A stretch of DNA of 64,000 nt, taken from contig JAGVSJ010000002.1 in NCBI GenBank assembly GCA_019720975.1, forward strand, positions 62,001 to 126,000. Reading direction: 5' to 3'. Shown in pieces: positions 1 through 64,000 of the stretch (within the stretch, counting starts at the first letter, position 1; each line of letters begins with the position of its first letter). The notes beneath the pieces were generated by a model, which was given only the letters and a program-made list of their open reading frames with translations, was not told the DNA's origin and ran no database searches. Source of the stretch: Candidatus Sysuiplasma superficiale. Lineage in GTDB: Archaea; Thermoplasmatota; Thermoplasmata; Sysuiplasmatales; Sysuiplasmataceae. The position numbers were made by a program, and so were the translations under genes.

Positions 1-1
1 A

Positions 2-457
2 TGCCGTGTAATAGCTGTTTCCGGCAACGAATCGCTCTCGGCGAAGCTGAGGGAAGCGGGAGCTGATGCCGTATGTGCGGGCGGCGCAGAACTGAATGAA
101 TGTGTTACCGGCATCGGCGGGGAAAGGGGGGCAGACGTCATTGTCGATTTTCTGGGGCAGTCAACCTTCAGGCAGAGTGTTTCTCTGCTTGCGCCCGGCG
201 GGAGATATGTCACCGGAGGAACACTCACGGGCAATTCTGGTGAAATAGACCTGCTACGCCTCTATTCAAGGCAGATTGAGATCATCGGTTCAACGACAGG
301 TTCAATACGGGATCTTGCGGCAGCTGCCGCAGCCTGTGCGGCAGGGAAAATCAGAACATTTGTGGACAGCGAATTCGGGCTGGAGGAGATACCTGACGCG
401 ATCAGAAGGCACTCTGAGCATGGGAGATTCGGCAAGGTGAAGATAAGGGTTGAATGA
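2..457 (+). CDS. zinc-type alcohol dehydrogenase / quinone reductase, C-terminal part
   Basis: The reading frame is open from the window edge to a TGA at 455-457, so only the last ~151 residues are visible. It is the second half of the MDR Rossmann domain: a GADVIVDFLG segment, the LLAPGGRYVTGG strand-turn, and a GRFGKVKIRV ending typical of the family. It is clearly paralogous to the complete dehydrogenase at 24569-25612, sharing the blocks LRLYS.QIE.(I/V)GST and GR.GK(V/I). The catalytic and zinc-binding half lies outside the window, so substrate and zinc content cannot be judged. An oxidoreductase acting on an alcohol, aldehyde or enone with NAD(P)H is expected from the family. Confidence 0.85.
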   Translation, partial: CRVIAVSGNESLSAKLREAGADAVCAGGAELNECVTGIGGERGADVIVDFLGQSTFRQSVSLLAPGGRYVTGGTLTGNSGEIDLLRLYSRQIEIIGSTTGSIRDLAAAAAACAAGKIRTFVDSEFGLEEIPDAIRRHSEHGRFGKVKIRVE

Positions 458-496
458 GTTTCGGAGATGAGCGCCATTTTCACAATCGACCTGGCT

Positions 497-511
497 ATAT
501 AGTCACTATAG
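497..511. promoter_or_regulatory. ATATAGT / ACTATAG inverted repeat before phosphate-type transporter
   Basis: Two 7-base arms, ATATAGT and ACTATAG, face each other across one base; the second arm differs at its last base from a perfect complement. The inner CACTATAGTG is itself a 10-base palindrome. The site lies about 67 bases before the MFS start at 578. The same arms, perfectly paired across 8 bases, occur at 40174-40195 in front of the other transporter of this family. A shared operator for phosphate control is inferred. Confidence 0.45.
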
Positions 512-577
512 TGCTCAGTAGTCTACAACGCATTTGATTTTGTAAGGACTGGTTCCTAATTCCTCCCCGAGGTTAAA

Positions 578-2086
578 ATGAATAAGACTTCAAAAACTGG
601 ATACGGAAGCCAGGACAGCGTGGGGGGTAATGGGACGGAGAGCCCCTTCGAACCTATGGACAGGACCGGCGTGAAGCGCTACCATCTGAAGACAATACTG
701 ATTGCCGGAATGGGGTTCTTTACGGATGCCTATGACCTCTTTGTCATAGGCGTGATCGCAGCGATGTTCAGCTTCTTCCTGCCCTTTCCTGTGCCGAACA
801 CCATCTTTACATTTCCGCTCGCCGGAAAGGTTGCAGCTGTCACAGGCATAGAACTGATAAGCTCGGCAGCAATATTCGGAGCCGCTATTGGACCTTTTAT
901 ATTCGGGCGTCTGGGTGACCTTCTCGGCAGGAAGACAGTATACGGGCTTGAAATGCTGATACTTGTCTTCGGTGCCATAGCGTCAAGCCTTTCCTGGAGC
1001 TTTGCTTCACTTGTCATATTCAGATTCATTCTTGGTCTCGGAATAGGTGGCGACTACCCGATGTCAGCCACGATAATGAGTGAATATTCCAATGTCAGGA
1101 GCAGGGGAAAACTCATCGGTACAGTGTTCGCGATGCAGGGGTTCGGTCTGATTGCCGGCATAATCCTTGGAATAGGACTGCTCGCAGCCATTCCTACATC
1201 CCTTAATCTTGTCTGGAGACTGCTTCTGCTTGCGGGTGCAATACCGGCTATCTCTGTCTACTATTTCAGGAGAAGGATGCCGGAAACACCAAGATTCACC
1301 TATCTGGTGAAAAGGGACAGCGAGGCAGCGTCGAAGGTTATATCCGAGCTCACGGGAAAGCAGCCTGCGCGCGAAACCACAGGAGTGAGTCAGGCGAAGG
1401 GAAAGGAGGGCTCCTACTTCACTCTGCTTTCAGCATATCTTCCGCTTGTATTCGGAACAGCGCTTAGCTGGTTCCTCTTCGACATATCATTCTACGGAAC
1501 ATCTATATACACACCAACGCTGCTGAATTCTCTAAGCCTGATTTATTCGCCCGGTCTCAGCCATGTCCAGCATCTTCTGGTTGCGGAGGAGTACACAGCC
1601 GTTGTGGATATACTCTTCACCATCCCCGGTTACTGGATAGCAGTCGCAACCATAGACCGTGTGGGCCGCAAGACGCTGCAGACTGTGGGTTTCTCCGTGA
1701 TGGCAGTAGCATTTGCAGTCCTGGGATTCTACCCTTCTCTGATAGCCCTCGGAATACCTTTTGTCGGCATATACGGTCTGACATTCCTCTTCGGCAATAT
1801 CGGTCCAAACACAACGACATTTGTCATACCGTCCGAATGCTTCCCGACAAGATTCAGGGGAACGGGTCACGGTATAGCTGCCGGCTCAGGCAAACTTGGT
1901 GCGGCACTCAGCACACTCACATTCGGTACGCTGATACTCGTACTGCATGACTCCGGTATGATGCTGCTGCTCTCGTTCATAGCATTCATCGGCGTTCTTG
2001 TAACGCTCTTCCTGATAAAGGAAACAAAACAGGTGACACTGGAGGAAGCATCCGAAGAGTGGTCTGCCCCGGCAGTGACGGAATGA
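578..2086 (+). CDS. MFS transporter, phosphate:H+ symporter (PHS) family
   Basis: A 502-residue integral membrane protein with about 12 helices. The first helix carries GMGFFTDAYDLF (about residues 46-57), the hallmark of the Pho84/Pht1 phosphate:proton symporters, followed by the loop GRLGDLLGRK and GIGGDYPMSATIMSE in helix 4. The central loop is long and the second half has GPNTTTFVIPSE. It is expected to import inorganic phosphate with protons across the cytoplasmic membrane, though some relatives move other anions or organic acids. It is closely related to the N-terminal 430 residues of the protein at 40312-42285 but lacks that protein's DUF47 tail. The start follows a GAGG-like stretch. 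An inverted repeat shared with the other copy lies upstream. Confidence 0.88.
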   Translation: MNKTSKTGYGSQDSVGGNGTESPFEPMDRTGVKRYHLKTILIAGMGFFTDAYDLFVIGVIAAMFSFFLPFPVPNTIFTFPLAGKVAAVTGIELISSAAIFGAAIGPFIFGRLGDLLGRKTVYGLEMLILVFGAIASSLSWSFASLVIFRFILGLGIGGDYPMSATIMSEYSNVRSRGKLIGTVFAMQGFGLIAGIILGIGLLAAIPTSLNLVWRLLLLAGAIPAISVYYFRRRMPETPRFTYLVKRDSEAASKVISELTGKQPARETTGVSQAKGKEGSYFTLLSAYLPLVFGTALSWFLFDISFYGTSIYTPTLLNSLSLIYSPGLSHVQHLLVAEEYTAVVDILFTIPGYWIAVATIDRVGRKTLQTVGFSVMAVAFAVLGFYPSLIALGIPFVGIYGLTFLFGNIGPNTTTFVIPSECFPTRFRGTGHGIAAGSGKLGAALSTLTFGTLILVLHDSGMMLLLSFIAFIGVLVTLFLIKETKQVTLEEASEEWSAPAVTE

Positions 2087-2159
2087 GCTGCGCCCGGATG
2101 TGCAGCACACAAACACCTTATATTTTTACAGTTCCGCCGGACCTCTCGTCATAATCCAT

Positions 2160-3266
2160 TCAGGTCCAGTCCCTTAAAGAGAAGATTGACTTGCACTTGA
2201 TGACCTTGCTGAGTCCCTTCCTGCCGGCGAACCTGAAAAGAAGTGAAAGCATCCAGTCATTGCTGAATGTGAATGATGCGTACCGGACCATCCTCTTTGC
2301 AGTCTCAAGGTCCCTTCCTATCGCTCTTCGCCATTCCAGTTCATATTTCTCGAGCGGCGCGCGCCCGTTCAGATGATCGCCTATTGTCCTGCCGGCAATC
2401 CTTCCGCATATCATCGCTGTGCAGATGCCACCTCCATTTGTTGCCATCACATGTCCGGCGGCATCCCCCACAAGAAGAACGTTGCCATCAACTGTCTTTG
2501 ACAGGGGACCCGCCATTGGTACCCATCCGCCAGCTATCATCTGTCTGGGTTTCGTATTGAACTTCATCCCTGTCTGTTTGATGAACTCCTTTGCGTAGAA
2601 ACCAACTTCCCTTTTCGTCAGTGCGGGATCCGCCCCCAGCCCAACATTCGCGCCGCCTGCCTTCGGTATTATCCATGCATAACCCGCCGGCGCAACACTT
2701 CCGAAATACATGTACACGGTGTCACCAAACTCGCCATTCATTGTTGTGGACATTGCCGGATAGAGAAGCCTGGGCGCCGGAAGTCCAATGGATCTCCTCA
2801 CGGCTGAGAACGGTCCGTCGGCACCGACGACTATCTTCGCATCAAACGTGCCTCTGGTGGTAACAACCCTGTTTCTGCCGTCAAACTTCATGAACTTGGT
2901 ATCTGTCATCAGTTCTGCCCCGGCCTTGACCGCTCTTTCCGCAAGATATTTGTCGAAATCCCTTCTCTCGGTTGAATAGCCGGAAAAGTTGATGTCGTAT
3001 TCCCGCCCATCGGGAGAAACCATCCTTATGACTGATGTCGGCTTCGATACCACACGGGCAGGCACGTCAAACAGCTCCCCCGGCTCATCGACATTTTCGA
3101 AAAGTCTCTCAATCTCCTCTGTTTTGGGCATGAACTCGCCGCACTGTACAGGCCATCCTATTTCCTTCCTGCTGTCTATGAACAGAACGTCAAGACCTGC
3201 CTTCGCTGCATATTCGGCCGTGCTGCTCCCGCCAGGACCGGCTCCGACAACAACAACATCGAACAC
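2160..3266 (-). CDS. geranylgeranyl reductase family flavoprotein
   Basis: 368 residues with an N-terminal FAD-binding Rossmann motif (VVVGAGPGGSSTA, residues 5-17), the CGE motif near residue 43, the family signature around APAGYAWIIPK (about residues 190-200) and the second FAD motif LLVGDAAGHV near residue 268. Such enzymes saturate the geranylgeranyl chains of archaeal membrane lipids. It is downstream of the GGPP synthase gene on the same strand (91-base gap), which fits one lipid operon. It belongs to the same superfamily as the FixC-like protein at 19275-20564 but carries the geranylgeranyl-reductase signature. Related proteins also reduce the side chains of quinones, so the exact acceptor is inferred. 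Confidence 0.85.
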   Translation of the reverse strand: MFDVVVVGAGPGGSSTAEYAAKAGLDVLFIDSRKEIGWPVQCGEFMPKTEEIERLFENVDEPGELFDVPARVVSKPTSVIRMVSPDGREYDINFSGYSTERRDFDKYLAERAVKAGAELMTDTKFMKFDGRNRVVTTRGTFDAKIVVGADGPFSAVRRSIGLPAPRLLYPAMSTTMNGEFGDTVYMYFGSVAPAGYAWIIPKAGGANVGLGADPALTKREVGFYAKEFIKQTGMKFNTKPRQMIAGGWVPMAGPLSKTVDGNVLLVGDAAGHVMATNGGGICTAMICGRIAGRTIGDHLNGRAPLEKYELEWRRAIGRDLETAKRMVRYASFTFSNDWMLSLLFRFAGRKGLSKVIKCKSIFSLRDWT

Positions 3267-3357
3267 TGCCGTGACCTCACCAGCCCTGAGTGCATGCGGG
3301 ATTCTGTATTGCCCCCATTCCCTTCTCTATCAGGGAGTTTATACTCAGCAAGGGATC

Positions 3358-4341
3358 TTACCTCGCTCTGGCAACTATTGAGCTTGAGAGCCTTTCCAGC
3401 TCAGTTTTGAAAGGTGATGGTTCGAGAACCGACAGGCTTTCGTTCGCAAGCTCTACGTATTCCTCCGCTATTGCGATGGAACGAGGGACACACCTGCTCT
3501 CCCGTATCATACGTATTGCATTTTCCACCAGTTCACGCGGTTTGTTCCTCTTTGCGACGACATCTGAAAGGAGTTTCCTGTCCACTCCGTCATTCATGGC
3601 AAGTATTAGCGGAAGTGTCATGTTTCCCTCTCTGATGTCGTTTCCCACACTCTTGCCGAGTGTATTGGAATCGGAGGTTATGTCCAGTATGTCGTCGACG
3701 ATCTGGAACGCTATTCCTGCATACGTTCCGTAAGAACCAAGCGCTTCGATCTGCTCATCATTCCCTCCCCCATGAAAAGCACCAAGCTGCGCGCTGGCGG
3801 AAAATACCGAGGCTGTTTTGCCGCTTATTATCTTGATGTATTCCTCCATCGGTATGGAGGGATTGTTTCTCCACTGCTCCTGCAGCATTTCACCTTCTGC
3901 AAGTCGCTCATATGCTTCGGCTGCTATGCGAATGGACTCGGGACTCAGGAACTGACCGTACTTGAAACCCTGAACAAACATGAAATCACCTGTCACCAGA
4001 GCATTGTGGACACCGTATTTCCTGTAGGCCGTTACCCTTCCCCTTCTCTGCTCCCCCTCATCTGTTATGTCATCATGTATCAGCGTGGCGCTGTGTATAA
4101 GTTCCACCGCAACAGCAGCGTCTATGGCAGAATGCATATTCCTTGGATCTCCACCAACGGCCTTGAACGCAAGTATGCAAATCGCGGGTCTGATCCTCTT
4201 TCCCCCCGCCGCTATGACGTGCATTGCAATCTCAGTCAATATCGGGCTGTCGGATCTGACGCTTCTCTGAAGCGTCTCTTCCACCTCTTTCAGCTCCTCA
4301 CCGACGCCGAAGTCAATTGCAACGTAATCGTTCATAGTCAT
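3358..4341 (-). CDS. polyprenyl (geranylgeranyl) diphosphate synthase
   Basis: An isoprenyl diphosphate synthase with both aspartate-rich motifs: DDITD in IHDDITDEGEQRRG (about residue 90) and DDILD in FQIVDDILDITSD (about residue 213). It condenses isopentenyl diphosphate with allylic diphosphates to make the C20 (or longer) chain for ether lipids or quinones. The frame is open back to a TTG at 4356, but I chose the ATG at 4341 (MTMNDYVAIDFG). It sits about 24 bases downstream of an AT-rich TATA-like stretch near 4361-4370, the spacing seen for leaderless archaeal messages. An ATG two codons later is also possible. Chain length cannot be fixed from the sequence alone. Confidence 0.92.
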   Translation of the reverse strand: MTMNDYVAIDFGVGEELKEVEETLQRSVRSDSPILTEIAMHVIAAGGKRIRPAICILAFKAVGGDPRNMHSAIDAAVAVELIHSATLIHDDITDEGEQRRGRVTAYRKYGVHNALVTGDFMFVQGFKYGQFLSPESIRIAAEAYERLAEGEMLQEQWRNNPSIPMEEYIKIISGKTASVFSASAQLGAFHGGGNDEQIEALGSYGTYAGIAFQIVDDILDITSDSNTLGKSVGNDIREGNMTLPLILAMNDGVDRKLLSDVVAKRNKPRELVENAIRMIRESRCVPRSIAIAEEYVELANESLSVLEPSPFKTELERLSSSIVARAR

Positions 4342-4469
4342 AGAACCCGTAACCAACTACATTAATTTTGTCTGAAACAGATGAAGTCCCAGTTTCAGCA
4401 GAGGAGCATATGCTCTGCGACTGCCGAGCCTTCTGGGAAGTTGACAGGACTGTCAAAGGCAGCAGCATG

Positions 4470-5069
4470 CTATTTTCTGTCAATGCCCTGATGTTCCGCA
4501 ACGAAGAGTTTCCTGCAACTTGTACAGCAAAAGTATTTCGTGACGCCTCTGTATCTCAATGTCACAGGTGAGGAGGTTATGTCCCTTCCGCACAAATTGC
4601 AGGATATTGAAATCCTGTATCCGCTCTCTATGTTCGGTCTTTCGTTGTTTACTGTGTAAGAGATTGTTGGCGTAACCGCAATTCTGTCAACTCCTCCTGC
4701 GGATGAGATTTCCGAGTAAAGCGAAACAATCTCCTTCTCTGTTCCAGTGAAAATGCCCACAATCCTGGAATCCTGAGTTACAACGCAATGAGTGAAACGA
4801 TCTGAAAATTTTTCAAGGTCCCTAAGATGTTTTGGTTTATAGCTTATTTCAACAAGGTAATCTCTGAGGCCAAAAGTCGCAGAATCTAGGAGTACCGAAA
4901 ATTTTTTTATTGCCCCCACTTCAATCAATTTCTGGAGTTTGGAACTCAGAGTGGGAACAGAGGCTCCTGTTCTCTTTGAGATTGTTCTGAGGGACTGCCT
5001 CGCATCTCTGCGCAGGGATGTTATCAGTTCCCTATCTGTTTCATCCAGAATCATACGATCTTTTTTCAT
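4470..5069 (-). CDS. CopT-like copper regulator: Lrp/AsnC winged helix plus TRASH domain
   Basis: 199 residues. The first ~60 residues form an AsnC/Lrp helix-turn-helix (LDETDRELITSLRRDARQSL, then SVPTLSSKLQKLIEVGAIKKF). A RAM-like middle follows, and the C-terminal 45 residues are a TRASH metal-binding domain with C157, C160, C181, C182 and C185. In Sulfolobus, CopT of this architecture represses a divergent copM-copA operon until copper binds the TRASH domain. Here the layout is the same: a divergent 47-residue YHS protein and a P1B ATPase. A TATA-like element (RC of 5097-5106) lies 30 bases before the ATG. The function as a copper sensor is therefore well supported by context, though metal specificity is inferred. 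Confidence 0.88.
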   Translation of the reverse strand: MKKDRMILDETDRELITSLRRDARQSLRTISKRTGASVPTLSSKLQKLIEVGAIKKFSVLLDSATFGLRDYLVEISYKPKHLRDLEKFSDRFTHCVVTQDSRIVGIFTGTEKEIVSLYSEISSAGGVDRIAVTPTISYTVNNERPNIESGYRISISCNLCGRDITSSPVTLRYRGVTKYFCCTSCRKLFVAEHQGIDRK

Positions 5070-5158
5070 TTGAGAGGTACATTCAGGGTTTGATGCCGTA
5101 TAAACGTTAGCATTTTGCAGATTTTTTTTATTTTCATATCAAATAATCGACATAATTG

Positions 5159-5170
5159 TTACAATTGTAA
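5159..5170. promoter_or_regulatory. perfect 12-base palindrome TTACAATTGTAA, candidate CopT operator
   Basis: The palindrome lies in the 151-base divergent region between the TRASH regulator and the copper export genes. It sits just upstream of the TATA-like element at 5179-5187. That position suits an activator or repressor of the export operon. Binding by the neighbouring regulator is inferred. Confidence 0.5.
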
Positions 5171-5178
5171 ACAGAAAG

Positions 5179-5212
5179 TTTATTATACGTGGAAACCGGT
5201 CGAAATTCCGGT
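5179..5212 (+). promoter_or_regulatory. promoter of the copper export operon with second inverted repeat and Shine-Dalgarno
   Basis: TTTATTATA at 5179-5187 is a TATA-like element about 37 bases before the ATG at 5221. An inverted repeat ACCGG (5195-5199) / CCGGT (5208-5212) separated by 8 bases overlaps the expected transcription start. It also overlaps the ribosome-binding site GGTGA (5210-5214). Either a regulator site or a small hairpin could mask the start of translation. Confidence 0.45.
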
Positions 5213-5220
5213 GAAATACG

Positions 5221-5364
5221 ATGGCCAAAGATCCGGTGTGCAAGATGAACGTGTCAGAGACAGGTGCCAGATTCAAATCAGAGTACCTTGGCGTAACATA
5301 CTATTTCTGCTCCGAGGGTTGCAAGAAGAGTTTTGACAGCAACCCCGTAAAGTACGTGAAATGA
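5221..5364 (+). CDS. 47-residue YHS/TRASH copper metallochaperone (CopM-like)
   Basis: A short gene easily missed by length filters: ATG at 5221, TGA at 5362-5364, preceded by GGTGA at a spacing of 6 bases. The product is one YHS/TRASH unit with C7, C30 and C34 (pattern C-x22-C-x3-C). It begins MAKDPVCKM and ends with a YYFCSEGCKKSF block. Its Cys spacing is identical to the N-terminal domain of the ATPase 28 bases downstream, which begins MAKDPICGM, so the two look like a duplication. In Sulfolobus a comparable small protein (CopM) is co-transcribed with copA and is taken to carry Cu(I). A carrier role is inferred from that layout. Confidence 0.85.
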   Translation: MAKDPVCKMNVSETGARFKSEYLGVTYYFCSEGCKKSFDSNPVKYVK

Positions 5365-5392
5365 TCCGATCCAGGGAAGCTCAGGGTAACGT

Positions 5393-7504
5393 ATGGCAAA
5401 GGATCCGATCTGCGGAATGTACGTGGACGAGAGCACAGCAACGCTGAAGAGCGTTGTGGGAAACCGCTCCTATTACTTCTGCAGTTCCGATTGTAAGCAA
5501 CAGTTTGATCAGCCGATACTGAGCTGGAAGAGAAATAGATTTCTCACGCTGCTGAGCTGGGGTCTTGCAATTCCAGTCTTCTTTCTCACATACTTCATTC
5601 ATTTTTATGGTGTATTCATCATAGTCGCCATCTTTGCCTCCATAATACAGTTCGGACCTGGAATGCGTTTCTACAGAGGCCTGGCAGATGCTCTGAAAAG
5701 CAGATCATCGAATATGGATACCCTCATTGCAGTCGGTACGACAACAGCCTATGTTTACAGCCTGTTTCTTGTTCTGCGGGATCCATTTTCCACATCGCTG
5801 ACCGTCTATTTTGACACGTCTGCCCTGATAATCGCACTCATAAGGACAGGCAGCCTGATGGAGGAGCTGATGAAGGACAGGGCCTCCGAAGCCACAAGAA
5901 GGTTGATGGACCTGCAGCCGCGAACAGCAAGGGTAATCAGGGAAGGCGTTGAGAAAACTGTACCTGTGGAAGAGGTGGAGACAGGCGATACGGTCATAGT
6001 CAGGCCGGGAGAAATCATACCAGTAGATGGGATCATAACCGAAGGCTCAAGCGAGGTAGACCAGTCAATGGTCACAGGCGAGTCAATACCTGTGCCTGTC
6101 AGGGAAGGCTCGGAGGTCATTGGAGGAACAGTAAACACAGTTGGCTCCTTCCGTGAAAAGGCAACTTCCGTAGGTTCAGACAGCACCCTGTCCAGGATTG
6201 TCGAGCTTGTTTCTGAGGCAAAAGAGGGACGTGCTGCAATTCAGAGGCTTGCGGATGTCGTTTCCTCCTATTTCGTCCTCATAGTCTCAATTGCGGCGCT
6301 TGTCTCCTCGCTCTTCTGGTACTTTGTCGGCCATGCTGGTGTCACTGTCGCGGTACTTGCCTTTGTTTCAGTAATCATAGTTGCCTGCCCGTGTGCGCTG
6401 GGTATCGCCACACCAGCCGCCCTTATGGTAGGGGCAGGAAAGGGGGCAGAAAGCGGCATACTTTTCAAGGGAGGAGATTCGCTGGAAACCTCAAGAAAGG
6501 TGAGTATGGTTCTCCTTGACAAGACAGGCACAATCACTGAAGGAAAGCCTTCTGTTGCTCAGCTCATGGTTGCCGGGGGAAGCGGCATCACAGAGGAGCG
6601 TTTCATCTCCCTCTTTGCCCTCCTTGAAAAGTATTCCGAGCATCCTGTGGCAAAGGCAGCCACTGCGTTTGCCTCAGACAGAGGCATTCAGCCCTCCGAA
6701 TACACGGTTCAGCAGTTTGAGGCCATAGCCGGGTACGGTATACAGGGTATAATCGGCGGAAGAATTTACTGGGCCGGAAATCCCGAGCTTGCAGACAAGC
6801 ATTCAGCTACCCTTGATGACCGCATTGTATCGTTTCTGCATTCTCAGCAGCAGCTCGGAAGAACGGTTGTACTGTTCGGCTGTGAGAATACCATCCTCGG
6901 AGCGGTTTCTTTCGAGGACAGGATGAAGCCTGGAGCAGCGGAGACGGTAGGTATGCTGAAGGAAATGAAAATCGGTGTGGCCATGGTTACTGGCGATGAT
7001 ACTGCTGCCGCCGATCATGTCTCAAAGAGAGCAGGAATCGAACGGTATTTTGCGCGTGTCAAGCCCGATGGAAAGGAAAAGATTGTGAGAGAACTGCAGA
7101 AGGAGGGCTACACTGTGGCAATGGTAGGGGACGGAATAAACGATGCTCCATCCCTCGCAGCTGCGGATCTTGGCATTGCCATAGGAACAGGAACTGATGT
7201 CGCCAAGGCCGCGGGGGATGTGATCCTGATGAAAGGGGATCCGCGGGACATAGTGATTGCTCTGCGCCTTGGGAGGAAGACGTACGCAAAGATAAAGCAG
7301 AATCTGTTCTGGGCCTTTGCTTACAACACAGTACTCATCCCCATAGCAGGCGGTGCACTGGTTCCCTTCCTGGGCACTGGAATGTACAGCTACCTTCCCG
7401 TGGCTGCAGCGGTTGCAATGGCTTTCAGCAGTACAACCGTGGTCTCAAATTCGATTCTCCTGAGGCTGTACAATCCATCGATACCGGGAGTTGCATCAGC
7501 ATGA
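5393..7504 (+). CDS. copA: Cu(I)-exporting P1B-type ATPase with N-terminal YHS domain
   Basis: 703 residues. The N-terminus is a YHS/TRASH metal-binding unit (C7, C30, C34) rather than the usual HMA ferredoxin-like domain. The ATPase core is complete: TGES phosphatase loop, the transmembrane CPC motif in [12 protein letters not shown] (about residue 332), [10 protein letters not shown] with the phosphorylated Asp near 376, SEHPVAKA of the nucleotide domain, and [12 protein letters not shown] near 579. CPC with this core is typical of Cu(I)/Ag(I) exporters. It pumps copper out of the cytoplasm. It lies 28 bases after the small YHS gene and overlaps the next gene by four bases (ATGA), so all three are probably one operon controlled by the divergent TRASH regulator. 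Confidence 0.95.
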
Positions 7505-7851
7505 ATTCCTCAGGCGACTCAGAGCCCGATGTTGATGTCGAAATAACAGGCAAACTTCTTGCCAGGATGGAGGAAAGATATGGCAGACCGGTTCCACTCC
7601 TTGTAAGAATACGTCTCACGGAAGGACCATGCAGGGATGACTGGTGCCAGCCAATACGCAGTCTGGTTGCAGATTTTGTTGCGGACGGTACAAGACCCGC
7701 TTCTGCTGTTCCAGTGAAATCATCAAACGGCATTACCGTCTACTTTGATCCTGGTCTGTTGCAGTCAATAAGGAAGAGAAAGGGTAAGGTTACCATCGGC
7801 CTGACACCCCTTGGCAAAATAAAGATCGAGGGCATACATTACCCATACTGA
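7501..7851 (+). CDS. unknown 116-residue protein translationally coupled to copA
   Basis: The ATG overlaps the copA stop as ATGA, so translation is probably coupled. The product is soluble, without a signal peptide or membrane helix, and carries one C-x4-C pair (C44 and C49, CRDDWC) in an acidic-then-basic protein. I do not recognise the family. The position at the end of a copper efflux operon and the single Cys pair allow a metal-related or redox role, but nothing in the sequence proves it. A T-rich stretch follows near 7885-7900, before the tRNA. Confidence 0.7.
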
Positions 7852-7938
7852 ATTGCCTGCAGCATTCATTCTGGCATTTCTGCAATTTTAGATTCTTTGT
7901 GCAATGATTAAAAAGAGGAATTGTGTAGGGGTGCAGGA

Positions 7939-8023
7939 GCGAGGGTAGCCAAGTATGGCCAAAGGCGGCAGACTCAAGATCTGTTCTCGAAGGAGTTCCT
8001 CGGTTCAAATCCGAGCCCTCGCA
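7939..8023 (+). tRNA. tRNA-Leu (anticodon CAA)
   Basis: An 85-base class II tRNA. The acceptor stem pairs GCGAGGG with CCCTCGC, discriminator A. The anticodon stem GCAGA/TCTGT encloses loop CTCAAGA, giving anticodon CAA, which reads UUG. A long variable arm follows, then the T arm CTCGG-TTCAAAT-CCGAG. No intron is present and CCA is not encoded. Confidence 0.95.
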
Positions 8024-8149
8024 TGGCTACAGTGAGTTCTGTCCAAGGAATTGGGGGGACGTTGCTGTGCACATCATCCACTGCCAGGGAAGATGCTTTT
8101 AAAGGTGTGTGGCATGAGAGCTGCTGGGCACTCAACGCCGGGTTACTGG

Positions 8150-9706
8150 ATGAAAAAGAGCAGTCGAACGGATTCATCGGCAAAGGGGAAGGAACTTCCC
8201 ACAAGAGCAACTCCGATAGGCAGGAATTTTTTCACTCCAGACGACATTCATGATATTGATTTTTTGAGGGACATCTCCTTCCCCGGCGAGTTTCCGTACA
8301 CCCGTGGCATCTCTCCCTCGATGTATCGCAACGGCGAATGGAGGATTGCGCAATCGGTCGACTCGCCTGACCTGAATGCTGCCTCATCGCTGATCCGGGA
8401 AATTGCAAACAGCGATGAGCCTGCAGCCGCCCTTTCGTTCAGCCTTCACACCGAACTCGGCATTTCCGGTCTGCCGGGTACCAGGGCAGTGAGAACGGCA
8501 TCGGGTCTGCCTTTATCCTCAGTGCGTGATATCGACAGGTTATTTTCCGGTATCAGGAGGGAGACTCTGTTTACAGGGTTCAACGTCTGTTCGTCTGCCG
8601 CCCAGCTCGTTTCTATGTACATGGCGTCGTGCGAACAGGCGAAAACTGATATTCGTGGCATACAGGGCTATGTTGAAAACAATGTGTTTTCACCCTTCTC
8701 CCTTTCGATGAAAAATCCCCTTGGATTCCCGCTCGCAACAGATATTTCGTTCTCTCTTATAACCTACTCGCTTAACAGATTGCCCTATTTTTCCCCATTC
8801 AATCCCGGAGGATATCACATTCGCGAGATCGGCGGCACTCCGGAGCAGGAGATAGCGTTCACTGTTGCATCCGCTCTTTATTACATCCGCGAAGCGGAGA
8901 AGCGTGAAATTGATCCGGCACAGATACTCTCAAGGATGTCTTTCATTCTCGGGGTGGGGACTGATATACCTGTTGAAGTAGCCAAGTTCAGAGCCGCGAG
9001 AAGAATCTGGTCACGTGTTTTGCGCAATTCTTTTTCCGGGCTGGATGACAGCGCATTGAGGCTGAGTATTTTCTCGAGAGCCCTCCGTTTTCCCCTTGTT
9101 AATGATGAAATGGAGATAAACATGGTGAGATCAACCATGCAGCTCGTTGCAGCTGTTCTTGGAGGCGTCCAGAGCATCGAGGTCAGAGGAGGTGTGCACC
9201 CTTCGTTGAGAGATCAGAGAGTGGCACGCACCCTGCTGATGATACACAGGATAGTGGGCAATGAAAGCGGCATTGCAGATACGATAGATCCTGTTGCAGG
9301 CTCATATTATATTGAGTCGAGAACAGATGAGATTGAGAGGTCAGTAAACTCACTTCTCGGAAGGATCGAGGAGCATGGGGGTATTGATAAGGCGATCAAA
9401 TCCGGTATGATACAGAGCGAGGTGAAGAAGAGCAGGGAGAAGCTGCTGCATGAGATGAAAGAGGGCAGAAGACTGCTTGTGGGCTACAACATACTCCGGG
9501 ACGGCAGGAGAAAAATAGACATCCTCAGGGAACCTGTCAGTCCGTCATTCAGGCTGATGGATCGCAGTGGAGTGGCCAGTGAGAAATGCCTCAGTGATAT
9601 CGCTTCTTCTGAACCTTCCTCCGGAGCGGCGATGGATGCGCTCATTAAGGCTTTCAGGCATGGTCATTCAATTGGAGAGGTTACCTCTGCAATCTGTCTG
9701 ATGTGA
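8150..9706 (+). CDS. divergent methylmalonyl-CoA mutase large-subunit-like protein
   Basis: About 518 residues with the TIM-barrel fold of the mutase large subunit: FPGEFPYTRGISPSMY, a GYHIRE block near residue 220, an EVAKFRAARRIW helix, and ESGIADTIDPVAGSYYIE. No cobalamin-binding domain is attached and no small subunit lies nearby. Several positions normally invariant differ. The RQY segment holding the substrate-binding Tyr89 (Propionibacterium numbering) reads IAQS. The Arg207 region reads VFSPFSLSMKNP. The GQ.GLS.AFDLPT block and the QSLHTNS block are rewritten. The family isomerises methylmalonyl-CoA to succinyl-CoA, but this copy may act on another acyl-CoA or be non-catalytic. I chose ATG 8150 because it follows a TATA-like CTTTTAAAG (about 8095-8103) at leaderless-type spacing; the frame is open back to 8051. 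Confidence 0.8.
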   Translation: MKKSSRTDSSAKGKELPTRATPIGRNFFTPDDIHDIDFLRDISFPGEFPYTRGISPSMYRNGEWRIAQSVDSPDLNAASSLIREIANSDEPAAALSFSLHTELGISGLPGTRAVRTASGLPLSSVRDIDRLFSGIRRETLFTGFNVCSSAAQLVSMYMASCEQAKTDIRGIQGYVENNVFSPFSLSMKNPLGFPLATDISFSLITYSLNRLPYFSPFNPGGYHIREIGGTPEQEIAFTVASALYYIREAEKREIDPAQILSRMSFILGVGTDIPVEVAKFRAARRIWSRVLRNSFSGLDDSALRLSIFSRALRFPLVNDEMEINMVRSTMQLVAAVLGGVQSIEVRGGVHPSLRDQRVARTLLMIHRIVGNESGIADTIDPVAGSYYIESRTDEIERSVNSLLGRIEEHGGIDKAIKSGMIQSEVKKSREKLLHEMKEGRRLLVGYNILRDGRRKIDILREPVSPSFRLMDRSGVASEKCLSDIASSEPSSGAAMDALIKAFRHGHSIGEVTSAICLM

Positions 9707-9756
9707 CCGCAAGGGGCTGCAGCCTGCCGCACCATTCCCTGCCCGCGACCCGTGAT

Positions 9757-10605
9757 TCACAGAAATCCGCTGGAAAGGTAGCTGTGCGGCGAAATCAGGC
9801 CAGAAACCGCAAGGCAGATTATGAATACAAACATATAGAGGACTGAAAAGAGGAACGCACGCCTGTAGTACTCTCTGCCCTTCATACTCATCCCTCCTGC
9901 TGAAATGACAAGAAGTGCGATATTCATCACTGTGATTGCCACCAGAAACTCAAGCGCAAGATGTGTAATGAAATACAGTGCGTAAGTGGTTGCCGCCGTG
10001 GCAAGATTGAATATGAATGACATCTCTGTAATGTACCTCAGATCCTTCACAGCCGGACCCACAGGGACACCCGCCGTTACGTAGTCTTCCCTGTAGTATA
10101 TCGACAGATTCCAGAAGTGGGATGGCTGCCAGAAAAAGACAACCATGAATATAAGCAGTGGTACCTGCAGATGGCCTTCGGTGTATACAGACCATCCGCC
10201 AAACGCCGGAATCGCTCCGGCGAGTCCCCCCCATATTACAGCGTTCGGCGTTCTTCTCTTAAGCAGAATTGAATAGAAAACCAGATAAAGAAATGACCCA
10301 AGGCCTATTATGGCGGCTGTGACCGGATTTATGAGCAAGTAAGACATCAGAACAGATGCGACGATAAGTATACAGCCAAAGAGGAGTACGTTCCGCGCTT
10401 TGAGACGTCCTGAGGGTATCGGCCTGGATGCAGTCCTTGGCATCAGTGCGTCAATGTCCCTGTCCAGATATGAGTTGATGGCCGCAGATCCGCCCAATCC
10501 CATATAACCTGCCATGACAAGATATGCCAGTGAAGTGAACCTGATTGACGGACCTGAGGCAACAAGAAGGCTCGCGACTCCCAGCAGCAGTTCAGCAGTT
10601 ATCAA
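9757..10605 (-). CDS. ctaB: protoheme IX farnesyltransferase (haem O synthase)
   Basis: A UbiA-superfamily polytopic membrane enzyme. It has the first aspartate motif in AINSYLDRDIDALMPRTASRP and a second conserved region around YREDYVTAGVPV, matching CtaB/Cox10. It adds a farnesyl group to haem B to make haem O for a terminal oxidase. The annotated start here is a TTG. The frame remains open upstream and encodes YLELLKFR (RC of about 10606-10629), which matches the usual CtaB N-terminus, yet no ATG, GTG or TTG precedes it before a TAG. The true start may therefore be a rarer codon near 10630. The gene is divergent from arsA. Confidence 0.88.
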   Translation of the reverse strand: MITAELLLGVASLLVASGPSIRFTSLAYLVMAGYMGLGGSAAINSYLDRDIDALMPRTASRPIPSGRLKARNVLLFGCILIVASVLMSYLLINPVTAAIIGLGSFLYLVFYSILLKRRTPNAVIWGGLAGAIPAFGGWSVYTEGHLQVPLLIFMVVFFWQPSHFWNLSIYYREDYVTAGVPVGPAVKDLRYITEMSFIFNLATAATTYALYFITHLALEFLVAITVMNIALLVISAGGMSMKGREYYRRAFLFSVLYMFVFIICLAVSGLISPHSYLSSGFL

Positions 10606-10728
10606 CCTGAACTTGAGCAGCTCCAGATAATCAGATATTCTGGCCGTGAAGCCTTTCTATTTACAACTTATTAAAATAGTCTGTGGAAATCATCCGCACC
10701 GGCACAACCGTAAGGATTGGCGGAGCAG

Positions 10729-10734
10729 TTATAT
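10729..10734 (+). promoter_or_regulatory. TATA box of arsA
   Basis: TTATAT at 10729-10734 lies about 25 bases upstream of the ATG at 10758. That spacing implies a leaderless message starting at or within a base or two of the start codon. It decides the start of the downstream ATPase against an open frame that begins at 10683. Confidence 0.55.
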
Positions 10735-10757
10735 GTGCAGTGGATCAATCAGCTTTC

Positions 10758-11978
10758 ATGCGTATTCTGATATACACCGGTAAGGGCGGGGTGGGAAAGA
10801 CTTCCGTTTCAGTTGCAACTGCAATCAAATGTGCCGAAAGAGGATTGAGAACTATAGTGATCAGCACCGATTCCGCTCACAGCCTTTCTGACAGTGTTGA
10901 TGTTGCAATAGGCCCTTCAATCAGGAATATTGCGAAGAATCTCGACGGATTGGAGATCGACATACTGAAGGAGCTCGAGGAGAACTGGAACGACATCAGA
11001 AAGTACATCTTTTCGTTCTTTGCCTCGCAGGGAATGGATGAAATATCAGCAAAGGAGATGGCAGTTTTTCCCGGAATGGAGTTCATTGCAGCGCTCTTCT
11101 ACCTTGGCCGCTTTTACTCGGGGGATGAATATGATGTTGTTGTGGTGGATACCGCGCCCACGGCCGATACACTGCGCCTTCTGAGCTTTCCCGATGTGGC
11201 CGACTGGTATTTCCAGCATTTCTACGGCTTGATGAAGAATTTCATAAGGGTTGCACGTGTAACAGTCGGCAGGGTTGTATCCATACCGCTTCCCCCCGAG
11301 GAGGTAATGAGGGAATTTGAAAGGTTCAATCTCAGAATAAAGAGCGTCCGCAAGCTGCTTACCAATCCTGAGATAACATCTGTGAGACTCGTAACGAATC
11401 CGGAAAAGATGGTGATAAGTGAAACCATGCGCGCCTACACCTATCTTTCCCTCTACGACCTGAATGTTGAGGCGCTGATTGTAAACAGGGTGCATTCTAA
11501 GAATCCGCTAAACACCAACGAGGGAAAGATCAGGGAACAGGAGAACTATATCGAAATGATCGAGAGTGCATTCCATCCGCTGAAGATATTTTATTCAAAG
11601 CTGTTTCCTCTTGAAATCGTCGGACTGGAGTCTGTTAAGAGACTCGGCGATGAACTTTTTGGAGACACAGACCCCTCAGTCATATTTTCCAGGGAAAACC
11701 CCCTGAAGATTGTGTCAAAAAGGGGAAACACCTCAATTCAGCTGAAGGTTCCGTTCGCCAACAGAAACGAGGTAGAGTTATATACGACAAGAGACACTAT
11801 TGTCGTGGGTGTCGGCCAATATCGAAGAACAATAGCGCTTCCCCTTGGCCTTTACGGGAGAGAGGTAGAGTCCGCTGAGATATCGGACGGCGTGCTCAAA
11901 ATAAAATTCAGAGAGGATTCGGATGCAGGAGGAAAGGAAAAGCGACCAGCAGGAAGAAAGGGTAAAAGAGGTTATTGA
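10758..11978 (+). CDS. ArsA/Get3-family ATPase with C-terminal HSP20-like domain
   Basis: About 406 residues. The deviant Walker A is GKGGVGKTSVS near residues 8-18, the switch I region is STDSAHSLSD, and the switch II/Walker B region is YDVVVVDTAPTADTLR. The last ~90 residues form a β-rich HSP20/α-crystallin-like tail that occurs in many archaeal ArsA proteins. Archaeal members are regarded as Get3-like targeting factors for tail-anchored membrane proteins rather than arsenite pumps, and no arsB or arsenic gene is nearby. The start is taken as ATG 10758 from the TATA spacing. The next gene overlaps its 3' end by 56 bases. Confidence 0.9.
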   Translation: MRILIYTGKGGVGKTSVSVATAIKCAERGLRTIVISTDSAHSLSDSVDVAIGPSIRNIAKNLDGLEIDILKELEENWNDIRKYIFSFFASQGMDEISAKEMAVFPGMEFIAALFYLGRFYSGDEYDVVVVDTAPTADTLRLLSFPDVADWYFQHFYGLMKNFIRVARVTVGRVVSIPLPPEEVMREFERFNLRIKSVRKLLTNPEITSVRLVTNPEKMVISETMRAYTYLSLYDLNVEALIVNRVHSKNPLNTNEGKIREQENYIEMIESAFHPLKIFYSKLFPLEIVGLESVKRLGDELFGDTDPSVIFSRENPLKIVSKRGNTSIQLKVPFANRNEVELYTTRDTIVVGVGQYRRTIALPLGLYGREVESAEISDGVLKIKFREDSDAGGKEKRPAGRKGKRGY

Positions 11979-12213
11979 ACATCTTTACAACGCAGGCTTC
12001 AGCTCCCTGTCAGCGGTCAGGGCCATAATGCCATCGCTCCCCCCCGGATCAAGGGCGCTGAAGGAACTGAAGAAGGCACAGAAAGAGATGCTGCTTGCGG
12101 CCAGGGCGTTCATTGACGGACAGATAGACTTCCTGGACAAGATGGACATCGTTCCTGCAAAGAGTCAGGAAGGCAGGAAGATCAGGAAGGTCGAGATAAG
12201 GGAAAGGAAATGA
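11923..12213 (+). CDS. unknown 96-residue charged helical protein overlapping arsA
   Basis: The ATG at 11923 lies inside the end of arsA in another frame (overlap 56 bases), and a purine-rich GGAGG-like stretch is close by. The product is highly charged and predicted helical: an EERVKEVIEHLYNAGFSSLSAVRAIMP segment looks like a small UBA-like three-helix unit, followed by a coiled-coil-like helix. No family recognised. Its position suggests co-expression with the ATPase. A real gene is likely because it continues 235 bases beyond arsA as an uninterrupted frame. Confidence 0.55.
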   Translation: MQEERKSDQQEERVKEVIEHLYNAGFSSLSAVRAIMPSLPPGSRALKELKKAQKEMLLAARAFIDGQIDFLDKMDIVPAKSQEGRKIRKVEIRERK

Positions 12214-12417
12214 TCTTTCGGTTTCTGCGTGCAACAGCGTGGGAACCGGGTTTTTTGCAGTCCTGACGATATTCCCTGATCCTCCCGGACTGCCTTCAAC
12301 TGCCTGTCTGCTGAATTGAGATTCAGGCCTGTTGTGATGGGTGCAGGGCCGTCAGTCCCGTTTGTGCGTCTTTGGTGCCGGCCGGAAATTTGGCAGGGTC
12401 GGGATTGCTCTGCTGAA

Positions 12418-13683
12418 TCACAGTGTGGCAAGGTAGTATACGTTGAAGACAATTATTGTTGCGGCTGAAAGAACGGCAAGAGCCACGGTATACTTCCTGT
12501 TCACAAATTCACCCATTCTGCTGCGCTGAGAGGTGTATACAATGAGCGGTATCATCGGCAACGGGATCATGATGCTCAGAACCACCTGGCTGTAGAACAG
12601 TATGTAGAACGGGTTCAGACCGATCATTATCGCAATTGTTGTCGGAATCACGTTTATGAATCTTGTCACAAGTCTTCTCTTCCACGGATTCACATTTCTG
12701 CCCAGCATACCTTCCATAACCGACTGCCCTGCAAGCGTTCCGAGCGTCGATGCGGAAATTCCCGATGAAAGGAGCGCAGCAACGAACATGTAACCAGCAA
12801 GCTTTCCGAAGAGAGGCAGAAGGGTGTAGTATGCATCGTTTATCGTCTGGACGTCGTTAAGTCCCCTTGCATGGAAACCGCCTGCGGCCATTATGAGCAT
12901 TGCTGCATTGACGAACGATGCCGCTCCGAGAAAAAGTATGGTATCATTCCTGTGATAGCCCAGCGTTGCTCTCTTGGTCGCAGGATCGGCCCCTTTCACC
13001 TTCTGTCTGACAAGGTCTGAGTGATAGAAGAGGACGTGCGGCATCACAGTTGCACCTATGATCGACATAATGAGTACAACGTATGCCTGATGTATTTCGG
13101 GAATGACCGAATAATACACCGTTGACGAAATATCAGGTTTGACAAGGAAAAGCTCGTATACATAGCTGAGACCAATCATTCCAACGAAGAGGAAGAAGGC
13201 CTTTTCCAGTTTTCTGAAACCCTTCTTTGAGAGGTAAATCATGAGGAAGACATCGAAGACCGCTATGTAGGTGGCCTCAAGGTACGGTATGCCGAACAGC
13301 AGGTTCAGCGCAAGTACTGTCCCGAGAAATTCGGCAAGATCGACGGCAGCCGACGCAGCCTCTGCGCTGAGCCAGTAAGGTATTATGTATTTCCTCTTCC
13401 TGAGAGTCGCGGAAACCAGTTCCGGAAGCGATTTTCCCGTGGCAAGTCCGAGCTTGCCTGAAAGATACTGCAGCAGCATCCCCATCAGCCCTGCAAGCCA
13501 GACAACCCATAGCAGAACATAACCGGTTGTTGCGCCAGTCTCGATGTCGCTTGCGAAATTCCCCGGATCGATATAAGCAACGCTGACCAGAAGCGCCGGA
13601 CCCATGTAGGCGATGAGTCTCAGCATCTCCTTCCTGCTGTATCTGCCTTCGATCTTTTCGCCTGAACTGAAAACCATCCGCAT
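12418..13683 (-). CDS. Nramp/MntH divalent metal transporter
   Basis: 421 residues and about 11 membrane helices. Helix 1 carries the metal-binding DPGN motif (SVAYIDPGNFASD) and helix 6 carries the MPH motif (GATVMPHVLFYHS). Both provide ligands for Mn2+ or Fe2+ in this family, with metal import driven by protons. It lies 28 bases downstream of a PadR regulator on the same strand, so the regulator probably controls metal uptake. The frame begins at 13683, but an ATG two codons later gives nearly the same protein. Confidence 0.92.
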   Translation of the reverse strand: MRMVFSSGEKIEGRYSRKEMLRLIAYMGPALLVSVAYIDPGNFASDIETGATTGYVLLWVVWLAGLMGMLLQYLSGKLGLATGKSLPELVSATLRKRKYIIPYWLSAEAASAAVDLAEFLGTVLALNLLFGIPYLEATYIAVFDVFLMIYLSKKGFRKLEKAFFLFVGMIGLSYVYELFLVKPDISSTVYYSVIPEIHQAYVVLIMSIIGATVMPHVLFYHSDLVRQKVKGADPATKRATLGYHRNDTILFLGAASFVNAAMLIMAAGGFHARGLNDVQTINDAYYTLLPLFGKLAGYMFVAALLSSGISASTLGTLAGQSVMEGMLGRNVNPWKRRLVTRFINVIPTTIAIMIGLNPFYILFYSQVVLSIMIPLPMIPLIVYTSQRSRMGEFVNRKYTVALAVLSAATIIVFNVYYLATL

Positions 13684-13711
13684 ACCTGTCCTGAAATGGG
13701 AGAGGAGCCAG

Positions 13712-14053
13712 TCAGATTACTGCAGACTCAATGTTCTCCCTGAGCCATTCCACAAGGAAATCCTTCATCGGCGGTCCAAGATCTGTCTTCAGTTTTTCCA
13801 GAGCGCTGACGCCGTTTCTTGTTGTTCTGTAGTACTTGTGCACCTTCCCGTGTTCGACGCGCGTCTCCTCGGTCAGCAGACCATCGCTCATCAGCTTATG
13901 CAAAACAGGATACAGCTTGCCCGGACTCAGGACATGCTGATGCATTCGTTCGGCGTCAAGCAGATCTGTCCCGGAGACCTGTGATTTGGAGCATTTCCAG
14001 AGCACATAGGGCCTGAAGAGCCCTCTCTCGAGGTATTTTGTCATCTCGTCCAT
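13712..14053 (-). CDS. PadR-family transcriptional regulator upstream of the Nramp gene
   Basis: 113 residues with the PadR winged helix: LFRPYVLWKCSK, GKLYPVLHKLMSDGLLTEE and YYRTTRNG, followed by a short C-terminal helix. It has one Cys in the HTH region. It is the first gene of a two-gene operon with the metal transporter. PadR proteins usually repress their own operon and are released by a ligand; metal sensing here is inferred from the neighbour. Several GATATC-type repeats lie directly upstream. Confidence 0.85.
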   Translation of the reverse strand: MDEMTKYLERGLFRPYVLWKCSKSQVSGTDLLDAERMHQHVLSPGKLYPVLHKLMSDGLLTEETRVEHGKVHKYYRTTRNGVSALEKLKTDLGPPMKDFLVEWLRENIESAVI

Positions 14054-14064
14054 TATTCCACCTG

Positions 14065-14111
14065 ATTGATATCAATTAACGATAACGTTTACTGATATCT
14101 GAAACTGATAT
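14065..14111. promoter_or_regulatory. GATAT-repeat operator region before PadR-Nramp operon
   Basis: A perfect 12-base palindrome ATTGATATCAAT occupies 14065-14076. Two copies of ACTGATAT follow at 14091-14098 and 14104-14111, 13 bases apart. The palindrome ends only about 12 bases before the PadR start, an ideal place for autoregulation. Use by PadR is inferred. Confidence 0.45.
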
Positions 14112-14370
14112 TAATACCTTCCATCCGCTTTTGCGCATACCCAATTCCGGGGCATGTTTCCCTCTGCGCTCATTGTGCCTCTCATTGAGCCGGAATCCCG
14201 GGTGCCGGAGACGGGGGAGATGTGTGGAGGGCATCACTGTTGTGACAGTGCGTGGCATCTTCAGTGTCGGCGAAGAACCGGGAGACATTCGTCATCAGCA
14301 CTCATGGTCGGGGTAGCGCAAATGCCAATGGATTAATAACCGGTACCTGTGAACTGATTCCAAGGAAAGG
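14112..14370. other. intergenic stretch before ABC exporter operon
   Basis: No gene was recognised here. A TATA-like GGATTAATAACC near 14329-14340 lies about 35 bases before the ATG at 14371 and is the likely promoter of the three-gene ABC operon. The rest shows short open frames without family resemblance. Confidence 0.5.
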
Positions 14371-15219
14371 ATGAGCATTATGAAATACTACCTGAAGGTC
14401 GGCATCGTGGTGCTCGTTGCAGCGTCAATCGTCCTCCCGTCAGCCTATTATGTTTACGTTTCCATGCGCCAGCCTGGGCCTCTTCCCTCCTCCTTTGTGC
14501 CGGAGGGAGCAGTATCGGTGTTTCGTATCCAGGCGGGAAATGAATCCATCCTTGGCTTCTACATCAACAACTCGTTCGGCTTCATACTGGAAGGGAAAAT
14601 GCAGGCGGTTCAGTCGGATGTCTCCTCCCTCTTCAACGGAAACACGACCAATTACCATGGGGAGATAACAATACGGCAGTATGAGAGATACGGCGGTTCC
14701 GAGATATATTCAATATACAACCTCTCATCTTCGTTGGACGCGACGCTGAACACTGTGTTTTCACCTGTGAATCTTTCTGTCTCGACACTGGATATAAACA
14801 CATCCGCCCTCTACATATCGGAAGAGGACCCGGGGATCGTGGTGATTGGAAACCTGTATGCTGTTCAGGCATCCATCTCTGCAGGCAGGAACGGGCACGG
14901 TATGAACGCCGCAGAGCTGAATATGCTCAACAAGACGGCAGTGTTCTCGCTGTATTATGATGGAATGAATCCGATACTCACATCCGCACTCATCAATTCT
15001 TACCCCTCTGCCACACACGTGAAAATATATTTTGTTAACGGAAGCATTGCTTCCTTGGCATCAGCCGCAGTCATGAAGTATATGGCAAATGTAACTTCAG
15101 GTGTTTCCGTGAATGGTGATTTGTTCTCCGCAACCTTTGATTTCGGCACGTCCAACTATGCGAGATACGCCTATCTGGTAACAGAGGTGGAAAAGGCAGT
15201 ATTCAAACCGGCGGGGTAG
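14371..15219 (+). CDS. membrane-anchored extracytoplasmic protein of ABC operon
   Basis: 282 residues. One N-terminal helix (residues about 8-30, KVGIVVLVAASIVLPSAYYVYV) anchors a large outside domain with many N-x-S/T sites (for example NNSF, NGNTTN, NLSSS), consistent with a glycosylated surface protein. No family recognised. It lies 9 bases before the ABC permease, so it probably works with the transporter, for instance as an accessory or substrate-handling subunit. The ATG of MKYY four codons in is an alternative start. Confidence 0.75.
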   Translation: MSIMKYYLKVGIVVLVAASIVLPSAYYVYVSMRQPGPLPSSFVPEGAVSVFRIQAGNESILGFYINNSFGFILEGKMQAVQSDVSSLFNGNTTNYHGEITIRQYERYGGSEIYSIYNLSSSLDATLNTVFSPVNLSVSTLDINTSALYISEEDPGIVVIGNLYAVQASISAGRNGHGMNAAELNMLNKTAVFSLYYDGMNPILTSALINSYPSATHVKIYFVNGSIASLASAAVMKYMANVTSGVSVNGDLFSATFDFGTSNYARYAYLVTEVEKAVFKPAG

Positions 15220-15228
15220 GAAGGGAAA

Positions 15229-16062
15229 ATGGCTTCCCTCAGACTGGTCAGAACAGTATCCTGGTATTATTTCCGTAACTATTACAGATCGAAGAGCTTC
15301 TACCTGATGCTGTCCGTTGTCATTCTCGTATCCGCTCTGATGACCTATTTCACCTTCAGGTATGAAAACAATCTTTCCACCATACTTCCAAGGGCGGACA
15401 TGGCATCATTTTCCCCCGGCCTCAAGGAGGATGTATTCGGTTATCTCTGGGCCTTTGTTCTGCTTGACCTGCCGGTCTTTGCCGCTGTCTTCTTCGGTTC
15501 ACCCGCAATATCAAGCGAGATAGAAAGCAGGACAGCCTACCAGATATTCCCTCTTCCGGTAGGCAGATCGAAGCTCCTGCTCTCCAAATATCTTGCGGCT
15601 GTTGCAGTAACATCCCTGTGCATCCTGATATATGTTCTGGTGCAGGCATCGGTATTCATCTACCTCTTCCACTCGCTTGGCATATCCTTTTTCCAGTCCT
15701 CTGCGCTGCTGGTGCTCTTCATATTCACCGTTACAGCATTCACCTTCATGATAAGCGGCATCTTCAACAGGAACACATACGCTTATATCACTGTCTTTCT
15801 GATATACTTCCTTGTTTTCAACGCATATGAAATAATAGTCGAATTCCTCTACAGGACAACACCCTACTACCTTCTGAATGTTTCGGCCGACATCATTGAC
15901 AGGGTATACTTCAACATAATACCAGACCCTTTCAGCACCTCATTCACCCTTTCCCCCGCAGGAACTTCAGTCATTCTCCAATCGGTCGGTGTGATGGTCT
16001 CCTACCTCATAGTGTCGCTCTCCGCTGCATTGATCATCTTTGAAAGAAAGGAGGTCAAATGA
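15229..16062 (+). CDS. ABC-2 type permease
   Basis: 277 residues with six predicted membrane helices in the ABC-2 order. A cytoplasmic N-terminus (YYFRNYYRSKSFYLML) precedes helix 1, and the SSEIESRTAYQIFPLPVGRSKLLLSKYL loop is characteristic of NatB/CcmB-like exporters. It would form the channel with the ATPase encoded next, with which it overlaps by ATGATG. The cargo is unknown; such small operons export drugs, lipids or peptides. Confidence 0.85.
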   Translation: MASLRLVRTVSWYYFRNYYRSKSFYLMLSVVILVSALMTYFTFRYENNLSTILPRADMASFSPGLKEDVFGYLWAFVLLDLPVFAAVFFGSPAISSEIESRTAYQIFPLPVGRSKLLLSKYLAAVAVTSLCILIYVLVQASVFIYLFHSLGISFFQSSALLVLFIFTVTAFTFMISGIFNRNTYAYITVFLIYFLVFNAYEIIVEFLYRTTPYYLLNVSADIIDRVYFNIIPDPFSTSFTLSPAGTSVILQSVGVMVSYLIVSLSAALIIFERKEVK

Positions 16063-16952
16063 TGCCCTCAATAGAGCTCAGGTCTGTGACAAAGAGGTAT
16101 GGAAACATACTCGCACTTGATTCTATGAATCTCAAAGTGGACGAACCTGCATGTATAGGGCTTCTCGGTCCTAACGGCGCAGGAAAGACAACAGTCATGA
16201 AGATACTTACAAACATTGTCCATCCGACATCTGGAGAGGCAATGATAAACGGAATCAGTGTTGTGGAGAACCCGCAGAGCGCGCTGCGCGATGTCGGCGC
16301 GCTTGTCGAACAGCCTGAATTTTATCCTTACCTCACTGCCAGGGAAGCCCTCGAGTTTGTTGCAAGGGTCAAGGGAATGAATGCAGGCAGTGTGCCTGAT
16401 GAAATCAGGAGGCTGAGCGAACTCACGGGAATCACAGAGTACCTGAACAGGAAATCAGGAACCTTTTCACGAGGAATGAAGCAGAGACTCGGTATTGCGG
16501 CCGCACTCGTGGGAAATCCCGAGATTCTTGTCCTGGACGAACCGACCTTCGGTCTGGATCCGAAAGGCATGCTGGAGGTGAGGAGTCTGATCACGAATCT
16601 GAAAGCAGCGCAAGTCAGGATAATATTGCTGAGCACTCATCTCACTTATGAGGCAAATGAACTCTGTGACAGAATCGTTATAATCAATAAGGGGAAAACC
16701 GTTTATGACACAGGGGAAAGGGTAAAGGCAAATTTCATCAGAATGGAACTGGAATCCCCTGTCGAGGGATTCAGTCTCCCTGACGAGCTCGTAAACGGTT
16801 ACATGATTGACGGTTCAACCGTTATAGTGGAGAAGAGGGAAGATGTGTCCAACAGCGAACTGATACAGTACGTTTCGGGAAAGGGGATCAGGCTGAAGTA
16901 CATTCTGCCCTACAATGATATTGACGACATCTACGTCAGAGCCGTTCAGTGA
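16059..16952 (+). CDS. ABC transporter ATP-binding protein
   Basis: 297 residues with Walker A GPNGAGKTT (about residues 38-46), the signature FSRGMKQRLG, Walker B ILVLDEPTFGLDP and the switch His in LLSTHL. A short C-terminal domain of ~70 residues follows, as in drug and Nod-type exporters. The ATG overlaps the permease stop and has GAGGT 4 bases upstream; a second ATG follows immediately. It powers the ABC-2 permease. Confidence 0.92.
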   Translation: MMPSIELRSVTKRYGNILALDSMNLKVDEPACIGLLGPNGAGKTTVMKILTNIVHPTSGEAMINGISVVENPQSALRDVGALVEQPEFYPYLTAREALEFVARVKGMNAGSVPDEIRRLSELTGITEYLNRKSGTFSRGMKQRLGIAAALVGNPEILVLDEPTFGLDPKGMLEVRSLITNLKAAQVRIILLSTHLTYEANELCDRIVIINKGKTVYDTGERVKANFIRMELESPVEGFSLPDELVNGYMIDGSTVIVEKREDVSNSELIQYVSGKGIRLKYILPYNDIDDIYVRAVQ

Positions 16953-17201
16953 GCTGAAGCGTATCGAGCAACCTGCCGAAACAGGAAGCCGGCTCAAACC
17001 AGTCCGTGCAGACCGCCGGGCGGCCCTGACTGCGGCGTTGTACAGATTCCCATCCCTGTGATTGGCATGGCTTCAGAAGAAGAGCGAAAACCGCGACATT
17101 TCTGCAGTCAGAAACGAGTCTCGAACATTTACAACGGAAGGAGGCCCTGAAGGTGCTGTCACGGCAGTTCCGTGGCATTGTATAAACCCTGCACAACAGA
17201 A

Positions 17202-17561
17202 TCAATGGAAGATGTTTCTGAGGGTGGAAAGTCCTTCATCCCAGTCCCTGATGAACTTCGGCATTTCCCTTATCGCCTGCATGCCCTCCTCCGTTATGGA
17301 GTAGATATGCCTCATCCTCTGCCCTTGGCTCTCCGTCCGTCTCTCCACCAGACCTTTCCTGTCCAGTTCCGAAAGCACAGGGTAAATGGCCCCGGCACCC
17401 GGTCTCCAGAATCCGCCAGTGCGCCTGACTATCTCCTGAATTATCTCGTACCCATGCATCGGTTTCTCTCTGAGCAGGCTGAGTATCAGAGGTTTAAGTA
17501 CACCTGAAGGGATCAGGTTGACCCTGAATGGCCCGCAATCGCAGCAGCAGCTATTTCTCAT
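17202..17561 (-). CDS. PadR-family regulator with Cys-rich N-terminus
   Basis: 119 residues from ATG 17561, although the frame is open to 17591. The N-terminus is MRNSCCCDCGPF, a four-Cys cluster placed before a PadR winged helix (LKPLILSLLREKPMHGYEIIQ, GAGAIYPVLSELDRKGLVERR, YSITEEG). The cluster could bind a thiophilic metal or act as a redox switch; this is inference. The gene follows a small Cys/His-rich protein by about 90 bases on the same strand. It is a different PadR subtype from the one at 13712, with HGYE and GAIYPVL typical of the classical group. Confidence 0.82.
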   Translation of the reverse strand: MRNSCCCDCGPFRVNLIPSGVLKPLILSLLREKPMHGYEIIQEIVRRTGGFWRPGAGAIYPVLSELDRKGLVERRTESQGQRMRHIYSITEEGMQAIREMPKFIRDWDEGLSTLRNIFH

Positions 17562-17655
17562 TGCCTTCACTTCCTCTACGGGATATGTCAATCTGTCTCA
17601 TATGTTGTGCCATGAAAGCAACAAAGGTATTGCATGGTATAGCGAATGACCTGTT

Positions 17656-17871
17656 TCACTCATTCGCCGATGACTCTTTTGGTCCACGAACCGTGTCAAT
17701 GTACTTCTGAAGATCAACAATCTGGTTTTCAAGTTCCTGTTTGTACTCCTCGAGTTCCGACACTATGTCCCTTGCGTTCCTGTGCCTGCCACCATGCATA
17801 TGGTGCATCGGCCTTTCTTCTTCATTCCAGCATCCGCAGCAGCATCCACATTCGTTATGCATTCCTCTCAT
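17656..17871 (-). CDS. small Cys/His-rich coiled-coil protein
   Basis: 71 residues. The N-terminal third is metal-ligand rich (ECGCCCGCWN then RPMHHMHGGRH), and the remaining half is a charged coiled coil (VSELEEYKQELENQIVDLQKYI). The shape resembles small DUF5320-like proteins often found near PadR regulators or metal clusters, but I cannot place it firmly. It lies directly upstream of the Cys-rich PadR gene, so the two probably share a promoter and a stimulus such as a heavy metal. ATG at 17862 is an alternative start. Confidence 0.65.
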   Translation of the reverse strand: MRGMHNECGCCCGCWNEEERPMHHMHGGRHRNARDIVSELEEYKQELENQIVDLQKYIDTVRGPKESSANE

Positions 17872-17901
17872 TCAATCACTGAAAGGGACATATCTTTGAT
17901 A

Positions 17902-17925
17902 TGATATATAGTTTACGATATATCA
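17902..17925. promoter_or_regulatory. perfect 8-8-8 inverted repeat, candidate PadR operator
   Basis: Arms TGATATAT (17902-17909) and ATATATCA (17918-17925) are exact complements across 8 bases. The site lies 30-55 bases before the start of the small Cys/His-rich protein, where its TATA box is expected. Binding there would block transcription of the protein and the PadR gene behind it. The GATAT core is shared with the repeats before the other PadR gene. Confidence 0.55.
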
Positions 17926-17990
17926 CATGCTAGCAATCAAAGAGGGAGATGCACCAATTTCAACGACCCGGCCATACTTCCAGCGCTTTT

Positions 17991-18938
17991 TTACAGGAAT
18001 TTGTGCTCCGTAAGAAGCTCAACATCCTTCCTGACTGCTTCGGCGCTTGCCTTCAGTGCAGCTGATTCCTCGCTGCTGATACTGATCTCGACGATCCTTT
18101 CAACACCGGATTTCCCCAGCACCACCGGAACGCCTGTGAATATGCCTCTTATCCCGTATTCGCCATCAATATAGGCAGAACATGGAAGTATCCTTCTCTC
18201 ATTCAGTGCTACGGAGGCAACCATTTCATATATTGAGGAGGCCGGCGCATAAAATGCACTCCCGGTCTTGAGGAGGTTCACTATCTCATCTCCCCCCATC
18301 CTTGTCCTCTTCACAATACCCTCGATCTTCTCAGTGGAAAGAAGCTGTGTCAGTGGCACGCCCGCCACACTGCTGTTGCTCACTATTGGAACCATTGATG
18401 GTCCGTGCCCTCCCAGAACGAATGCAGTGACCTGGGAAGGATACACTCCAAGTTCCATTGAAACAAATGTCCTGAATCTTGATGTGTCCAGGACACCGGC
18501 CATGCCAACAACCCTGTTTTTGGGAAAGCCCGTTTTCCTGAAGAGGAGGTAAGTCATTATGTCCATCGGATTCGTAACAACTATGACGAAGGAGCGAGGG
18601 GCGTACTTCCTTATGTTTTCAGCGATAGATGAGATGATAGCTGCGTTTTTGTCGAGAAGGTCTGATCTTGTCATTCCTGGTTTCCTTGCAAGACCGGCCG
18701 TGACAACTATTATGTCAGAATCGGATATGGATGCGTAATCGTTGCTTCCGCTGACCTTCGTATTGAAACCCTCAACAGGTGCCGATTCCATCATATCGAG
18801 GGCCCTTCCCTGGGGCAGCCCCTCCACAACATCAACAAATACAACCTCATCAGCTATGTCTCTTTCAGCGATCTTCTGCCCTGCGGTCGCGCCTACATTT
18901 CCGGCCCCAATCATTGAAATTTTACCTACTCCAGACAA
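17991..18938 (-). CDS. mdh: NAD-dependent malate dehydrogenase (LDH-like type)
   Basis: About 315 residues. The Rossmann motif is GAGNVGATAG, with Asp in VVFVDVVEG pointing to NAD(H). The malate-specific arginine loop is ARKPGMTRSDLL. The proton-relay pair is Asp in VLDTSRFR and His in LGGHGPSMVP. The residue after GGHG is usually Asp and is Pro here. It interconverts malate and oxaloacetate. I chose TTG 18938 (starting LSGVGKISMIGAG), giving the N-terminal length seen in Thermoplasma MDH; the frame is open up to 19169, but that extra stretch has no family resemblance. Confidence 0.88.
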   Translation of the reverse strand: MSGVGKISMIGAGNVGATAGQKIAERDIADEVVFVDVVEGLPQGRALDMMESAPVEGFNTKVSGSNDYASISDSDIIVVTAGLARKPGMTRSDLLDKNAAIISSIAENIRKYAPRSFVIVVTNPMDIMTYLLFRKTGFPKNRVVGMAGVLDTSRFRTFVSMELGVYPSQVTAFVLGGHGPSMVPIVSNSSVAGVPLTQLLSTEKIEGIVKRTRMGGDEIVNLLKTGSAFYAPASSIYEMVASVALNERRILPCSAYIDGEYGIRGIFTGVPVVLGKSGVERIVEISISSEESAALKASAEAVRKDVELLTEHKFL

Positions 18939-19274
18939 ATTTTCACTTCCTTTCCACAATCTTTCTTCAAATATCCGGCCTTTTCTTCCTGCAGCCGGAA
19001 GTAGAATGAAACAGGATAAATAGATATGCCGGCCCGGTCCGTACAATCTTCCGCATGACCCCATGCCTTTGCTGCCGGGCGGGAACGAACCGAACGGTTC
19101 CACCGGCTGGAAACTGACATTATCCCGTGAACATTGTCCCACATGGGTACAGGGCAACGTCTGCTGCAAGCCATCTATTGGGAGCCTGTCCTTGTTCCGC
19201 GCTGATGCAGCTCTGATACTGCCTGAAAGAATTTAAACGGCTTAACTCCAATCCCCGTGCGGGAGAACAGACAG
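18939..19274. other. divergent promoter region between mdh and fixC-like gene
   Basis: No gene is supported. A TATA-like ATTTAAAC at 19231-19238 serves the rightward flavoprotein gene. On the left-going strand TATTTATCC near 19014-19022 could serve mdh, leaving a leader of roughly 55 bases. The rest is unassigned. Confidence 0.45.
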
Positions 19275-20564
19275 ATGGAGACATTCGATTTGATAGTGGT
19301 GGGGGCGGGGCCGGCTGGAAGCACCGCCGCCTACCAGGCGGCCAGATCAGGCTTTAAGGTTCTGCTGCTCGAACGGGGTAAGTCAGCAGGAGAGAAGAAC
19401 GTCTTCGGCGGCAGGATTTATACGCATTTTCTGAAAAAGGTGTTCAACGGTTTCCCCGGCGATGTACCGTACGAGCGTTTCGTTGTCAGGGAGACTGTAG
19501 GAATTATGGATGATAAGAGGTGCGCAAGCTTCACCTTTTCCGACCACAGTTCGGAGCCTTCCGCCGCGGACAGCTTTGTGGCCAGAAGAAGCAGATTTGA
19601 CAAGTGGCTTTCCGAGAAGGCGGAGGAAGCAGGAGCAGTACTTGTCACCTCGGCAAGGGTGGATGATCTTTACATGAGTGACGGAAGGGTCAGGGGAATA
19701 GTTTCCGCAGGCGACAGGATAGAGGCAAGATGCGTCATCGATGCGGAGGGGGTTACGGCATCACTTTCGCGGAAGGCTGGAGTGCGCTCTGACGTTACTC
19801 CGGGCCAGTTTAAGATCGGCGTAAAGGAAACGGTCGAGATCGGCCGAGAGAGGATAGACGATATATTTGCACTCAGAGACGACGAAGGTCTGGCAAGCGT
19901 CTATATCGGGTATCCGAGCAGATATCTTCCGGCCGGAGGGGCATTCATCTATACAAACAGGGAAAGCGTTTCAATAGGGGTTGTTCTGGATCCTGTCGAG
20001 GTCTCAGGCAAGCGTGTGGAAGTACAGGAACTCGTGGAAGAGTTCAGGCTTCATCCACACATCCAGAGATTGATTGGGAGAGGGAAGGTAATTGAATATT
20101 CCGCACACATGATACCCAATTCTGTTCCCTCGAACCCGCAGAATCTCGCAGGCAGCGGTTTCATGGTTGCTGGGGATGCTGCCGGTTTCTTTATCAACAA
20201 CGGTTACACCTACAGAGGGGTGGATCTTGCCATCGCATCCGGTTACTGCGCCGCTGAAACATTCGTCGAGGCAAGCAAGGAAGGCAGCTTCGACGCACAA
20301 TCACTGCGATCCTATGCGCAAAGGCTCGAAGAAATAGGACTCCTTCCAGACATGAGGCGTTTTGAAGGCAACCAGAAGGTGCTTCACAACAGCAGGATAT
20401 TCTCTGAATATCCCGGACTGGTCCTCGATATGATATCCGGACTGTTTGCTGTTAAGGGTTTCGGAAAGGGCAAACTATCAGACACGGTGAAGAGCACAGT
20501 ATACAGCAGGACATCGAAATTCAGGCTGTTCAGAGACATATATTCGCTTTACAGAAACATGTAG
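19275..20564 (+). CDS. FixC-like electron-transfer flavoprotein:quinone oxidoreductase
   Basis: 429 residues from ATG 19275 (GTG 19257 is also possible). The FAD motif is VVGAGPAGSTAAYQAA. FixC features follow: GEKNVFGGRIY, a FDKWLSEKAEEAGA segment, IDAEGVTASLSRKAG, and HMIPN followed by GSGFMVAGDAAGFF. FixC passes electrons from an electron-transfer flavoprotein (FixAB) to quinone or ferredoxin through FixX, but neither fixX nor fixAB is in the window. A quinone-linked role agrees with the nearby menaquinone genes. A geranylgeranyl reductase role is less likely because the KNV.GG block is FixC-specific. Confidence 0.8.
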   Translation: METFDLIVVGAGPAGSTAAYQAARSGFKVLLLERGKSAGEKNVFGGRIYTHFLKKVFNGFPGDVPYERFVVRETVGIMDDKRCASFTFSDHSSEPSAADSFVARRSRFDKWLSEKAEEAGAVLVTSARVDDLYMSDGRVRGIVSAGDRIEARCVIDAEGVTASLSRKAGVRSDVTPGQFKIGVKETVEIGRERIDDIFALRDDEGLASVYIGYPSRYLPAGGAFIYTNRESVSIGVVLDPVEVSGKRVEVQELVEEFRLHPHIQRLIGRGKVIEYSAHMIPNSVPSNPQNLAGSGFMVAGDAAGFFINNGYTYRGVDLAIASGYCAAETFVEASKEGSFDAQSLRSYAQRLEEIGLLPDMRRFEGNQKVLHNSRIFSEYPGLVLDMISGLFAVKGFGKGKLSDTVKSTVYSRTSKFRLFRDIYSLYRNM

Positions 20565-20579
20565 GTCTTGTTGTGAAAA

Positions 20580-21746
20580 TCATCTTCTGGAAGGCGCCCT
20601 GCCGCTCATTATGCTCCTGGCCACGGCAATTGCCATGGCTGTTTCCTTCACGTCATGGACACGCAGCATCGAGGCGCCCTTCATCATGGCGCAGACAGCG
20701 GATGCAAGGCTGCCTTCCAGTCTTCTCCGCCCTGTTTCCTGTGTGATGTGTCCGATGAATGATTTTCTCGATGCACCCACAAGGAGCGGATGCCCGAGAG
20801 ATCTGAATTCATCAAGCCTGTTGAGTATTGTTACATTGTGCTGGAATGTTTTTCCGAAGCCGAGGCCCGGATCAACCATTGCCTTGGAGGTGTCAATGCC
20901 TTCGGACTCTGCCCTTTCAATGCTCTCTGACAGGAATTTAAGTATCTCGTACACCACGTCCTCATAGACAGGGTTCAGCTGCATATCAGCAGGATTGCCT
21001 CTCATGTGCATTATCACATAGGGGCATTCCCTTCTTCCTACAAGCCTTCTCATCTGCGGCGATCTCAGTCCTGTGATGTCATTGATAATCGAGGCACCTG
21101 CATCAAGTGCAGCCCTTGCAACTTCAGGATGATAGGTGTCCACTGAAATCGGTATGTCCACCTTTGAATGCACCTCCCTGATGACGGGTATTACCCTGTT
21201 CATCTCCTCGCTAGCCGTTATCGGGGTAGCGCCCGGTCTCGTTGATTCACCTCCTATGTCTATGACATCCGCCCCCTCCTGCTCAATCTCCACAGCCCTT
21301 GATACTGCCTTTTCCGTTGTAAAGTACTGTCCGCCGTCAGAAAAGGAGTCAGGTGTTACGTTCAGTATTCCCATTATCCTCGCGCTTGAAAAATCAATTG
21401 TGAAACTCTCACATTTCAGAACCCTTATGCCGCCGTTGAGATAGTTTCCCACCGCACGGTTTATCCTGTCCAGTATTTCCAGTTCCTTTCTCTCCTTCCT
21501 TGATTCTGAGAGAGAGCGTATTGCTGATGTGCTTGTCTTGAGCACAGCAACATCCTCTCCAGCCACAAGAGACCTCACCGTCATGTGTTCCCTGTAGGCA
21601 AGAAGTTCTGCAAGTCCGCCTGCATCAGCCTGTCTCAGATCTTCACCGCCGATTGTTATGATGAGGGAACAGTCGTCACCGCCAGCGGTTTCTCTGCGAT
21701 AACCCTCAGCCTGAAATCCGAAGGGAAGCGTCCTTACCGAAATCAT
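20580..21746 (-). CDS. folP: dihydropteroate synthase
   Basis: 388 residues. The C-terminal TIM barrel carries the classic motifs: IMGILNVTPDSFSDGG (near residue 130), DIGGESTRPGA, DTYHPEVA, INDITG, and VDPGLGFGKT with GASRKSFIG. It joins a pterin diphosphate to p-aminobenzoate, or in archaea to a related arylamine, for folate or methanopterin-type cofactors. The extra N-terminal ~120 residues before the barrel are typical of archaeal versions. The gene ends 15 bases from the convergent fixC-like gene. Confidence 0.92.
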   Translation of the reverse strand: MISVRTLPFGFQAEGYRRETAGGDDCSLIITIGGEDLRQADAGGLAELLAYREHMTVRSLVAGEDVAVLKTSTSAIRSLSESRKERKELEILDRINRAVGNYLNGGIRVLKCESFTIDFSSARIMGILNVTPDSFSDGGQYFTTEKAVSRAVEIEQEGADVIDIGGESTRPGATPITASEEMNRVIPVIREVHSKVDIPISVDTYHPEVARAALDAGASIINDITGLRSPQMRRLVGRRECPYVIMHMRGNPADMQLNPVYEDVVYEILKFLSESIERAESEGIDTSKAMVDPGLGFGKTFQHNVTILNRLDEFRSLGHPLLVGASRKSFIGHITQETGRRRLEGSLASAVCAMMKGASMLRVHDVKETAMAIAVARSIMSGRAPSRR

Positions 21747-21784
21747 GATTGGAATTGATCGTGAATGGGATTTTTAACTTTCTC

Positions 21785-22705
21785 TCATCCGTGGGCAATC
21801 AGCAGTGAAACCGAGAGGAACACTGTCGACACAAACTGCAGGAGGAGAAAATATTTTGTCTGCCTTGAAATCGACGTTGCGTCTCCTGGCAGTCTTCTTA
21901 TTCTGCCGGATATGAAGATGCTCAGTGCTCCCGCCGCAATGGCCGGCAGAAGCACGTAGATACCGACATAGAAGTACAGGAGGGCGGTGAAGAAAACGGC
22001 AGCAGCCATCAGCGACGTCAGCACCTTGCCTGCATATCTGACTCTTAAACTGTGCGAACGGAGATAGCGCTGTCCCCTTCTCATTCCTGTGTCAGGAAGG
22101 TGGTGGGCATACCTTATTGCCGTCACCCACAGTGCTGTGGGAATGGAAATGATTACGGGAAGAATGCTCAGTTTACCTGACGCAAGGAAATAGAGGGCAA
22201 ACATTGGCAGCGGCCCGAAGGAGAAGAATGCGACAGGTTCCCCAAGGCCACGCAGCCCTAGCTCGAACGGCGGAAAGGCATAAAGATATGTCAGCAGGAG
22301 TCCGGAGAGGCCAATGAGAAGGATGACTGTAATGCCGGTTACCGCAGCAAGGTACAGACCAGTAAGACCTGCAACCGCCAGCGTGAACGCCCCGTAGGCA
22401 GCAAGCCGTTCAGCTGTCCTGCCGCCGTATTTCACAAGAAACGGTCCGGTTGGAATCCATGTCTCTTCCTGTGTTATCATGACCATTTCCGCGCTGTCTG
22501 CGATCTCAGCCATTATATTCACGCCAACCTCAAAGATCAGAAGGGCCGCAGATCCCAGCAGGAAGAGGAAGGGCCTGAGCATTGCAGAACGGAAAAGTGC
22601 AAGCGAAGCCGTAAGAAGGACCGGGCCGCCTGAGGCCCAGTACATCGGCAGACGGAGCCCCTTTATGAATGTGGATATCCTGCTCATCCGTTCATGTGGA
22701 TGCAT
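21785..22705 (-). CDS. UbiA-family prenyltransferase-like protein with altered Asp motifs
   Basis: About 306 residues and eight or nine membrane helices in UbiA order. Compared with its neighbour at 22734, the first motif NTYDEYFD reads NIMAEIAD, so one metal-binding Asp is lost. The second motif is shortened around HHLPDTGMRRGQR. It may still bind a prenyl substrate or may have a changed activity. ATG 22705 was chosen over the TTG at 22714. It lies 28 bases downstream of the intact UbiA gene and, with that gene and the methyltransferase, forms a quinone operon. Confidence 0.72.
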   Translation of the reverse strand: MHPHERMSRISTFIKGLRLPMYWASGGPVLLTASLALFRSAMLRPFLFLLGSAALLIFEVGVNIMAEIADSAEMVMITQEETWIPTGPFLVKYGGRTAERLAAYGAFTLAVAGLTGLYLAAVTGITVILLIGLSGLLLTYLYAFPPFELGLRGLGEPVAFFSFGPLPMFALYFLASGKLSILPVIISIPTALWVTAIRYAHHLPDTGMRRGQRYLRSHSLRVRYAGKVLTSLMAAAVFFTALLYFYVGIYVLLPAIAAGALSIFISGRIRRLPGDATSISRQTKYFLLLQFVSTVFLSVSLLIAHG

Positions 22706-22733
22706 ATCGCTCAATTAACTGTTCCCCGGAAGG

Positions 22734-23636
22734 CTAAATCATGTAGGCAATCACAAGCAGCACAATGAAAACATACATTCCGACTATATTGTTTCTGAGT
22801 GCCTTGATGAGGTGGTCAATGCTGTTCAGGCCCGGCCTCGCGTAGATGTATGCGCTGTAGATGAGCGGAGCTGAAAGGAGGGATATAAGGGTGTAGGCGG
22901 ATATCAGGTGAAGAAAGACACCGGCAATAATGAGAAGATAGATTATTGTTGCAATTATTGCATACAATGCCACTGCACTGGCCTTTCCGAGTGTTGTCGT
23001 CACATTCTTCCTTCCTGTTTTTGCGTCTGCCTCAGCGTCAGGAACCTCATTCATGATAACGAGGTTGGCAATGAGGAGACCGCATGGAATGGATATATAC
23101 ACTGCACCGGCAGAGTAGAAGTGTGCCTGGACAAAGAACGCACCCATGACGATCAGTCCTATGGCACACAGCATGAATTCACCGAGACCCCTTCTCTGCC
23201 AGACAGTGGAGTAGAATGTGCCTGCAACACCGCCGAATACGAAGAGAGGAAGCAGTTCCCACCCGCTCTCAACCGACAGATACACGCCTATCAGGAACGC
23301 AAGAAGGAGTGCCGCAGTTGCAATTCTGAAAGCCTCTGCAGGTCTCAGTCCACCATCAAAGATTATCCTCCCGCCTCCACTGTATGAAGTTTTTGTGGTG
23401 AGAAGATCAGTGCCGAATTTGTAATCAAAGTACTCATCATATGTATTGGCTGCTATCTGAGATGAGACGGCCCCTATTGCTGTAAGGACGAAAAGGGGCG
23501 CATTATACATGCCCTCTCTCAGCGCTATGAGTGTTCCGAGCACAGCGTACAGAAAGCTTATCAGGAGGTGCGGTTCAAGCACAATCCTGAAAAGTATGAG
23601 TCTCAGCTTGCCGTAATGCATCTGAAAGCGGTACAC
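22734..23636 (-). CDS. menA: 1,4-dihydroxy-2-naphthoate prenyltransferase (MenA-like UbiA)
   Basis: 300 residues, polytopic. Both prenyltransferase motifs are intact: NTYDEYFDYKFGTD near residue 62 and NEVPDAEADAKTGRKN near residue 190. The Tyr/Asp pattern and SYSGGGR after the first motif are typical of MenA, which attaches the isoprenoid chain to the naphthoate ring of menaquinone. In Thermoplasma the product family includes thermoplasmaquinone. It lies 53 bases after the MenG-like methyltransferase gene on the same strand. Confidence 0.85.
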   Translation of the reverse strand: MYRFQMHYGKLRLILFRIVLEPHLLISFLYAVLGTLIALREGMYNAPLFVLTAIGAVSSQIAANTYDEYFDYKFGTDLLTTKTSYSGGGRIIFDGGLRPAEAFRIATAALLLAFLIGVYLSVESGWELLPLFVFGGVAGTFYSTVWQRRGLGEFMLCAIGLIVMGAFFVQAHFYSAGAVYISIPCGLLIANLVIMNEVPDAEADAKTGRKNVTTTLGKASAVALYAIIATIIYLLIIAGVFLHLISAYTLISLLSAPLIYSAYIYARPGLNSIDHLIKALRNNIVGMYVFIVLLVIAYMI

Positions 23637-23689
23637 TGGAGACGGATAAAATGATGTCGTTTAATCAATTAACCCAGCACGGCGGCTGT

Positions 23690-24460
23690 TCAGCTTATCC
23701 TGTTCCCTGTAACTATTGCGACACCGCGTGTCGTAAGGTACCTGAAGTGCGTATCTCCGAAACCCATTCTCCTCATCTCTTCGGACAGGGTGCTCGGATC
23801 GCCGAGCGACATGTATGCATAGCTCAGATGTTTCCATGGATTTCGTCCCCACTGCTTCCTGATCCTTCTGGGCACGGCAAGATATGCCAGATGATAGAGA
23901 ACATGCTTCATGTAAAAATTCATGAAAGCCTTCCTGAAAACGCTGTCCGGGAGTGCGATGTCAATTATCACCACCTTTCCTCCAGGTTTCAGGACCCTCA
24001 TTATATCGGACAGTGCCTTTTTCCTGTCAATGAAGTTCTTGAACGAGAAACCTGACATGACTCTGTCAAAAGTGCCGCTCACGAAGGGCAGGTGTTCTGC
24101 CACACCTATCACAGGGATGTATCTCGGGTCAGACAGCCTTTCTGCGACCGACCTTCTGAGCATATTTTCGTTGGGCTCTAGCAGAACCACCTCCCTTCCC
24201 TTGAGGTGGACTGAAAACGATCCTGGTCCGCTGCCAACCTCAAGGACTCTCATATCGTCAGCTGTTTCCATGGCCGCCTTCCTGCGCCACCTGTCCATCA
24301 TGCCGAAGGATATGAGGGAAGCGGCCCTGTCATAATAGTCCTGTATGGACTCTATGTCCGCCTCCACTCCCGCCCAGCCGTAGCCCGACTCTCCTCTCCC
24401 TCCCTGAACAGCGGCGGCGGAGCTTTCATCAGTCGTTTTTGATGCCGGCTTCTCTTCCAT
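23690..24460 (-). CDS. UbiE/MenG-like SAM-dependent quinone methyltransferase
   Basis: 256 residues. A ~35-residue acidic N-terminus precedes a class I methyltransferase: motif I VLEVGSGPGSFS, motif II LLEPNENML, the post-II region VAEHLPFVSGTFDRV, and the UbiE signature MRVLKPGGKVVIID. It probably methylates demethylmenaquinone after the prenyl transfer performed by the next gene. Its place as the first gene of the UbiA pair supports this over an unrelated substrate. Confidence 0.82.
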   Translation of the reverse strand: MEEKPASKTTDESSAAAVQGGRGESGYGWAGVEADIESIQDYYDRAASLISFGMMDRWRRKAAMETADDMRVLEVGSGPGSFSVHLKGREVVLLEPNENMLRRSVAERLSDPRYIPVIGVAEHLPFVSGTFDRVMSGFSFKNFIDRKKALSDIMRVLKPGGKVVIIDIALPDSVFRKAFMNFYMKHVLYHLAYLAVPRRIRKQWGRNPWKHLSYAYMSLGDPSTLSEEMRRMGFGDTHFRYLTTRGVAIVTGNRIS

Positions 24461-24568
24461 ACATTCTCAAAAACCCTGCAACGCATATATTACGGTTGTC
24501 ACCAAAGGCAGTATTCGAATCCAAAAAGGATTAAATCGTATGAAGAAGTAGGTCGTGCAGGGTTCATC

Positions 24569-25612
24569 ATGAAAGCCTGGTTCATCGATGGGTTTGGCAA
24601 TTATGAAAATCTTGAGTTTGGTGATTTCACCGATACCGCTCCATTGAAGGGGGAGGTCAGGATAAGGGTAAGGGCGGCCTGCGTGAATCCGATAGACCGC
24701 TCCGTGATCACAGGAAGATTCCCATGGATGCAGATGCCGCATATTCCCGGTGCGGAATTCGCGGGTGAGGTCGTTGAAAGGGGAGAGGGTACTGAGGCGC
24801 CTGAACGAGGCAGGCATGTGGTGGTCTTCCCGAAACTGTTCTGTGGTGAATGTTATTATTGTATCAGGGGCGAGCAGAGCGCATGTCTTGCCAACAAGCA
24901 CATGGAGAGTGCACCCTATATAATCGGCCTCCAGCGAAACGGCGGGTGGTCGGAATTTGCAACTGTTCCGGCACGGAATGTAATGGAGATACCCGATGGT
25001 GTGCCCTTCGAACAGGCCGTTACGCTGCCCGTTGACGCCACAACCGCCCTGCATCTCGTCAGCCGGTGCAGACCGTCGGTGGGGGAAAAAGCGCTTGTAA
25101 TGGGTGCCCCGGGAGGCGTAGGGTCATTTGCGTTGCAGATGCTGAAGATGTACGGCTGCGAGGTGATATCTGTTGTTGGGAACAGGGAACAGGCCGATAT
25201 GGTAAGGGGACTCGGTTCAGACCATGTCATTGACAGAAACCTGAAGGATATCGTTGCCGAGGTCAGATCAATAACAGGGGGCAGAGGGGCGGATATTGTC
25301 ATCGATCCGCTTGGTTCATCCACATTGCAGACAAGCGTAGAGGCACTTGCGCCTCTTGGGAGATACGCGACTTGCGGCATACTGACAGGACCGAAGGCCG
25401 AACTCAGCATACTACGCCTTTATTCGATGCAGATAGAACTCGTAGGTTCCACATCCTCGAATCTGCCGGACATGTACGCAGTTCTCGAGATGATGGGAAG
25501 GTCAAAACTACGCGGTGCTGTTGACTCCACTTTTCAATTCAGCGAGATGAGGCAGGCGCTGTCGAGGCTGGACCAGCACGGAAGGCTCGGAAAGATTGTG
25601 GTTAAGATTTGA
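24569..25612 (+). CDS. zinc-dependent alcohol dehydrogenase (MDR family)
   Basis: 347 residues. The GroES-like domain has the catalytic-zinc region GAEFAGEVVERGEG, and a structural-zinc lobe with CGECYYC followed by C. The Rossmann domain has GAPGGVGSFALQM near residue 180. It oxidises an alcohol or reduces an aldehyde with NAD(P). A TATA-like GGATTAAATC near 24527-24536 lies about 35 bases upstream of the ATG. It is a close paralogue of the truncated gene at 2-457. It faces the phosphofructokinase gene with only 6 bases between the stop codons. Confidence 0.9.
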   Translation: MKAWFIDGFGNYENLEFGDFTDTAPLKGEVRIRVRAACVNPIDRSVITGRFPWMQMPHIPGAEFAGEVVERGEGTEAPERGRHVVVFPKLFCGECYYCIRGEQSACLANKHMESAPYIIGLQRNGGWSEFATVPARNVMEIPDGVPFEQAVTLPVDATTALHLVSRCRPSVGEKALVMGAPGGVGSFALQMLKMYGCEVISVVGNREQADMVRGLGSDHVIDRNLKDIVAEVRSITGGRGADIVIDPLGSSTLQTSVEALAPLGRYATCGILTGPKAELSILRLYSMQIELVGSTSSNLPDMYAVLEMMGRSKLRGAVDSTFQFSEMRQALSRLDQHGRLGKIVVKI

Positions 25613-25618
25613 ATGACA

Positions 25619-26641
25619 TCACATGAAGAATTTCTTCATCTCATTCCATGTTGCAGGGTCCACGTATTTCTTCTGAACGCCTTCGCTGAGCGGCACTTCC
25701 TCTATCTTCGTCCCTCTTATTGAAACCATGATGCCGTATCTGCCCTCATGGGCCGCCTCGATTGCCTTCAGGCCCAGCAGCGATGTCATGACCCTGTCAT
25801 ATGAGTTCGGTGCAGTCCCCCTTATCGTGTGTCCAAGAACGGTTGCCCTGGTTTCAAGCCCGGTCTTTTCCTCTATGTAACGTGCGAGCCAGGAGGCGTT
25901 TGTCTCTCCCTGCGCTTTTGCAATGAGTTCATGACCGAACTCATCCCTTTCCGCCTTCTCCCTGGACACGAACTTCACACCTTCTGCGACAACAACTGTA
26001 CTGCTCTTTCCTTCATTGTGCCTTTCTCTGACTATCCTGACCACTTCATCCGGATCGGATTGAAATTCAGGTATTATCACAGCGTTTGCTCCTGCTGCAA
26101 TGCCGGCAAAAGCAGATATCCACCCGGCGTCACGGCCCATCACCTCTGCTACCATCACACGACCGTGCGATTTTCCTGTGGTCTTGAGGCTTTCGATCAT
26201 CCTCATTGCTTCGTCAACGGCGGAGAAGAAACCGAATGAATAATCTGTCCCCGCCAGGTCATTGTCAATTGTCTTGGGCACACCGATTATTTTCTGGCCA
26301 TTCCTCCACAGTTCCGCCGCAACCCCAAGGGTGTCGTCACCACCCACTGCTATAAGACAGTCAAGACCGAGGAGCGTCATGTTGTTCACGACAGTCTGCA
26401 ACCCGTCCTTTCTTTTGAGCGGATTTGTTCTTGAAGTTCCGAGTGCAGTACCGCCCGTGCCGATGAGTTCTTCAAACATATTGTAATCTATCCTGACAGT
26501 CCTGTTCTCCAGAAGCCCTGCCCAGCCGTTCCGTATGCCAATCACTTCGACGCCTAGATGCGCTGCACCTGCCAGAATTCCTCTGGTGACCGCATTCAGG
26601 CCGGCGCAGTCACCTCCGCCGTTAAGTACACCAATTTTCAA
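25619..26641 (-). CDS. phosphofructokinase, pyrophosphate-type active site
   Basis: 340 residues of the PfkA family: GGGDCAGLNAVTRG, GTSRTNP, GVPKTIDNDLAGTDYSFGF, and VMGRDAGW. The residue pair that sets the donor reads Asp in AVGGDDTLG (Gly104 in E. coli PfkA) and Lys in PKTIDND (Gly124 in E. coli). Asp at 104 with Lys at 124 is the combination of PPi-dependent enzymes such as that of Amycolatopsis. It would make fructose 1,6-bisphosphate reversibly using PPi. The aldolase gene lies directly upstream on the same strand with 4 bases between, so the two form a glycolytic operon. Confidence 0.88.
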   Translation of the reverse strand: MKIGVLNGGGDCAGLNAVTRGILAGAAHLGVEVIGIRNGWAGLLENRTVRIDYNMFEELIGTGGTALGTSRTNPLKRKDGLQTVVNNMTLLGLDCLIAVGGDDTLGVAAELWRNGQKIIGVPKTIDNDLAGTDYSFGFFSAVDEAMRMIESLKTTGKSHGRVMVAEVMGRDAGWISAFAGIAAGANAVIIPEFQSDPDEVVRIVRERHNEGKSSTVVVAEGVKFVSREKAERDEFGHELIAKAQGETNASWLARYIEEKTGLETRATVLGHTIRGTAPNSYDRVMTSLLGLKAIEAAHEGRYGIMVSIRGTKIEEVPLSEGVQKKYVDPATWNEMKKFFM

Positions 26642-26645
26642 ACTA

Positions 26646-27443
26646 TCACGCAGTCTTCAGTACCGTTTCAGGTTCCCTGCCTTCTATGACAACGGAATTG
26701 AGGCGCTTCGAAAATTCAAGAGGATCCTCGCTCTGCCAGACATTTCTGCCTACGGCGAGGCCCGTGGCACCTGCTGAAATGCAGTCATGGGCCTGCCTGA
26801 GGAAATCAGTCTCATCCTTTGTCTTCTTTCCGCCTGCCATGTAGACCGGTATCGAACCTGCTGCCCTGACAGCCCAGGAGAATGACTTCCTGTCTCCCGT
26901 GTACTTTATTTTGGCTGCGTCTGCCCCCAGTTCCAAAGCAGAACGTGCCGCATATGCTATCATTTCAGGTGCGGTATCATTCTTCACATATTCGCCCCTG
27001 GGATATATCCACAGCACTACTGCAAGTCCGAGGTCATGCGCCTCCTCCTGAATCCTTCCAAATTCAGCCATCATCTCTCCCTCAAACTGGCTTCCGATGT
27101 AAATCGTGTAACCTATGGCGGAGGCGCCGAGTTTCTCGGCGTACGAAACGGAACAGTTCTGCCTTGCTACGGGATCCCTGCCATATATTGCCGTTTTGCC
27201 ATTGACCTTCATAAGAATCGGGACATCTATCAGCTCATGATACTTCTCCGCTATGCCTTTCTGGCACACAAATGCATCAAATCCGCCCCTGTTCGCAATG
27301 TCTATAACATAGGCAGGGTCAACGTTCTTCTCGTTGAAGTCTGTGGGACCGTGTTCAAGGCCCTGGTCGTAGGCAAGTATAAGTGAATGCCCGTTTCTCA
27401 TAAATCTGTTCATTCTTCCCATTTTTCTCTCCAGCCCTTTCAT
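26646..27443 (-). CDS. class I fructose-bisphosphate aldolase (archaeal DhnA type)
   Basis: 265 residues. Family features: ILAYDQGLEHGP near residue 22, ILMKVNGKTAIYG, WIYPRGEYVKND and the Schiff-base region AAKIKYTGD, in which the first Lys aligns with the catalytic Lys of archaeal aldolases. GGKKTKDETDF and AVGRNVWQ bind the phosphates. It cleaves or forms fructose 1,6-bisphosphate. It is the first gene of the operon with phosphofructokinase. Confidence 0.92.
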   Translation of the reverse strand: MKGLERKMGRMNRFMRNGHSLILAYDQGLEHGPTDFNEKNVDPAYVIDIANRGGFDAFVCQKGIAEKYHELIDVPILMKVNGKTAIYGRDPVARQNCSVSYAEKLGASAIGYTIYIGSQFEGEMMAEFGRIQEEAHDLGLAVVLWIYPRGEYVKNDTAPEMIAYAARSALELGADAAKIKYTGDRKSFSWAVRAAGSIPVYMAGGKKTKDETDFLRQAHDCISAGATGLAVGRNVWQSEDPLEFSKRLNSVVIEGREPETVLKTA

Positions 27444-27690
27444 TGACGTTGCAGATCATTCGCTCTATTCATATAATAATATTTTCTAATCCGCGGCTTT
27501 GCTCCTTAAATTCTTTAACACCCGAATGGTATCAATCCCTATTGCAGGCATTCAAGTAGATCATACAGAAAATCACGCCTTCCTCGTGGCTGCTGTCCCT
27601 CATGCGTGGTTTGAGGGACATGTTGGGCCGTATCGGCGTATTGAATAAAAGCCGCAATGGGAAGGACTGCCCGTCGTTCTATTGGGCAGA
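27444..27690. other. AT-rich intergenic stretch upstream of aldolase gene
   Basis: The part next to the aldolase start (27444-27540) is AT-rich and should hold its promoter on the minus strand. The remainder shows no intact gene and merges into a decayed transposase fragment further right. Confidence 0.4.
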
Positions 27691-27995
27691 AAGCAGTCAG
27701 GTGGGACTTGCGTCCACTGTCCGGCGTGCTGGTGCTACACCCGGGTAGTTCCATGGCGCGTGGCACTGTGCGATGCCTGCTGGCAGCCCATTGAGCGCAA
27801 TTTAGATGCATGATAAACATCGATGTCAGTGGTCGGACATGGCTGAAACAGTCCATTCAAGGAAGAGGGGCAGGCAACCCAGGGAGCATATGGCACGAAG
27901 CACAGGAATTCATCCTGAGTGGAACGGATTTGGGAGCAAAAGCCTTACCATGTATGGGACAGGAACGCATTGACACTTATAAGTTGCGGCCATGA
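27691..27995 (+). pseudogene. decayed C-terminal fragment of TnpB (IS605 OrfB)
   Basis: Translated in the frame of the codon at 27709, the stretch has a zinc-ribbon-like arrangement: C-x2-C-x2-C followed by WRVALCDAC, then ERNLDA and a stop. After a shift of reading frame at about 27803 the next codons read INIDVSGRTWLKQS. Together this matches the end of TnpB, where a zinc ribbon is followed by the RuvC aspartate and an R-x-x-x-A-x-x-N-I segment. Only ~100 residues remain and they are frame-shifted, so the fragment is inactive. Confidence 0.5.
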
Positions 27996-28013
27996 TTAAA
28001 GGTGCAATTACGT

Positions 28014-30893
28014 CTATTCCGCGTATATTGCCGGTTTCGATGGGAAACTGATTTCCCTCTTCCTCGAAAATTCGTCAGAACCCGCCTGCTCAGCTTTCAT
28101 TATCCTTATCTCACAACCGAACTGACCGGAAAGAAAGGAGCTGTTTTCTGAAAGGCAACCGTACTCATCAATCTTCATTGCAGTCTCGACCATTGCAGTT
28201 AGCCTTCCCTGCTGTCTCTCCCTTGCAATTGTCTTCAGCGCCCTTTCAAGGCCCTTTGGATCTGACCTCCCGATCTTCTTCCTCATTTCCGATGCTTCCT
28301 CCGTCAGGTTGCGGTACTCAAATTCCAGCAGTTTTCTTTTCCACTCCTCAGCGACTATCAGAGTAATTCTCTTAGGTCTTATTCCGGTCACCCTGAGTAT
28401 TTCCTGGACGTCGGAAATGACATTTTCAAGATAATCCTCTGCCGCAAGTGATGAATGATCAATATCAAGTGATGACGGTTCCGGAAGCAACTGGGAACAT
28501 ATAGATCCCTCACCGCCTATAATTTCCCATATCTCCTCACAGACGTGGGGAGTGAATGGCGCAAGCATGAGCGCCTGCATCCTGACGAAATGTTTCATTA
28601 CGTCACGGTTCAGAAGACCCTGCTTCCTTCTGGAATACCATCGTAACGAATTCTGCATGTCGAGGAGGCAGGATTTGACTGCAGACTTGTGCATCATGTT
28701 ATCCATGAAATTGCGGTAGCTGCTGTAAATCAGATTTACAGAAGAGATCATCCATCTGTCAATATAGTCTGGAGCGGATGAATCAAGGCCGACTGCCATC
28801 CTTGCATTTTCAATCAGCTGAATGAGCCTCCTCGGAGCCGAGTCAGCGAAATCCTGATCCCAGTTTGGGTCGTTGAAACCCTCATCTGCATACGCTTCCG
28901 TAAGCCTGGTAACGTCCGCACCAAATTTCTGAAGAGCTGTTTCCAGGTTCAGTGTATTCCCGGCTGACTTACTCATTTTAGAGCCGCTTATGGTTATCCA
29001 TCCGTTAACGCCATAGGCTCTGGGCCAGTGTTCACGCGGAAATATTGCGACATGGTTGAAAATGCAGAAGGTAAGATGGTTCCCCACAAGATCCTTTCCC
29101 GAATTCCTCAGATCCAGAGGGTACCAGTAAAGGAATTCACGCCGCATTGATTCAACAGTTTCCTCATCGAACCCGCTTGAAGATGCCGCTTTTGCTCTGC
29201 TGCCCGAACCCAGAAACACGTAGTCAAAGAATTCTCTACCCATCTGCCTTTCAGACGTGTTTCTTCCGTTTTGAATTATTTCGGATATTGTGTAGTAGGC
29301 CATATAGATTGTTGAGTCCGAAAGTGATTCGATCTTCCACGTGCTGTCCCATGGCAGCTCAGTTCCAAGCCCTGTGTGGTGCACGCACGCCCAGTCATTC
29401 AGCCAGTCTATGACATTATCGAACTGCTTCTTCATGAAATCCGGATAGAAGGACATGCTACTCACGGCATCGTGAGCTAGCTTCTTCCATTCAGTGTCTC
29501 CGTAGGCCATAAACCACTGGTTTTCCACAACCTTGACAATGCACCTGGTAAGGCATCTGCAAACCACCTCTCCTGAAGGCTCGTAAAATATATCGGCAAC
29601 ACCTTCCTTTCTGAGCCTCTCCTTTATGAGTTCCCTTGCTTTCGAAACATTCATTCCAGAATAAATACCCGAACTTTTGAGCATGGTTCCATTATAGTAA
29701 CCCTCTCTGTATATCTCCTCCCTTGCCCTGTCGAGTTTCTCTCTCTCTTTCTGACTGCCTATTGCCATTCTCTCAATGACAAGCTTCGCAGGCAGCGATC
29801 CGTATCCTGGCGTGTCTATTATCTCTATTGGCACAAGCTTTCTGACGACCTGAGCCAGTCCACTTTCAATCTTTCCACTTTCGGCTTCGGCCTTAAGATC
29901 CTTCAGTGCTGCATAATCGTCGGGCGAATCGCTTGGTACGGATGTCACAATTCCTGTGCCCTTCGCTGGATCCGCGAAGGAAGCCGGCAGGATCGGAATC
30001 CATTTCTTCATGGTGAAGGAGTATACCTCCTTGCCTATCAGAGACGAACCACTGACCGTGCCCAGCTCTCTTACAGTTTTCCCCTGTTCCTTGAGTTTGG
30101 CGCAGCATTCATGGCTGACAATCCATGTCTCATTTCCAACACTGCACCTCGCATATTCCACAGCGGGATTTACCCATATATTTGTCTGCCCGTAAGATGT
30201 TTCTGGCCTCAGCGTTGCAGTAATGATAAAATCATCTTCACCGGTTCTGAATTTCAGAAGCGTGTATTCTGTCGGTGTCTCACCTTCGCCGCTCAACCTG
30301 TCATGGTCCCCCACCGGTATGTTGTCCTTTGGGCACCATATCACAGGATGTGAACCCATCCGGACATAATTGCGTTCCTTCAGTACTGTGAACTGCCATC
30401 TGACAAACGAATCGTAGCTTCTGTTGAGATGCGTTGTTATAAACTTTCTTCTCCAGTCAATGGACATGCCGAGTCTTCTCATGCTTCTTTCCCATTTTTC
30501 TGGAAAATAAATTGTCCAGTAAACAGGATCAGAAAAATTTACAATTTCTGCTGGACTTATACCCATAGATCTCATTATCTGCAGCTGTCTTGGTTCGCCT
30601 TCCGCGATCCGTCTGGCAGCGGCAACTATGGGAACGCCTGTGCAGTGGAATGCAAAAGGAAAAAGAACGTTGTAATTGAGCATCCTCCTGTATCTGCACT
30701 GAAAATCCACACGCAGGGCCGTGAAGGCGTGTCCGATATGGGGAAGACCGTTCATATAGCTGTAGGGGTAGGTGGCAAAGAACTTCTTTCTGGAGTCGGG
30801 GGTGGACTCGAATATGTGCTGCTCCTCCCATATCCTCTGCCATTTTTCCTCCAGACCGAAAAGGTAAGCGAGTTCTTCCTGTTGATTTGTCAT
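28014..30893 (-). CDS. leuS: leucyl-tRNA synthetase (archaeal type)
   Basis: About 959 residues. The class I signature HIGH is at residues 52-55 (LPHIGHAFT) and KMSKSAGN near residue 640, with an editing domain inserted between them and an anticodon-binding domain followed by a C-terminal extension. It charges tRNA-Leu, one of which is encoded at 7939. I chose ATG 30893 because GGAGG lies 7 bases upstream; the frame is open to 30932. The start lies 38 bases past the end of the nitroreductase gene, so the two are probably co-transcribed. Confidence 0.95.
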   Translation of the reverse strand: MTNQQEELAYLFGLEEKWQRIWEEQHIFESTPDSRKKFFATYPYSYMNGLPHIGHAFTALRVDFQCRYRRMLNYNVLFPFAFHCTGVPIVAAARRIAEGEPRQLQIMRSMGISPAEIVNFSDPVYWTIYFPEKWERSMRRLGMSIDWRRKFITTHLNRSYDSFVRWQFTVLKERNYVRMGSHPVIWCPKDNIPVGDHDRLSGEGETPTEYTLLKFRTGEDDFIITATLRPETSYGQTNIWVNPAVEYARCSVGNETWIVSHECCAKLKEQGKTVRELGTVSGSSLIGKEVYSFTMKKWIPILPASFADPAKGTGIVTSVPSDSPDDYAALKDLKAEAESGKIESGLAQVVRKLVPIEIIDTPGYGSLPAKLVIERMAIGSQKEREKLDRAREEIYREGYYNGTMLKSSGIYSGMNVSKARELIKERLRKEGVADIFYEPSGEVVCRCLTRCIVKVVENQWFMAYGDTEWKKLAHDAVSSMSFYPDFMKKQFDNVIDWLNDWACVHHTGLGTELPWDSTWKIESLSDSTIYMAYYTISEIIQNGRNTSERQMGREFFDYVFLGSGSRAKAASSSGFDEETVESMRREFLYWYPLDLRNSGKDLVGNHLTFCIFNHVAIFPREHWPRAYGVNGWITISGSKMSKSAGNTLNLETALQKFGADVTRLTEAYADEGFNDPNWDQDFADSAPRRLIQLIENARMAVGLDSSAPDYIDRWMISSVNLIYSSYRNFMDNMMHKSAVKSCLLDMQNSLRWYSRRKQGLLNRDVMKHFVRMQALMLAPFTPHVCEEIWEIIGGEGSICSQLLPEPSSLDIDHSSLAAEDYLENVISDVQEILRVTGIRPKRITLIVAEEWKRKLLEFEYRNLTEEASEMRKKIGRSDPKGLERALKTIARERQQGRLTAMVETAMKIDEYGCLSENSSFLSGQFGCEIRIMKAEQAGSDEFSRKREISFPSKPAIYAE

Positions 30894-30931
30894 ATTATAA
30901 CCTCCATCCACCATTTCTGCTGCCACTATCA

Positions 30932-31447
30932 TCAGAAATGGTCGTAGCTCACCAGCTCATGCAACTGCTTTGGCGGTGGAACCGTATTTAGTTCGCTTGA
31001 TATCCCAAGAGGAGAAACGGAGACTATCCTGCACTCGGCCGGTGCCTTGATTATCTCTCTGATCTTCTCCTCCTTGAATGAAAACTGCCAGTCTGTATAC
31101 ATACCCAACTGACCAGCAACTAGCGATATGCGACCAATGACTATGCCTGAATCCACGGAAAAGCTGTTGAGGTAACCGCCGAGCGTGGGATAAGCCTCAT
31201 CAGGCAGTCCGCAAACAATGAGACCAACGGGTGCCTCTATGAGCGACTTGTTGTTTGAACAGGCGGCAGAAAGACTCCTCTTGATCTCCTCACTTCTGAC
31301 GAATATGATCTTCCACGGCTGTCTATTGTCTAGGGAGGGACAGCTCCTTATTGCAGAACTGAGTAATTTCAGCTTTGACTCATCTATCGGTGTCTGTGAG
31401 AATCTCCTTGGGACAACATTGTTCTTTAAAATTTCACTTGTTTCCAT
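30932..31447 (-). CDS. nitroreductase-family flavoprotein
   Basis: 171 residues with the FMN-binding N-terminal block VVPRRFSQTPI, a SLDNRQPWKIIFVR segment, EAPVGLIVCG, and VDSGIVIGRISLVAGQLGMYTDW. These are shared with small nitroreductases and with relatives that act on quinones, flavins or cobalamin precursors. The substrate is unknown. It is short for the family (usually about 180-220 residues). It is transcribed towards leuS. Confidence 0.78.
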   Translation of the reverse strand: METSEILKNNVVPRRFSQTPIDESKLKLLSSAIRSCPSLDNRQPWKIIFVRSEEIKRSLSAACSNNKSLIEAPVGLIVCGLPDEAYPTLGGYLNSFSVDSGIVIGRISLVAGQLGMYTDWQFSFKEEKIREIIKAPAECRIVSVSPLGISSELNTVPPPKQLHELVSYDHF

Positions 31448-31795
31448 TTGACCAACTGTCCATGCCCTTAGGTGTCAAAACATAAGGATGATAATTTTGA
31501 AAGATCTTCGATGAGCACAGAAATCACAACATCTCCTCTAAAAAATCCTCTCTGGGCTGAAAAACGCAGCTGACCAGGCTTTCCTGTTCATATTACAGGG
31601 CGAAGATACCCTTTCCTAAATATTATTTTTTGCATGCAACAGGCTTTGCACGAAAAATCACGGATATGCTTGATAATATTCGACGCTCTGCGATGGCGTC
31701 AAGCAAGTCTCACTACGATTTGTGCCATCCGAAAGGCTTCATTCTCTGATGGCTGATTTAAGGAACACGGTGAACATTGCCATCGACGGGAACTG
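31448..31795. other. gene-free stretch between nitroreductase and TnpB remnant
   Basis: No gene seen. AT-rich sequence near 31610-31680 includes tattattttttg-like runs and may hold promoters or terminators. It probably represents decayed mobile-element DNA continuous with the remnant to its right. Confidence 0.35.
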
Positions 31796-32049
31796 AAGGA
31801 TGGGATAACTTCACGCAACAAGCTGTGTGCCACCGCTTACAAAGAATTGAGAGAGAAGTATCCCATTCTCAGCTATTATCATGTGGAAGCAATCAGCATC
31901 GCCGCTGCGCCATCAAAGAGTTACGGGAAGACATCCGGGGGAAGGGACACGCACGCCTACCTCATTTCAGAAAGCCATTCATCCCCACATGTTTTTGCTC
32001 CAAGACTGTTGATGGTGTGCTTTTCGTTCCTGGTGGAGACAGGGAGTAG
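31796..32049 (+). pseudogene. decayed N-terminal fragment of TnpB (IS605 OrfB)
   Basis: From the codon at 31796 the frame reads KDGITSRNKLCATAYKELREKYP and continues to SKSYGK, matching the helical N-terminal region of TnpB before the wedge domain. At a run of five G (31937-31941) the match moves to another frame: GKGHARLPHFRKPFIPTC, then TVDGVLFVPGGDRE and a stop at about 32049. PHFRKPF followed by VDGVL.(I/V)P is characteristic of OrfB. The central RuvC domain is missing, so it is inactive. Confidence 0.65.
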
Positions 32050-32179
32050 GAACAGGTTTCTTCGCTCCATTATACGATTGCATCCCGAAAACACTCAGAG
32101 AATTAAGCCTGCAGTTTCGTAAACAGACTGAAAAGCCTAATATCCCCAGTATTTCTAAGCAGAGCAGGAGCCGATGGTC

Positions 32180-33595
32180 ATGGATTTCAGAAAAGAAAGG
32201 GATTCTCTTGGAGAGATGCTTGTTCCCGAAGATGCATACTACGGCGTGCAGACCAGGAGGGCGCTGGAAAATTTCCAGATAAGCGGTCTGCACCAGTCTG
32301 ATGAATTCATATGGGCAACAGCCGCTGTCAAGCTAGCGGCCTCACGCGCCAACATGCGGACCGGTGCACTGGACAGGAAAAGAGGAGAGGCAATAGCAGC
32401 GGCTGCCCTTGAGGTTCTCAAGGGTGGGATGCGAGACCAGTTTGTGCTGGACGTATTTCAGGCAGGAGCCGGTACATCCCACAACATGAACGCAAACGAG
32501 GTGCTGGCGAACCGTGCCATTGAGATACTCGGCGGGAAGAGAGGGGATTACACCGTGGTACATCCGAACGACCATGTCAACATGTCACAATCGACAAACG
32601 ACACCGTCCCTACAACCATAAGGCTGGCATCCATAAGGCTCATAGGCGAACTGAATTCCGAGCTGAGGAATCTAATCAAATCGTTTCGAAGAAAGGGAAA
32701 AGAATTCGATGATGTCATAAAATCAGGAAGAACTCATCTAGAAGATGCTGCGCCGGTAAGGCTGGGTCAGGAATTCAACGCGTACGCAGACATGCTGTCC
32801 ATTGACTCTGAACGTCTCGTTCATGTTATCGACAGGCTCTCGGAGCTCAATATAGGCGCTACCGCAGTTGGAACCGGAGTCAATGCTGACCCTTCCTATG
32901 TCAGGGAGGTGGTGAAGGAGCTCAGAGCTATAACACATTTCAAGCTCAGGAATAGCGAACATCTAATGGCACTGACACAATCAATGTCCGATTTTGTCGA
33001 GGCATCGGGGGCACTAAGGTGCCTTGCGGTTGACATCACAAAGATTGCGAATGACCTTAGATTGATGAACTCAGGTCCGGTGACCGGGCTTGCAGAGATA
33101 AGTCTCCCTGCCGTTCAGCCTGGTTCGTCGATAATGCCGGGTAAGGTGAATCCGGTTATCGCCGAATGCATGAACATGATAGCATTCCAGTGCATGGGCA
33201 ATGACTTGTCAGTTTCGCTTGCATCTCAGGCAGGTCAGCTTGAGCTCAACGTGATGATGCCGCTGATAGCGTTTGACATCATATTCTCACTTAAAATAAT
33301 GAAGAATGGATTGAAGATGTTCAGAGAAAAGATGGTGGAAGGCATCACTGCAAACAGACAGAGATGTCTTGAGATGGTAGAACGCTCGCCCGGAATCGCG
33401 CTTGTACTGAACCCCTATATAGGTTACAGCAAAGCTGCAGAGGCGGTCAAAGAGTCGCTGAGGACAGGCAAATCCATAAGACAGATTGTGCTCGAGAAGG
33501 GATGGCTCGACGATAAGACGCTGAATCGTGTTCTCGACTTCCGTGCGATGACTGAGCCTGGCGTCAAGGGGAGAGACAGAAGACGGGCGAAATAG
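32180..33595 (+). CDS. aspA: aspartate ammonia-lyase (fumarase/aspartase superfamily)
   Basis: About 471 residues. Diagnostic segments are closer to aspartases than to class II fumarases: VFQAGAGTSHNMNANEVLANRA, HPNDHVNMSQSTND, SGRTHLEDAAPVRLGQEF, and the catalytic SS loop GSSIMPGKVNPV near residue 315. The family deaminates aspartate to fumarate, or hydrates fumarate. Aspartase is favoured by AGAGTS (fumarases have TGSGTQ) and by the nearby asparaginase. ATG 32180 has GGAG 9 bases upstream; ATG 32174 is also possible. Confidence 0.85.
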   Translation: MDFRKERDSLGEMLVPEDAYYGVQTRRALENFQISGLHQSDEFIWATAAVKLAASRANMRTGALDRKRGEAIAAAALEVLKGGMRDQFVLDVFQAGAGTSHNMNANEVLANRAIEILGGKRGDYTVVHPNDHVNMSQSTNDTVPTTIRLASIRLIGELNSELRNLIKSFRRKGKEFDDVIKSGRTHLEDAAPVRLGQEFNAYADMLSIDSERLVHVIDRLSELNIGATAVGTGVNADPSYVREVVKELRAITHFKLRNSEHLMALTQSMSDFVEASGALRCLAVDITKIANDLRLMNSGPVTGLAEISLPAVQPGSSIMPGKVNPVIAECMNMIAFQCMGNDLSVSLASQAGQLELNVMMPLIAFDIIFSLKIMKNGLKMFREKMVEGITANRQRCLEMVERSPGIALVLNPYIGYSKAAEAVKESLRTGKSIRQIVLEKGWLDDKTLNRVLDFRAMTEPGVKGRDRRRAK

Positions 33596-33760
33596 TGGGA
33601 TATAAAATTGATGGACCTTTAACTGTCCGTGCCGGAAGCGTCTGAACATTGTGCTTGAGATGCCGGAGAGCGTTACAGGATGTGCTTGCTGTTTAATTAG
33701 CTATAAATAATGCCTATTTTCTGCACATTTCCGGAGAGATGGAATACAGAGGTATCACAG

Positions 33761-34525
33761 ATGGCTGAGGCAAGTGTTCAGACCGGAACGACGGTTCAGG
33801 CCGCTCCAAGGAGAAGGGTCACGAGGGGCGAATATGTTGTGGCGTTCAATGAAGAGACAAATCCTGACGTGAACGTGTTGAGATTCAACCCCACCAATGG
33901 CCAGATGTTCGATTTTGATGCAGGTCAGTTTGTCTCCGTTTCGGCTGTAAAACCTGACGGAAAAAGAATTGCAAGGGACTATTCCATATTTTCACCCCCC
34001 GCATTCAGGGACGGTTTTGAACTTTGCGTTAAAAGGGTTCAAGGCGGATTCATGTCCAATTACCTCTGCGATCTTAAGAAAGGAGACAAGATTAACGCAA
34101 TTGGGCCCATGGGTGCATTCACCATAAGAAAGCCTCTTCCGCCTGAGATTTTCTTCGTTTCGACAGGGACAGGTGTCGCACCGTTCAGGGCAATGGCGGA
34201 GACACTCCTTTCGCAGGGGGTCAAGGAACAGATTTATCTGATATTCGGTACCAGGCATCCCGAGGATATAATTTACAGATCGTACTTCGAAGAGCTCGAA
34301 AGCAAATATGAAAATTTCCATTACCTCCCCACATTGAGCAGAGCAGACGACACATGGAAAGGGCACAGGGGCCATGTCCAGGAGACGCTGAAGAAATATC
34401 TGCAGGACCCGGCACAGAAGGACATTTACATTTGTGGCCTTCAGATAATGGTTGATCAGGTCAAGGATCTCGCCGTTTCGTCTGGCGTGAGCCCTAACCA
34501 TGTCTACTACGAAAGATATGACTGA
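33761..34525 (+). CDS. ferredoxin/flavodoxin-NADP+ reductase-like flavoprotein
   Basis: About 254 residues. FAD-binding RDYSIFSPP (the R-x-Y-S motif), then a pyridine-nucleotide domain with STGTGVAPFRAM, LIFGTRHPEDIIY and YICGLQIMVDQV. The C-terminus is short (YYERYD), as in oxygenase-type reductases. It would move electrons between NAD(P)H and a ferredoxin or flavodoxin. ATG 33761 was chosen because GAGGT lies about 8 bases upstream. A TATA-like CTATAAATAATG near 33701-33712 is the likely promoter. No iron-sulfur domain is fused. Confidence 0.85.
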   Translation: MAEASVQTGTTVQAAPRRRVTRGEYVVAFNEETNPDVNVLRFNPTNGQMFDFDAGQFVSVSAVKPDGKRIARDYSIFSPPAFRDGFELCVKRVQGGFMSNYLCDLKKGDKINAIGPMGAFTIRKPLPPEIFFVSTGTGVAPFRAMAETLLSQGVKEQIYLIFGTRHPEDIIYRSYFEELESKYENFHYLPTLSRADDTWKGHRGHVQETLKKYLQDPAQKDIYICGLQIMVDQVKDLAVSSGVSPNHVYYERYD

Positions 34526-34656
34526 ATCAGGCCAGACAGCAGGACAGAAGGGGAAAAGAAGCAGACGCGCACAGAATTAAATAATTATGTTAAAATCAGG
34601 TAGCATGCGTTTATACTACCGCTGCACGGTAAGGTGAGTAACTGTCAGAGGCAACT

Positions 34657-34935
34657 TTGCCTGCGAGATGCGGCGAATGTCCTTTCTTCATTCAGACATT
34701 CACGCAGGAACTGAAGAGGAGAACGCCCGAAGGGTTGAAGGCTGTTCCAGTGCTCACGGGACTGTGCGGAGCTATGAGGCTCAGTGAAATAAGGGCTGAA
34801 GTTCCGAAATATGAGACTACGCACAGGAGAGCGGCAGACTCTGCATGTTACTTCTCATCCGGTGATGGACAGAAGCTGGGCAAAAAGGTTGCATGGCTGA
34901 TCGACAGGCAAAGGATGACAAAGACCCAGCGCTGA
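34657..34935 (+). CDS. small Cys-containing protein of unknown function
   Basis: 92 residues from a TTG start with GAGG 8 bases upstream. Cys occur at positions 5, 8, 37 and 64 (CGECPFF, LCGAM, ACYF), enough for a zinc or iron-sulfur site. The rest is basic and helical. No family recognised. It lies between the flavoprotein and the asparaginase, whose stop is one base away from its own on the other strand. An iron-sulfur partner of the upstream reductase is possible but unproven. Confidence 0.6.
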   Translation: MPARCGECPFFIQTFTQELKRRTPEGLKAVPVLTGLCGAMRLSEIRAEVPKYETTHRRAADSACYFSSGDGQKLGKKVAWLIDRQRMTKTQR

Positions 34936-34936
34936 G

Positions 34937-35782
34937 TCAGTCGGCGATTATCTTGCCGTGAGCCATCTGACGCGTTGATGCGACACCTATGCCTTCTCTG
35001 GATATCGCTATTAGGCCTACTGAGACACTCCTGTCATAGAGTGAGATTCCGGCTTCCACAGCTTCCTGCGGATGCATTCCATGTTCCATCATATCATAGA
35101 CTGTCTTGCTGAGCACCTTTCTTATAATTTCTTCCCCGATGCCTGTAGCCGCAACTGCGCCCTTCCTTCCAGCATAGATGCCACATCCGATCATCGGAAC
35201 GTCACCGACTCTTCCCTTCAGTGCCGGAAAGGTGCCTCCAGTAGAGTTGGCCGCAGCAAAATTACCGAGAGCATCCATCGCGACAGAACCAACTGTGTCC
35301 ACAGAATAAGTTTTCCAGTTTTTAGGCCACTCGGGCCTCTTGCCTTTACTGAAATCATCAATTTCACGTTTCAGCCTTTCTCTCCCCCTGTCCGTTGAAA
35401 CGTCATATTCCTGGAATCCCAGTGATCTTGCAAGCTCAATTGCACCATCACATACAAGAAGTACGTGGGGTGTCTTCATCACTTCTCTGGCAAGCCTGAC
35501 AGGATTCCTTATACTGGTGATATGGGCGACAGCTCCACATTCGCCGCTCGAAGACATCACAGCCGCATCCATGTATGCGATACCGTCAAATCTGAGTACA
35601 GAGCCTGTACCTGCATTGAACCTGCTGTCATCCTCCATAATCGAAACACATTCTGTAACACACTCGACGGCGGAAGAACCCCTCTGAAGCAGAGCACTGC
35701 CCGCTGCAGCGGCCCTTTCAGGTCCGTCACTTAGTTCTGAGGGAGAGCCGGAGCCTCCGTGCACGACAACACCATATTTCAT
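34937..35782 (-). CDS. plant-type L-asparaginase / isoaspartyl peptidase (Ntn hydrolase)
   Basis: About 281 residues. VVHGGSGSP at the N-terminus and RFNAGTGSVLRFDG are family signatures. The autoprocessing site is in YSVDTVGSVAMD, with Thr163 as nucleophile of the β-subunit, followed by STGGTFPALKGRVGDVPMIGCG. The precursor splits itself and hydrolyses asparagine or isoaspartyl peptides to aspartate. Aspartate could pass to the aspartase encoded at 32180. ATG 35782 (MKYGVVVHGG) was chosen over a longer frame beginning at 35854 that overlaps the haem gene. Confidence 0.9.
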   Translation of the reverse strand: MKYGVVVHGGSGSPSELSDGPERAAAAGSALLQRGSSAVECVTECVSIMEDDSRFNAGTGSVLRFDGIAYMDAAVMSSSGECGAVAHITSIRNPVRLAREVMKTPHVLLVCDGAIELARSLGFQEYDVSTDRGRERLKREIDDFSKGKRPEWPKNWKTYSVDTVGSVAMDALGNFAAANSTGGTFPALKGRVGDVPMIGCGIYAGRKGAVAATGIGEEIIRKVLSKTVYDMMEHGMHPQEAVEAGISLYDRSVSVGLIAISREGIGVASTRQMAHGKIIAD

Positions 35783-35847
35783 ACGTCCGCAGATTGCATC
35801 TGTGTATGTCAAGTTTCTCAATATTGTGTCCCTGGAGCAGAAACCGT

Positions 35848-36519
35848 TCAACAAAGTTCCTGCAATATCTGCTCAAGTGGTTTTTTAACGCAAACAAACA
35901 TGGGCGTATCCCTTACAGTATACTTACTTGCCTCCGTGTTCCTCAGTTCCATAACAAGAGACTGGAAAGACTGGATATCGTTTCCGTCAAACGAGAGGAA
36001 GAAGTCCTGATCGCCGATGCCGAAGGAATAGGCTGTGTTTATTCGAACACCAGGATATTTCCTTCCAACAGTGATGTGCTCTGTCATTATCCTTTTTCTC
36101 TCGGAAAGAGGGAGCAGATACCATTCCCTTGTCTTGACAAAGGGATAGACAAAGAGCAGCTTTCCTTCGCCACTCTTCAGATTGACTTCCGACTCACCAT
36201 CGACGGCATATTCTGACTTTCTCTTTGTGCACAGATAAACATAAGGAGTTTCCAGAAAGCGTGTCAACCCGGCTCTCCTTGTCTTTGCGAGCGCATTTTC
36301 CATCACAATAATATCGTCAGAGACAAAATGCAGCATAAAATCAGTTTCCGGGCGCAATCCGGCGAGTGAATAAGAAGCTGCGAGGAGACCGCTGTCCCTC
36401 AGCGTAACTTCAAATTCTGAGACCATTCTCCGTCTTTCCTTTGCTTCCAGATCCAGCAGTGACTTTGAAATCCTGTAAAAGGTAAAATTGTGAATTTCAG
36501 TTTTTCCGTCTGCACTCAT
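35848..36519 (-). CDS. HemQ-like chlorite-dismutase-family haem enzyme
   Basis: 223 residues with a tandem ferredoxin-like fold. The second half carries FVYPFVKTREWYLLP and the haem-ligand region MTEHITVGRKYPGVRINTAYSFGIGDQDF with His148. Proteins of this family with haem-synthesis neighbours decarboxylate coproheme to haem b. Here it is the last gene of an operon with a Met8-like and an AhbA-AhbB gene. It may therefore take the place of AhbD at the end of the siroheme-dependent route. True chlorite dismutase activity is unlikely in this context. Confidence 0.85.
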   Translation of the reverse strand: MSADGKTEIHNFTFYRISKSLLDLEAKERRRMVSEFEVTLRDSGLLAASYSLAGLRPETDFMLHFVSDDIIVMENALAKTRRAGLTRFLETPYVYLCTKRKSEYAVDGESEVNLKSGEGKLLFVYPFVKTREWYLLPLSERKRIMTEHITVGRKYPGVRINTAYSFGIGDQDFFLSFDGNDIQSFQSLVMELRNTEASKYTVRDTPMFVCVKKPLEQILQELC

Positions 36520-36538
36520 GTAATTCCCACGCCTTCAC

Positions 36539-37504
36539 TCAGACAAAATATTCAACCCTCTGTTTCTTGTATTCTTTTGTGCTGTAAAGTATGACATAAT
36601 CACTCAGCCCTGTCTTTCTGGATAGTTCAGATGCAATATGCTCGCACTCGCTCCTTTCCCTGCCATGTATCATTGTGAATGTACTGTAAGGCCAGTCCTC
36701 ATAAGTCGGGCGCATGTAGCAGTGACTTATCTCGCTGAATTCACGGGCAGCCTCTGCGATTCGCGCGGACTCCTCCTCGTCGGCCCGCCAGCATACCATA
36801 CCGTTGGCTACGAAACCGGCCTTCTGGTGCCTGAGAATGGCTGCGAATCTCCTCATTACGCCAAGTTCCTGATATGCCGCAAAGCGGCGGAATAACTCCT
36901 CGTTGCTCATGCCAAGCTCTGCCGACATGCTGTCAAATGGTGCTGGAATGGTTTCTATATCGCGCTGCGTAACGCGTATAAAACGCCTGTCTTCCTCTCC
37001 GGGGACAAAAGGGGTTTTCCAGCTGCGCTTTTCCTCCTCTGTCCTTACAGCCTCTCCCGTCATGTTCAGGCGCACACCTATCTTGTACAGTTTGATTGCC
37101 GGAAGGACATGCCACCTGCTTACGCCATTTTCCTCCGCAAGTCTTGCTGCTTCCTTGCTGACGTCGGTTCCTGGTGGAGTGGCAAGTGTGAACCACAGAT
37201 TGAATTCACCGTCCCTTCTGTAGTTATGACTTACACCCGGATGACTGTTTATTCTTTCGGCAACAGAATCAATCATCCGCTCATCAACGGAAAAGGAAAC
37301 GAGCGTGCTTGAATAGCCGAGTCTCCTCGTATCATAAATTGCACTTATCTGCCTTATGATGCCGATTTTCCTGAGCCTCGATATACGCTCTATTGTTTCA
37401 TGCTCATCAATGCCTGATCTCTTTCCCAGTTCTCTGAAAGGTCTGGTATCCAGGGGAAAGGACCACTGCACTTCGTTAAGCAACTTCCTGTCTGTATTAT
37501 CCAT
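36539..37504 (-). CDS. siroheme decarboxylase, AhbA-AhbB fusion
   Basis: About 321 residues made of two Lrp-like siroheme-decarboxylase units in one chain. The first (residues 1-160) begins with DNTDRKLLNEVQWSFPLDTRPF and has HNYRRDGEFNLWFT, as in AhbA. The second has MRRFAAILRHQKAGF and SHCYMRPTYEDWPYSTFTMIHG, as in AhbB. The two subunits are separate genes in Desulfovibrio and many archaea. The enzyme turns siroheme into 12,18-didecarboxysiroheme. I chose ATG 37504; the longer frame starts with TTG at 37552 and would overlap the preceding gene. Confidence 0.9.
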   Translation of the reverse strand: MDNTDRKLLNEVQWSFPLDTRPFRELGKRSGIDEHETIERISRLRKIGIIRQISAIYDTRRLGYSSTLVSFSVDERMIDSVAERINSHPGVSHNYRRDGEFNLWFTLATPPGTDVSKEAARLAEENGVSRWHVLPAIKLYKIGVRLNMTGEAVRTEEEKRSWKTPFVPGEEDRRFIRVTQRDIETIPAPFDSMSAELGMSNEELFRRFAAYQELGVMRRFAAILRHQKAGFVANGMVCWRADEEESARIAEAAREFSEISHCYMRPTYEDWPYSTFTMIHGRERSECEHIASELSRKTGLSDYVILYSTKEYKKQRVEYFV

Positions 37505-37535
37505 GTCGTCAATGGCTGGCGAATGTCCTTCGTGT

Positions 37536-38237
37536 TTACTTTCCCTGAGCAAGTGAGTTCACCTTCCTGATAGCAAGTTTTGATGCCTCCTCCTTCCTGC
37601 CCTGTTCAAGCAGAAGCCATATCTCAGGGTCATATACGACAGAGCACAGTATCTCCTTCCTCCGTGACATCTCGGGTATGCCGTACCGGAGTTCCTTCCT
37701 GAGTTCGGACTGTATGTCTAGCATTTCCCAGAAAGCCCTGTTGAGTGCGTTCATAATGGTTTCCTTCGTGAACCTCGACATAGTTGGGGACATGCCGTTC
37801 GTGGAAATTGACACTGTAAGTGGCCCGCCTTTTATCATCGAGGCGAAATACACATCCGAATCCACCACATCAACATTATTGCACAGAATACCGTTTGCAG
37901 CGCAATGCTTCATTATTCTGTCATTTAGCGAATGGTTATCGGTTGCGCAAATTACAAGGAATGGCTCACCTATCAGCTTCAGGACATCATCCCCTGACAC
38001 CTTTATCCTTTTCACATCAAGTGACTCAAAACCATCGGTAAACTCTTCGCTGTAGACGGTTATTGAGCGTGAATATGGCTGCAGGAGAGCTGCCTTGTGA
38101 AGAGCCACATCGCCGCCTCCTACGATGACGATATCCTTTTCTCTGAGAGATATCATGAGCGGAAAGTGAGGATCATCGGCAGAACCGATACCTTTCTTCC
38201 TGCCCTCTTCTGCACTGACACCAGGACCTTCAATCAT
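37536..38237 (-). CDS. precorrin-2 dehydrogenase / sirohydrochlorin ferrochelatase (Met8/CysG-N type)
   Basis: 233 residues. Rossmann motif IVIVGGGDVALHKAALL near residue 36, VICATDNHSLNDRI and the bifunctional-site region NNVDVVDSDVYFASMIKGGPLTVSISTNGMSP. It oxidises precorrin-2 and inserts iron to give siroheme. It is the first gene of the haem operon, ending 31 bases before the AhbA-AhbB start. A TATA-like CTTATATTTG (RC of about 38261-38271) lies about 28 bases before the ATG, so the message is probably leaderless. The genes that make precorrin-2 are not in the window. Confidence 0.9.
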   Translation of the reverse strand: MIEGPGVSAEEGRKKGIGSADDPHFPLMISLREKDIVIVGGGDVALHKAALLQPYSRSITVYSEEFTDGFESLDVKRIKVSGDDVLKLIGEPFLVICATDNHSLNDRIMKHCAANGILCNNVDVVDSDVYFASMIKGGPLTVSISTNGMSPTMSRFTKETIMNALNRAFWEMLDIQSELRKELRYGIPEMSRRKEILCSVVYDPEIWLLLEQGRKEEASKLAIRKVNSLAQGK

Positions 38238-38447
38238 ACGCGGCTTCCTATTTTACTACAAATATAAGTAGTCTACAGGAAACCGGGCATACTGTGGTTG
38301 AAATTTTCTGCTTTGAACTCCAGAAGGCAAAGCTGTGTTATACCTGCGGGATGTCAACAATGCCTGGTTCCATTCTGCTGTACTGTGTTATGCTGTAACG
38401 GGGCCGTTCAGAAAAAATGGAAAATGTTTGATAAGATAGGTGTTGAT

Positions 38448-39044
38448 TCAGCTTGCCTGTTCGGGAACCGGTGTTGTTATGACCCACGCAAATATTGGCG
38501 AGACAACAGAGGCGGTTGCGAGACCGTCAGTTGTGGAGTAACTGGTCTTTTCGGTAACATTTGTGAAGGCACCGGTTATGGGGTTCCATATGAAGAATTC
38601 ATTGCCGTTCGTCAGGACTGAAATCTTCAATTGGTATGTGGCGCCACTAAGTTCGAAGAGTACCGGGTTGTTGGTTCCAGGATTGAAGGTGTACTTGCCG
38701 TTTATTTCAAAGCCGAATGCCTTGACCCCTTCTGTTCCCAGAGGGAAATTCTTTGGCCCGGGACCTGTGGCACCCGTTGCCCAGTGAAGTATGCTGAAGC
38801 TTGTCACTGTAACCAGCCCGGAAGATGTTTTGGCTTCCAACCCGGCTGGAACATGCACTGTAACTCCGTATGCCGTAAAATTTCCGCCTTCAGGTCCGAC
38901 AGCAAATGTGGTAACTGCTGTCGGCATTGTTCCCGGAGCTGCACTCGCGTTCGCCGCACCTGCCAAACTGCTGAACAGGAAGGCAGCAGCGATCATCGCC
39001 GCTGCCGTTCCATAAACCGTTTTTCTCATCATCGAAGTATTCAC
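38448..39044 (-). CDS. secreted β-rich protein of unknown function
   Basis: 198 residues. A Sec signal peptide (RKT, then VYGTAAAMIAAAFLFSSLAGA) ends near ANASAA. The mature part is rich in Gly, Thr and Asn with alternating hydrophobics. It contains PEGGNFTAYGVTVHVPAGLE, which resembles the opening strands of ZU5-like domains. It has no C-terminal anchor. The GTG at 39044 lies ~27 bases after TTAAATAATAAG; the ATG at 39032 is the alternative. No family is assigned. An extracellular or surface-associated role is likely. Confidence 0.75.
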   Translation of the reverse strand: MNTSMMRKTVYGTAAAMIAAAFLFSSLAGAANASAAPGTMPTAVTTFAVGPEGGNFTAYGVTVHVPAGLEAKTSSGLVTVTSFSILHWATGATGPGPKNFPLGTEGVKAFGFEINGKYTFNPGTNNPVLFELSGATYQLKISVLTNGNEFFIWNPITGAFTNVTEKTSYSTTDGLATASVVSPIFAWVITTPVPEQAS

Positions 39045-39132
39045 TCTCCAATATACTGACCGCAGGCTTATTATTTAAGCAAGAATTGCAAATCATATGC
39101 AAAAGATATGCAAATTGAGTGCAAGAGAATGG

Positions 39133-40131
39133 TCAGGGAAGCATGCAGTAGTTTATTGACACTTCACAGATATCAGTTGCATAGTAAGCCGTTCTCCTTA
39201 TCGATTCCTCTATCAGCGCCAGCATTATTGCTTCCTCCCCGCGTACCTTCTGTATCTCTCTTGAGAGATCGGGGAGCATTGTTTTGAGATAATCTCTCTG
39301 GTCTATCACCTGATTTGCCTCCTCCACGTTTTTCCTGAAATAAGCATTCATAGCGCCATCCAGCATCTTTATTGCAAAGGAATGAGCGACGGCAAACTTC
39401 TTTCGAAGGTCCGCTCCTGTCTCAAAACCTTTCAGCTCCGATACAGACCTGGCAATCTGGACCGCATGATCACCGATCCTTTCCAGATAACGGGCTACCT
39501 GGAAGTAGGAATTGCTCTCGTCTATGGTGATCTTTAGCCTTTCCGCAAGACCGATATTCTTCATCATCATATTGTGCTCCTTCATGATTATCCAGTAAAG
39601 CCTGTCAGCATCATAGTCTCTGTTTATGACATCAATCGCAAGCTGCACATCCGAGCCCAGCAAAGCGGAGATTGCATCTTCCTGCATCGAACGCACTATA
39701 AGGTGAAGGCGCCTCACACCCTTTTCCTGGGAGAGTTCCAGCGGATCGCTCAGGTCCTTTATGACTATGCTGTTGATGCTCTCTTCGACTATTTCAACCC
39801 CTGTTACCGACCTGGTAAAATGCCTTATTCTCTCCTTCATTGCGTTGTCTATCCTGTCCTTGGCTCTGACGGTTATTGAATCGAATCCCATCACATAGGC
39901 ACCTATTAGCATCCGTTCCAGATGTACTGGACTTTCCTTTTTAATTAAAAATTCCTTTGCCCTGGAGTTGCGTAATTCGGGTATGGATGCACTTATCGAC
40001 AGCATACCGTTTTCCGCAACTGTCAGCGCAAGTGAGTCGCCTGCGCGAATACCCATCTTCTTCACCCAGTCCTTAGGCAGAGAAACGGTATAAGTTGAAT
40101 TTCCAGTGAATTGCACTTTTCTTGTTTCCAT
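39133..40131 (-). CDS. phosphate regulator: SpoVT/AbrB domain plus PhoU repeats
   Basis: 332 residues. The first ~50 residues form an AbrB swapped-hairpin DNA-binding unit (KVQFTGNSTYTVSLPKDWVKKMGI). The remainder holds PhoU-like three-helix repeats: YFQVARYLERIGDHAVQIARSV contains the E-x-x-x-D metal-binding pattern, and a second repeat lies near the C-terminus. This architecture is common in archaea near phosphate transporters. It is divergent from the MFS-DUF47 transporter gene, with an inverted repeat between them, so autoregulation and control of phosphate uptake are likely. A TATA-like CATATATC (RC of about 40150-40158) lies about 24 bases before the ATG. Confidence 0.88.
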   Translation of the reverse strand: METRKVQFTGNSTYTVSLPKDWVKKMGIRAGDSLALTVAENGMLSISASIPELRNSRAKEFLIKKESPVHLERMLIGAYVMGFDSITVRAKDRIDNAMKERIRHFTRSVTGVEIVEESINSIVIKDLSDPLELSQEKGVRRLHLIVRSMQEDAISALLGSDVQLAIDVINRDYDADRLYWIIMKEHNMMMKNIGLAERLKITIDESNSYFQVARYLERIGDHAVQIARSVSELKGFETGADLRKKFAVAHSFAIKMLDGAMNAYFRKNVEEANQVIDQRDYLKTMLPDLSREIQKVRGEEAIMLALIEESIRRTAYYATDICEVSINYCMLP

Positions 40132-40173
40132 ACTCTATAGATATCATTCAGATATATGTTTTAACCTATTTCA

Positions 40174-40195
40174 ATATAGTATATATAGACTATAT
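40174..40195. promoter_or_regulatory. perfect ATATAGT / ACTATAT inverted repeat, candidate phosphate box
   Basis: Arms at 40174-40180 and 40189-40195 are exact complements across 8 AT-only bases except one G. It lies between the AbrB-PhoU gene and the transporter it probably controls. The same arms occur at 497-511 before the other PHS-type transporter. Confidence 0.55.
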
Positions 40196-40311
40196 TCATA
40201 AAAGCATCAAATCTGTGTTGCTGACGTGACAATCCACCTACCAAAGAGAACACACTCCATGCCGATATTCTGCTGCAGAATGCCCGCTCCCGCACCGTCG
40301 GAGGGCTGCAG

Positions 40312-42285
40312 TTGAGCGGTGGCCAGAGCCCGTTCGCATCCCTAGATGAACAGGGAATCAGGAAATACCACATAAGGACACTTATCGTATCGGGAATGGG
40401 ATTCTTCACAGATGCCTATGATCTCTTCGTTATTGGCGCGATTCTTCCCATAATCGGCATTTACTTTGATATCTCCGACAAGTCACTTGCCTATGCACTT
40501 ATATCCAGCTCCGCTCTATTCGGAGCAATAATAGGTCCGCTGATATTCGGGCCTATAGCCGACAGATACGGCAGAAAGATAATCTACAGTTTCGACCTCC
40601 TCATACTGGTGGCTGCCGCAATCGGTTCGGCGACGGCTACAAGCGCATCTCAGCTCATTCTGTGGCGTTTTGTACTGGGGATAGGGATAGGTGCGGATTA
40701 TCCTGTAAGTGCCACAATAATGTCTGAATTCTCAAACAGGAAGGACAGAGGCAAGCTTGTAGCGTCCGTATTCGCTATGCAGGGATTCGGACAGCTGACA
40801 GGGGCCCTGGTAACCCTGCTTACACTGTTCCTGCATTTCCAGCTTTCACTTTCATGGCGCATACCGCTGGCAATGGGTGCAGTGCCAGCGCTTGCCGTTC
40901 TGTATATGAGGAACAGGATATCGGAAACGCCGCGATATGCGGCTTATTCCGGCATGAGCAACGGATCTCCTTCTTCCTCGCACAACATTCCAATGGATAG
41001 GGAGGAAGGAAGTCGTGGCTACGGAATAAGAATACCGAAGCGGGACATAATATCGATGTACATACCGCTGATACTCGGAACATCACTCTGCTGGTTTGCA
41101 TTGGACGTATCGTTTTACGGAACAGGCATATTTGCCAACACAATAATACACGACGTCGGCGCCATCTCCATAATTCATTCTACTGAGATAACAGCGGCAA
41201 TCTTTCTGTTTTCCGCCTTTCCAGGCTACTGGGCGGCTGTCTATCTAATCGACAATATAGGCAGGAAGAAACTGCAGCTGCTCGGTTTCATCTTCATGGC
41301 GGTGGCGTACTCCTCAATAGTGCTGATACCGTTCATCGTTTCCGACGTCACTGCACTCTTCGTGGTTTTCGGCTCAACGTTCTTTTTCATCAACATGGGG
41401 CCGAACACAACAACTTTCGTCATACCTGTCGAGGTATTTCCCACGCAGATCAGGACTACCGGGCATGGCATTGCTGCAGCCACTGGTAAGGCAGGAGCAG
41501 CCATGAGTGCTTTCCTGTTTCCATTCATGCTGAAATACATACATCTCAGCGGAATATTTTCATGGCTCGCAGTTGTCTCCATACTCGGACTGGCGCTGAC
41601 TGTGCTGTTCATACCCGAGGGGCAGGACAGAAGGCTTGAAGACATCAGCGGCGAAGAAAGACTTCTGAAAACATACTCTGAATTTTCCGATCTGATCTCA
41701 CAGCTCACCGAGAAGATCGTCCTCGCTTCCGAAGAGACCAACAGCTTCGTAAACGAATGGGGAAATACAGGAGAAATTGCCAGGAAAATCAAATCGATAG
41801 AGCATGACTGCGATGAAATAGTACACAGGATATTTGTCAGGCTGAACACGAAGTTTCTCGCTCCAATAAACAGGATGGAAATTGTTTCACTTGCACAGGC
41901 ACTGGATGACATAATGGATTATATCGAAGCTACGGTCGCCAGGTTTGAGATGTATAATATCAGTGCGTCTGATGAGTACATAAGGGAATTCATGAAAACG
42001 ATTCTTTCCTGCACAAAGGAGGTAGCGGTGGGCATCGCAAATATAAATGATATCTATTCCAAAAGGTTCGACAGAATAGAAAGGAGCTGCATAGAAATCA
42101 ACAAATACGAGAATGAATCCGATTCAACGCTTCGCAGGGCTCTTCAGACACTCTTCAGAGGAAGTGATGCCATCCATATAATAAAACTCAAGGAAATATA
42201 CGACAATCTCGAGACTGTTACTGACAAGTGCGAAGATGTGGCTGACATACTTCGCGATCTGATCGTCAAGTACAGGGGTCTGTGA
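40312..42285 (+). CDS. phosphate-type MFS symporter fused to a C-terminal DUF47/PhoU-like domain
   Basis: 657 residues. Residues 1 to about 435 form a 12-helix PHS-family transporter with GMGFFTDAYDLFVIG, GIGIGADYPVSATIMSE and GPNTTTFVIPVE. The last ~215 residues are a soluble helical DUF47 domain: KIKSIEHDCDEIVHRIF, LNTKFLAPINRMEIVSLAQALDDIMDYIEA and DNLETVTDKCEDVADILRD. DUF47 proteins normally exist as separate subunits beside Pit transporters and damp uptake. A single chain joining it to an MFS phosphate porter is unusual. The TTG start is supported by GGAGG 8 bases upstream, and no better start exists in frame. Confidence 0.88.
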   Translation: MSGGQSPFASLDEQGIRKYHIRTLIVSGMGFFTDAYDLFVIGAILPIIGIYFDISDKSLAYALISSSALFGAIIGPLIFGPIADRYGRKIIYSFDLLILVAAAIGSATATSASQLILWRFVLGIGIGADYPVSATIMSEFSNRKDRGKLVASVFAMQGFGQLTGALVTLLTLFLHFQLSLSWRIPLAMGAVPALAVLYMRNRISETPRYAAYSGMSNGSPSSSHNIPMDREEGSRGYGIRIPKRDIISMYIPLILGTSLCWFALDVSFYGTGIFANTIIHDVGAISIIHSTEITAAIFLFSAFPGYWAAVYLIDNIGRKKLQLLGFIFMAVAYSSIVLIPFIVSDVTALFVVFGSTFFFINMGPNTTTFVIPVEVFPTQIRTTGHGIAAATGKAGAAMSAFLFPFMLKYIHLSGIFSWLAVVSILGLALTVLFIPEGQDRRLEDISGEERLLKTYSEFSDLISQLTEKIVLASEETNSFVNEWGNTGEIARKIKSIEHDCDEIVHRIFVRLNTKFLAPINRMEIVSLAQALDDIMDYIEATVARFEMYNISASDEYIREFMKTILSCTKEVAVGIANINDIYSKRFDRIERSCIEINKYENESDSTLRRALQTLFRGSDAIHIIKLKEIYDNLETVTDKCEDVADILRDLIVKYRGL

Positions 42286-42438
42286 AACAATTGACCCATG
42301 CGGGAATTGCGATCCAGGAACTCTTCAGTCATGATAGAAGCAAACTAATATCAGTGATGTGAAAACCATAGCGTGACAACAGCTGGCGACGCAGGATATG
42401 CATAAAGACCGCAGGAATCTTCTCGCCCGGGATGCATC

Positions 42439-44139
42439 TCAGACAAAGGGTGTCAGCGGCGGAGCGTACTCATACACCGTTGCAAAGCCATTTGTATACA
42501 CTTCGACGAAATAATATGTTTTCAGCATGCTGAGCACTGAGGTTGGAATTGGAAGATCAGGCTGATTTGGATAGAAGTTTGCTGAATTGACCATCTCCCT
42601 GTCTACTATAATGTAGCCGATCCTCGCACTTCCTGCAGGTGTTTCCGAAAGGTTGAGATTGGCGAGGAGGTCATGAAGACCCGTCGAATGAAATATGGGG
42701 TAACCGCCAAACTCCCAGGTCGCCTCTCTTCCGCCGTAGCCGAAGACAATTGAACTGAGACGGTGATCGGAAGCAAACGTGGAATTCCTGGGCGTATTCC
42801 ACGCTATCCAGTTCGCAGCCTGGAGATCCTCGTACGGTGTTGCTCCGATCTTTGACGGCGAAGATATCGCTGCACTCTGAAAGGTAACAGCCATGGTGGA
42901 GAATATCAGGGCAAAGGCTACAATAACTGACACCCAGATTCTGGCTTCCGGTTTGAAATACAGTTCGAGTGTTCCAACAACTCCGAAGCCGACAAGAAAT
43001 GCAAGAAGCAAGTAGAGGTATTCAACGACTCTGAACGGAACAAGATAGGAAATGCCTGTAAAGAAACCGACTGCAATGATCGCAACAACAGAGAGAAGAA
43101 GAACTCCTACCAGAAAATTTTCATACCTGGCAGTGGAAAACTGGATGAAGAAAAGAACGCCGACAAGTGGAAGAATGAGAGAAGGGGCGAAGAATGCCGA
43201 AGCCGGATCCGGGTATATCGGAATTGAAGGGAAACCAAATGCTGAAACGTAAACGATGGCCGCGGCAGTTATGATGAAGATTGCAAAAATATAGCCACTG
43301 AGCAGCCTTCTACTGACACTGTAACTAAAAGAAGAACGGGAGATATGCAGATATCGGCCGGCGAAGTATATGAGCAGGATCGCAGCATAAGGCAGGAGGA
43401 GGGATAATGGTAGCGGTGCTATCTTCTGTATAAACAGTTTCATGAATTCGGGTGCTGCAAGAGACCAGTAAAAGATGGCGAGTGTTGTAACAGATACAAG
43501 AGAAATGACTGTCCGCGACAGACAAGCACTGTCCGCTCTTCTGAAAAATGAATAATAGACGAGGGAGATAAACATTGTGAGTATTACAAATACGGTTCCA
43601 AGATGGTATGTTGGTATCATCGACACTGCAAGAAGGGTGGAGAAAACAAAAGCTGTCCTGCTTCTACCTGAATCCAGGTAGAAATTAAGGAAGAATATCA
43701 GGACCATTTCCCCCAGTGTATCGGAGGCAATTATTGATGTGTGACCAACAGTGACAACTGAGGCTGAATAAAAGAGTGCCGTCAGGATGCCTCCTGCCTT
43801 TCTTCCTGAAAGTCTGCGCCCGATGGATGAAAACGGGAAAACTAGAAGAGATGAGATGAACGGCATACCCAGTTCTGTGACTGTTGCCGAAGAAATACCG
43901 CTGAAGGAAGAGAATACACCAAGCAGCTCATAGACAGCAGGAAATTCCGTATATGTGCTTCCAAAACCCAGATAAGGGGAAGGCATTCGGCCGAAAGATG
44001 AGAAATAATTCACAATATAGTAATTCTCACCTGTATCGGGTCCCCATACACTGTAAGAGAGAGGCATAATAAGGCGCAGCATCAGTGAAACAAAATAAAG
44101 TGAAATTACAGAGTAGAGATACCACCTGTCTTCTCTCAT
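42439..44139 (-). CDS. GT-C-type membrane glycosyltransferase-like protein
   Basis: 566 residues with roughly 11-13 membrane helices and a ~130-residue C-terminal outside domain. The first outside loop has an acidic pattern (SVWGPDTGENYYIVNYF) as in GT-C enzymes, where an Asp in this loop takes part in catalysis with a dolichyl-phosphate sugar. The C-terminal part has ANWIAWNTPRNSTFASDHR, which resembles archaeal dolichol-phosphate-mannosyltransferase-like proteins. A role in S-layer or lipid glycosylation is inferred. The sugar and acceptor are unknown. Confidence 0.68.
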   Translation of the reverse strand: MREDRWYLYSVISLYFVSLMLRLIMPLSYSVWGPDTGENYYIVNYFSSFGRMPSPYLGFGSTYTEFPAVYELLGVFSSFSGISSATVTELGMPFISSLLVFPFSSIGRRLSGRKAGGILTALFYSASVVTVGHTSIIASDTLGEMVLIFFLNFYLDSGRSRTAFVFSTLLAVSMIPTYHLGTVFVILTMFISLVYYSFFRRADSACLSRTVISLVSVTTLAIFYWSLAAPEFMKLFIQKIAPLPLSLLLPYAAILLIYFAGRYLHISRSSFSYSVSRRLLSGYIFAIFIITAAAIVYVSAFGFPSIPIYPDPASAFFAPSLILPLVGVLFFIQFSTARYENFLVGVLLLSVVAIIAVGFFTGISYLVPFRVVEYLYLLLAFLVGFGVVGTLELYFKPEARIWVSVIVAFALIFSTMAVTFQSAAISSPSKIGATPYEDLQAANWIAWNTPRNSTFASDHRLSSIVFGYGGREATWEFGGYPIFHSTGLHDLLANLNLSETPAGSARIGYIIVDREMVNSANFYPNQPDLPIPTSVLSMLKTYYFVEVYTNGFATVYEYAPPLTPFV

Positions 44140-44265
44140 CCGATGGTCAAATCACCCACCACATATAAATTAAATTCATTCGTGCGACAGGAATGAACTT
44201 CCTTTGATGAGCACTCATGACAATCGTTTTATCTGAATTACCTCAATAGGACTCAGGGAAGTGCG

Positions 44266-45450
44266 ATGAGCGAGTTGCATGATGTTTATATTGTGCATTA
44301 CACCAGAACTGCATTCAGCAGATCCAGACCGAACGATCCGGCGAAGGATGCATTCAATGATGTAAGGATGGATTACGCACTTTCAAGATTGATGAAAAGA
44401 GCCGTTACAGAAACTTCTGTTGATCCGGCATGGCTGGATGATGTGATAATCGGCTGTGCGTACCAGCGGGATGAGAATTGGACTTTTGGCGGCAGGCATC
44501 CAGTTTTTCTTTCAAATTTCCCCACAACAGTCCCATCGATGGCTGTGGACAGGGCATGTTCCTCCTCACTCAATGCAATGAGCGTGGGTGCCATGGAAAT
44601 CATGACAGGCAATTCGCAGATTGTTCTTTCCGGTGGTTTCGAACACATGACGCATGTTCCGAGGCTATCAAACAAACTCTGCGATGTCCTCCTGTCTTCG
44701 CCTGAATACGCCGCCTACAGGATGGATATAGGCTACCATATGGGACTGACCGCGGAGAAACTGGCTCATGAGAGGGGAATAGGAAGAGGTGAAATGGATG
44801 AGTATTCACTTAGGAGCCACATGCTTGCATCAAGGGCTGTCGAAAATGGTTTTCTGAAAGGAGAGATAACACCGGTGCATTCAGGAACGGATGAAAACTC
44901 ACGTGTTATTGAAACGGATCAGAGCATAAGACCTGATACGACACTGGAAAAACTTGCCGCCCTGAAACCGGCATTCAAAGAAGGAGGGTTGATCACGGCC
45001 GGCAACTCGTCACCATTGAACGCAGGAGCTTCGCTTGTTATGTTGATGTCCGGAAGAAAGGTGAATGAACTCGGTCTGGATCCGCTCGCACGGGTTGTTT
45101 CTTTTGGCTGGGCGTCCGGAGACCCATCCATAATGGGGGCCATGGTGGTGCCGGCCATACGCAGGGCGTTAAAGAGCGCCGGCATCGGAGTAGATGATGT
45201 TGATCTCTGGGAGATCAATGAGGCATTTGCGGTTGTTGTGATAAATGCGGTCAGAGAACTCGGCATCGACATGGAAAGGGTGAATGTCAACGGTGGCGCG
45301 ATATCCATCGGCCATCCACTGGGAGCGTCGGGGACCAGGCTTGCCGGAACTGCCTCAAGAATGCTGCATTCGGGCAGGAGGGAGTATGCCGTTGCTGCTG
45401 TTTGTGTCGGCGGAGGGCAGGGTTACTCTGTTGTCCTTCAGAAGGCATAA
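44266..45450 (+). CDS. acetyl-CoA acetyltransferase / 3-ketoacyl-CoA thiolase
   Basis: 394 residues with the three thiolase signatures: nucleophile Cys in DRACSSSLNAM near residue 92, NGGAISIGHPLGASG with catalytic His near residue 350, and CVGGGQGYSVVL near residue 383 with the second Cys. It condenses acetyl-CoA or cleaves 3-ketoacyl-CoA. Archaeal thiolases often pair with HMG-CoA synthase and a DUF35 protein, but neither is adjacent here. The presence of complete catalytic residues supports an active degradative-type enzyme. Confidence 0.92.
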   Translation: MSELHDVYIVHYTRTAFSRSRPNDPAKDAFNDVRMDYALSRLMKRAVTETSVDPAWLDDVIIGCAYQRDENWTFGGRHPVFLSNFPTTVPSMAVDRACSSSLNAMSVGAMEIMTGNSQIVLSGGFEHMTHVPRLSNKLCDVLLSSPEYAAYRMDIGYHMGLTAEKLAHERGIGRGEMDEYSLRSHMLASRAVENGFLKGEITPVHSGTDENSRVIETDQSIRPDTTLEKLAALKPAFKEGGLITAGNSSPLNAGASLVMLMSGRKVNELGLDPLARVVSFGWASGDPSIMGAMVVPAIRRALKSAGIGVDDVDLWEINEAFAVVVINAVRELGIDMERVNVNGGAISIGHPLGASGTRLAGTASRMLHSGRREYAVAAVCVGGGQGYSVVLQKA

Positions 45451-45583
45451 TGCATTTGCTTCGAATGCGGTTGCGAATTGGCTATTTGATTAAAGGATGC
45501 GCGATTATGCTCCGGGAAGGCGTGCGCAACTGCTGGAAGTTAATGCGATGGGAATTAATTTACCTCCCCGATCATATCCATTG

Positions 45584-46558
45584 ATGCACAGAATAATAAG
45601 CACTGCTAATCTGCCGGGAAAGAGTTTTGAAGAACTCAGGAAGAAGCACGACGTCACAGTCTGGAATGGAAATAGCCCCCCTGGAAAAGAATGGATTATA
45701 AAGAACATCATTGACACGGATGCACTGATAACTACACTCTCGAGTAAGATTGATGCGGGCATTATGGATGCGGCGCCAAATTTGCGGGTCATAGGCACGT
45801 ACAGTGTTGGCTATGACCACATAGATGTGGAGCATGCGTCGGGGAAAGGGATACGCGTTGTCAATACACCTGATGTGCTCACCGACTCGACTGCAGATCT
45901 CATTTTTGGCCTTATGATAGCGGTGAGCAGAAGGATGATCGAAGGAGATAGGCTTGTGAGAAACGGAGACTGGACACAACCATGGAACCCTACCTTTATG
46001 TGTGGGCATGACGTCCACGGCAAAACACTTGGTATACTGGGTGCGGGACGAATCGGAAGGGCGGTTGCCATGCGTGCACGTGGCTTTGATATGAATGTCA
46101 TTTACTCCAGCAGAAGAATTCACAGCGATTTCCCAGGAAGTTATGTCGGACTGGAGGAACTGTTCTCAGATGCTGATTTCCTTGTAATCACTGTAGATCT
46201 CAACAGAGAAACGTATCGAATCGTTGACAGAACCAAGCTGAGGATGATGAAGAATGATGCGTACATAATTAACGCTTCCAGGGGTGATGTCGTTGATGAG
46301 CAGGCCCTTGAGGAGGCGCTTGAAGCCGGGTGGATAGCTGGCGCAGCACTTGACGTCTTTTCGAATGAGCCTGTGGGAAAGGACTCCAGATTTGGCAGAT
46401 TCACCAACACGGTGCTGACACCTCATCTGGGAAGTTCAACTGTGGAAACGAGGGAAAGGATGACTGATACTGTAGTCGGTGACGTCCTATCAGTTCTCGA
46501 CGGGAGAGAGCCCAGACATGAGGTCACGGGTTTTGCCAGGCGGGAAGGAAAGTATTGA
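45584..46558 (+). CDS. D-2-hydroxyacid dehydrogenase (glyoxylate/hydroxypyruvate reductase type)
   Basis: About 324 residues. The NAD(P) motif is LGILGAGRIGRAVA followed by YSSRRI, where the Arg pair suggests NADP. The catalytic triad is Arg in NASRGDVVDE, Glu in DVFSNEPVG and His in LTPHLGSST. It reduces glyoxylate, hydroxypyruvate or a related 2-oxoacid. ATG 45584 was chosen because GGAATTAATT lies about 25 bases upstream; the frame is open to 45497. Confidence 0.9.
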   Translation: MHRIISTANLPGKSFEELRKKHDVTVWNGNSPPGKEWIIKNIIDTDALITTLSSKIDAGIMDAAPNLRVIGTYSVGYDHIDVEHASGKGIRVVNTPDVLTDSTADLIFGLMIAVSRRMIEGDRLVRNGDWTQPWNPTFMCGHDVHGKTLGILGAGRIGRAVAMRARGFDMNVIYSSRRIHSDFPGSYVGLEELFSDADFLVITVDLNRETYRIVDRTKLRMMKNDAYIINASRGDVVDEQALEEALEAGWIAGAALDVFSNEPVGKDSRFGRFTNTVLTPHLGSSTVETRERMTDTVVGDVLSVLDGREPRHEVTGFARREGKY

Positions 46559-46706
46559 TGAAGCATACAATTACTCAACCCGTTACAAAGAGATAAGACG
46601 TGATGGCGTCAAGCTTTTTACCAATAAATGCCAGGTGTGTCATACCACAAATACTCGATGTAAATTCAGGGAACGTTGTGTGCAAAAAGCCCTGACGCAC
46701 GTTTAA
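46533..46706 (+). CDS. possible short Cys-rich ORF
   Basis: A 57-residue frame from TTG 46533 overlapping the end of the previous gene. It contains CQVCH and a CKFRERC, so four Cys that could bind zinc. The start is weak, no ribosome-binding site is clear, and the stop falls next to the promoter of topA. It may be chance. Confidence 0.2.
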   Translation: MPGGKESIDEAYNYSTRYKEIRRDGVKLFTNKCQVCHTTNTRCKFRERCVQKALTHV

Positions 46707-46736
46707 GTAGTTACCGTATTTTTAAGCAGTTCACAA

Positions 46737-49043
46737 ATGAATAATCTCATAATAAGTGAAAAGAACAGTGTTGCACTGAGACTTGCAATCATCCTTGCAG
46801 ACGGCAAATTCAAGAGAGAAAGGTCCTCTTCCGTTCCGATCTTCAGATTCACCAGAGATAACGACAGCTACACAATAATGGGTCTGCGCGGCCATATTGT
46901 CGAGCTTGATTATCCGGACGAGCTCAACAACTGGCACAAAACAGATCCCAAGGACCTGATATATGCCACACCACATAAGAGAGTTCTATACCAGAAAATG
47001 GTGGAGGCACTGATATCCGAGGCCTCCAGGGCGGACTGGATAATAATAGCTACTGATTTTGACAGAGAGGGCGAACTGATCGGCCTTGAGGCTGTGGAAC
47101 TTCTGAATGGCGGGATAGACACGGGCATCAAGGCGTCGGAGGATCTGCGTTCGAAACTCAGGATAAGAAGGGCCCGTTTCAGCAGCCTGGGCAGGAATGA
47201 CGTAGTCAGAGCATTTGCCGAATTGCATGACCTTGACATAAGGCTGGCGAAATCGGCGGAGTGCAGACAGCTGATAGATCTTGCCTGGGGGGCCACCTTA
47301 ACAAGATTGCTGTCACTGGCTGCAAATCAGACAGGCAGAAACTTCCTTTCTGTGGGGAGGGTCCAGAGTCCCACACTTGCACTCATTGCCCGCAGAGAAT
47401 TGGAGATCGAAAATTTTGTTCCTAAAAGTTATTACAACATAACGGCAGCATGCCTGAAACTCCCTGATTCGAAATTTGAAGCGTCGCATGAAAGGAATCC
47501 GTTCTGGGACAAGGAAGAAGCCGAAAAGATCCTGTCGGCAATAGGGGGCGAAAAAGAGGCGATTGTGGAAAAATATTCGTCAGAGGAAAGGGAGGAATAT
47601 GGTCCTGTACCTTTCTCCACAACACTTTTCCTTGTTGACGCAACAAGAATAGGTTATTCAGGTGCTGAAGCAATGGATATAGCGGAAAGACTGTACTCTG
47701 AGGGCTTCATTTCCTATCCAAGAACAGATAATACAGTCTATCCGCGTTCCCTTTTCATCAAGGGTGTACTTGAAAAACTATTGAATACAGAATTCAAGAA
47801 GGAAGTGGATGAGATACTTGCACAGGAAAAGATTACACCGACAAGAGGTAACGTGGAAACGACGGATCATCCGCCGATTTATCCTGTCGATGCAGCTTCA
47901 CGCAGGAAGATGTCAAGGAAGGAATGGGACATATACGAACTGGTCGTCAGAAGATTTCTTGCGACAGTAGCTCCACGCTCAATAGTGAAGAACAGTAGCG
48001 CCCGACTGATTATCGGAAAACAGCCATTTGTTTCTGAGGGAAAGGAACTTGTATATGAAGGGTGGCGACGCTATTATCCGTACTACAGATTCTACGGATC
48101 CAACATGCCAGCACTGACGGAAGGAGAAAGGATCCCTGTTGAGAAGATATCAATGCGGGAAGAAAAGACAAAGCCTCTTCCAAGGTACACGCAGGGAAAC
48201 CTCATTAAGGAAATGGAAAAACTGGGACTGGGCACGAAGAGCACGAGGCACGAAATTATACAGAAGCTCTACGACAGAAAGTATGTGCAGGGTGATACAA
48301 TCAGGCCGACGCCGGTAGGACTCTCAGTCACACTTGCGCTTGAGAAGAGGGCGCCCGAGGTTTGTGATAACAAGATGACTGCCCGACTCGAACAGGACAT
48401 GGATAAGATAGCAGAAGGAAAGATCGGAATGGAGGAGGTCGTTTCGGAATCCAGAGATATGCTGAAAACTGTTGCGGAAGAGATTGATGCCAACAGAGAG
48501 GAAATCGGAAGGATGATCAGGGATGCAATACTTCAGCAGAAACGTATCGGGAAATGCAGCGTGTGCGGCGGCGATCTTAGAATAATTGAAAACAGCAGGG
48601 GACGTTTTGCCGGCTGCTCGAATTACCCGGAGTGCACTGTGACGTATTCACTTCCTTCGGGATACCTTATCAAGCCAACAGACAAGAGTTGCGAGATTTG
48701 TTCACTTCCGATGATAAGGCTGATCGCAAAGGGAAGCAAACCTGTTGATGTATGCATAAATCCATCATGCGAATCCAACAGGAAGACAGGGGCTGTTGGA
48801 AAGTGTCCCAGCTGCGGAAAAGAGCTGAGAATTGTAAGATCGCAGAAGGGGAAGCGGTTCGTGGGATGTTCAGGATATCCGGAATGCAGTGTGACCTATC
48901 CTCTTCCTCAGAGCGGGGAAGTCGCGTTTTCAGGAAAGAGTTGCGAAACGTGCGGTGCTCCTCTGGTGGAGATAAGACAGAACAGGGGCTCATGGAGCAC
49001 CTGCATAAACGTAACATGTCCATCAAAAACACGTCAGAAATGA
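46737..49043 (+). CDS. topA: DNA topoisomerase I (type IA, archaeal)
   Basis: 768 residues. The TOPRIM domain (IISEKNSVALRLA, then ATDFDREGELIG) is followed by the gate domains. The active-site Tyr is in ISYPRTDNTVYP near residue 327. Four zinc-ribbon-type C-terminal units follow, with CSVCGGDLR, CEICSLPM, CPSCGKELR and CETCGAPLV; two include GCSNYPECTVTY or GCSGYPECSVTY. It relaxes negative supercoils by single-strand passage. TATA-like elements lie at about 46701-46706 and 46716-46723. It is the last chromosomal housekeeping gene before the secretion-like operon. Confidence 0.95.
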   Translation: MNNLIISEKNSVALRLAIILADGKFKRERSSSVPIFRFTRDNDSYTIMGLRGHIVELDYPDELNNWHKTDPKDLIYATPHKRVLYQKMVEALISEASRADWIIIATDFDREGELIGLEAVELLNGGIDTGIKASEDLRSKLRIRRARFSSLGRNDVVRAFAELHDLDIRLAKSAECRQLIDLAWGATLTRLLSLAANQTGRNFLSVGRVQSPTLALIARRELEIENFVPKSYYNITAACLKLPDSKFEASHERNPFWDKEEAEKILSAIGGEKEAIVEKYSSEEREEYGPVPFSTTLFLVDATRIGYSGAEAMDIAERLYSEGFISYPRTDNTVYPRSLFIKGVLEKLLNTEFKKEVDEILAQEKITPTRGNVETTDHPPIYPVDAASRRKMSRKEWDIYELVVRRFLATVAPRSIVKNSSARLIIGKQPFVSEGKELVYEGWRRYYPYYRFYGSNMPALTEGERIPVEKISMREEKTKPLPRYTQGNLIKEMEKLGLGTKSTRHEIIQKLYDRKYVQGDTIRPTPVGLSVTLALEKRAPEVCDNKMTARLEQDMDKIAEGKIGMEEVVSESRDMLKTVAEEIDANREEIGRMIRDAILQQKRIGKCSVCGGDLRIIENSRGRFAGCSNYPECTVTYSLPSGYLIKPTDKSCEICSLPMIRLIAKGSKPVDVCINPSCESNRKTGAVGKCPSCGKELRIVRSQKGKRFVGCSGYPECSVTYPLPQSGEVAFSGKSCETCGAPLVEIRQNRGSWSTCINVTCPSKTRQK

Positions 49044-49174
49044 GCATGAAAGCGTGTTTTCTGACGACCGGTGTCTCAAAAAGCGAGACTGGTTCAGTAA
49101 ACTACTTATATTGAAAAGATTACAGATTAATACCGAAGGGAGGGATGGGCAATATGTTTTCACCTTTCCCTTCA

Positions 49175-49199
49175 GGGTGAGGTTTCCCCCACCTCACCC
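49175..49199. terminator. hairpin between topA and the secretion-like operon
   Basis: GGGTGAGGT (49175-49183) and ACCTCACCC (49191-49199) pair perfectly over 9 bases with a 7-base loop of TTCCCCC, followed on the plus strand by ATTAAAAA. It lies in the 164-base gap between two converging genes and could end either transcript. It might also be the end of an inserted segment, but no second copy was seen in the window. Confidence 0.5.
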
Positions 49200-49207
49200 A
49201 TTAAAAA

Positions 49208-49939
49208 CTATTGCTTCTGTCCGGTGCTGAGTTCCTGCTGTATCTGCTTTAGCTCATAACTGCTGCTTGACTTCTGCATGTATGCGGCTATATCGTTTCT
49301 TACGGAATAGGGCCTGTGGACACCGAAGAAGCATTCGCTCGGAACGGCTCTGGGAACATCTGTCTGCCGCAGGTTTATTCTTCCCGCAGCGGTATCCCTC
49401 CCTGCAATATTTGCCCCTGAACCAATGCCCGCTGCCGTTACAGGTATGATGTTTCCAAATGAAAATATCCTGCCGAGTATTCCCATATGCACATCGATGT
49501 CAACCAGATTCTCATACCTCACATAAAGCTCATTATATGTCAGAAATTTCCGTATCATCGCTATTCTGAAATTGGTGATGTAATATCTGTATGCCCTGCG
49601 GTAATAATCTGCCAGAATGAATGCGACGATGCCAGCAGCAACCGTCAGTATGCCAAGGAAATATGACGCAACAGACCTCAGAAAGGTGAAGCTCCTCAGC
49701 AGAATGACGGCCACTAATATAAGGAGGAGCAGCGACAGAAACGTCAGCCAGTGCCGGTGTTTCCTTGTAAGCACAAGTGCGGCAATTGAAAGCAGAAATG
49801 TTACAGATATCCAGAAAAGCGCGTATGTACCCGCGGCTGTAGTCCCGAAAATAAATGTGCTATGGGTAGCAACCGATGAAAAAAATGGCTTCAGGTAGTC
49901 CTTCCATGTCTTTGAGAACAAAACAGCGAAATAGATCAA
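49208..49939 (-). CDS. membrane protein with PH-like (DUF304/bPH2) domain, last gene of the operon
   Basis: 243 residues from a TTG. Three or four membrane helices are followed by a PH-like region: YYRRAYRYYITNFRIAMIRKF, then YENLVDIDVHMGILGRIFSFG. This is the DUF304 pattern known from YdbS/YdbT-type proteins. The frame is open beyond 49939 and encodes a further helix and a charged segment, PDEKLVKELHPSR, back to a TGA at 50063-50065. No ATG, GTG or TTG occurs in that part. Either a rarer start is used or a frameshift lies near 50030. The role is unknown; its operon neighbours suggest a part in the membrane machine. Confidence 0.7.
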   Translation of the reverse strand: MIYFAVLFSKTWKDYLKPFFSSVATHSTFIFGTTAAGTYALFWISVTFLLSIAALVLTRKHRHWLTFLSLLLLILVAVILLRSFTFLRSVASYFLGILTVAAGIVAFILADYYRRAYRYYITNFRIAMIRKFLTYNELYVRYENLVDIDVHMGILGRIFSFGNIIPVTAAGIGSGANIAGRDTAAGRINLRQTDVPRAVPSECFFGVHRPYSVRNDIAAYMQKSSSSYELKQIQQELSTGQKQ

Positions 49940-50222
49940 TCCCCAGGCAATGAAAACTATTCCGACAAGATAAATTCGAATGAAGGAGAGTCTGCTGGGA
50001 TGAAGCTCCTTTACAAGTTTCTCATCTGGGAAAAGCTGTATATTCGTACTGATTCCGTCCTTTCAGGTTATTTGTTCGAACCGAGGTGTGTGTATTTTGT
50101 ACGGTGTTATATAATTCACCGTATAAGGATATCAAATATTGCGAAATTCATAGCGGAATCTGTCGGACATTCAGCCTGCAGGCATGACCATCCACGACAG
50201 GAAAGTTCATCTGAGCTTATCC
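49940..50222 (-). other. upstream coding-like extension and promoter of the PH-like gene
   Basis: From 50062 to 49940 the minus strand continues the frame of the PH-like gene without an accepted start codon. A TATA-like AATTATATAAC (RC of about 50107-50117) lies further upstream. The gene may therefore have its own promoter in addition to the operon promoter. Nothing else was seen between 50118 and 50222. Confidence 0.45.
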
Positions 50223-50777
50223 TCATCGCGTCCTGATCCCTCGGTTGGATCTGCTGCCATATAAAGGGCTTTCCGCGCGACCATATGCCTTCACAACATT
50301 GCTGCTGCCAGCCTGCAAAGCTGATCTTAAGAGAACATAGCGCCTGAGCCTTCTTTTTATCTCGTCATCGATACTGACGTAATTCCAGTCGAGAATTACG
50401 TTTCCATACAAATCGGTGAAGCGCAGTCTGCAGCCCCCAAGGAGTCTGTGAGCCAGACTGCTGTCGATTCTCATCTTTATGACGTTTTCAATGCACCTCC
50501 TTCTTCTAATGAGAAAGATCACAGTTGTGGTTGCTTCTCCGCTGCGGGTATCTACCGTATGTACCGTTGTAATCCAGAGAATGAAGGGGAAAAGGCAGAC
50601 AGCAGTCAGCTGGACAGGTGCGATTATCGCGAAATGCAGTAGTTGTGATTGGTTCGCTGTCTCCAGTATGAATGCGGCCGCAAACGACTGGAGCGTGAGC
50701 AGCAATAGCATAATGGCGGATATCACCATGTAAGGATAAAGCGAAGGTCTGATGCGGATCTTTTCTTCAGCTCTCAC
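50223..50777 (-). CDS. second PH-like membrane protein
   Basis: 184 residues. Two N-terminal helices (YPYMVISAIMLLLLTL and IIAPVQLTAVCLFPFILWI) are followed by a cytoplasmic domain. Its DSSLAHRLLGGCRLRFTDLYGN segment resembles the strand-loop-strand core of DUF304/bPH2 proteins. It follows the 229-residue gene by 22 bases. Together with the downstream gene it makes a pair of membrane PH-like proteins. No function is known in this context. Confidence 0.65.
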   Translation of the reverse strand: MRAEEKIRIRPSLYPYMVISAIMLLLLTLQSFAAAFILETANQSQLLHFAIIAPVQLTAVCLFPFILWITTVHTVDTRSGEATTTVIFLIRRRRCIENVIKMRIDSSLAHRLLGGCRLRFTDLYGNVILDWNYVSIDDEIKRRLRRYVLLRSALQAGSSNVVKAYGRAESPLYGSRSNRGIRTR

Positions 50778-50799
50778 CTTATGAACCCTCCGCGGAGCA

Positions 50800-51489
50800 T
50801 CATGCCCGACCGCCGAGCCTGCTTCGCTCCCCGGCTATGGAGGCACCGGTTAGAAGGCCACAATGGAAGGAGAGCATGGCGAGGCTTGCCGATGAACCTT
50901 CATTCACAAAATCATGCAGGCACCTTTTCGCTGTATCAACGGCAGTTCCGGTCGCGCTGTATTTACCCTCAAGTGCAGAAGCCATTGAAATTGATATCAC
51001 GTCCAGTTCAGGTATACTGGAGTGCATATCAATCTCGTTGAGGAGTTCCTTTGCAGCTGAAATTGAATCCCCAGTTGATTCGCCCGGACTGTTGGTCTGC
51101 CTTACCGGGCTGAAGCTTTCGAGAGTCACTGCCGCGGATTTTTCTCCAGCGGTAAAGCGTAAATGTGGGTATTCAATTAGATTTGCTGCGAGTTCTAGTG
51201 CATCCAACTGGCCTTTGAGCCATCCGGACCAGAAAGAGATCTCGATGAGTGTTTCAGGCCGATCCCCAGTCATACCTGAAGCCGAGCCAGCCTCCGGGCC
51301 CCCGCCTGAAGTCATATTCCTCCTTATCTGGCCTGCCCACCATATGCCCGAAAGGGAACTGCTATCGAGTATGGATACGGCCTCCCGCACGTCCTGTCCT
51401 ATCTCATTCAGCCATTCGTTGAGAACCTCCTTGATGCGTTCCATTTCCAAATCTGCAGATTTCCGGTCTGTCTTTCTTTCACTTTTCAC
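50800..51489 (-). CDS. unknown soluble protein coupled to the VirB4-like gene
   Basis: 229 residues from a GTG that overlaps the VirB4 stop (GTGA). It is hydrophilic with a charged N-terminal helix, a low-complexity Ser/Gly stretch (SGGGPEAGSASG), and two helical regions, ISFWSGWLKGQLDALELAANLIEY and LSFHCGLLTGASIAG, which look like two copies of one motif. No transmembrane helix and no recognised family. Translational coupling to the ATPase suggests a cytoplasmic partner. Confidence 0.7.
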   Translation of the reverse strand: MKSERKTDRKSADLEMERIKEVLNEWLNEIGQDVREAVSILDSSSLSGIWWAGQIRRNMTSGGGPEAGSASGMTGDRPETLIEISFWSGWLKGQLDALELAANLIEYPHLRFTAGEKSAAVTLESFSPVRQTNSPGESTGDSISAAKELLNEIDMHSSIPELDVISISMASALEGKYSATGTAVDTAKRCLHDFVNEGSSASLAMLSFHCGLLTGASIAGERSRLGGRA

Positions 51490-53198
51490 AGGATTCCACC
51501 TCCGGCAACGTACTCCAATCTGTTGAGTGACAGAAGCGCGAGCGATGCCATGAAACTATGAAAAGATGGCACTGAGGATGATTCTGAATTGCAGACACTG
51601 AATTCAATCTCGCTTGAATCATGGAGGAGAGGGATTTTCCTGCCAGGCATTAGTAATATACTTCGGCTGCACCTTGCCTCCCTTGGCGTGTTGCTGTTCA
51701 CGAATTCCATTTCATTCTTATTCAATTCAAGTGCCTCAGACAGTTTTACCTCTGTCCTCTCATGGGCAAATATGAAAGCAGAGGATGCATTGTTGAAAAT
51801 ATTCCCGTTCGAACCAAGAATGACATCGTTCAGATTCTGCGTTATGAGGACAATACCCGTGTTGTAGTGACGTGAATGGCGCATCGACTTCGAAAGATTC
51901 GAGAAGATTGATGCATCCTCTGCGAATTTCCAGGCTTCATCAATGAATATGCTCTTTCTTCCATCAATTCGTCTGCAAAGAATGAGTATGCACTCAAGCA
52001 GAAAGACCGAGACGGCTCTCCTCAAACTTTCTTCCATACCCGAATAGTCGAATGCGTTGACCGTACCGATTGAACCGAATATCCAGCAGCCGTCAAGCAT
52101 GAACCGAAGATCTCCCTTCAGCAGCCTCTCGACCAGGGAAGCGGCCTCATGAAGACCTTCCGCAAGCAGGTCTGAGTTTATTGATGAAAGGACGGCACGA
52201 AGGGGAATATCCGGCCTTTCAGCCATCTTTCTCCTTATTCTTGATTCAAGATCAGCTCCCAGACCCATGATGCCCCTGAATGGACTGCAAACAAGGTTGA
52301 TGACAGCAGCAAGCAACTCACTGTCGGTCGAATAAGTCAGGTTCCCGATCCCGATACCGAACTGCATTAAGTCAAAATAATTGCCGCCAACGAAATGGGT
52401 GACCCACTCAAATTCTCCAAGCGGGTCGAGAATGAAATGATAGTTATTCCCGGAGCGTTTTCCTCTCAGCAGCATCAGCTTTGCAAAGAAACTTTTGCCG
52501 CTTCCGCTCTTTCCTACTATTACTGAGTTGAAGTTGGAACCTTTGAATCTGTCAATTATGACCGGTGAGAGATCGTTTGCGTCTCTGCCAATATAAGCTC
52601 CGTCGCGATCCATAAGCGGGGTCTGTGTGAATGGGATGAGTGCCGGAAGGGTGCGGTCACTCACAAGCACCACAACAGGAAAACAGGGCTTGCCGGGAAG
52701 GAACGCGGTGTGAAGTTCATCCTGCCTGTATTTTCCGCTGTAAATGCCTATGCCATCTGATCTGAGTTCTGATTCAAGAGCCTCGACCCTTGATGCAAGT
52801 TCGTCCAGTCTGAATGCCGATACTCTGAATATTATGGAAGCATCGAAAAGCATAAGTGAATCTGAGAGTATCTCCTGCTTCAGTTCTTCGAGCCGTGCCT
52901 GAAACTGCGTTAGATGCAGGATGTGTCTGCCTGTATCTGAGCGATAAGCTATCTCTGCTCCGCACCTTGTCAGTGCCCTGTCTATCCTGGACAGTGATGA
53001 TGCCCTGCTGAGAGGATAAGTTGAGACAGAAACTGAAACATATCGATAGCGCCTGAGGAGACCGCTGATGAAGAACTCCGGAAGTGCAGAGGGAAGGTGT
53101 TTTACAGCCAAATAGGAATGAAATGCGCCTTTTTCCCACCTGTATCTGTGCCTGATCGCCGGAAGCCGGGAGACACCTTGGGCAGTACGCTTTGCCAT
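51486..53198 (-). CDS. VirB4/TraC/CedB-like conjugation-type ATPase
   Basis: 570 residues. An N-terminal ~200-residue domain precedes LMDRDGAYIGRDANDLSPVIID, the segment that leads into the RecA-like core in VirB4. Walker A is VGKSGSGKSFF near residues 226-236, Walker B is SIFIDEAWKF near residue 415, and the Gln sensor is in GIVLITQNLND. The family drives substrate or pilin movement at type IV secretion systems, and CedB has this role in Sulfolobus DNA import. ATG 53198 overlaps the preceding stop as TGATG; the longer reading begins with a weak TTG. Confidence 0.88.
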   Translation of the reverse strand: MAKRTAQGVSRLPAIRHRYRWEKGAFHSYLAVKHLPSALPEFFISGLLRRYRYVSVSVSTYPLSRASSLSRIDRALTRCGAEIAYRSDTGRHILHLTQFQARLEELKQEILSDSLMLFDASIIFRVSAFRLDELASRVEALESELRSDGIGIYSGKYRQDELHTAFLPGKPCFPVVVLVSDRTLPALIPFTQTPLMDRDGAYIGRDANDLSPVIIDRFKGSNFNSVIVGKSGSGKSFFAKLMLLRGKRSGNNYHFILDPLGEFEWVTHFVGGNYFDLMQFGIGIGNLTYSTDSELLAAVINLVCSPFRGIMGLGADLESRIRRKMAERPDIPLRAVLSSINSDLLAEGLHEAASLVERLLKGDLRFMLDGCWIFGSIGTVNAFDYSGMEESLRRAVSVFLLECILILCRRIDGRKSIFIDEAWKFAEDASIFSNLSKSMRHSRHYNTGIVLITQNLNDVILGSNGNIFNNASSAFIFAHERTEVKLSEALELNKNEMEFVNSNTPREARCSRSILLMPGRKIPLLHDSSEIEFSVCNSESSSVPSFHSFMASLALLSLNRLEYVAGGGIL

Positions 53199-53851
53199 CA
53201 ATCATACCCCCCGATACCCCTAACTGGTCTGTGCACCTGTGTCACGCCACTTATGCTGGAATCATATGGCCTGACAGTTCGTGACAGGTATGCAAGCATA
53301 ACTGCCTGTTCGCCTTCGGAGACTGACGCGTAAAAGCCTCTTGGAACATAGTCAGTGTCGATTATAATTTTGCGCCATGGGGCCGGTTCCGACCAATCAT
53401 CTGTGAGACACCTCGATGATGAGATACACACAAATTTTGCAGGAGAATTCTCACGGCAGCATACATCCACATAAGATGAGACAATGGTGTTCCTTGCATT
53501 TTCAGTAGCAGAGATGAAATTGACATCATCCAGAACAAATGACATCTGGGAAGCTTTGGACACAGCACCATAGCCTTTGGATGCCGCAACTCCTGTGGAA
53601 AACCGCACCAAAGGCAGCAGCGGACCACCTCCCTGAAATATATGAGGCATAAAGTGCCTGAGAAGCACGGCTGCAAGTCCGGCGAAACAGAAGACAATGA
53701 ACACTGAGAAGTCATTTCTGCTTCGGAACTGGGCAAAAAACATGCCCGAGGTGGCGATGATGCAGAAAAGAATGAGTTCTGTTGAAGAAAACGGTCCAAT
53801 TACTGGTGCGTCGAATCTGAGATCCGGCGGAACGTAACACTGCTCACTCAT
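53198..53851 (-). CDS. VirB3/PrgI-like membrane protein with long C-terminal domain
   Basis: 217 residues. The N-terminus YVPPDLRFDAPVIGPFSSTEL followed by two helices (residues about 20-70) is the PrgI/VirB3 layout, a small inner-membrane partner of VirB4. Usual members are about 90-120 residues; here a further ~130-residue soluble part with CCRENSPAKFVC follows and has no recognised family. The ATG overlaps the VirB6-like stop by 8 bases (ATGAGTGA) and its own stop overlaps the VirB4 start, so the three genes are translationally coupled. Confidence 0.7.
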   Translation of the reverse strand: MSEQCYVPPDLRFDAPVIGPFSSTELILFCIIATSGMFFAQFRSRNDFSVFIVFCFAGLAAVLLRHFMPHIFQGGGPLLPLVRFSTGVAASKGYGAVSKASQMSFVLDDVNFISATENARNTIVSSYVDVCCRENSPAKFVCISSSRCLTDDWSEPAPWRKIIIDTDYVPRGFYASVSEGEQAVMLAYLSRTVRPYDSSISGVTQVHRPVRGIGGYD

Positions 53852-54977
53852 CGCTGTCATCCTTCGGTGCGTATATTTTGTGCGGGACTGTGTCAGGTCT
53901 GAAATTTTCACTGAATCTGATCGACCTTCTTATTCGTGGAACACGGCTGGAGGATGATCCCAGACGAGACTGAATCGACTCAGACAAACGTTCGACACCT
54001 GAACCCAGAGCTCTTGCGTGAAACATCCCTGCCGAATACAATCGTGCCGGGTCACGCAAAGTTCTGAAGAAGCCCTGGGAGGGGGCTTGTCTCACTGCGC
54101 CGACCCTTCCGTGTGACAGGATTGATGAAAGTGGATATGAAACGAAGCCGGATGCATATGAAATAGCCCCCAATCCTGCCATTCCGGCGCCCATTATCAC
54201 AGCGGACGCCGCGGGCATGCCGAGCTGTTGCATGATCCTTGAACCCGCAGGCGAGATGAGAAACGGTACAATTAGGGGGAGGAGATAAGTGCCTCCGATG
54301 ACAAGTTGACCGGACTGATAAGAGGTAAATGCAGAATAAGAAACTGAAACGCCAATCTTGAGCGCGACTGCGATGAAGAATGGAAGGAATGCCATCTCGG
54401 CGAATATTGATACCATCTTTTCGGCAAGTCCGCGTGTCCATTCAATTGAATAACACAGAAGCATCAGAGGCATGAGAGAGGCCGTAAAGAAGAGCAGTAG
54501 GACCCTCATCACCAGCACGAGGTACAGGAGTCCCACGACTATGGTGAGAAACACAAGTGTAAGAATGCCATAACCCCCGAGCTTGCCTATGACCATAGCA
54601 GAGTAAGCCGAAAGTCTGCCATAAGGCATGACTGCAGCCGTTATTGCATCGTTGACATCCAGGACGAGCTGGCAGATGTAAAGAGTAAAGGGCATCAGGA
54701 CAAGGGAAAAGACAAGCGTGGCGATAGATCGCCTGTCAAGATTTATACCCGAGAGATTGCGGCCGGAGAAATAGGAGTATGCGACCGCGATGAGAAAGAT
54801 CGAGGAAAGGGCATATGATATTGTCAAAACTGAATTCCATGTCTGATAAACGCCAGTATTGAACAGTGTTGTGCTTGTCGAGAGAGCTGGAACGATAGCT
54901 TTTAGAAGAGAGGTGAGACCGGATGCCAGCATACTGTCAATAAAAGGAACAAGTCCGGAAAATATGGAGAGCGACAT
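53844..54977 (-). CDS. VirB6/TrbL/CedA-like polytopic channel protein
   Basis: 377 residues. Six or seven membrane helices occur in the first ~290 residues, with the TrbL-like central block LVFLTIVVGLLYLVLVMRVLLLFFTASLMPLMLLCYS and EWTRGLAEKMVSIFAEMAFLPFFIAVALKIG. A basic cytoplasmic tail follows. Arrangement and hydrophobicity match VirB6/TrbL and the archaeal CedA channel rather than a substrate transporter. The ATG at 54977 is preceded by GAGGTGA at 6 bases; the longer open frame to 55112 is not supported. Confidence 0.78.
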   Translation of the reverse strand: MSLSIFSGLVPFIDSMLASGLTSLLKAIVPALSTSTTLFNTGVYQTWNSVLTISYALSSIFLIAVAYSYFSGRNLSGINLDRRSIATLVFSLVLMPFTLYICQLVLDVNDAITAAVMPYGRLSAYSAMVIGKLGGYGILTLVFLTIVVGLLYLVLVMRVLLLFFTASLMPLMLLCYSIEWTRGLAEKMVSIFAEMAFLPFFIAVALKIGVSVSYSAFTSYQSGQLVIGGTYLLPLIVPFLISPAGSRIMQQLGMPAASAVIMGAGMAGLGAISYASGFVSYPLSSILSHGRVGAVRQAPSQGFFRTLRDPARLYSAGMFHARALGSGVERLSESIQSRLGSSSSRVPRIRRSIRFSENFRPDTVPHKIYAPKDDSDE

Positions 54978-54979
54978 AA

Positions 54980-55087
54980 TCACCTCATGATTCTTTCTGC
55001 CACATACTCCACGACCTTCGACACGATGACAGAAAGTACGATTCCGGTAATGGCTGTCAGCCCTGTCATGAACTCTGATGTCATCAT
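54980..55087 (-). CDS. 35-residue single-helix membrane protein within the operon
   Basis: A short gene between the pilin and the channel gene: ATG at 55087, TGA at 54980-54982. It reads MMTSEFMTG, then a helix LTAITGIVLSVIVSKVVEYV and a charged end ERIMR. Its start lies 2 bases after the pilin stop, and its stop lies inside the ribosome-binding site of the next gene. The tight fit between two real genes and the membrane helix argue for a true gene. It may correspond to small subunits such as CedA2, but this is inference. Confidence 0.6.
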   Translation of the reverse strand: MMTSEFMTGLTAITGIVLSVIVSKVVEYVAERIMR

Positions 55088-55089
55088 GC

Positions 55090-55431
55090 TCACGCGACCA
55101 GTGACTGGGCAAGAGCTACAAGGAAGGACGAAGCGAAGAGAAGGAATATGCCAAATGTCACGTCAATGAAGTATTTCCTTGCCCTGTATCTCTGTTCCGG
55201 GTTGCCGTTACTCAGCATCCACATGTAAGCAGTTATGACATAACCTATTGCAGCCACAATTGTTCCTACAGCGATCAGCAGGTTTCTCACATTGTTCAGA
55301 GTACTCACAAGTTCCTGCTGGGGGGTGGTTGCCGCAAGTGCAACGCCTGACTGGACAAACAACACCCCCAGCACCATACACACAAACCAGCTGTTGCGGA
55401 TAAACCGCACTCCGGACTTAATTTTACACAT
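55090..55431 (-). CDS. VirB2/TrbC-like pilin (CedA1-like)
   Basis: 113 residues. A long signal sequence (SWFVCMVLGVLFVQSGVALA) ends at ALA-A, leaving a mature protein of about 81 residues. It has two hydrophobic helices (LLIAVGTIVAAIGYVITAYMWML and VTFGIFLLFASSFLVALAQ) joined by a short basic loop, NPEQRYRARKY. This is the layout of VirB2, TrbC and the archaeal CedA1/TedC pilins. ATG 55431 has GGTGA 9 bases upstream. It is the first gene of the machine operon. Confidence 0.8.
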   Translation of the reverse strand: MCKIKSGVRFIRNSWFVCMVLGVLFVQSGVALAATTPQQELVSTLNNVRNLLIAVGTIVAAIGYVITAYMWMLSNGNPEQRYRARKYFIDVTFGIFLLFASSFLVALAQSLVA

Positions 55432-55439
55432 GGTTGAAT

Positions 55440-55476
55440 CACCTGATGTGAGAATGAAAAGGCGATATATAAATAT
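55440..55476 (-). promoter_or_regulatory. promoter of the secretion-like operon
   Basis: The minus strand has TTTATATATC (RC of about 55464-55473) about 35 bases before the pilin ATG and GGTGA at 55440-55444. The whole 55432-55504 stretch is strongly AT-rich, including an AATATATTTAATATAATG run, and separates the operon from the upstream 124-residue gene. A separate transcription start for the machine genes is likely. Confidence 0.5.
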
Positions 55477-55504
55477 TAGTAAATATATTTAATATAATGA
55501 ATAA

Positions 55505-55879
55505 TTATTTCTTTGCTTCAAGCGAATACGAACGTTCAATACCGTTCATAATGTGTATGAGTGCTGACTCAAAGCCTTTCTGAAAATCGGTCCTCTCCCG
55601 TTCAGGCTGACTCCAGAGTTTGAGCAGTTCCGATCTGATCAGTTCCAGTGCATCACAATGAATCTGTTCTGGTCTGGCTTGCTTCAGCAGAGTGTTGACA
55701 ACCTCACTTATGCTTATTCTGCATCTCTTTTCACTTTCCTCCATTTCACGTCTCAGCCTTATCAGTGATTCCCATCCAACACTGTCGAACTCCACGAGTC
55801 TCTTGAACGTGGTGTTCTGGGACTGCCGTGGTGTCTCGCTGCTGCTGTTGTCGATTCCACGCACACTGGTGTTAACCAT
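55505..55879 (-). CDS. unknown helical protein upstream of the secretion-like operon
   Basis: 124 residues, hydrophilic and helical, with no recognised family. A central ISISEVVNTLLKQA and KRLVEFDSVGWESLIRLRREMEESEKR could form a ribbon-helix-helix-like or coiled-coil fold. The start ATG GTT AAC ACC overlaps one copy of a GTTAACACC motif that recurs upstream, so a regulator acting at its own promoter is plausible but unproven. It is transcribed in the same direction as the machine genes, with a 73-base AT-rich gap. Confidence 0.6.
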   Translation of the reverse strand: MVNTSVRGIDNSSSETPRQSQNTTFKRLVEFDSVGWESLIRLRREMEESEKRCRISISEVVNTLLKQARPEQIHCDALELIRSELLKLWSQPERERTDFQKGFESALIHIMNGIERSYSLEAKK

Positions 55880-55940
55880 GCACTGTTAATCTGATTACTC
55901 GATTTATCAACGAAACTGTTACATGTAACATGTTAACACC
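55868..55940. promoter_or_regulatory. palindromic divergent control region
   Basis: GGTGTTAAC (55868-55876) and GTTAACACC (55932-55940) form an inverted pair across about 55 bases. Between them lies a perfect 12-base palindrome GTTACATGTAAC (55918-55929), directly followed by TGTTAACA (55931-55938). The region lies between the 124-residue gene and a rightward Cys-rich gene, so it could control both. The binding protein is unknown. Confidence 0.5.
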
Positions 55941-55991
55941 GGAGACACAATATAGAGTGTAACAGGCAATATACTAATATCGGGGTATCCA

Positions 55992-56183
55992 ATGACATTG
56001 CGAGAAGCAACGGCGATGAGATGCAAGGATTGTGAAAGGTGGTATGGTGCCGAAGATGACGGATTCGGTCCCTGCAGTATCAAGAATTCAAGAGGCGACG
56101 TGAGATACATCACATTTGCCATGCACAAGTGTGACGAAATCTATGCAAATGTGCCAGACAAAGAGGAAACAGAGACATGCTGA
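55992..56183 (+). CDS. small Cys-rich, zinc-ribbon-like protein
   Basis: 63 residues. CKDCERWYG, GPC and HKCDE give at least four metal ligands in a compact domain, resembling small archaeal CxxC...C...C proteins of unknown function. ATG 55992 lies about 25 bases after a TATA-like AATATACTAATAT, which suits a leaderless message; ATG 56016 (MRCKDCERWYG) is an alternative. It is divergent from the secretion-like operon. A zinc-binding or rubredoxin-like role is inferred only from the Cys. Confidence 0.7.
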   Translation: MTLREATAMRCKDCERWYGAEDDGFGPCSIKNSRGDVRYITFAMHKCDEIYANVPDKEETETC

Positions 56184-56225
56184 CGGTACGCTTTATGCTG
56201 TCCGGCAAACGTCTTCCGGGCTGGT

Positions 56226-57074
56226 GTGATGTCGCTTAAATTCAGGAAACTTGACAGCAGTGACATTGATTTCGCATTGAAAGTTACTGAAACTGAAAAG
56301 TGGTACCTTTCAGAGGAAGATATTTCGTTCTACCTGGATAACAGAGGGGCTACGGGAATAGTTGCATTGGAATCTAGCAGACCGGTCGGGTTTGCAACAT
56401 CTGTCATATACCAGCACACCGCATGGATAGGGAATGTGATCGTCGCGCCTGAGGCAAGAAACAGAGGCGTCGGGAAACAGCTGGTGTCGGAACTGATGGA
56501 AATGCTGAGGAGGGAAGGCATCGGAAATTACCATCTCTATGCATATGACAGAAGCAGAACACTATACGAGCGCTTAGGCTTCAGATTTGATGCGGCCATC
56601 TGGGAGATTGCCATCCTCGGTGGCCGTCGTAAGTCGGATGAAGCGGACATGTCCCTTTACAGGGGATATACCGACGGCGTTGACAAATTTGACAGAACGT
56701 ATTTCCGGGAATCGAGGGAACATGTGCTCAAATTCGCCTCATCAAGGCGTAACTCGACTTTGGTCTACCACAGGGACAGTGATGGAATGGTTGATGGTTA
56801 TTATATTGAAAACTATGTAGATGAGAGTTACGGTTCGGAAGTTGCACCCTTCATAAGCAGGAAAGATGCTCTGGAAACGCTCCTTTCTGAAGTCATGGGA
56901 AGAGCCGGAATCCTTCATCTGTACGTACCGCAACAGAACATAGGGAAAGTAGAGGATTTTGCGATTCCGTTTCAACTTGTAAGACGTATCCACAGAGGAT
57001 TTCTGGGCAGGAATGAATATCTCCCTGAATTGAACGGGGATGTTATTTCTGCCGGCTTTCTCGAAACCGGCTGA
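56226..57074 (+). CDS. GNAT-family N-acetyltransferase with C-terminal extension
   Basis: 282 residues. The GNAT domain covers residues 1-140: KFRKLDSSDIDFAL, AWIGNVIVAPEARNRGVGKQLVSELM (the acetyl-CoA binding R/Q-x-x-G-x-G/A motif) and YERLGFRF. The remaining ~140 residues look like a second, more divergent acetyltransferase-like fold. It transfers an acetyl group from acetyl-CoA to an unknown amine. It begins 42 bases after the small Cys-rich gene, so the two may be co-transcribed. Confidence 0.82.
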   Translation: MMSLKFRKLDSSDIDFALKVTETEKWYLSEEDISFYLDNRGATGIVALESSRPVGFATSVIYQHTAWIGNVIVAPEARNRGVGKQLVSELMEMLRREGIGNYHLYAYDRSRTLYERLGFRFDAAIWEIAILGGRRKSDEADMSLYRGYTDGVDKFDRTYFRESREHVLKFASSRRNSTLVYHRDSDGMVDGYYIENYVDESYGSEVAPFISRKDALETLLSEVMGRAGILHLYVPQQNIGKVEDFAIPFQLVRRIHRGFLGRNEYLPELNGDVISAGFLETG

Positions 57075-57176
57075 TGGAAGTGTCATGGGGTTCGGGGAAA
57101 ACACAGTTGAGCTACGAATGCCGCGAATTAAGGTTTAATATACTGCCGTCCTAGTCCGCTAAGAGATGTAATCGAT

Positions 57177-58391
57177 TTGACAGTGCAGATTTACAACACG
57201 CTGACTCGGAAACTGGAAGGAATAACCGGGCGAGGGCTGAACCCGCTCCACATAAACATGTACGTTTGTGGGCCTACAGTTTACGATGCCCCCCATGTCG
57301 GACACGGGAGAAGTTACATATTTTTTGATGTCCTGAAGAGAGCGCTTATTCTTGACGGCTATTCAGTATCCCATCTGCAGAACTTCTCTGACGTGGATGA
57401 GAAGATAGATAACAGGGCAAAAGAGGAGGGCGTGGAACCGATCAGGCTCGCGGACAGGTATTCAGAAGAATTCATTGCTGAGATGGATATGCTCGGCGTT
57501 ATCAGGCCTGACATGTATGTCAGGGCATCTGAGTCGAGAGATGTAATGCATCGCATAGCCTTGAGTTTCATCCGCAAGGATCTGGCTTACGAGGCCGGAG
57601 GCAATGTTTATTTCAGGACATCCAGCGGAGGAGGGTACGGAAGTCTCCTCCATGACACGCTGGACAACCTTATAACGGGCCACGAAGCCGACAATTTCAG
57701 ATTTGTCAAGGAAAACAAGGAAGACTTCACGATATGGCTGGGCAAATTTGACAGAAGCAACATGATGTCGGGCAGGCCCTCCTGGAATCTTGAGTGCTTC
57801 TCGATGGTCCACAAGTACTTTGGGTGTGAACTGGACATACAGGGCGGAGGGATGGACCTGATCTTTCCTCACCATGAGGTCGCTTCCGTAATGTCTAAGG
57901 CATATTGCAGGGTTGAATTCGCTGACTTTTATGTGCACAACGGATTCGTGACACTCAAGAAGGATAAGATGTCCAAGTCCACAAACAACTTCATCTCTGT
58001 TCACAGTTTGCTTGATGATTTCAGCCCTGAATCAATACGTCTTTACCTGCTTTCCGTAAATTTCCGTCAGAATATAGAGTTCAGCATCACTGAACTCAGG
58101 GAATACGAGGAAAGCATTTCAGTGCTTCGCAAAACTGCCAGAGATAGCGGTGCGCTCAAGAATGAAAGAGTGGTTGGGATTTCTGAAGCGGAACAGTCCG
58201 GGGAGTACTGGTCTGAATTCCAGTCGGCGCTGAACAGGAATCTTGATACTTCGGGCGCAACACGCATCATGATGGAGGAGATGAAAGGCACCGGTTTCAA
58301 AGGGAAAGAAGGGAAATCGGATTTCAGGCTGATGTGCGCCGCTCTCGGTCTTTTCAATCACCGTCCTTCGGCACCACAATCTGAGAAATGA
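57177..58391 (+). CDS. cysS: cysteinyl-tRNA synthetase
   Basis: 404 residues. HIGH is HVGH at residues 40-43 in APHVGHGRSY. KMSKS lies near 264-268 (KKDKMSKSTNN). Zinc ligands are seen in NMYVCGP, WNLEC and FPHHE. It charges tRNA-Cys. It is shorter than the ~460 residues of bacterial forms because the C-terminal anticodon region is reduced. The TTG at 57177 and the GTG at 57183 (reading QIYNTLTRK) are both possible starts; a TATA-like GGTTTAATATAC lies near 57132-57143. Confidence 0.93.
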   Translation: MTVQIYNTLTRKLEGITGRGLNPLHINMYVCGPTVYDAPHVGHGRSYIFFDVLKRALILDGYSVSHLQNFSDVDEKIDNRAKEEGVEPIRLADRYSEEFIAEMDMLGVIRPDMYVRASESRDVMHRIALSFIRKDLAYEAGGNVYFRTSSGGGYGSLLHDTLDNLITGHEADNFRFVKENKEDFTIWLGKFDRSNMMSGRPSWNLECFSMVHKYFGCELDIQGGGMDLIFPHHEVASVMSKAYCRVEFADFYVHNGFVTLKKDKMSKSTNNFISVHSLLDDFSPESIRLYLLSVNFRQNIEFSITELREYEESISVLRKTARDSGALKNERVVGISEAEQSGEYWSEFQSALNRNLDTSGATRIMMEEMKGTGFKGKEGKSDFRLMCAALGLFNHRPSAPQSEK

Positions 58392-58399
58392 TGTCTCGA

Positions 58400-58915
58400 T
58401 CATATTTCAGACTGGAAGGAGACAGAACGTGCACAGGTTGTTCTTTCGATGAGTGCCAGTTCCCTCGCATTCATTGCCGCCGGATCGACGATAATGAAGA
58501 GCGAAGACCCGCTGCTGATTGCGACATCGCTCAGCTGGTTGAGAAACCTGTGAACAGCGTTGAAATCGTTCTCAGCAATCAGATATTCGACTCCATCAAG
58601 AAGAATGGCCAGTCTCTTCTCTGTTTCTGAAAGGAAACGCAGCATGGAGACAATCTTACCGAGGGATGCAGGTGCGATCCTGAATTCTCCCACCATGTTA
58701 GTAAGCCAGTAGTATCTTGAATTAGGAAATGAAAGCATATCCATTATCCTTTCAGGAAAAATCCGACTTATTGAGACGAAGGTTGCATCAGACGGAATCG
58801 AACATCTCACGTAGTTGAAAGCTTCTTCTGTGTTTCCGGACCTTATGACGCAGATGTCGCCCGAGTGCTGAGGCTCGCCTTCCGCATAACAGTCGTTCGA
58901 TGATACACTATCCAT
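58400..58915 (-). CDS. DUF835 domain protein
   Basis: 171 residues. The DUF835 pattern is present: YYWLTNMVGEFRIAPASLGKIVSMLRFL, then LAILLDGVEYLIAENDFNAVHRFLNQLSDVA and FIIVDPAAMNARELALIER. DUF835 often follows sensor domains in archaea and may be an inactivated receiver/ATPase-like signalling unit. Here it stands alone with a short N-terminus. It is convergent with cysS. Function is unknown. Confidence 0.78.
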   Translation of the reverse strand: MDSVSSNDCYAEGEPQHSGDICVIRSGNTEEAFNYVRCSIPSDATFVSISRIFPERIMDMLSFPNSRYYWLTNMVGEFRIAPASLGKIVSMLRFLSETEKRLAILLDGVEYLIAENDFNAVHRFLNQLSDVAISSGSSLFIIVDPAAMNARELALIERTTCARSVSFQSEI

Positions 58916-59152
58916 CCCATCTCACTTCGGCGCCTTGTCGCAGTCAGAGTGCGATTCCTGTTTATGCTCTCACAATATAAACATAATTCAGCGAAATTAT
59001 TGAAATTGATAGCAATGAGTGCATATCTGATCCCCTCCGTCGAAAGGAAGTTGCAGTATACTGAACATCTCCTTTAACACAAAAATCGCTGCTCAAACGA
59101 GGATATCACAAGTAAACGGAAGGGGGAGGCCAGCGCCTTTCCTATACCATGC

Positions 59153-60436
59153 TCATTTCCTGCCGAAAAAAACGACCGAGGAAAACGGTATATCAGGATG
59201 GCCGCTAGCAATCTCCATCAATCTGTTATACTTTGCCACTCTTTCTCCTCTTGCAGGAGCTCCTGTCTTGATCTGACCTGTGCCAAGGCCCACGGCCAGA
59301 TCTGCAATGAAATCATCGGTGGTCTCCCCAGACCTGTGACTGACCACAGCATTCATACCTGCATTTACCGCCAGCAGAGAGCTATCCACGGTTTCACTCA
59401 CAGTTCCGATCTGATTGAGCTTTATGAGCACAGCATTGCTTGACTTCATTTCTATACCCCGTCTGATACGGGCAGAATTTGTCACATAGATATCGTCACC
59501 AATCAGCTGGACCTTTGAGCCGATCCTTTTGTTCAGGATAGCGAAATCCTCGAAAGCCTCCTCATCATACGGGTCCTCTATCGAGACAATTGGAAATTTT
59601 GATGCGAGGGAGATATAGTAATCACCAAGCTCGGCAGGTTCCATTTCCTTTCCGTCGATTACGTAAATTCCGTCCCTGTAGAACTCAGACGCAGCAGCGT
59701 CAATAGCAAGGAAAACGTCGGTGCCAGGTGAATAGCCTGCCTCCGTTACGGATTCAACAATTGACTGAAGCGCATCCTCCGTCTTCTTAACCGGCGGGAC
59801 AAACCCTCCCTCATCTCCTATGTTCGACGCAAATGGCCCATACTTCCTCTTCAGATGTGCCTTGAGTGACTGGTATATTTCGGACGAGGCGCGAAGTGCG
59901 TCAAATATATTCTTAAAGCCCGAAGGCACTATCAGAAACTCCTGGACAGCAAGCTCTCCGCCGGCATGAACGCCGCCGTTGATTATATTCAGCATCGGAA
60001 CAGGAATGGAGGGACGACGTCCTGAGACGGAAGATATGTATTCAAAAAGTTCGAGTCCGTTCTTTCTCGAGAAGAGGCGGGCAGCCGCCATTGAAACGCT
60101 CAGTATCGCATTGGCGCCCAGTGCTGACTTGTTTGGGGTGCCGTCAAGTTTTATCATCGTAAGATCCACCTCCCTGACATCAGCGAAGCTCCTGTGGATG
60201 AGAGAAGAGGCGATAGGCCCCTCCACGTTTTCTATGGCCCTGTTGACCCCTTTGCCTCCGAATTCAATGCCACCGTCCCTGAGCTCAAGCGCCTCATGAC
60301 GGCCCGTGCTCGCGCCTGAGGGAACAGAAGCAGTTGTAGTTATCTCCCCGTCCCCCGTATAAGCCTGGATGGTGGGATTACCCCTTGAATCAAATATCTG
60401 CCTCGCACGCACCTGTTCAAATATTATACGTTTCAC
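59153..60436 (-). CDS. eno: enolase
   Basis: 427 residues, full length. Family motifs: ARQIFDSRGNPT, PSGASTGRHEALELRDG, NIGDEGGFVPP, the metal-binding SIEDPYDEE, LIGDDIYVTN, LIKLNQIGTVSET and SHRSGETTDD. It converts 2-phosphoglycerate to phosphoenolpyruvate. The start is a GTG. It follows a 102-residue gene and the archaeosine enzyme on the same strand, with a 58-base gap. Confidence 0.95.
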   Translation of the reverse strand: MKRIIFEQVRARQIFDSRGNPTIQAYTGDGEITTTASVPSGASTGRHEALELRDGGIEFGGKGVNRAIENVEGPIASSLIHRSFADVREVDLTMIKLDGTPNKSALGANAILSVSMAAARLFSRKNGLELFEYISSVSGRRPSIPVPMLNIINGGVHAGGELAVQEFLIVPSGFKNIFDALRASSEIYQSLKAHLKRKYGPFASNIGDEGGFVPPVKKTEDALQSIVESVTEAGYSPGTDVFLAIDAAASEFYRDGIYVIDGKEMEPAELGDYYISLASKFPIVSIEDPYDEEAFEDFAILNKRIGSKVQLIGDDIYVTNSARIRRGIEMKSSNAVLIKLNQIGTVSETVDSSLLAVNAGMNAVVSHRSGETTDDFIADLAVGLGTGQIKTGAPARGERVAKYNRLMEIASGHPDIPFSSVVFFGRK

Positions 60437-60494
60437 TGATATCCCTGTCCTGCAGGTTTAACGAAGAAGATGCCTGGACGCATACGGTTCACAA

Positions 60495-60803
60495 TCATTT
60501 CACCTTCATTGCCTTCTTCCTTCTTTCCTTCGAAGTGTATCCGGTGACAGCCTCCAAAAATCTGTTGTATCTGGATACTGTTTCCGCTGCCTCGGCGTCA
60601 CTTGCATTCCTGTTTCCTGTTGTCTCAACACAGAGTTTCTTCTTCTGGCTGAGCCAGCATTCGATCCTGGAAAGCGCGCCAAAGCTTGATAGCAGATGGC
60701 CATCCTTCTCTGTCACTTCACCGAATTCCTTCTGCATGGACTCCTTTATACTTTTGAGGGAAATCCCGTCCCTCAGCGCCTTCTTTATATCATATTCCTG
60801 CAT
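60495..60803 (-). CDS. small conserved archaeal protein (DUF5611-like)
   Basis: 102 residues. MQEYDIKKALRDG, then EFGEVTEKDGHLLSSFGALSRIECWL and YNRFLEAVTGYTSKERRKK. I recognise this as resembling small DUF5611-type archaeal proteins, but with moderate certainty. It is basic at the C-terminus and could bind nucleic acid. It lies 15 bases after the RaSEA gene, suggesting a shared message. Confidence 0.65.
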   Translation of the reverse strand: MQEYDIKKALRDGISLKSIKESMQKEFGEVTEKDGHLLSSFGALSRIECWLSQKKKLCVETTGNRNASDAEAAETVSRYNRFLEAVTGYTSKERRKKAMKVK

Positions 60804-60818
60804 AACAGAACACCGGGG

Positions 60819-61898
60819 TCACTCGCGAATCCTGTAATTGCTCTCAGTAAAGTAGTTGCCAAATCTTGAAATCATGAGCTCCCTTTCCCATGTTTTCCTG
60901 CAGCTGCAATCGATGTCTTCAAAAACATCCAGAGACTGGCGAACGGAATAGGATGATATTGCCTTCAAAACCCTCTCATCACATCTTCCACAGTTATGTG
61001 CACCCCTGACGGTTCCTGCACCAGTAGGTTTGCTCATAAGGCGGGGACCGCTGATATTCGACGATCGTATCACCTCCACAAGACTCCAAAGCCATGGAGG
61101 TCTGAAAGCGCCTGACTTCCAGAGGAGTTCTACAACTGTATCGCGCTGTATATTGGTTGGGTTGATCGATATGACATCCGAATACTGACTGAGATCCCTG
61201 ATGGTGTTGACAGCGTCACGGATAGCATCGCTCTCTGACATGAAGGGTGGCTTGAACATCATGTAACTTTTCACTCTGAATCCCATGGAATGAGCGAGCG
61301 ATGAAGCCGAAATGAAATGCGTGAAAAGCGAAGGCTTGTTCACAGAATAGTGAACAACAAGATCGTTTGAGCTTTCAACACCCACAGCGAGAACAAGTTT
61401 TTCTCTGTAGGGGAGTATATCTTCGAGATTCTTCCTGTTAATATACTCGTGCCTCGTTTCAACAACGATCATATCAAAATTATCGAAGGCGTCCTGGAGT
61501 ATCCTCTTTCTCAGATCCAGTGAAATTTCAAACGTATCAAGAAAGCTTCCTGAGGTGTATATCTTCAGTACTCTCTGCGCTGCGAAATTCTTCATTCCAC
61601 TCAAGTACTGCTGCCACAGGCTCTCATCCGTCGCGGAGGAAGAGGACTCGTTTGTATAACCGCACATGCTGCATCCCGAACGGAGGGCCCACGAACATCC
61701 CTTTGTTGCAAGTATGAGGACCAGAGCCTTGCATTCCTGATTGTCCATCACCTCATCTTCAGTCCAGCATGAGACATAACTGTAGGGATCGAGATCCCTC
61801 CTCGCCTTTGACCTCTCCCGTGCACCTGCCTCCCTTATGCTCTTCATCAATGGTTGTGAAAGCAAAGACTGCACTTGTCGTTCAACCCCAAAGCTCAT
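60819..61898 (-). CDS. archaeosine synthase radical-SAM subunit (RaSEA)
   Basis: 359 residues. The radical-SAM cluster Cys are 68, 76 and 79 in TKGCSWALRSGCSMCGYTNE, a C-x7-C-x2-C spacing typical of Elp3-like/TIGR01210 proteins. FKVKIYTSGSF-type and VVETRHEY segments follow, and a C-terminal CGRCDE with CSC may bind a second metal. With ArcS it completes archaeosine at position 15 of tRNA: ArcS adds lysine to preQ0-tRNA and RaSEA cleaves it. A TATA-like TTTATAATC (RC of about 61922-61931) lies about 29 bases before the ATG. Confidence 0.88.
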   Translation of the reverse strand: MSFGVERQVQSLLSQPLMKSIREAGARERSKARRDLDPYSYVSCWTEDEVMDNQECKALVLILATKGCSWALRSGCSMCGYTNESSSSATDESLWQQYLSGMKNFAAQRVLKIYTSGSFLDTFEISLDLRKRILQDAFDNFDMIVVETRHEYINRKNLEDILPYREKLVLAVGVESSNDLVVHYSVNKPSLFTHFISASSLAHSMGFRVKSYMMFKPPFMSESDAIRDAVNTIRDLSQYSDVISINPTNIQRDTVVELLWKSGAFRPPWLWSLVEVIRSSNISGPRLMSKPTGAGTVRGAHNCGRCDERVLKAISSYSVRQSLDVFEDIDCSCRKTWERELMISRFGNYFTESNYRIRE

Positions 61899-62307
61899 CT
61901 GTCAACATCAAACACACTTTCGATTATAAACCTAACTGGAGAAAGTCCCTGCAAATAACCGTGCTGCGCTGTGTCATCTTCTCCATTGATGTCGATCCTT
62001 CAGGATGAAATATCCTTGAAGTTCTGAGTGGCATTCGTGAAAGGTGTCCGCCGACATCCTCCAATGATTGAAATCATGGTGTTCAGGTTAAGTCCGTCCC
62101 CCATGGATATCATATCGCAGAGTTTATGTACTGTGCCGAGCAGGCCTCGTTGTAAAAGATTCGGATTGCTTCATAATCAGACTGAAGCAGGGTATACGCG
62201 CAGCCTGATCTGACAATAAGTTAAATTGATCGTGCATTCCTGGAAGCGCGGTAAACCTGTTTCGCAAAGAGGAGTGGACTTCGTTGAATGAAGTTGCAAT
62301 GTACGCT
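61899..62307. other. gene-free stretch between RaSEA and VOC genes
   Basis: Apart from the RaSEA promoter near 61922-61931 nothing was recognised. Short open frames are present on both strands without family resemblance. I saw no tRNA and no repeat. Confidence 0.4.
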
Positions 62308-62715
62308 TCAGGAACGGGGAGATGCAATCTCTGAGAATACCTCTATCCAGATGCCGTCCGGATCCTTTACATAACCGATGAGATAGTCAGAGTTTGTGCC
62401 TTTCTCAATCCACGGTTCTATTGCCAGGCTGCCTCCGAGCGCGACGAGCTTCCTGATGCAGCCATGGACATCATCCACGTCAAAACCCAGATGATCCAGT
62501 TCCTCCCCTTCCCTGTACGGGACGTTAAACTTTGAATCTGACGGATACCAGTTGAGCTCAATTCTCTGGTGAGAAGTCAGATCCTCCAGTTCGATAAATA
62601 CGCCGCCATGATTCATTTGGCCTCTGTGGACTTCCCTGAGACCAAGTCCCTCTGTGTAGAACCTGACAGATCGTTCTATCTCTCTCACCCTCAAACCGCA
62701 GTAGACAAGATGCAT
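62308..62715 (-). CDS. VOC-superfamily (glyoxalase I/dioxygenase-like) protein
   Basis: 135 residues with two βαβββ units: MHLVYCGLRVREIERSVRFYTEGLGL and ELDHLGFDVDDVHGCIRKLVALGG, ending KDPDGIWIEVF. Metal ligands are offered by His2, Glu in RIELNWY, His in ELDHLGF and Glu in WIEVF, as in glyoxalase I. Lactoylglutathione-type or another small-molecule lyase activity is possible. ATG 62715 follows TTCTTAAGTATG at about 25 bases; the longer frame to 62814 is not supported. Confidence 0.82.
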   Translation of the reverse strand: MHLVYCGLRVREIERSVRFYTEGLGLREVHRGQMNHGGVFIELEDLTSHQRIELNWYPSDSKFNVPYREGEELDHLGFDVDDVHGCIRKLVALGGSLAIEPWIEKGTNSDYLIGYVKDPDGIWIEVFSEIASPRS

Positions 62716-62962
62716 AGGGATTGGATGCAGGCTGGCATACTTAAGAATTGACAGGACTTCGCCGTAAGTGCAATCAACAGACCTGTGGAGTTCTACGACA
62801 GCGAGCGTGTTCACCGAGTGACAGGGTACAGAACATCATGATCGGGGTGTCAGAAATAGAAACTATAATGAATAGAGAAACTATGAATCTTAGAAGTCAA
62901 TGTTGTCTCCAATCAGCAGTCCAGACAACAATAGCCGATGGATTTCAGGGCTGGAATAAACG

Positions 62963-63364
62963 ATGCAGACTGAACGCACAGAGAATCCGCTTGTTGCATA
63001 TGCGAGGGCAATTCTTATTTCCCGCATCCTGGGCATGCTCTGCGCAATAGCAGGACTTTTCGGCATAATCACACAGTTCCTGATTTCGACTTCGGTTTTT
63101 TCTGAAATTTCTCTGCTGGGAAACGACGGTCTTACGACAAACAACTTCACCTACATTAACAGGATATTCAACTATGATTCAATACTGTTTATCCTGTTCC
63201 TGATAATGTTCTTTACAGCTTACGCCTTGCTGCTTCTGTACAGAAATGCCATGGTAAAAAGAACAATTGAACTGACAGGTGCGGAAAGTATTTCTGATCT
63301 CAACAGCAAGGTGAAGGAAAAAGGCGGCATACTGAGGCTTTCGCTCTCAAAGCACAAAGGATAG
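62963..63364 (+). CDS. small two-helix membrane protein
   Basis: 133 residues. Two hydrophobic helices (ILGMLCAIAGLFGIITQFLI and SILFILFLIMFFTAYALLLLY) enclose an outside loop of about 35 residues. A charged cytoplasmic tail of 40 residues follows, with ELTGAESISDLNSKVKEKGG. No family recognised. It stands alone; upstream gene direction is opposite. Confidence 0.65.
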   Translation: MQTERTENPLVAYARAILISRILGMLCAIAGLFGIITQFLISTSVFSEISLLGNDGLTTNNFTYINRIFNYDSILFILFLIMFFTAYALLLLYRNAMVKRTIELTGAESISDLNSKVKEKGGILRLSLSKHKG

Positions 63365-64000
63365 CTGATCACATTCAAACAGAATGTACCTGAATACCTT
63401 TGAACGTATTACATTGGCACATAGCCGGAAGTGTAAATTGAATTATGTCATTCATCCTGTTGCCTCACGCATAGACCGGAGGCGAGGAATATTGTAGAGC
63501 GAAACCAGGCAGTATCTCGCAGGCCTGCCCATATTCGTTGATATCATTCAGTTCATCACAGCAATGACTATCGGCTCGTTGCCCGGGACGAGCTGAAGCA
63601 TTACAGCCAATACGTTAACCTATCCTGCTGTTGGAAGCAGTGCGCTTCCTTTCAACAGCCAACAATTATTCTGTGTTTCCTCATAGTAGTTTCAGCACCT
63701 CCATTGAGGGCAGGACTGCGTTTGACCTTTTCGGGCTGCCCCTTGTCTTGACGTGCATTTGGCCTGCCAGTTTCGTGATTTCAGCCAAAAACAACAGGTA
63801 CGCCATGTTATATTCGCATCCACAACATTGGCGCCTGAAGGACTCGCGGCAATTTACAGCAACCGTTACAACAGAAAAACATTCGCAATCAATCCAGTGA
63901 TATTCGGCCTGCTGAGAATATTAGCACCCCAATTGCCCAGCTCTTGCAATTATTCAGTACTCAATTGAGACGGAATGGGAACACCGATGGCATATCCGTC
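63365..64000. other. gene-poor right end, possibly a decayed membrane-protein gene
   Basis: No intact gene. On the plus strand, hydrophobic segments appear in successive frames, for example YLAGLPIFVDIIQFITAM near 63515-63570, FDLFGLPLVLTCIWPASF near 63720-63775 and FAINPVIFGLLRIL near 63885-63925, each broken by stops. This may be a degraded transporter gene, but no family is recognised. The window ends without a clear start of a new gene. Confidence 0.25.

Follow-up and report, generated by a model that had tools for sequence, protein, structure and literature searches.

The gene that an earlier note had read as a Pht1/Pho84-like MFS phosphate transporter ending in a DUF47 domain lies in one uninterrupted frame of the window (the whole 64,000-nucleotide stretch of Candidatus Sysuiplasma superficiale DNA analysed here), next to a divergent gene for an AbrB-PhoU protein (Table 1). 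Pfam scanning bore out both parts of that reading. The encoded protein matched Sugar_tr (E 1.2e-50) and MFS_1 (E 1.9e-28) and, at residues 455–651, PhoU_div/DUF47 (PF01865; E 3e-21, 76.2 bits against a gathering cut-off of 24.4), and at such E-values chance is ruled out. The same scan found neither an SPX domain nor a Na_Pi_cotrans domain (PF02690) in the fusion protein. The junction between the MFS and DUF47 parts falls at about residues 448/449 (nucleotides 41655/41656), close to the site near 41640 that had been proposed, and the tail begins right behind the conserved MFS end motif with no long linker; the first long helix of the predicted model begins at residue 18. A second MFS copy at 578, announced as lacking the tail, indeed matched MFS only, and this paralogue is 45% identical to residues 2–448 of the fusion. 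Structure prediction, which the earlier note had proposed as a check, yielded both an MFS fold and a PhoU-family fold (AlphaFold2 models, Foldseek against the PDB).

Table 1. Features of the fusion locus and of related loci (window coordinates unless a locus is named).
Feature	Position	Strand	Description and basis
Tail-less MFS paralogue	578-2086	+	502 aa; MFS only by Pfam, no DUF47 match
MazE/AbrB-type DNA-binding + PhoU domains	39133-40131	-	332 aa, candidate transcription regulator; PF04014 + PF01895, Pfam
Inverted repeat ATATAG-N10-CTATAT	40174-40195	.	Candidate operator in the 180-bp divergent promoter region
GGAGG	40300-40304	+	Likely ribosome-binding site, 7 nt 5′ of the TTG of the fusion; sequence reading
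MFS-DUF47 fusion gene	40312-42285	+	Single ORF, 657 aa, TTG start, no internal stops
MFS phosphate:H+ symporter half	40312-41655	+	aa 1-448; Pfam, NCBIfam, PDB sequence matches, AF2 + Foldseek
Codons of PiPT-aligned phosphate-site residues	40699-41490	+	Y130, Q157, W261, D265, Y269, N365, K393; PiPT alignment
DUF47 / PhoU_div / PitR-type six-helix domain	41656-42285	+	aa 449-657 and stop codon; PF01865, 3l39, AF2, Foldseek
Acidic E/DxxxD motifs, candidate metal sites	41800-42225	+	E497-D501, D532-D536, E600-D604, E634-D638; alignment
DUF47-ABC importer operons	L191 2317-8456; L186 1446-7366; L129 7213-12426

The carrier half has 12 predicted transmembrane helices, and its closest solved relatives in a PDB sequence search were rice OsPHT1;11 and fungal PiPT, in line with the transporter type that had been claimed. 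The same two proteins supplied all of the top 12 Foldseek PDB chains for the full-length AlphaFold2 model (built on a 45-row alignment; mean pLDDT 89.2), the best being PiPT 7sp5; the pTM of this model, 0.74, is too low to fix the docking of the tail on the carrier. TIGR00887 was the best NCBIfam match to the carrier, yet its 324.4 bits fell short of the curated cut-off of 610.3, as did the score of the 502-aa paralogue, and because of this shortfall we file the fusion carrier as a relative and not as a TIGR00887 equivalog. Alignment with PiPT, in which the chain numbering is offset by two from the variant names in the PDB titles, placed the PiPT variants Y150, D324, Y328 and K459 opposite Y130, D265, Y269 and K393 of the fusion, whose Q157, W261 and N365 we likewise take to be PiPT site residues. 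Each of the 31 aligned main-group fusions had all seven residues, together with D34 and D37, which were counted with the phosphate- and proton-site positions; the seven were also kept in 66 of 66 tail-less rows, one of which is the MFS half of L078, really a fusion split by an assembly gap. The group II fusions (L167–L173) carry W at the position of Q157 and R at that of K393 (7/7), and their substrate may be another phosphorus compound. Five carrier positions separating fused from tail-less proteins passed our filter; they formed no obvious docking patch and had no clear meaning. Judged by these alignments, the carrier is probably a PHS-type proton-coupled phosphate importer.

By sequence the tail matched 3l39 (E 3.9e-21), and a tail-only AlphaFold2 model (pLDDT 93.4, pTM 0.90) had PhoU or PhoU-like structures as all of its 16 best Foldseek PDB matches, led by 3l39 (TM 0.89) and including 2olt (about 0.80) and 1t8b and 1t72 (0.71–0.76). 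Its score against TIGR00153 was 55.0 bits, below the curated cut-off of 104.3. Six residues of the acidic motifs, E497, D501, D532, D536, E600 and D604, were found in 31 of 31 main-group fusions, in 7 of 7 group II fusions and in 17 of 17 separate DUF47 rows, one of these rows being the tail half of L078. Motifs of this acidic kind bind metals in PhoU proteins. The family defined by PF01865 has recently been named PitR and, in the portions of a bacterial survey used here (PMC13170248), is a single-domain protein normally encoded by a separate gene beside Pit, usually pitA; the domain of the fusion is instead joined to an MFS carrier. The tail is hence a PitR-type domain, and the whole fusion protein is not a PitR.

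A search recovered full-length fusions in at least 45 of 300 genomes of the class, in seven families; a full-length match had to start at or before position 25 and end at or after position 678 of 681, so this lower bound leaves out a fusion truncated by a contig end (G007). Among the matches listed, 34 belonged to the main group (seven in f1, 24 in f9, and one each in f23, f28 and f17) and 11, weaker full-length matches, to group II (four in f26 and seven in f31). All seven group II genes fetched bear the tail, and Pfam agreed for both that were scanned. Among 60 related genomes, six of the same genus and family (G001–G006) contained a complete fusion at 67–83% identity and six f9 genomes one at 43–46%, while two public contigs labelled Thermoplasmata archaeon (L034 and L035) contained relatives at 74% and 68%. 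More fusions occur in public contigs, one labelled TACK and one Micrarchaeota, both metagenome-bin labels that are possibly wrong. The same read-through in the same genus and family, in f9 and in public contigs rules out a stop lost near 41640 between two genes, and the sequencing error that the earlier note had considered is thereby countered by unbroken fusions in independent genomes. One public copy, L078 (4990–7471), is broken into two frames by an NN assembly gap, and the published contig would show two genes. Upstream of the fusion, both L078 (3778–4989) and L045 (4257–5883) encode a pyridine-nucleotide/FAD oxidoreductase, matched in L045 to Pfam Pyr_redox_2.

In a tree of the MFS parts, in which 36 of the 66 tail-less rows were kept, the group II fusions of f26 and f31 formed a separate, more distant branch with a support of 100. 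An AU test on this tree rejected one common origin of the main-group fusions (p 0.001); the MFS half of L078 was counted there as a fusion, and the tested group was defined only after the tree had been inspected; without row L165 (G136), a single main-group clade was not rejected (p 0.239). In A1 and A2, row L042 began at 5935 and not at its first start codon, and in rows L008 and L009 the sequence began before the first ATG/GTG/TTG. The tail tree had long branches and left the order of events unsettled. Two or more gains of the tail, or an early gain with losses, would both fit these trees.

The divergent AbrB-PhoU gene recurs at a part of the fusion loci. Of the 28 fusion loci flanked by 2 kb or more on each side, 13 had a PhoU gene no more than 2 kb away, against 0 of 47 tail-less loci (seven of them from Thermoplasmata, with L078 left out); among the tail-less rows, PhoU genes within 2 kb accompanied L051, which is truly the G007 fusion at its contig end, and L121 (G058), which is genuinely tail-less. 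The other 15 well-flanked fusion loci, among them all well-flanked group II loci, had no PhoU gene within 2 kb by a profile based on 32 sequences related to the PhoU of the window, which distant bacterial PhoUs may escape. Where present, the PhoU gene is divergent from the fusion in f1 and in two f9 loci, L174 and L175; other f9 loci have it convergent, and in f7 AbrB-PhoU genes adjoin DUF47-Pit pairs (L142, L152 and L153). The inverted repeat between the two genes of the window, which is separated from the PhoU start codon by about 43 bp on its upstream side, occurs once in the window where 0.02 matches were expected and is partly kept in seven aligned family genomes; it could alternatively be just AT-rich promoter sequence. 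The ORF caller chose antisense frames in some G+C-rich loci, and the neighbour lists there are incomplete. On the other side of the fusion, the gene at 42439–44139 (minus strand) encodes a 566-aa protein that looks membrane-like by eye and has no Pfam match; a convergent gene of similar size lies next to the fusion, or one gene past it, in the f1 loci L114–L119.

The earlier note had stated that DUF47 is normally a separate subunit beside Pit-type transporters, which agrees with the portions of the bacterial survey used here (PMC13170248) and with our census. This census covered the own genome and its relatives and comprised 73 DUF47 hits. A Pit gene was no more than 1.5 kb away from 37 of them, on the same strand in 36 cases; the remainder consisted of 13 fusions, 15 hits with an ABC permease match at a distance of up to 6 kb, and eight with none of these. 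The seven separate DUF47s nearest to the tail were 31–41% identical to it, and six of them (G009, G022, G032, G037, G040 and G048) adjoin a Pit gene, which points to a Pit-type accessory regulator (PitR) joined to an unrelated carrier. As far as such sequence likeness can tell, the tail was most likely drawn from a Pit-DUF47 pair. The seventh (G047) comes from a genome with no Pit match and adjoins an ABC importer; two unlike DUF47 genes stand in tandem there beside the importer genes (L129, 7213–8503, minus strand). The same ABC type, with a double permease, two ATPases and DUF47, was found in L129, L186 and L191 (two middle genes of L186 lying outside the Pfam scan), making the ABC importer a further type of DUF47 partner. 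Phosphoglucomutase/phosphomannomutase comes next in the operons of L186 and L191, and a phosphoglucomutase gene also adjoins DUF47 in L189 and L190.

Some hosts of the fusion appear to lack the usual partner of its tail. Among the f9 genomes listed with a fusion, 18 of 24 had no PF01384 (Pit) match, and PF01865 exceeded its cut-off in 6 of 27 f9 genomes checked, only the fusion carriers. A Fisher test of fusion versus Pit in f9 gave p 0.0009, on which we do not rely, the count of five genomes with neither being a lower bound only. The f9 check also returned a sub-cut-off DUF47 match near the C-terminus of a 654-aa, non-transporter-like protein (L185, 6306–8270, minus strand; G184), whose gene adjoins one that is PEP synthase-like by eye. 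The own genome and family also retain a separate DUF47-Pit pair, so the fusion is no simple replacement there; PstC gave no match over the cut-off in the own genus.

Several known systems resemble the fusion in part. In the portions used here of the survey cited above (PMC13170248), a C-terminal PhoU domain was present on the NptA-type Na/Pi transporters of 258 of 306 NptA-bearing bacterial genomes, and our Pfam scan of E. coli YjbB likewise returned Na_Pi_cotrans and PhoU. The fusion shares with these proteins a PhoU-family domain at the C-terminal side of a phosphate transporter but differs in both components, since their carrier is PF02690 instead of MFS and their tail is PF01895 PhoU instead of PF01865; it would work in the manner of NptA without belonging to that group. 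With the PitA-PitR pair (PF01384 + PF01865) it has the regulator family in common, which in the fusion is placed covalently on an MFS protein instead, and with the Pht1/Pho84/PiPT symporters it shares the MFS fold and the PiPT-aligned site residues, whereas their PDB matches have no PhoU-like tail. Eukaryotic SPX-MFS vacuolar phosphate transporters carry their SPX domain at the N-terminus. Their layout, as far as the partial accounts drawn on here describe it, is analogous in combining an MFS phosphate transporter with a phosphate-sensing helical domain, there at the other end and from another domain family.

The claim of a new regulatory layout was thus overstated, as NptA (PMC13170248, in the portions used) and YjbB already carry a PhoU-family domain. 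As far as the literature could be searched, the novelty lies in DUF47/PitR on an MFS carrier. The thought that many proteins of this architecture might already be known held to the extent that such fusions are common among genomes of this class of archaea; no paper describing an MFS-DUF47 protein was found in the open-licence literature searched, such absence being weak evidence.

How the tail might work can be approached from its studied bacterial relatives. In S. aureus, PitR and the NptA PhoU domain are regulators of phosphate homeostasis, each with its own transporter, and loss of the PhoU domain from NptA altered phosphate signalling and perhaps import, on which the authors are cautious (PMC13170248, in the portions used). 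By analogy with these two regulators, the tail of the fusion should report on, and probably limit, its own carrier, and the brake suggested in the earlier note is on that ground a good hypothesis. The best explanation of the whole, to which we give about even chances, is an importer of the PiPT kind with a tethered PitR-type regulator that limits uptake and signals. The carrier would bring in phosphate with protons, which fits an acidophile lifestyle, and the C-terminal tail, judging from the 12 predicted helices, would lie on the cytoplasmic side. There it most likely monitors phosphate entry or internal phosphate on its own carrier, possibly via a bound metal. When phosphate is plentiful, the tail would limit net uptake through direct action on the carrier (the negative sign being taken from the analogy), and would also inform the neighbouring AbrB-PhoU regulator as the putative controller of the locus.

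Alternatively, the tail might leave the carrier ungated and only convert transport into a signal that informs the AbrB-PhoU regulator or a sensor kinase of phosphate status, a transceptor or relay that we regard as possible if rather doubtful. What has been demonstrated for PitR and the NptA PhoU domain, the nearest studied regulators, is mainly a part in two-component signalling, with PhoPR in S. aureus, in the portions of the bacterial work used here (PMC13170248). The AbrB-PhoU genes near 13 of the 28 fusions and near none of the 47 tail-less loci argue for such a relay, as do four HisKA matches in the own genome. The 15 fusions without a nearby PhoU gene argue against it, as does the fusion genome G026, which had no HisKA match in a search of that kinase family only.

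A purely passive tail that serves assembly or stability without sensing, for instance by dimerising the carrier at low pH, seems improbable to us. The coexistence of tail-less full-length paralogues with all site residues kept does imply that the tail is dispensable for the carrier as such. However, fused and separate DUF47s share without exception the acidic motif residues, which are not a matter of packing alone. The domain family is also a partner of phosphate transporters of a different fold and, in the portions of PMC13170248 used, is regulatory in bacteria as PitR. Very unlikely is a carrier of some other anion, such as arsenate or an organic phosphate, under regulation by the tail: the TIGR00887 score below its cut-off and the two altered site positions of group II might hint at it, but the PiPT-aligned site residues are intact in the window protein and in all main-group fusions, the neighbouring PhoU is phosphate-linked, and the tail is close to DUF47s that partner Pit. 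A merger of two genes through sequencing or assembly error can be dismissed with near certainty, given unbroken fusions in at least 45 of 300 genomes from several hosts and data sets and with nothing in its favour save the gap-split copy L078.

Since relatives share the joined protein, a single regulator module can apparently become part of transporters of unrelated kinds. In the portions of the bacterial survey used here, each regulator clade is stated to go with one transporter family (PMC13170248), and DUF47 on an MFS carrier conflicts with this picture, which was drawn for bacteria. We tentatively propose, with more reserve than for the working of the protein itself, that DUF47/PitR is portable, a phosphate regulator that docks on carriers; MFS phosphate symporters of acidophilic archaea would have captured it more than once and so become self-regulating transceptors, and in other lineages it would partner Pit or an ABC importer. 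If this were true, the rule of one clade for one family would be broken, and DUF47 would recognise something common to phosphate flux and not the surface of one carrier; the PitR family would then be shown not to be bound to Pit transporters. The survey, in the portions used, leaves open whether PhoU-type proteins sense phosphate via the carrier or via a signal in the cytoplasm (PMC13170248), and with carrier and regulator in a single polypeptide, where stoichiometry and partner are fixed, this question becomes directly addressable. The fusion also hints at how the entry of phosphate may be controlled in acidophilic archaea, some of which gave no Pit or Pst match.

Follow-up and report, generated by a model that had tools for sequence, protein, structure and literature searches.

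A conserved type IV secretion-type operon of Thermoplasmata, possibly a domesticated machine for DNA exchange

The window, a 64,000-nucleotide stretch of DNA from Candidatus Sysuiplasma superficiale, carries on its minus strand an operon that, judged from sequence, would encode a domesticated, minimal Thermoplasmata type IV secretion system (T4SS), most likely for DNA exchange; we put the probability of this reading at roughly 0.55. A sequence-only reading had described here a chromosomal T4SS-type machine with VirB2, VirB6, VirB3-like and VirB4 parts and added subunits, and our analysis supports that description; the Thermoplasmata-type host that it proposed is consistent with the relatives. 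The T4SS-type operon was found where it had been reported, with every reported reading frame present, and the frames are unlikely to be chance because they are conserved in seven genomes at 16-80% protein identity. The proposed overlaps between consecutive genes were checked on the DNA and hold: eight bases at the VirB6/VirB3 junction (53844-53851), TGATG at the VirB3/VirB4 junction (53200-53196), and GTGA between VirB4 and the following soluble protein (51489-51486). The start of the VirB3-like gene was corrected to 53851 and that of VirB4 to the ATG at 53198.

The first gene of the machine encodes a VirB2/TrbC-type pilin of 113 aa (55090-55431, minus strand), which matches the Pfam families TrbC (PF04956, 2e-9) and T4SS_pilin (PF18895, 7.6e-8), both above cut-off. 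Its predicted architecture is a signal peptide with the cleavage motif ALA-A at about residues 32-35, followed by two helices with a basic loop; across seven genomes the mature pilin is highly conserved while the signal peptide varies, and no other part of the machine is as conserved as the pilin. A profile search of the PDB returned nothing credible for it, and no structurally solved pilin was detected as directly similar in sequence. A TATA-like element, TTTATATAT (55465-55473, minus strand), lies some 35-40 bases upstream of where the pilin gene starts, with TTTAAATA at the equivalent place in the remaining three genomes of the host genus. The pilin is followed by a 35-aa single-helix membrane protein (54980-55087, minus strand); a one-helix frame of about 33-35 aa occupies the identical slot in each of the host family's seven complete loci. 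The two-helix pilin with signal peptide and the 35-residue one-helix protein had both been read from the letters, and both are present.

The next gene (53844-54977, minus strand) encodes a 377-aa VirB6/TrbL-like protein. Its match to TrbL (PF04610, 1.3e-4) lies below the curated cut-off, TrbL is also matched by 5 of 31 class homologues (best 1.1e-6), and a PDB profile search gave nothing credible. From these matches, with that of the window protein below cut-off, we assign it as the VirB6/TrbL-type polytopic channel of a T4SS core, as had been claimed. Structure predictions from single sequences of the channel and of the soluble protein reached a pLDDT of 48-49, too low for use in a fold search.

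The VirB3/PrgI-like two-helix membrane protein (53198-53851, minus strand) aligns with class homologues at an hhalign E-value of 3.5e-8 over 144 columns, and in other Thermoplasmata its homologues are fused to VirB4. Homologues in fused and free forms match PrgI at 9.6e-4 and 0.0028, below cut-off, and the window protein itself has no direct Pfam match. Its C-terminal half apparently supplies the opening segment of the N-terminal domain of VirB4, which would make this a split VirB4. The VirB4 ATPase itself (570 aa, 51486-53198, minus strand) contains the predicted Walker A (GKSGSGKS) and Walker B (FIDEAW) motifs and matches AAA_10 (1.3e-11) and the TraG P-loop (5e-11) in Pfam, VirB4 in the PDB (4ag5, 3.5e-23 by profile), and the NCBIfam models NF045975 (2.6e-29) and NF045971 (1.5e-28) of mycoplasma and Clostridium conjugation ATPases; the NCBIfam matches begin inside the models, the protein being without the first part of a full-length VirB4. 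Its match to the CedB model NF041017 is 2.1e-6 with 26.6 bits, missing the cut-off of 700 bits by far. By these scores, VirB4 is far nearer to its conjugative counterparts in Gram-positives and mycoplasmas than to CedB, and the common descent with Ced that the sequence-only reading had proposed does not hold for the CedB branch; neither the pilin nor the channel matched a Ced model in NCBIfam. Plasmid and viral collections held only distant ATPases, and a scan of named genomes with the single VirB4 sequence found two weak loci only.

Two further genes complete the operon. The 229-aa soluble protein (50800-51489, minus strand), probably all-helical, has no match in Pfam or NCBIfam and is present in 7/7 loci of the host family and in none of other families; an internal repeat suspected by eye was unsupported on testing. 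The product of the last gene (50223-50777, minus strand) is a membrane protein of 184 aa in which two helices are accompanied by a C-terminal domain; it has no Pfam match, is read as PH-like by eye only, and is also found in 7/7 family loci. Two PH-like membrane proteins had been placed in the operon, and the 184-aa protein keeps that place. The other, a bPH_2 membrane protein (49208-50011, minus strand; PF03703, 6.7e-6) whose gene starts upstream of 49939, apparently with ACG near 50011, is probably the product of a neighbouring gene rather than a machine subunit, because the intergenic gap is ~210 bases long and the protein's conservation far exceeds that of the machine (53-65% identity vs 31-48% for VirB4).

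Upstream of the pilin, a 124-aa ribbon-helix-helix-like protein (55505-55879, minus strand), a putative regulator or DNA-binding accessory, has no Pfam match, and its assignment was made by eye; the gene is single-copy in 4/4 genomes of the host genus and present in 0/4 of the sister genus. The palindrome TGTTACATGTAACA (55917-55930), a candidate dedicated operator, is found upstream of the operon in all seven complete family loci with 0-2 mismatches, and its exact copy occurs only once in the 2.06-Mb genome. A genome-wide search for a regulon returned other sites carrying two mismatches, no more frequent than with a reversed control. Next to the palindrome the window also has a Sulfolobus-like UV box (ANTTTC), which some relatives lack.

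Same gene order had been suggested as a check in other Thermoplasmatota, and it was found: all 8 family genomes are positive for the operon, and in the seven complete loci, from two genera, the set from the pilin to the last membrane protein has the same order and adjoins topA and a GNAT-cysS-enolase block. The operon is an ancient chromosomal system passed on vertically, and no mobile element, because its gene order and site are fixed in seven loci despite the divergence of VirB4 to 32%. Across the class, the VirB6 profile was positive in 161 of 400 genomes from six families, in a single copy in 153 of the 161, and the VirB4 tree follows the families, with f1, f13, f17, f26 and f31 each forming one clade at 99-100% support. 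The core is common to six Thermoplasmata families and is inherited mainly with the species. Four class members (G204, G382, G268, G244) hold several copies, and two of them have a fused VirB3-VirB4 and a coupling-protein-like neighbour. The locus was said to be free of relaxase, coupling ATPase and integrase, and this holds. The relaxase PF03432 was found in none of the eight family genomes; a scan of the whole assembly with PF03432, PF02534 and PF10412 gave nothing except a short match of HerA to PF02534, and three coupling-protein queries against this genome gave nothing beyond HerA. Unlinked coupling-protein-like ATPases, which could feed the machine, occur in 6/8 family genomes.

In the mechanism that we propose, VirB4, tethered under the VirB6-like channel by the VirB3-like protein, would pull the pilin out of the membrane, and removal of the signal peptide would be followed by assembly of a thin VirB2-like pilus. 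The same motor would move DNA through the channel, most likely chromosomal strands of a sister cell, to serve recombination repair in the manner of Ced and Ted. It would need no relaxase of its own, since its own genes would not be its cargo. The small membrane proteins and the helical one may act as scaffold or adaptor subunits specific to the family, and a dedicated regulator may bind at the palindrome.

It is unlikely, though the best of the alternatives, that proteins such as effectors or toxins are exported by the machine to adjacent cells or to symbionts: relaxase-free chromosomal T4SSs of bacteria often export proteins (MOBless T4SS, PMC3158045) and the family-specific subunits could act as adaptors for it, but none of the seven syntenic loci holds a variable cargo-like gene within or next to the operon, the mature pilin shows strong conservation, and this genome is without a detected coupling protein, which few exporters lack, with Ptl and Brucella VirB named (PMC12102498). 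A pilus whose sole role is adhesion, aggregation or attachment, VirB4 serving just to build it, is somewhat less likely still; VirB4 is generally known to drive pilus biogenesis, and the strong conservation of the pilin would suit this role, but the retained VirB6-type channel and the class-wide VirB6-VirB3-VirB4 set suggest translocation. Observations of cell-linking pili, of a type not identified, in Thermoplasmatales of acid mines (PMC3750248) also speak for the pilus reading. The reading as an integrative conjugative element or a remnant of one, whose archaeal relaxase would be an unknown one, was rejected as very improbable on synteny and the VirB4 tree, since although recognisable relaxases are also missing from archaeal conjugative elements (PMC6563490, PMC12857230), one element is reported in Aciduliprofundum (PMC3158045) and the four class members hold several copies, the site is identical in 7/7 complete loci of two genera with no empty site, the tree follows families, the syntenic flanks show no integrase, the nearest tRNA of the window lies at 7939-8023, and the linked relaxase plus integrase that would mark such an element was not found.

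Beltran et al. (2023) stated that they knew of no report, outside the organisms with Ced or Ted, of a conjugative apparatus domesticated for DNA transfer (PMC9905601), and a vertically inherited pilin-VirB6-VirB3-VirB4 operon in ~40% of sampled class genomes would add a second archaeal phylum. It would show another taming of conjugation and offer a candidate DNA-exchange mechanism in Thermoplasmata. We suggest tentatively, at slightly under even odds, that this may be a third domesticated DNA-exchange machine beside Ced and Ted, very old in Thermoplasmata, of FATA-type VirB4 descent, with a VirB3-type subunit that bears the leading segment of a split VirB4, and with its own single-target operator in the host family. 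Li et al. (2025) described VirB3 homologues as absent in archaea (PMC11868833), and thaumarchaeal elements had already been said to have them (PMC6563490). The proposal is testable because some operon-bearing families appear to include cultured species.

Among known systems, the T4SS components of Cuniculiplasma divulgatum (VirB4 arCOG04034, multipass arCOG05369, membrane arCOG05340), named in one sentence of PMC5155288 without analysis as a pilin-VirB6-VirB3-VirB4 machine or of synteny, distribution or function, probably represent this class-wide cluster in Thermoplasmatales. The chromosomal T4SS of Patescibacteria is also mostly relaxase-free, with VirB4 of FATA descent, PrgI and VirB2-like pilins (PMC12102498), whereas the machine here is archaeal, has one conserved pilin in place of pilin arrays, no recognised VirB8 or VirB1, and no coupling protein detected in its genome. 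MPF_FATA conjugative systems of Gram-positives, mycoplasmas and archaeal elements give the best ATPase matches and share VirB6 and, probably, a PrgI-like VirB3 beside VirB4; here, however, neither relaxase nor coupling protein was detected in the genome, the chromosomal place is fixed, and there is a VirB2-type pilin, which FATA systems are said to lack (PMC12102498). Ced of Sulfolobales and Desulfurococcales (CedA, CedA1, CedB, CedD), which imports DNA (PMC9905601, PMC11868833), is likewise chromosomal with a pilin, a polytopic channel and a motor of the VirB4/HerA superfamily, and divides its VirB4 N-terminal parts between CedB and CedD (PMC11868833); here the ATPase is not CedB, the pilin has a signal peptide, and the apparent split-off piece is joined to a VirB3-like hairpin rather than to a second ATPase. 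Ted of Thermoproteales (TedC, TedA, TedB) resembles the machine in its chromosomal place, its signal-peptide pilin beside a VirB6-like channel gene, its VirB4-type ATPase and its lack of a relaxase (PMC9905601). The comparison with Ted is one of architecture, across phyla, and the operon here is single and compact with a VirB3-like subunit, a small helical protein and two more subunits. Ted loci commonly, though not universally, carry HerA, ParA or Rad50 (PMC9905601), while the family flanks here hold topA, GNAT, cysS and enolase, and the lack of DNA processing or repair genes in the operon, unlike in Ted loci (PMC9905601), counts against DNA exchange. On that side, too, stand a VirB4 that is not of CedB type, the unlinked coupling-protein-like ATPases of six family genomes and the lack of a detected sequence match between the pilin and solved pilins. 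The machine may work like Ced and Ted without its VirB4 being a CedB, because that VirB4 is far nearer to conjugative VirB4, and the parallel in the three-part core, the chromosomal place and the absence of a relaxase argues for DNA exchange.

The window carries on its minus strand a tightly packed gene set (55879-50223) for an RHH-like protein, a pilin, a 35-residue single-helix protein, a VirB6/TrbL-like channel, a VirB3-like protein, a VirB4 ATPase, a soluble protein and a membrane protein. The frames and order described in the sequence-only reading are present, and its three gene overlaps (8 bases, TGATG and GTGA) are exact on the DNA. In Pfam searches, the pilin matched TrbC/VirB2 (2e-9) and T4SS_pilin (7.6e-8), each above the cut-off, the ATPase matched AAA_10 (1.3e-11) and the TraG P-loop (5e-11), and the channel matched TrbL below the cut-off (1.3e-4). 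A family profile of the ATPase also matched the solved VirB4-like chain 4ag5 at 3.5e-23. Across the family, the mature part of the pilin is strongly kept and its leader is variable; the family-specific soluble protein and the small membrane proteins of the operon have no known relatives.

The VirB3-like protein begins with a P-x-x-L ... GPF motif followed by a two-helix stretch, with a C-terminal domain behind. Aligned by hhalign with 30 proteins from the same slot of other loci, a set that includes five VirB4 fusions, it gave an E-value of 3.5e-8 and a probability of 95% over 144 columns. PrgI is the Gram-positive VirB3, and it was the most frequent Pfam match among the 24 unfused members (best 0.0028, below the curated cut-off). 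In two families the VirB3-like protein makes up the front part of a fusion with VirB4, namely f9 (genomes G382 and G204, loci L038 and L039) and f17 (G034, G209 and G293, L072-L074); the G204 fusion matches PrgI at 9.6e-4, again below the curated cut-off. The G204 and G382 fusions, which probably represent a mobile version, adjoin an open frame of very large size, and L038 also contains a TraG-D_C coupling-protein stretch. We infer that the border between the VirB3-like and VirB4 genes lies inside the VirB4 N-terminal domain, because the match of the window VirB4 to the mycoplasma VirB4 model begins only at position 315 of 894 and the hhalign alignment takes in the VirB3-like protein's C-terminal domain. 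In the G204 fusion, moreover, the TraC model matches only from residue 185 onward (profile position 65), behind the PrgI stretch (25-101). The VirB3-like gene would thus carry the hairpin and the first piece of VirB4.

VirB4 is present in all eight genomes that represent the host family, drawn from two genera, and the seven loci complete enough to be read for gene order share the order pilin, small helix, VirB6, VirB3-like, VirB4, soluble and membrane protein, as the sequence-only reading had suggested looking for in relatives. As far as the contigs reach, all seven are flanked by topA and a bPH_2 gene on one side and by genes for a GNAT acetyltransferase, CysS, an ATPase-like protein and enolase on the other. 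This arrangement must be old, because across the genus border VirB4 retains no more than 31-32% identity to the window protein while the order is unchanged. An integrative conjugative element (ICE) is therefore rejected, given the fixed site and order in 7/7 loci, the age of the arrangement and the lack of an empty site among these loci. The bPH_2 gene (49208-50011, minus) possibly has a conserved ACG start codon: its conserved N-terminus begins at an ACG (50011) behind a GGA-rich stretch, with no ATG, GTG or TTG between the upstream stop and this point in the window, and ACG also stands there in four relatives, whereas L034 has ATG.

Upstream of the first operon gene lies the palindrome TGTTACATGTAACA (55917-55930), found before the operon in 7/7 loci of both genera with 0-2 mismatches; the 2.06-Mb genome holds one exact copy, and weaker sites occur at background level. 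In the sister genus it immediately precedes an A/T-rich, TATA-like stretch before the pilin gene. The RHH-like protein is not necessarily its reader, because the RHH-like gene is limited to the host genus and the palindrome is not.

Relaxase PF03432 is absent from the own genome and from the other seven family genomes, which extends beyond the locus the absence noticed within it. The claimed lack of a coupling protein also held: the only DUF87/HerA-type ATPases of the own genome are HerA and the window VirB4, PF02534 matched nothing beyond a short HerA stretch, and neither PF10412 nor the f31 ATPase used as query found a match. In family f31, a second, coupling-protein-like ATPase (TrwB_AAD_bind, 4.8e-8) directly follows VirB4 (L043, L080, L081, L082), and some class members have therefore retained a coupling protein. 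Homologues of this ATPase occur in 6/8 family genomes, unlinked, in varied contexts and mostly of ~850 residues; these solitary proteins (L084-L090, two copies in G064) have a conserved N-terminal domain (FYSLxLPQxVDF...). Since the own assembly consists of 100 contigs and is 95% complete, true absence from this genome is likely rather than certain.

Across the class Thermoplasmata, a single-sequence search found VirB4 homologues in 154 of 400 genomes at 1e-8. VirB6, iterated by profile, lay next to VirB4 in 38 loci, and the resulting profile detected it in 161 of 400 genomes (79 of the 192 good ones), as a single copy in 153 of the 161. The positive families are f1, f9, f13, f17, f26 and f31, in a class listing of mainly VirB6-positive genomes from which per-family prevalence is readable for f1 alone. 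In a VirB4 tree of 48 rows, f1, f13, f17, f26 and f31 each form a single clade with 99-100% support, as does f9 apart from the fused copies of two genomes; judged from these sequences, inheritance within families is therefore mainly vertical. In genus g10 (L041, L042, L048, L050), the system adjoins the same kinds of core genes in each locus (by eye, OMP decarboxylase-like, DNA methyltransferase-like, TruA-like and fibrillarin-like), which suggests a fixed chromosomal place there also. In f13 and f26 (L044, L045, L049, L078, L079), an extra membrane protein of ~95-165 residues separates the VirB3-like gene from VirB4.

From the established roles of these protein families, we propose that the pilin would be exported by Sec and then cut after ALA by signal peptidase, that the VirB3-like protein would complete VirB4 and tether it beneath the VirB6-like channel, and that VirB4 would pull the pilin into a pilus and drive transport. 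The cargo would probably be DNA, because Ced and Ted have the same core, the same chromosomal setting and likewise no relaxase, and the former takes in DNA (PMC9905601, PMC11868833). The machine may alternatively export protein, or may serve adhesion purely.

Parts of such systems have been reported before: VirB4 and a VirD4-family ATPase, together with multipass and membrane proteins, in Cuniculiplasma (Golyshina et al. 2016, PMC5155288), VirB4 in E-plasma (PMC10354927), an ICE counted in Aciduliprofundum boonei (Guglielmini et al. 2011, PMC3158045), and VirB3 and VirB6 listed for thaumarchaeal ICEs (PMC6563490). Our literature search, with subscription papers outside its scope, turned up no account of a domesticated T4SS spread across the class Thermoplasmata. 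The sequence-only reading was right in seeing a T4SS-type machine that is no ICE; its reading of a shared descent with Ced did not hold for the ATPase, which is not of the CedB branch, and identity with Ced is rejected, since the CedB model was missed with only 26.6 of 700 bits. In a comparison of gene neighbourhoods, the window operon also lacks the typical repair-gene neighbours of Ted. The proposed split of VirB4 resembles Ced, where CedB and CedD are proposed to divide the VirB4 N-terminal domain (PMC11868833). The interpretation is thus partly supported: the operon is a variant of the known T4SS-type machines, and, with DNA as its likeliest cargo, likely works like Ced and Ted.
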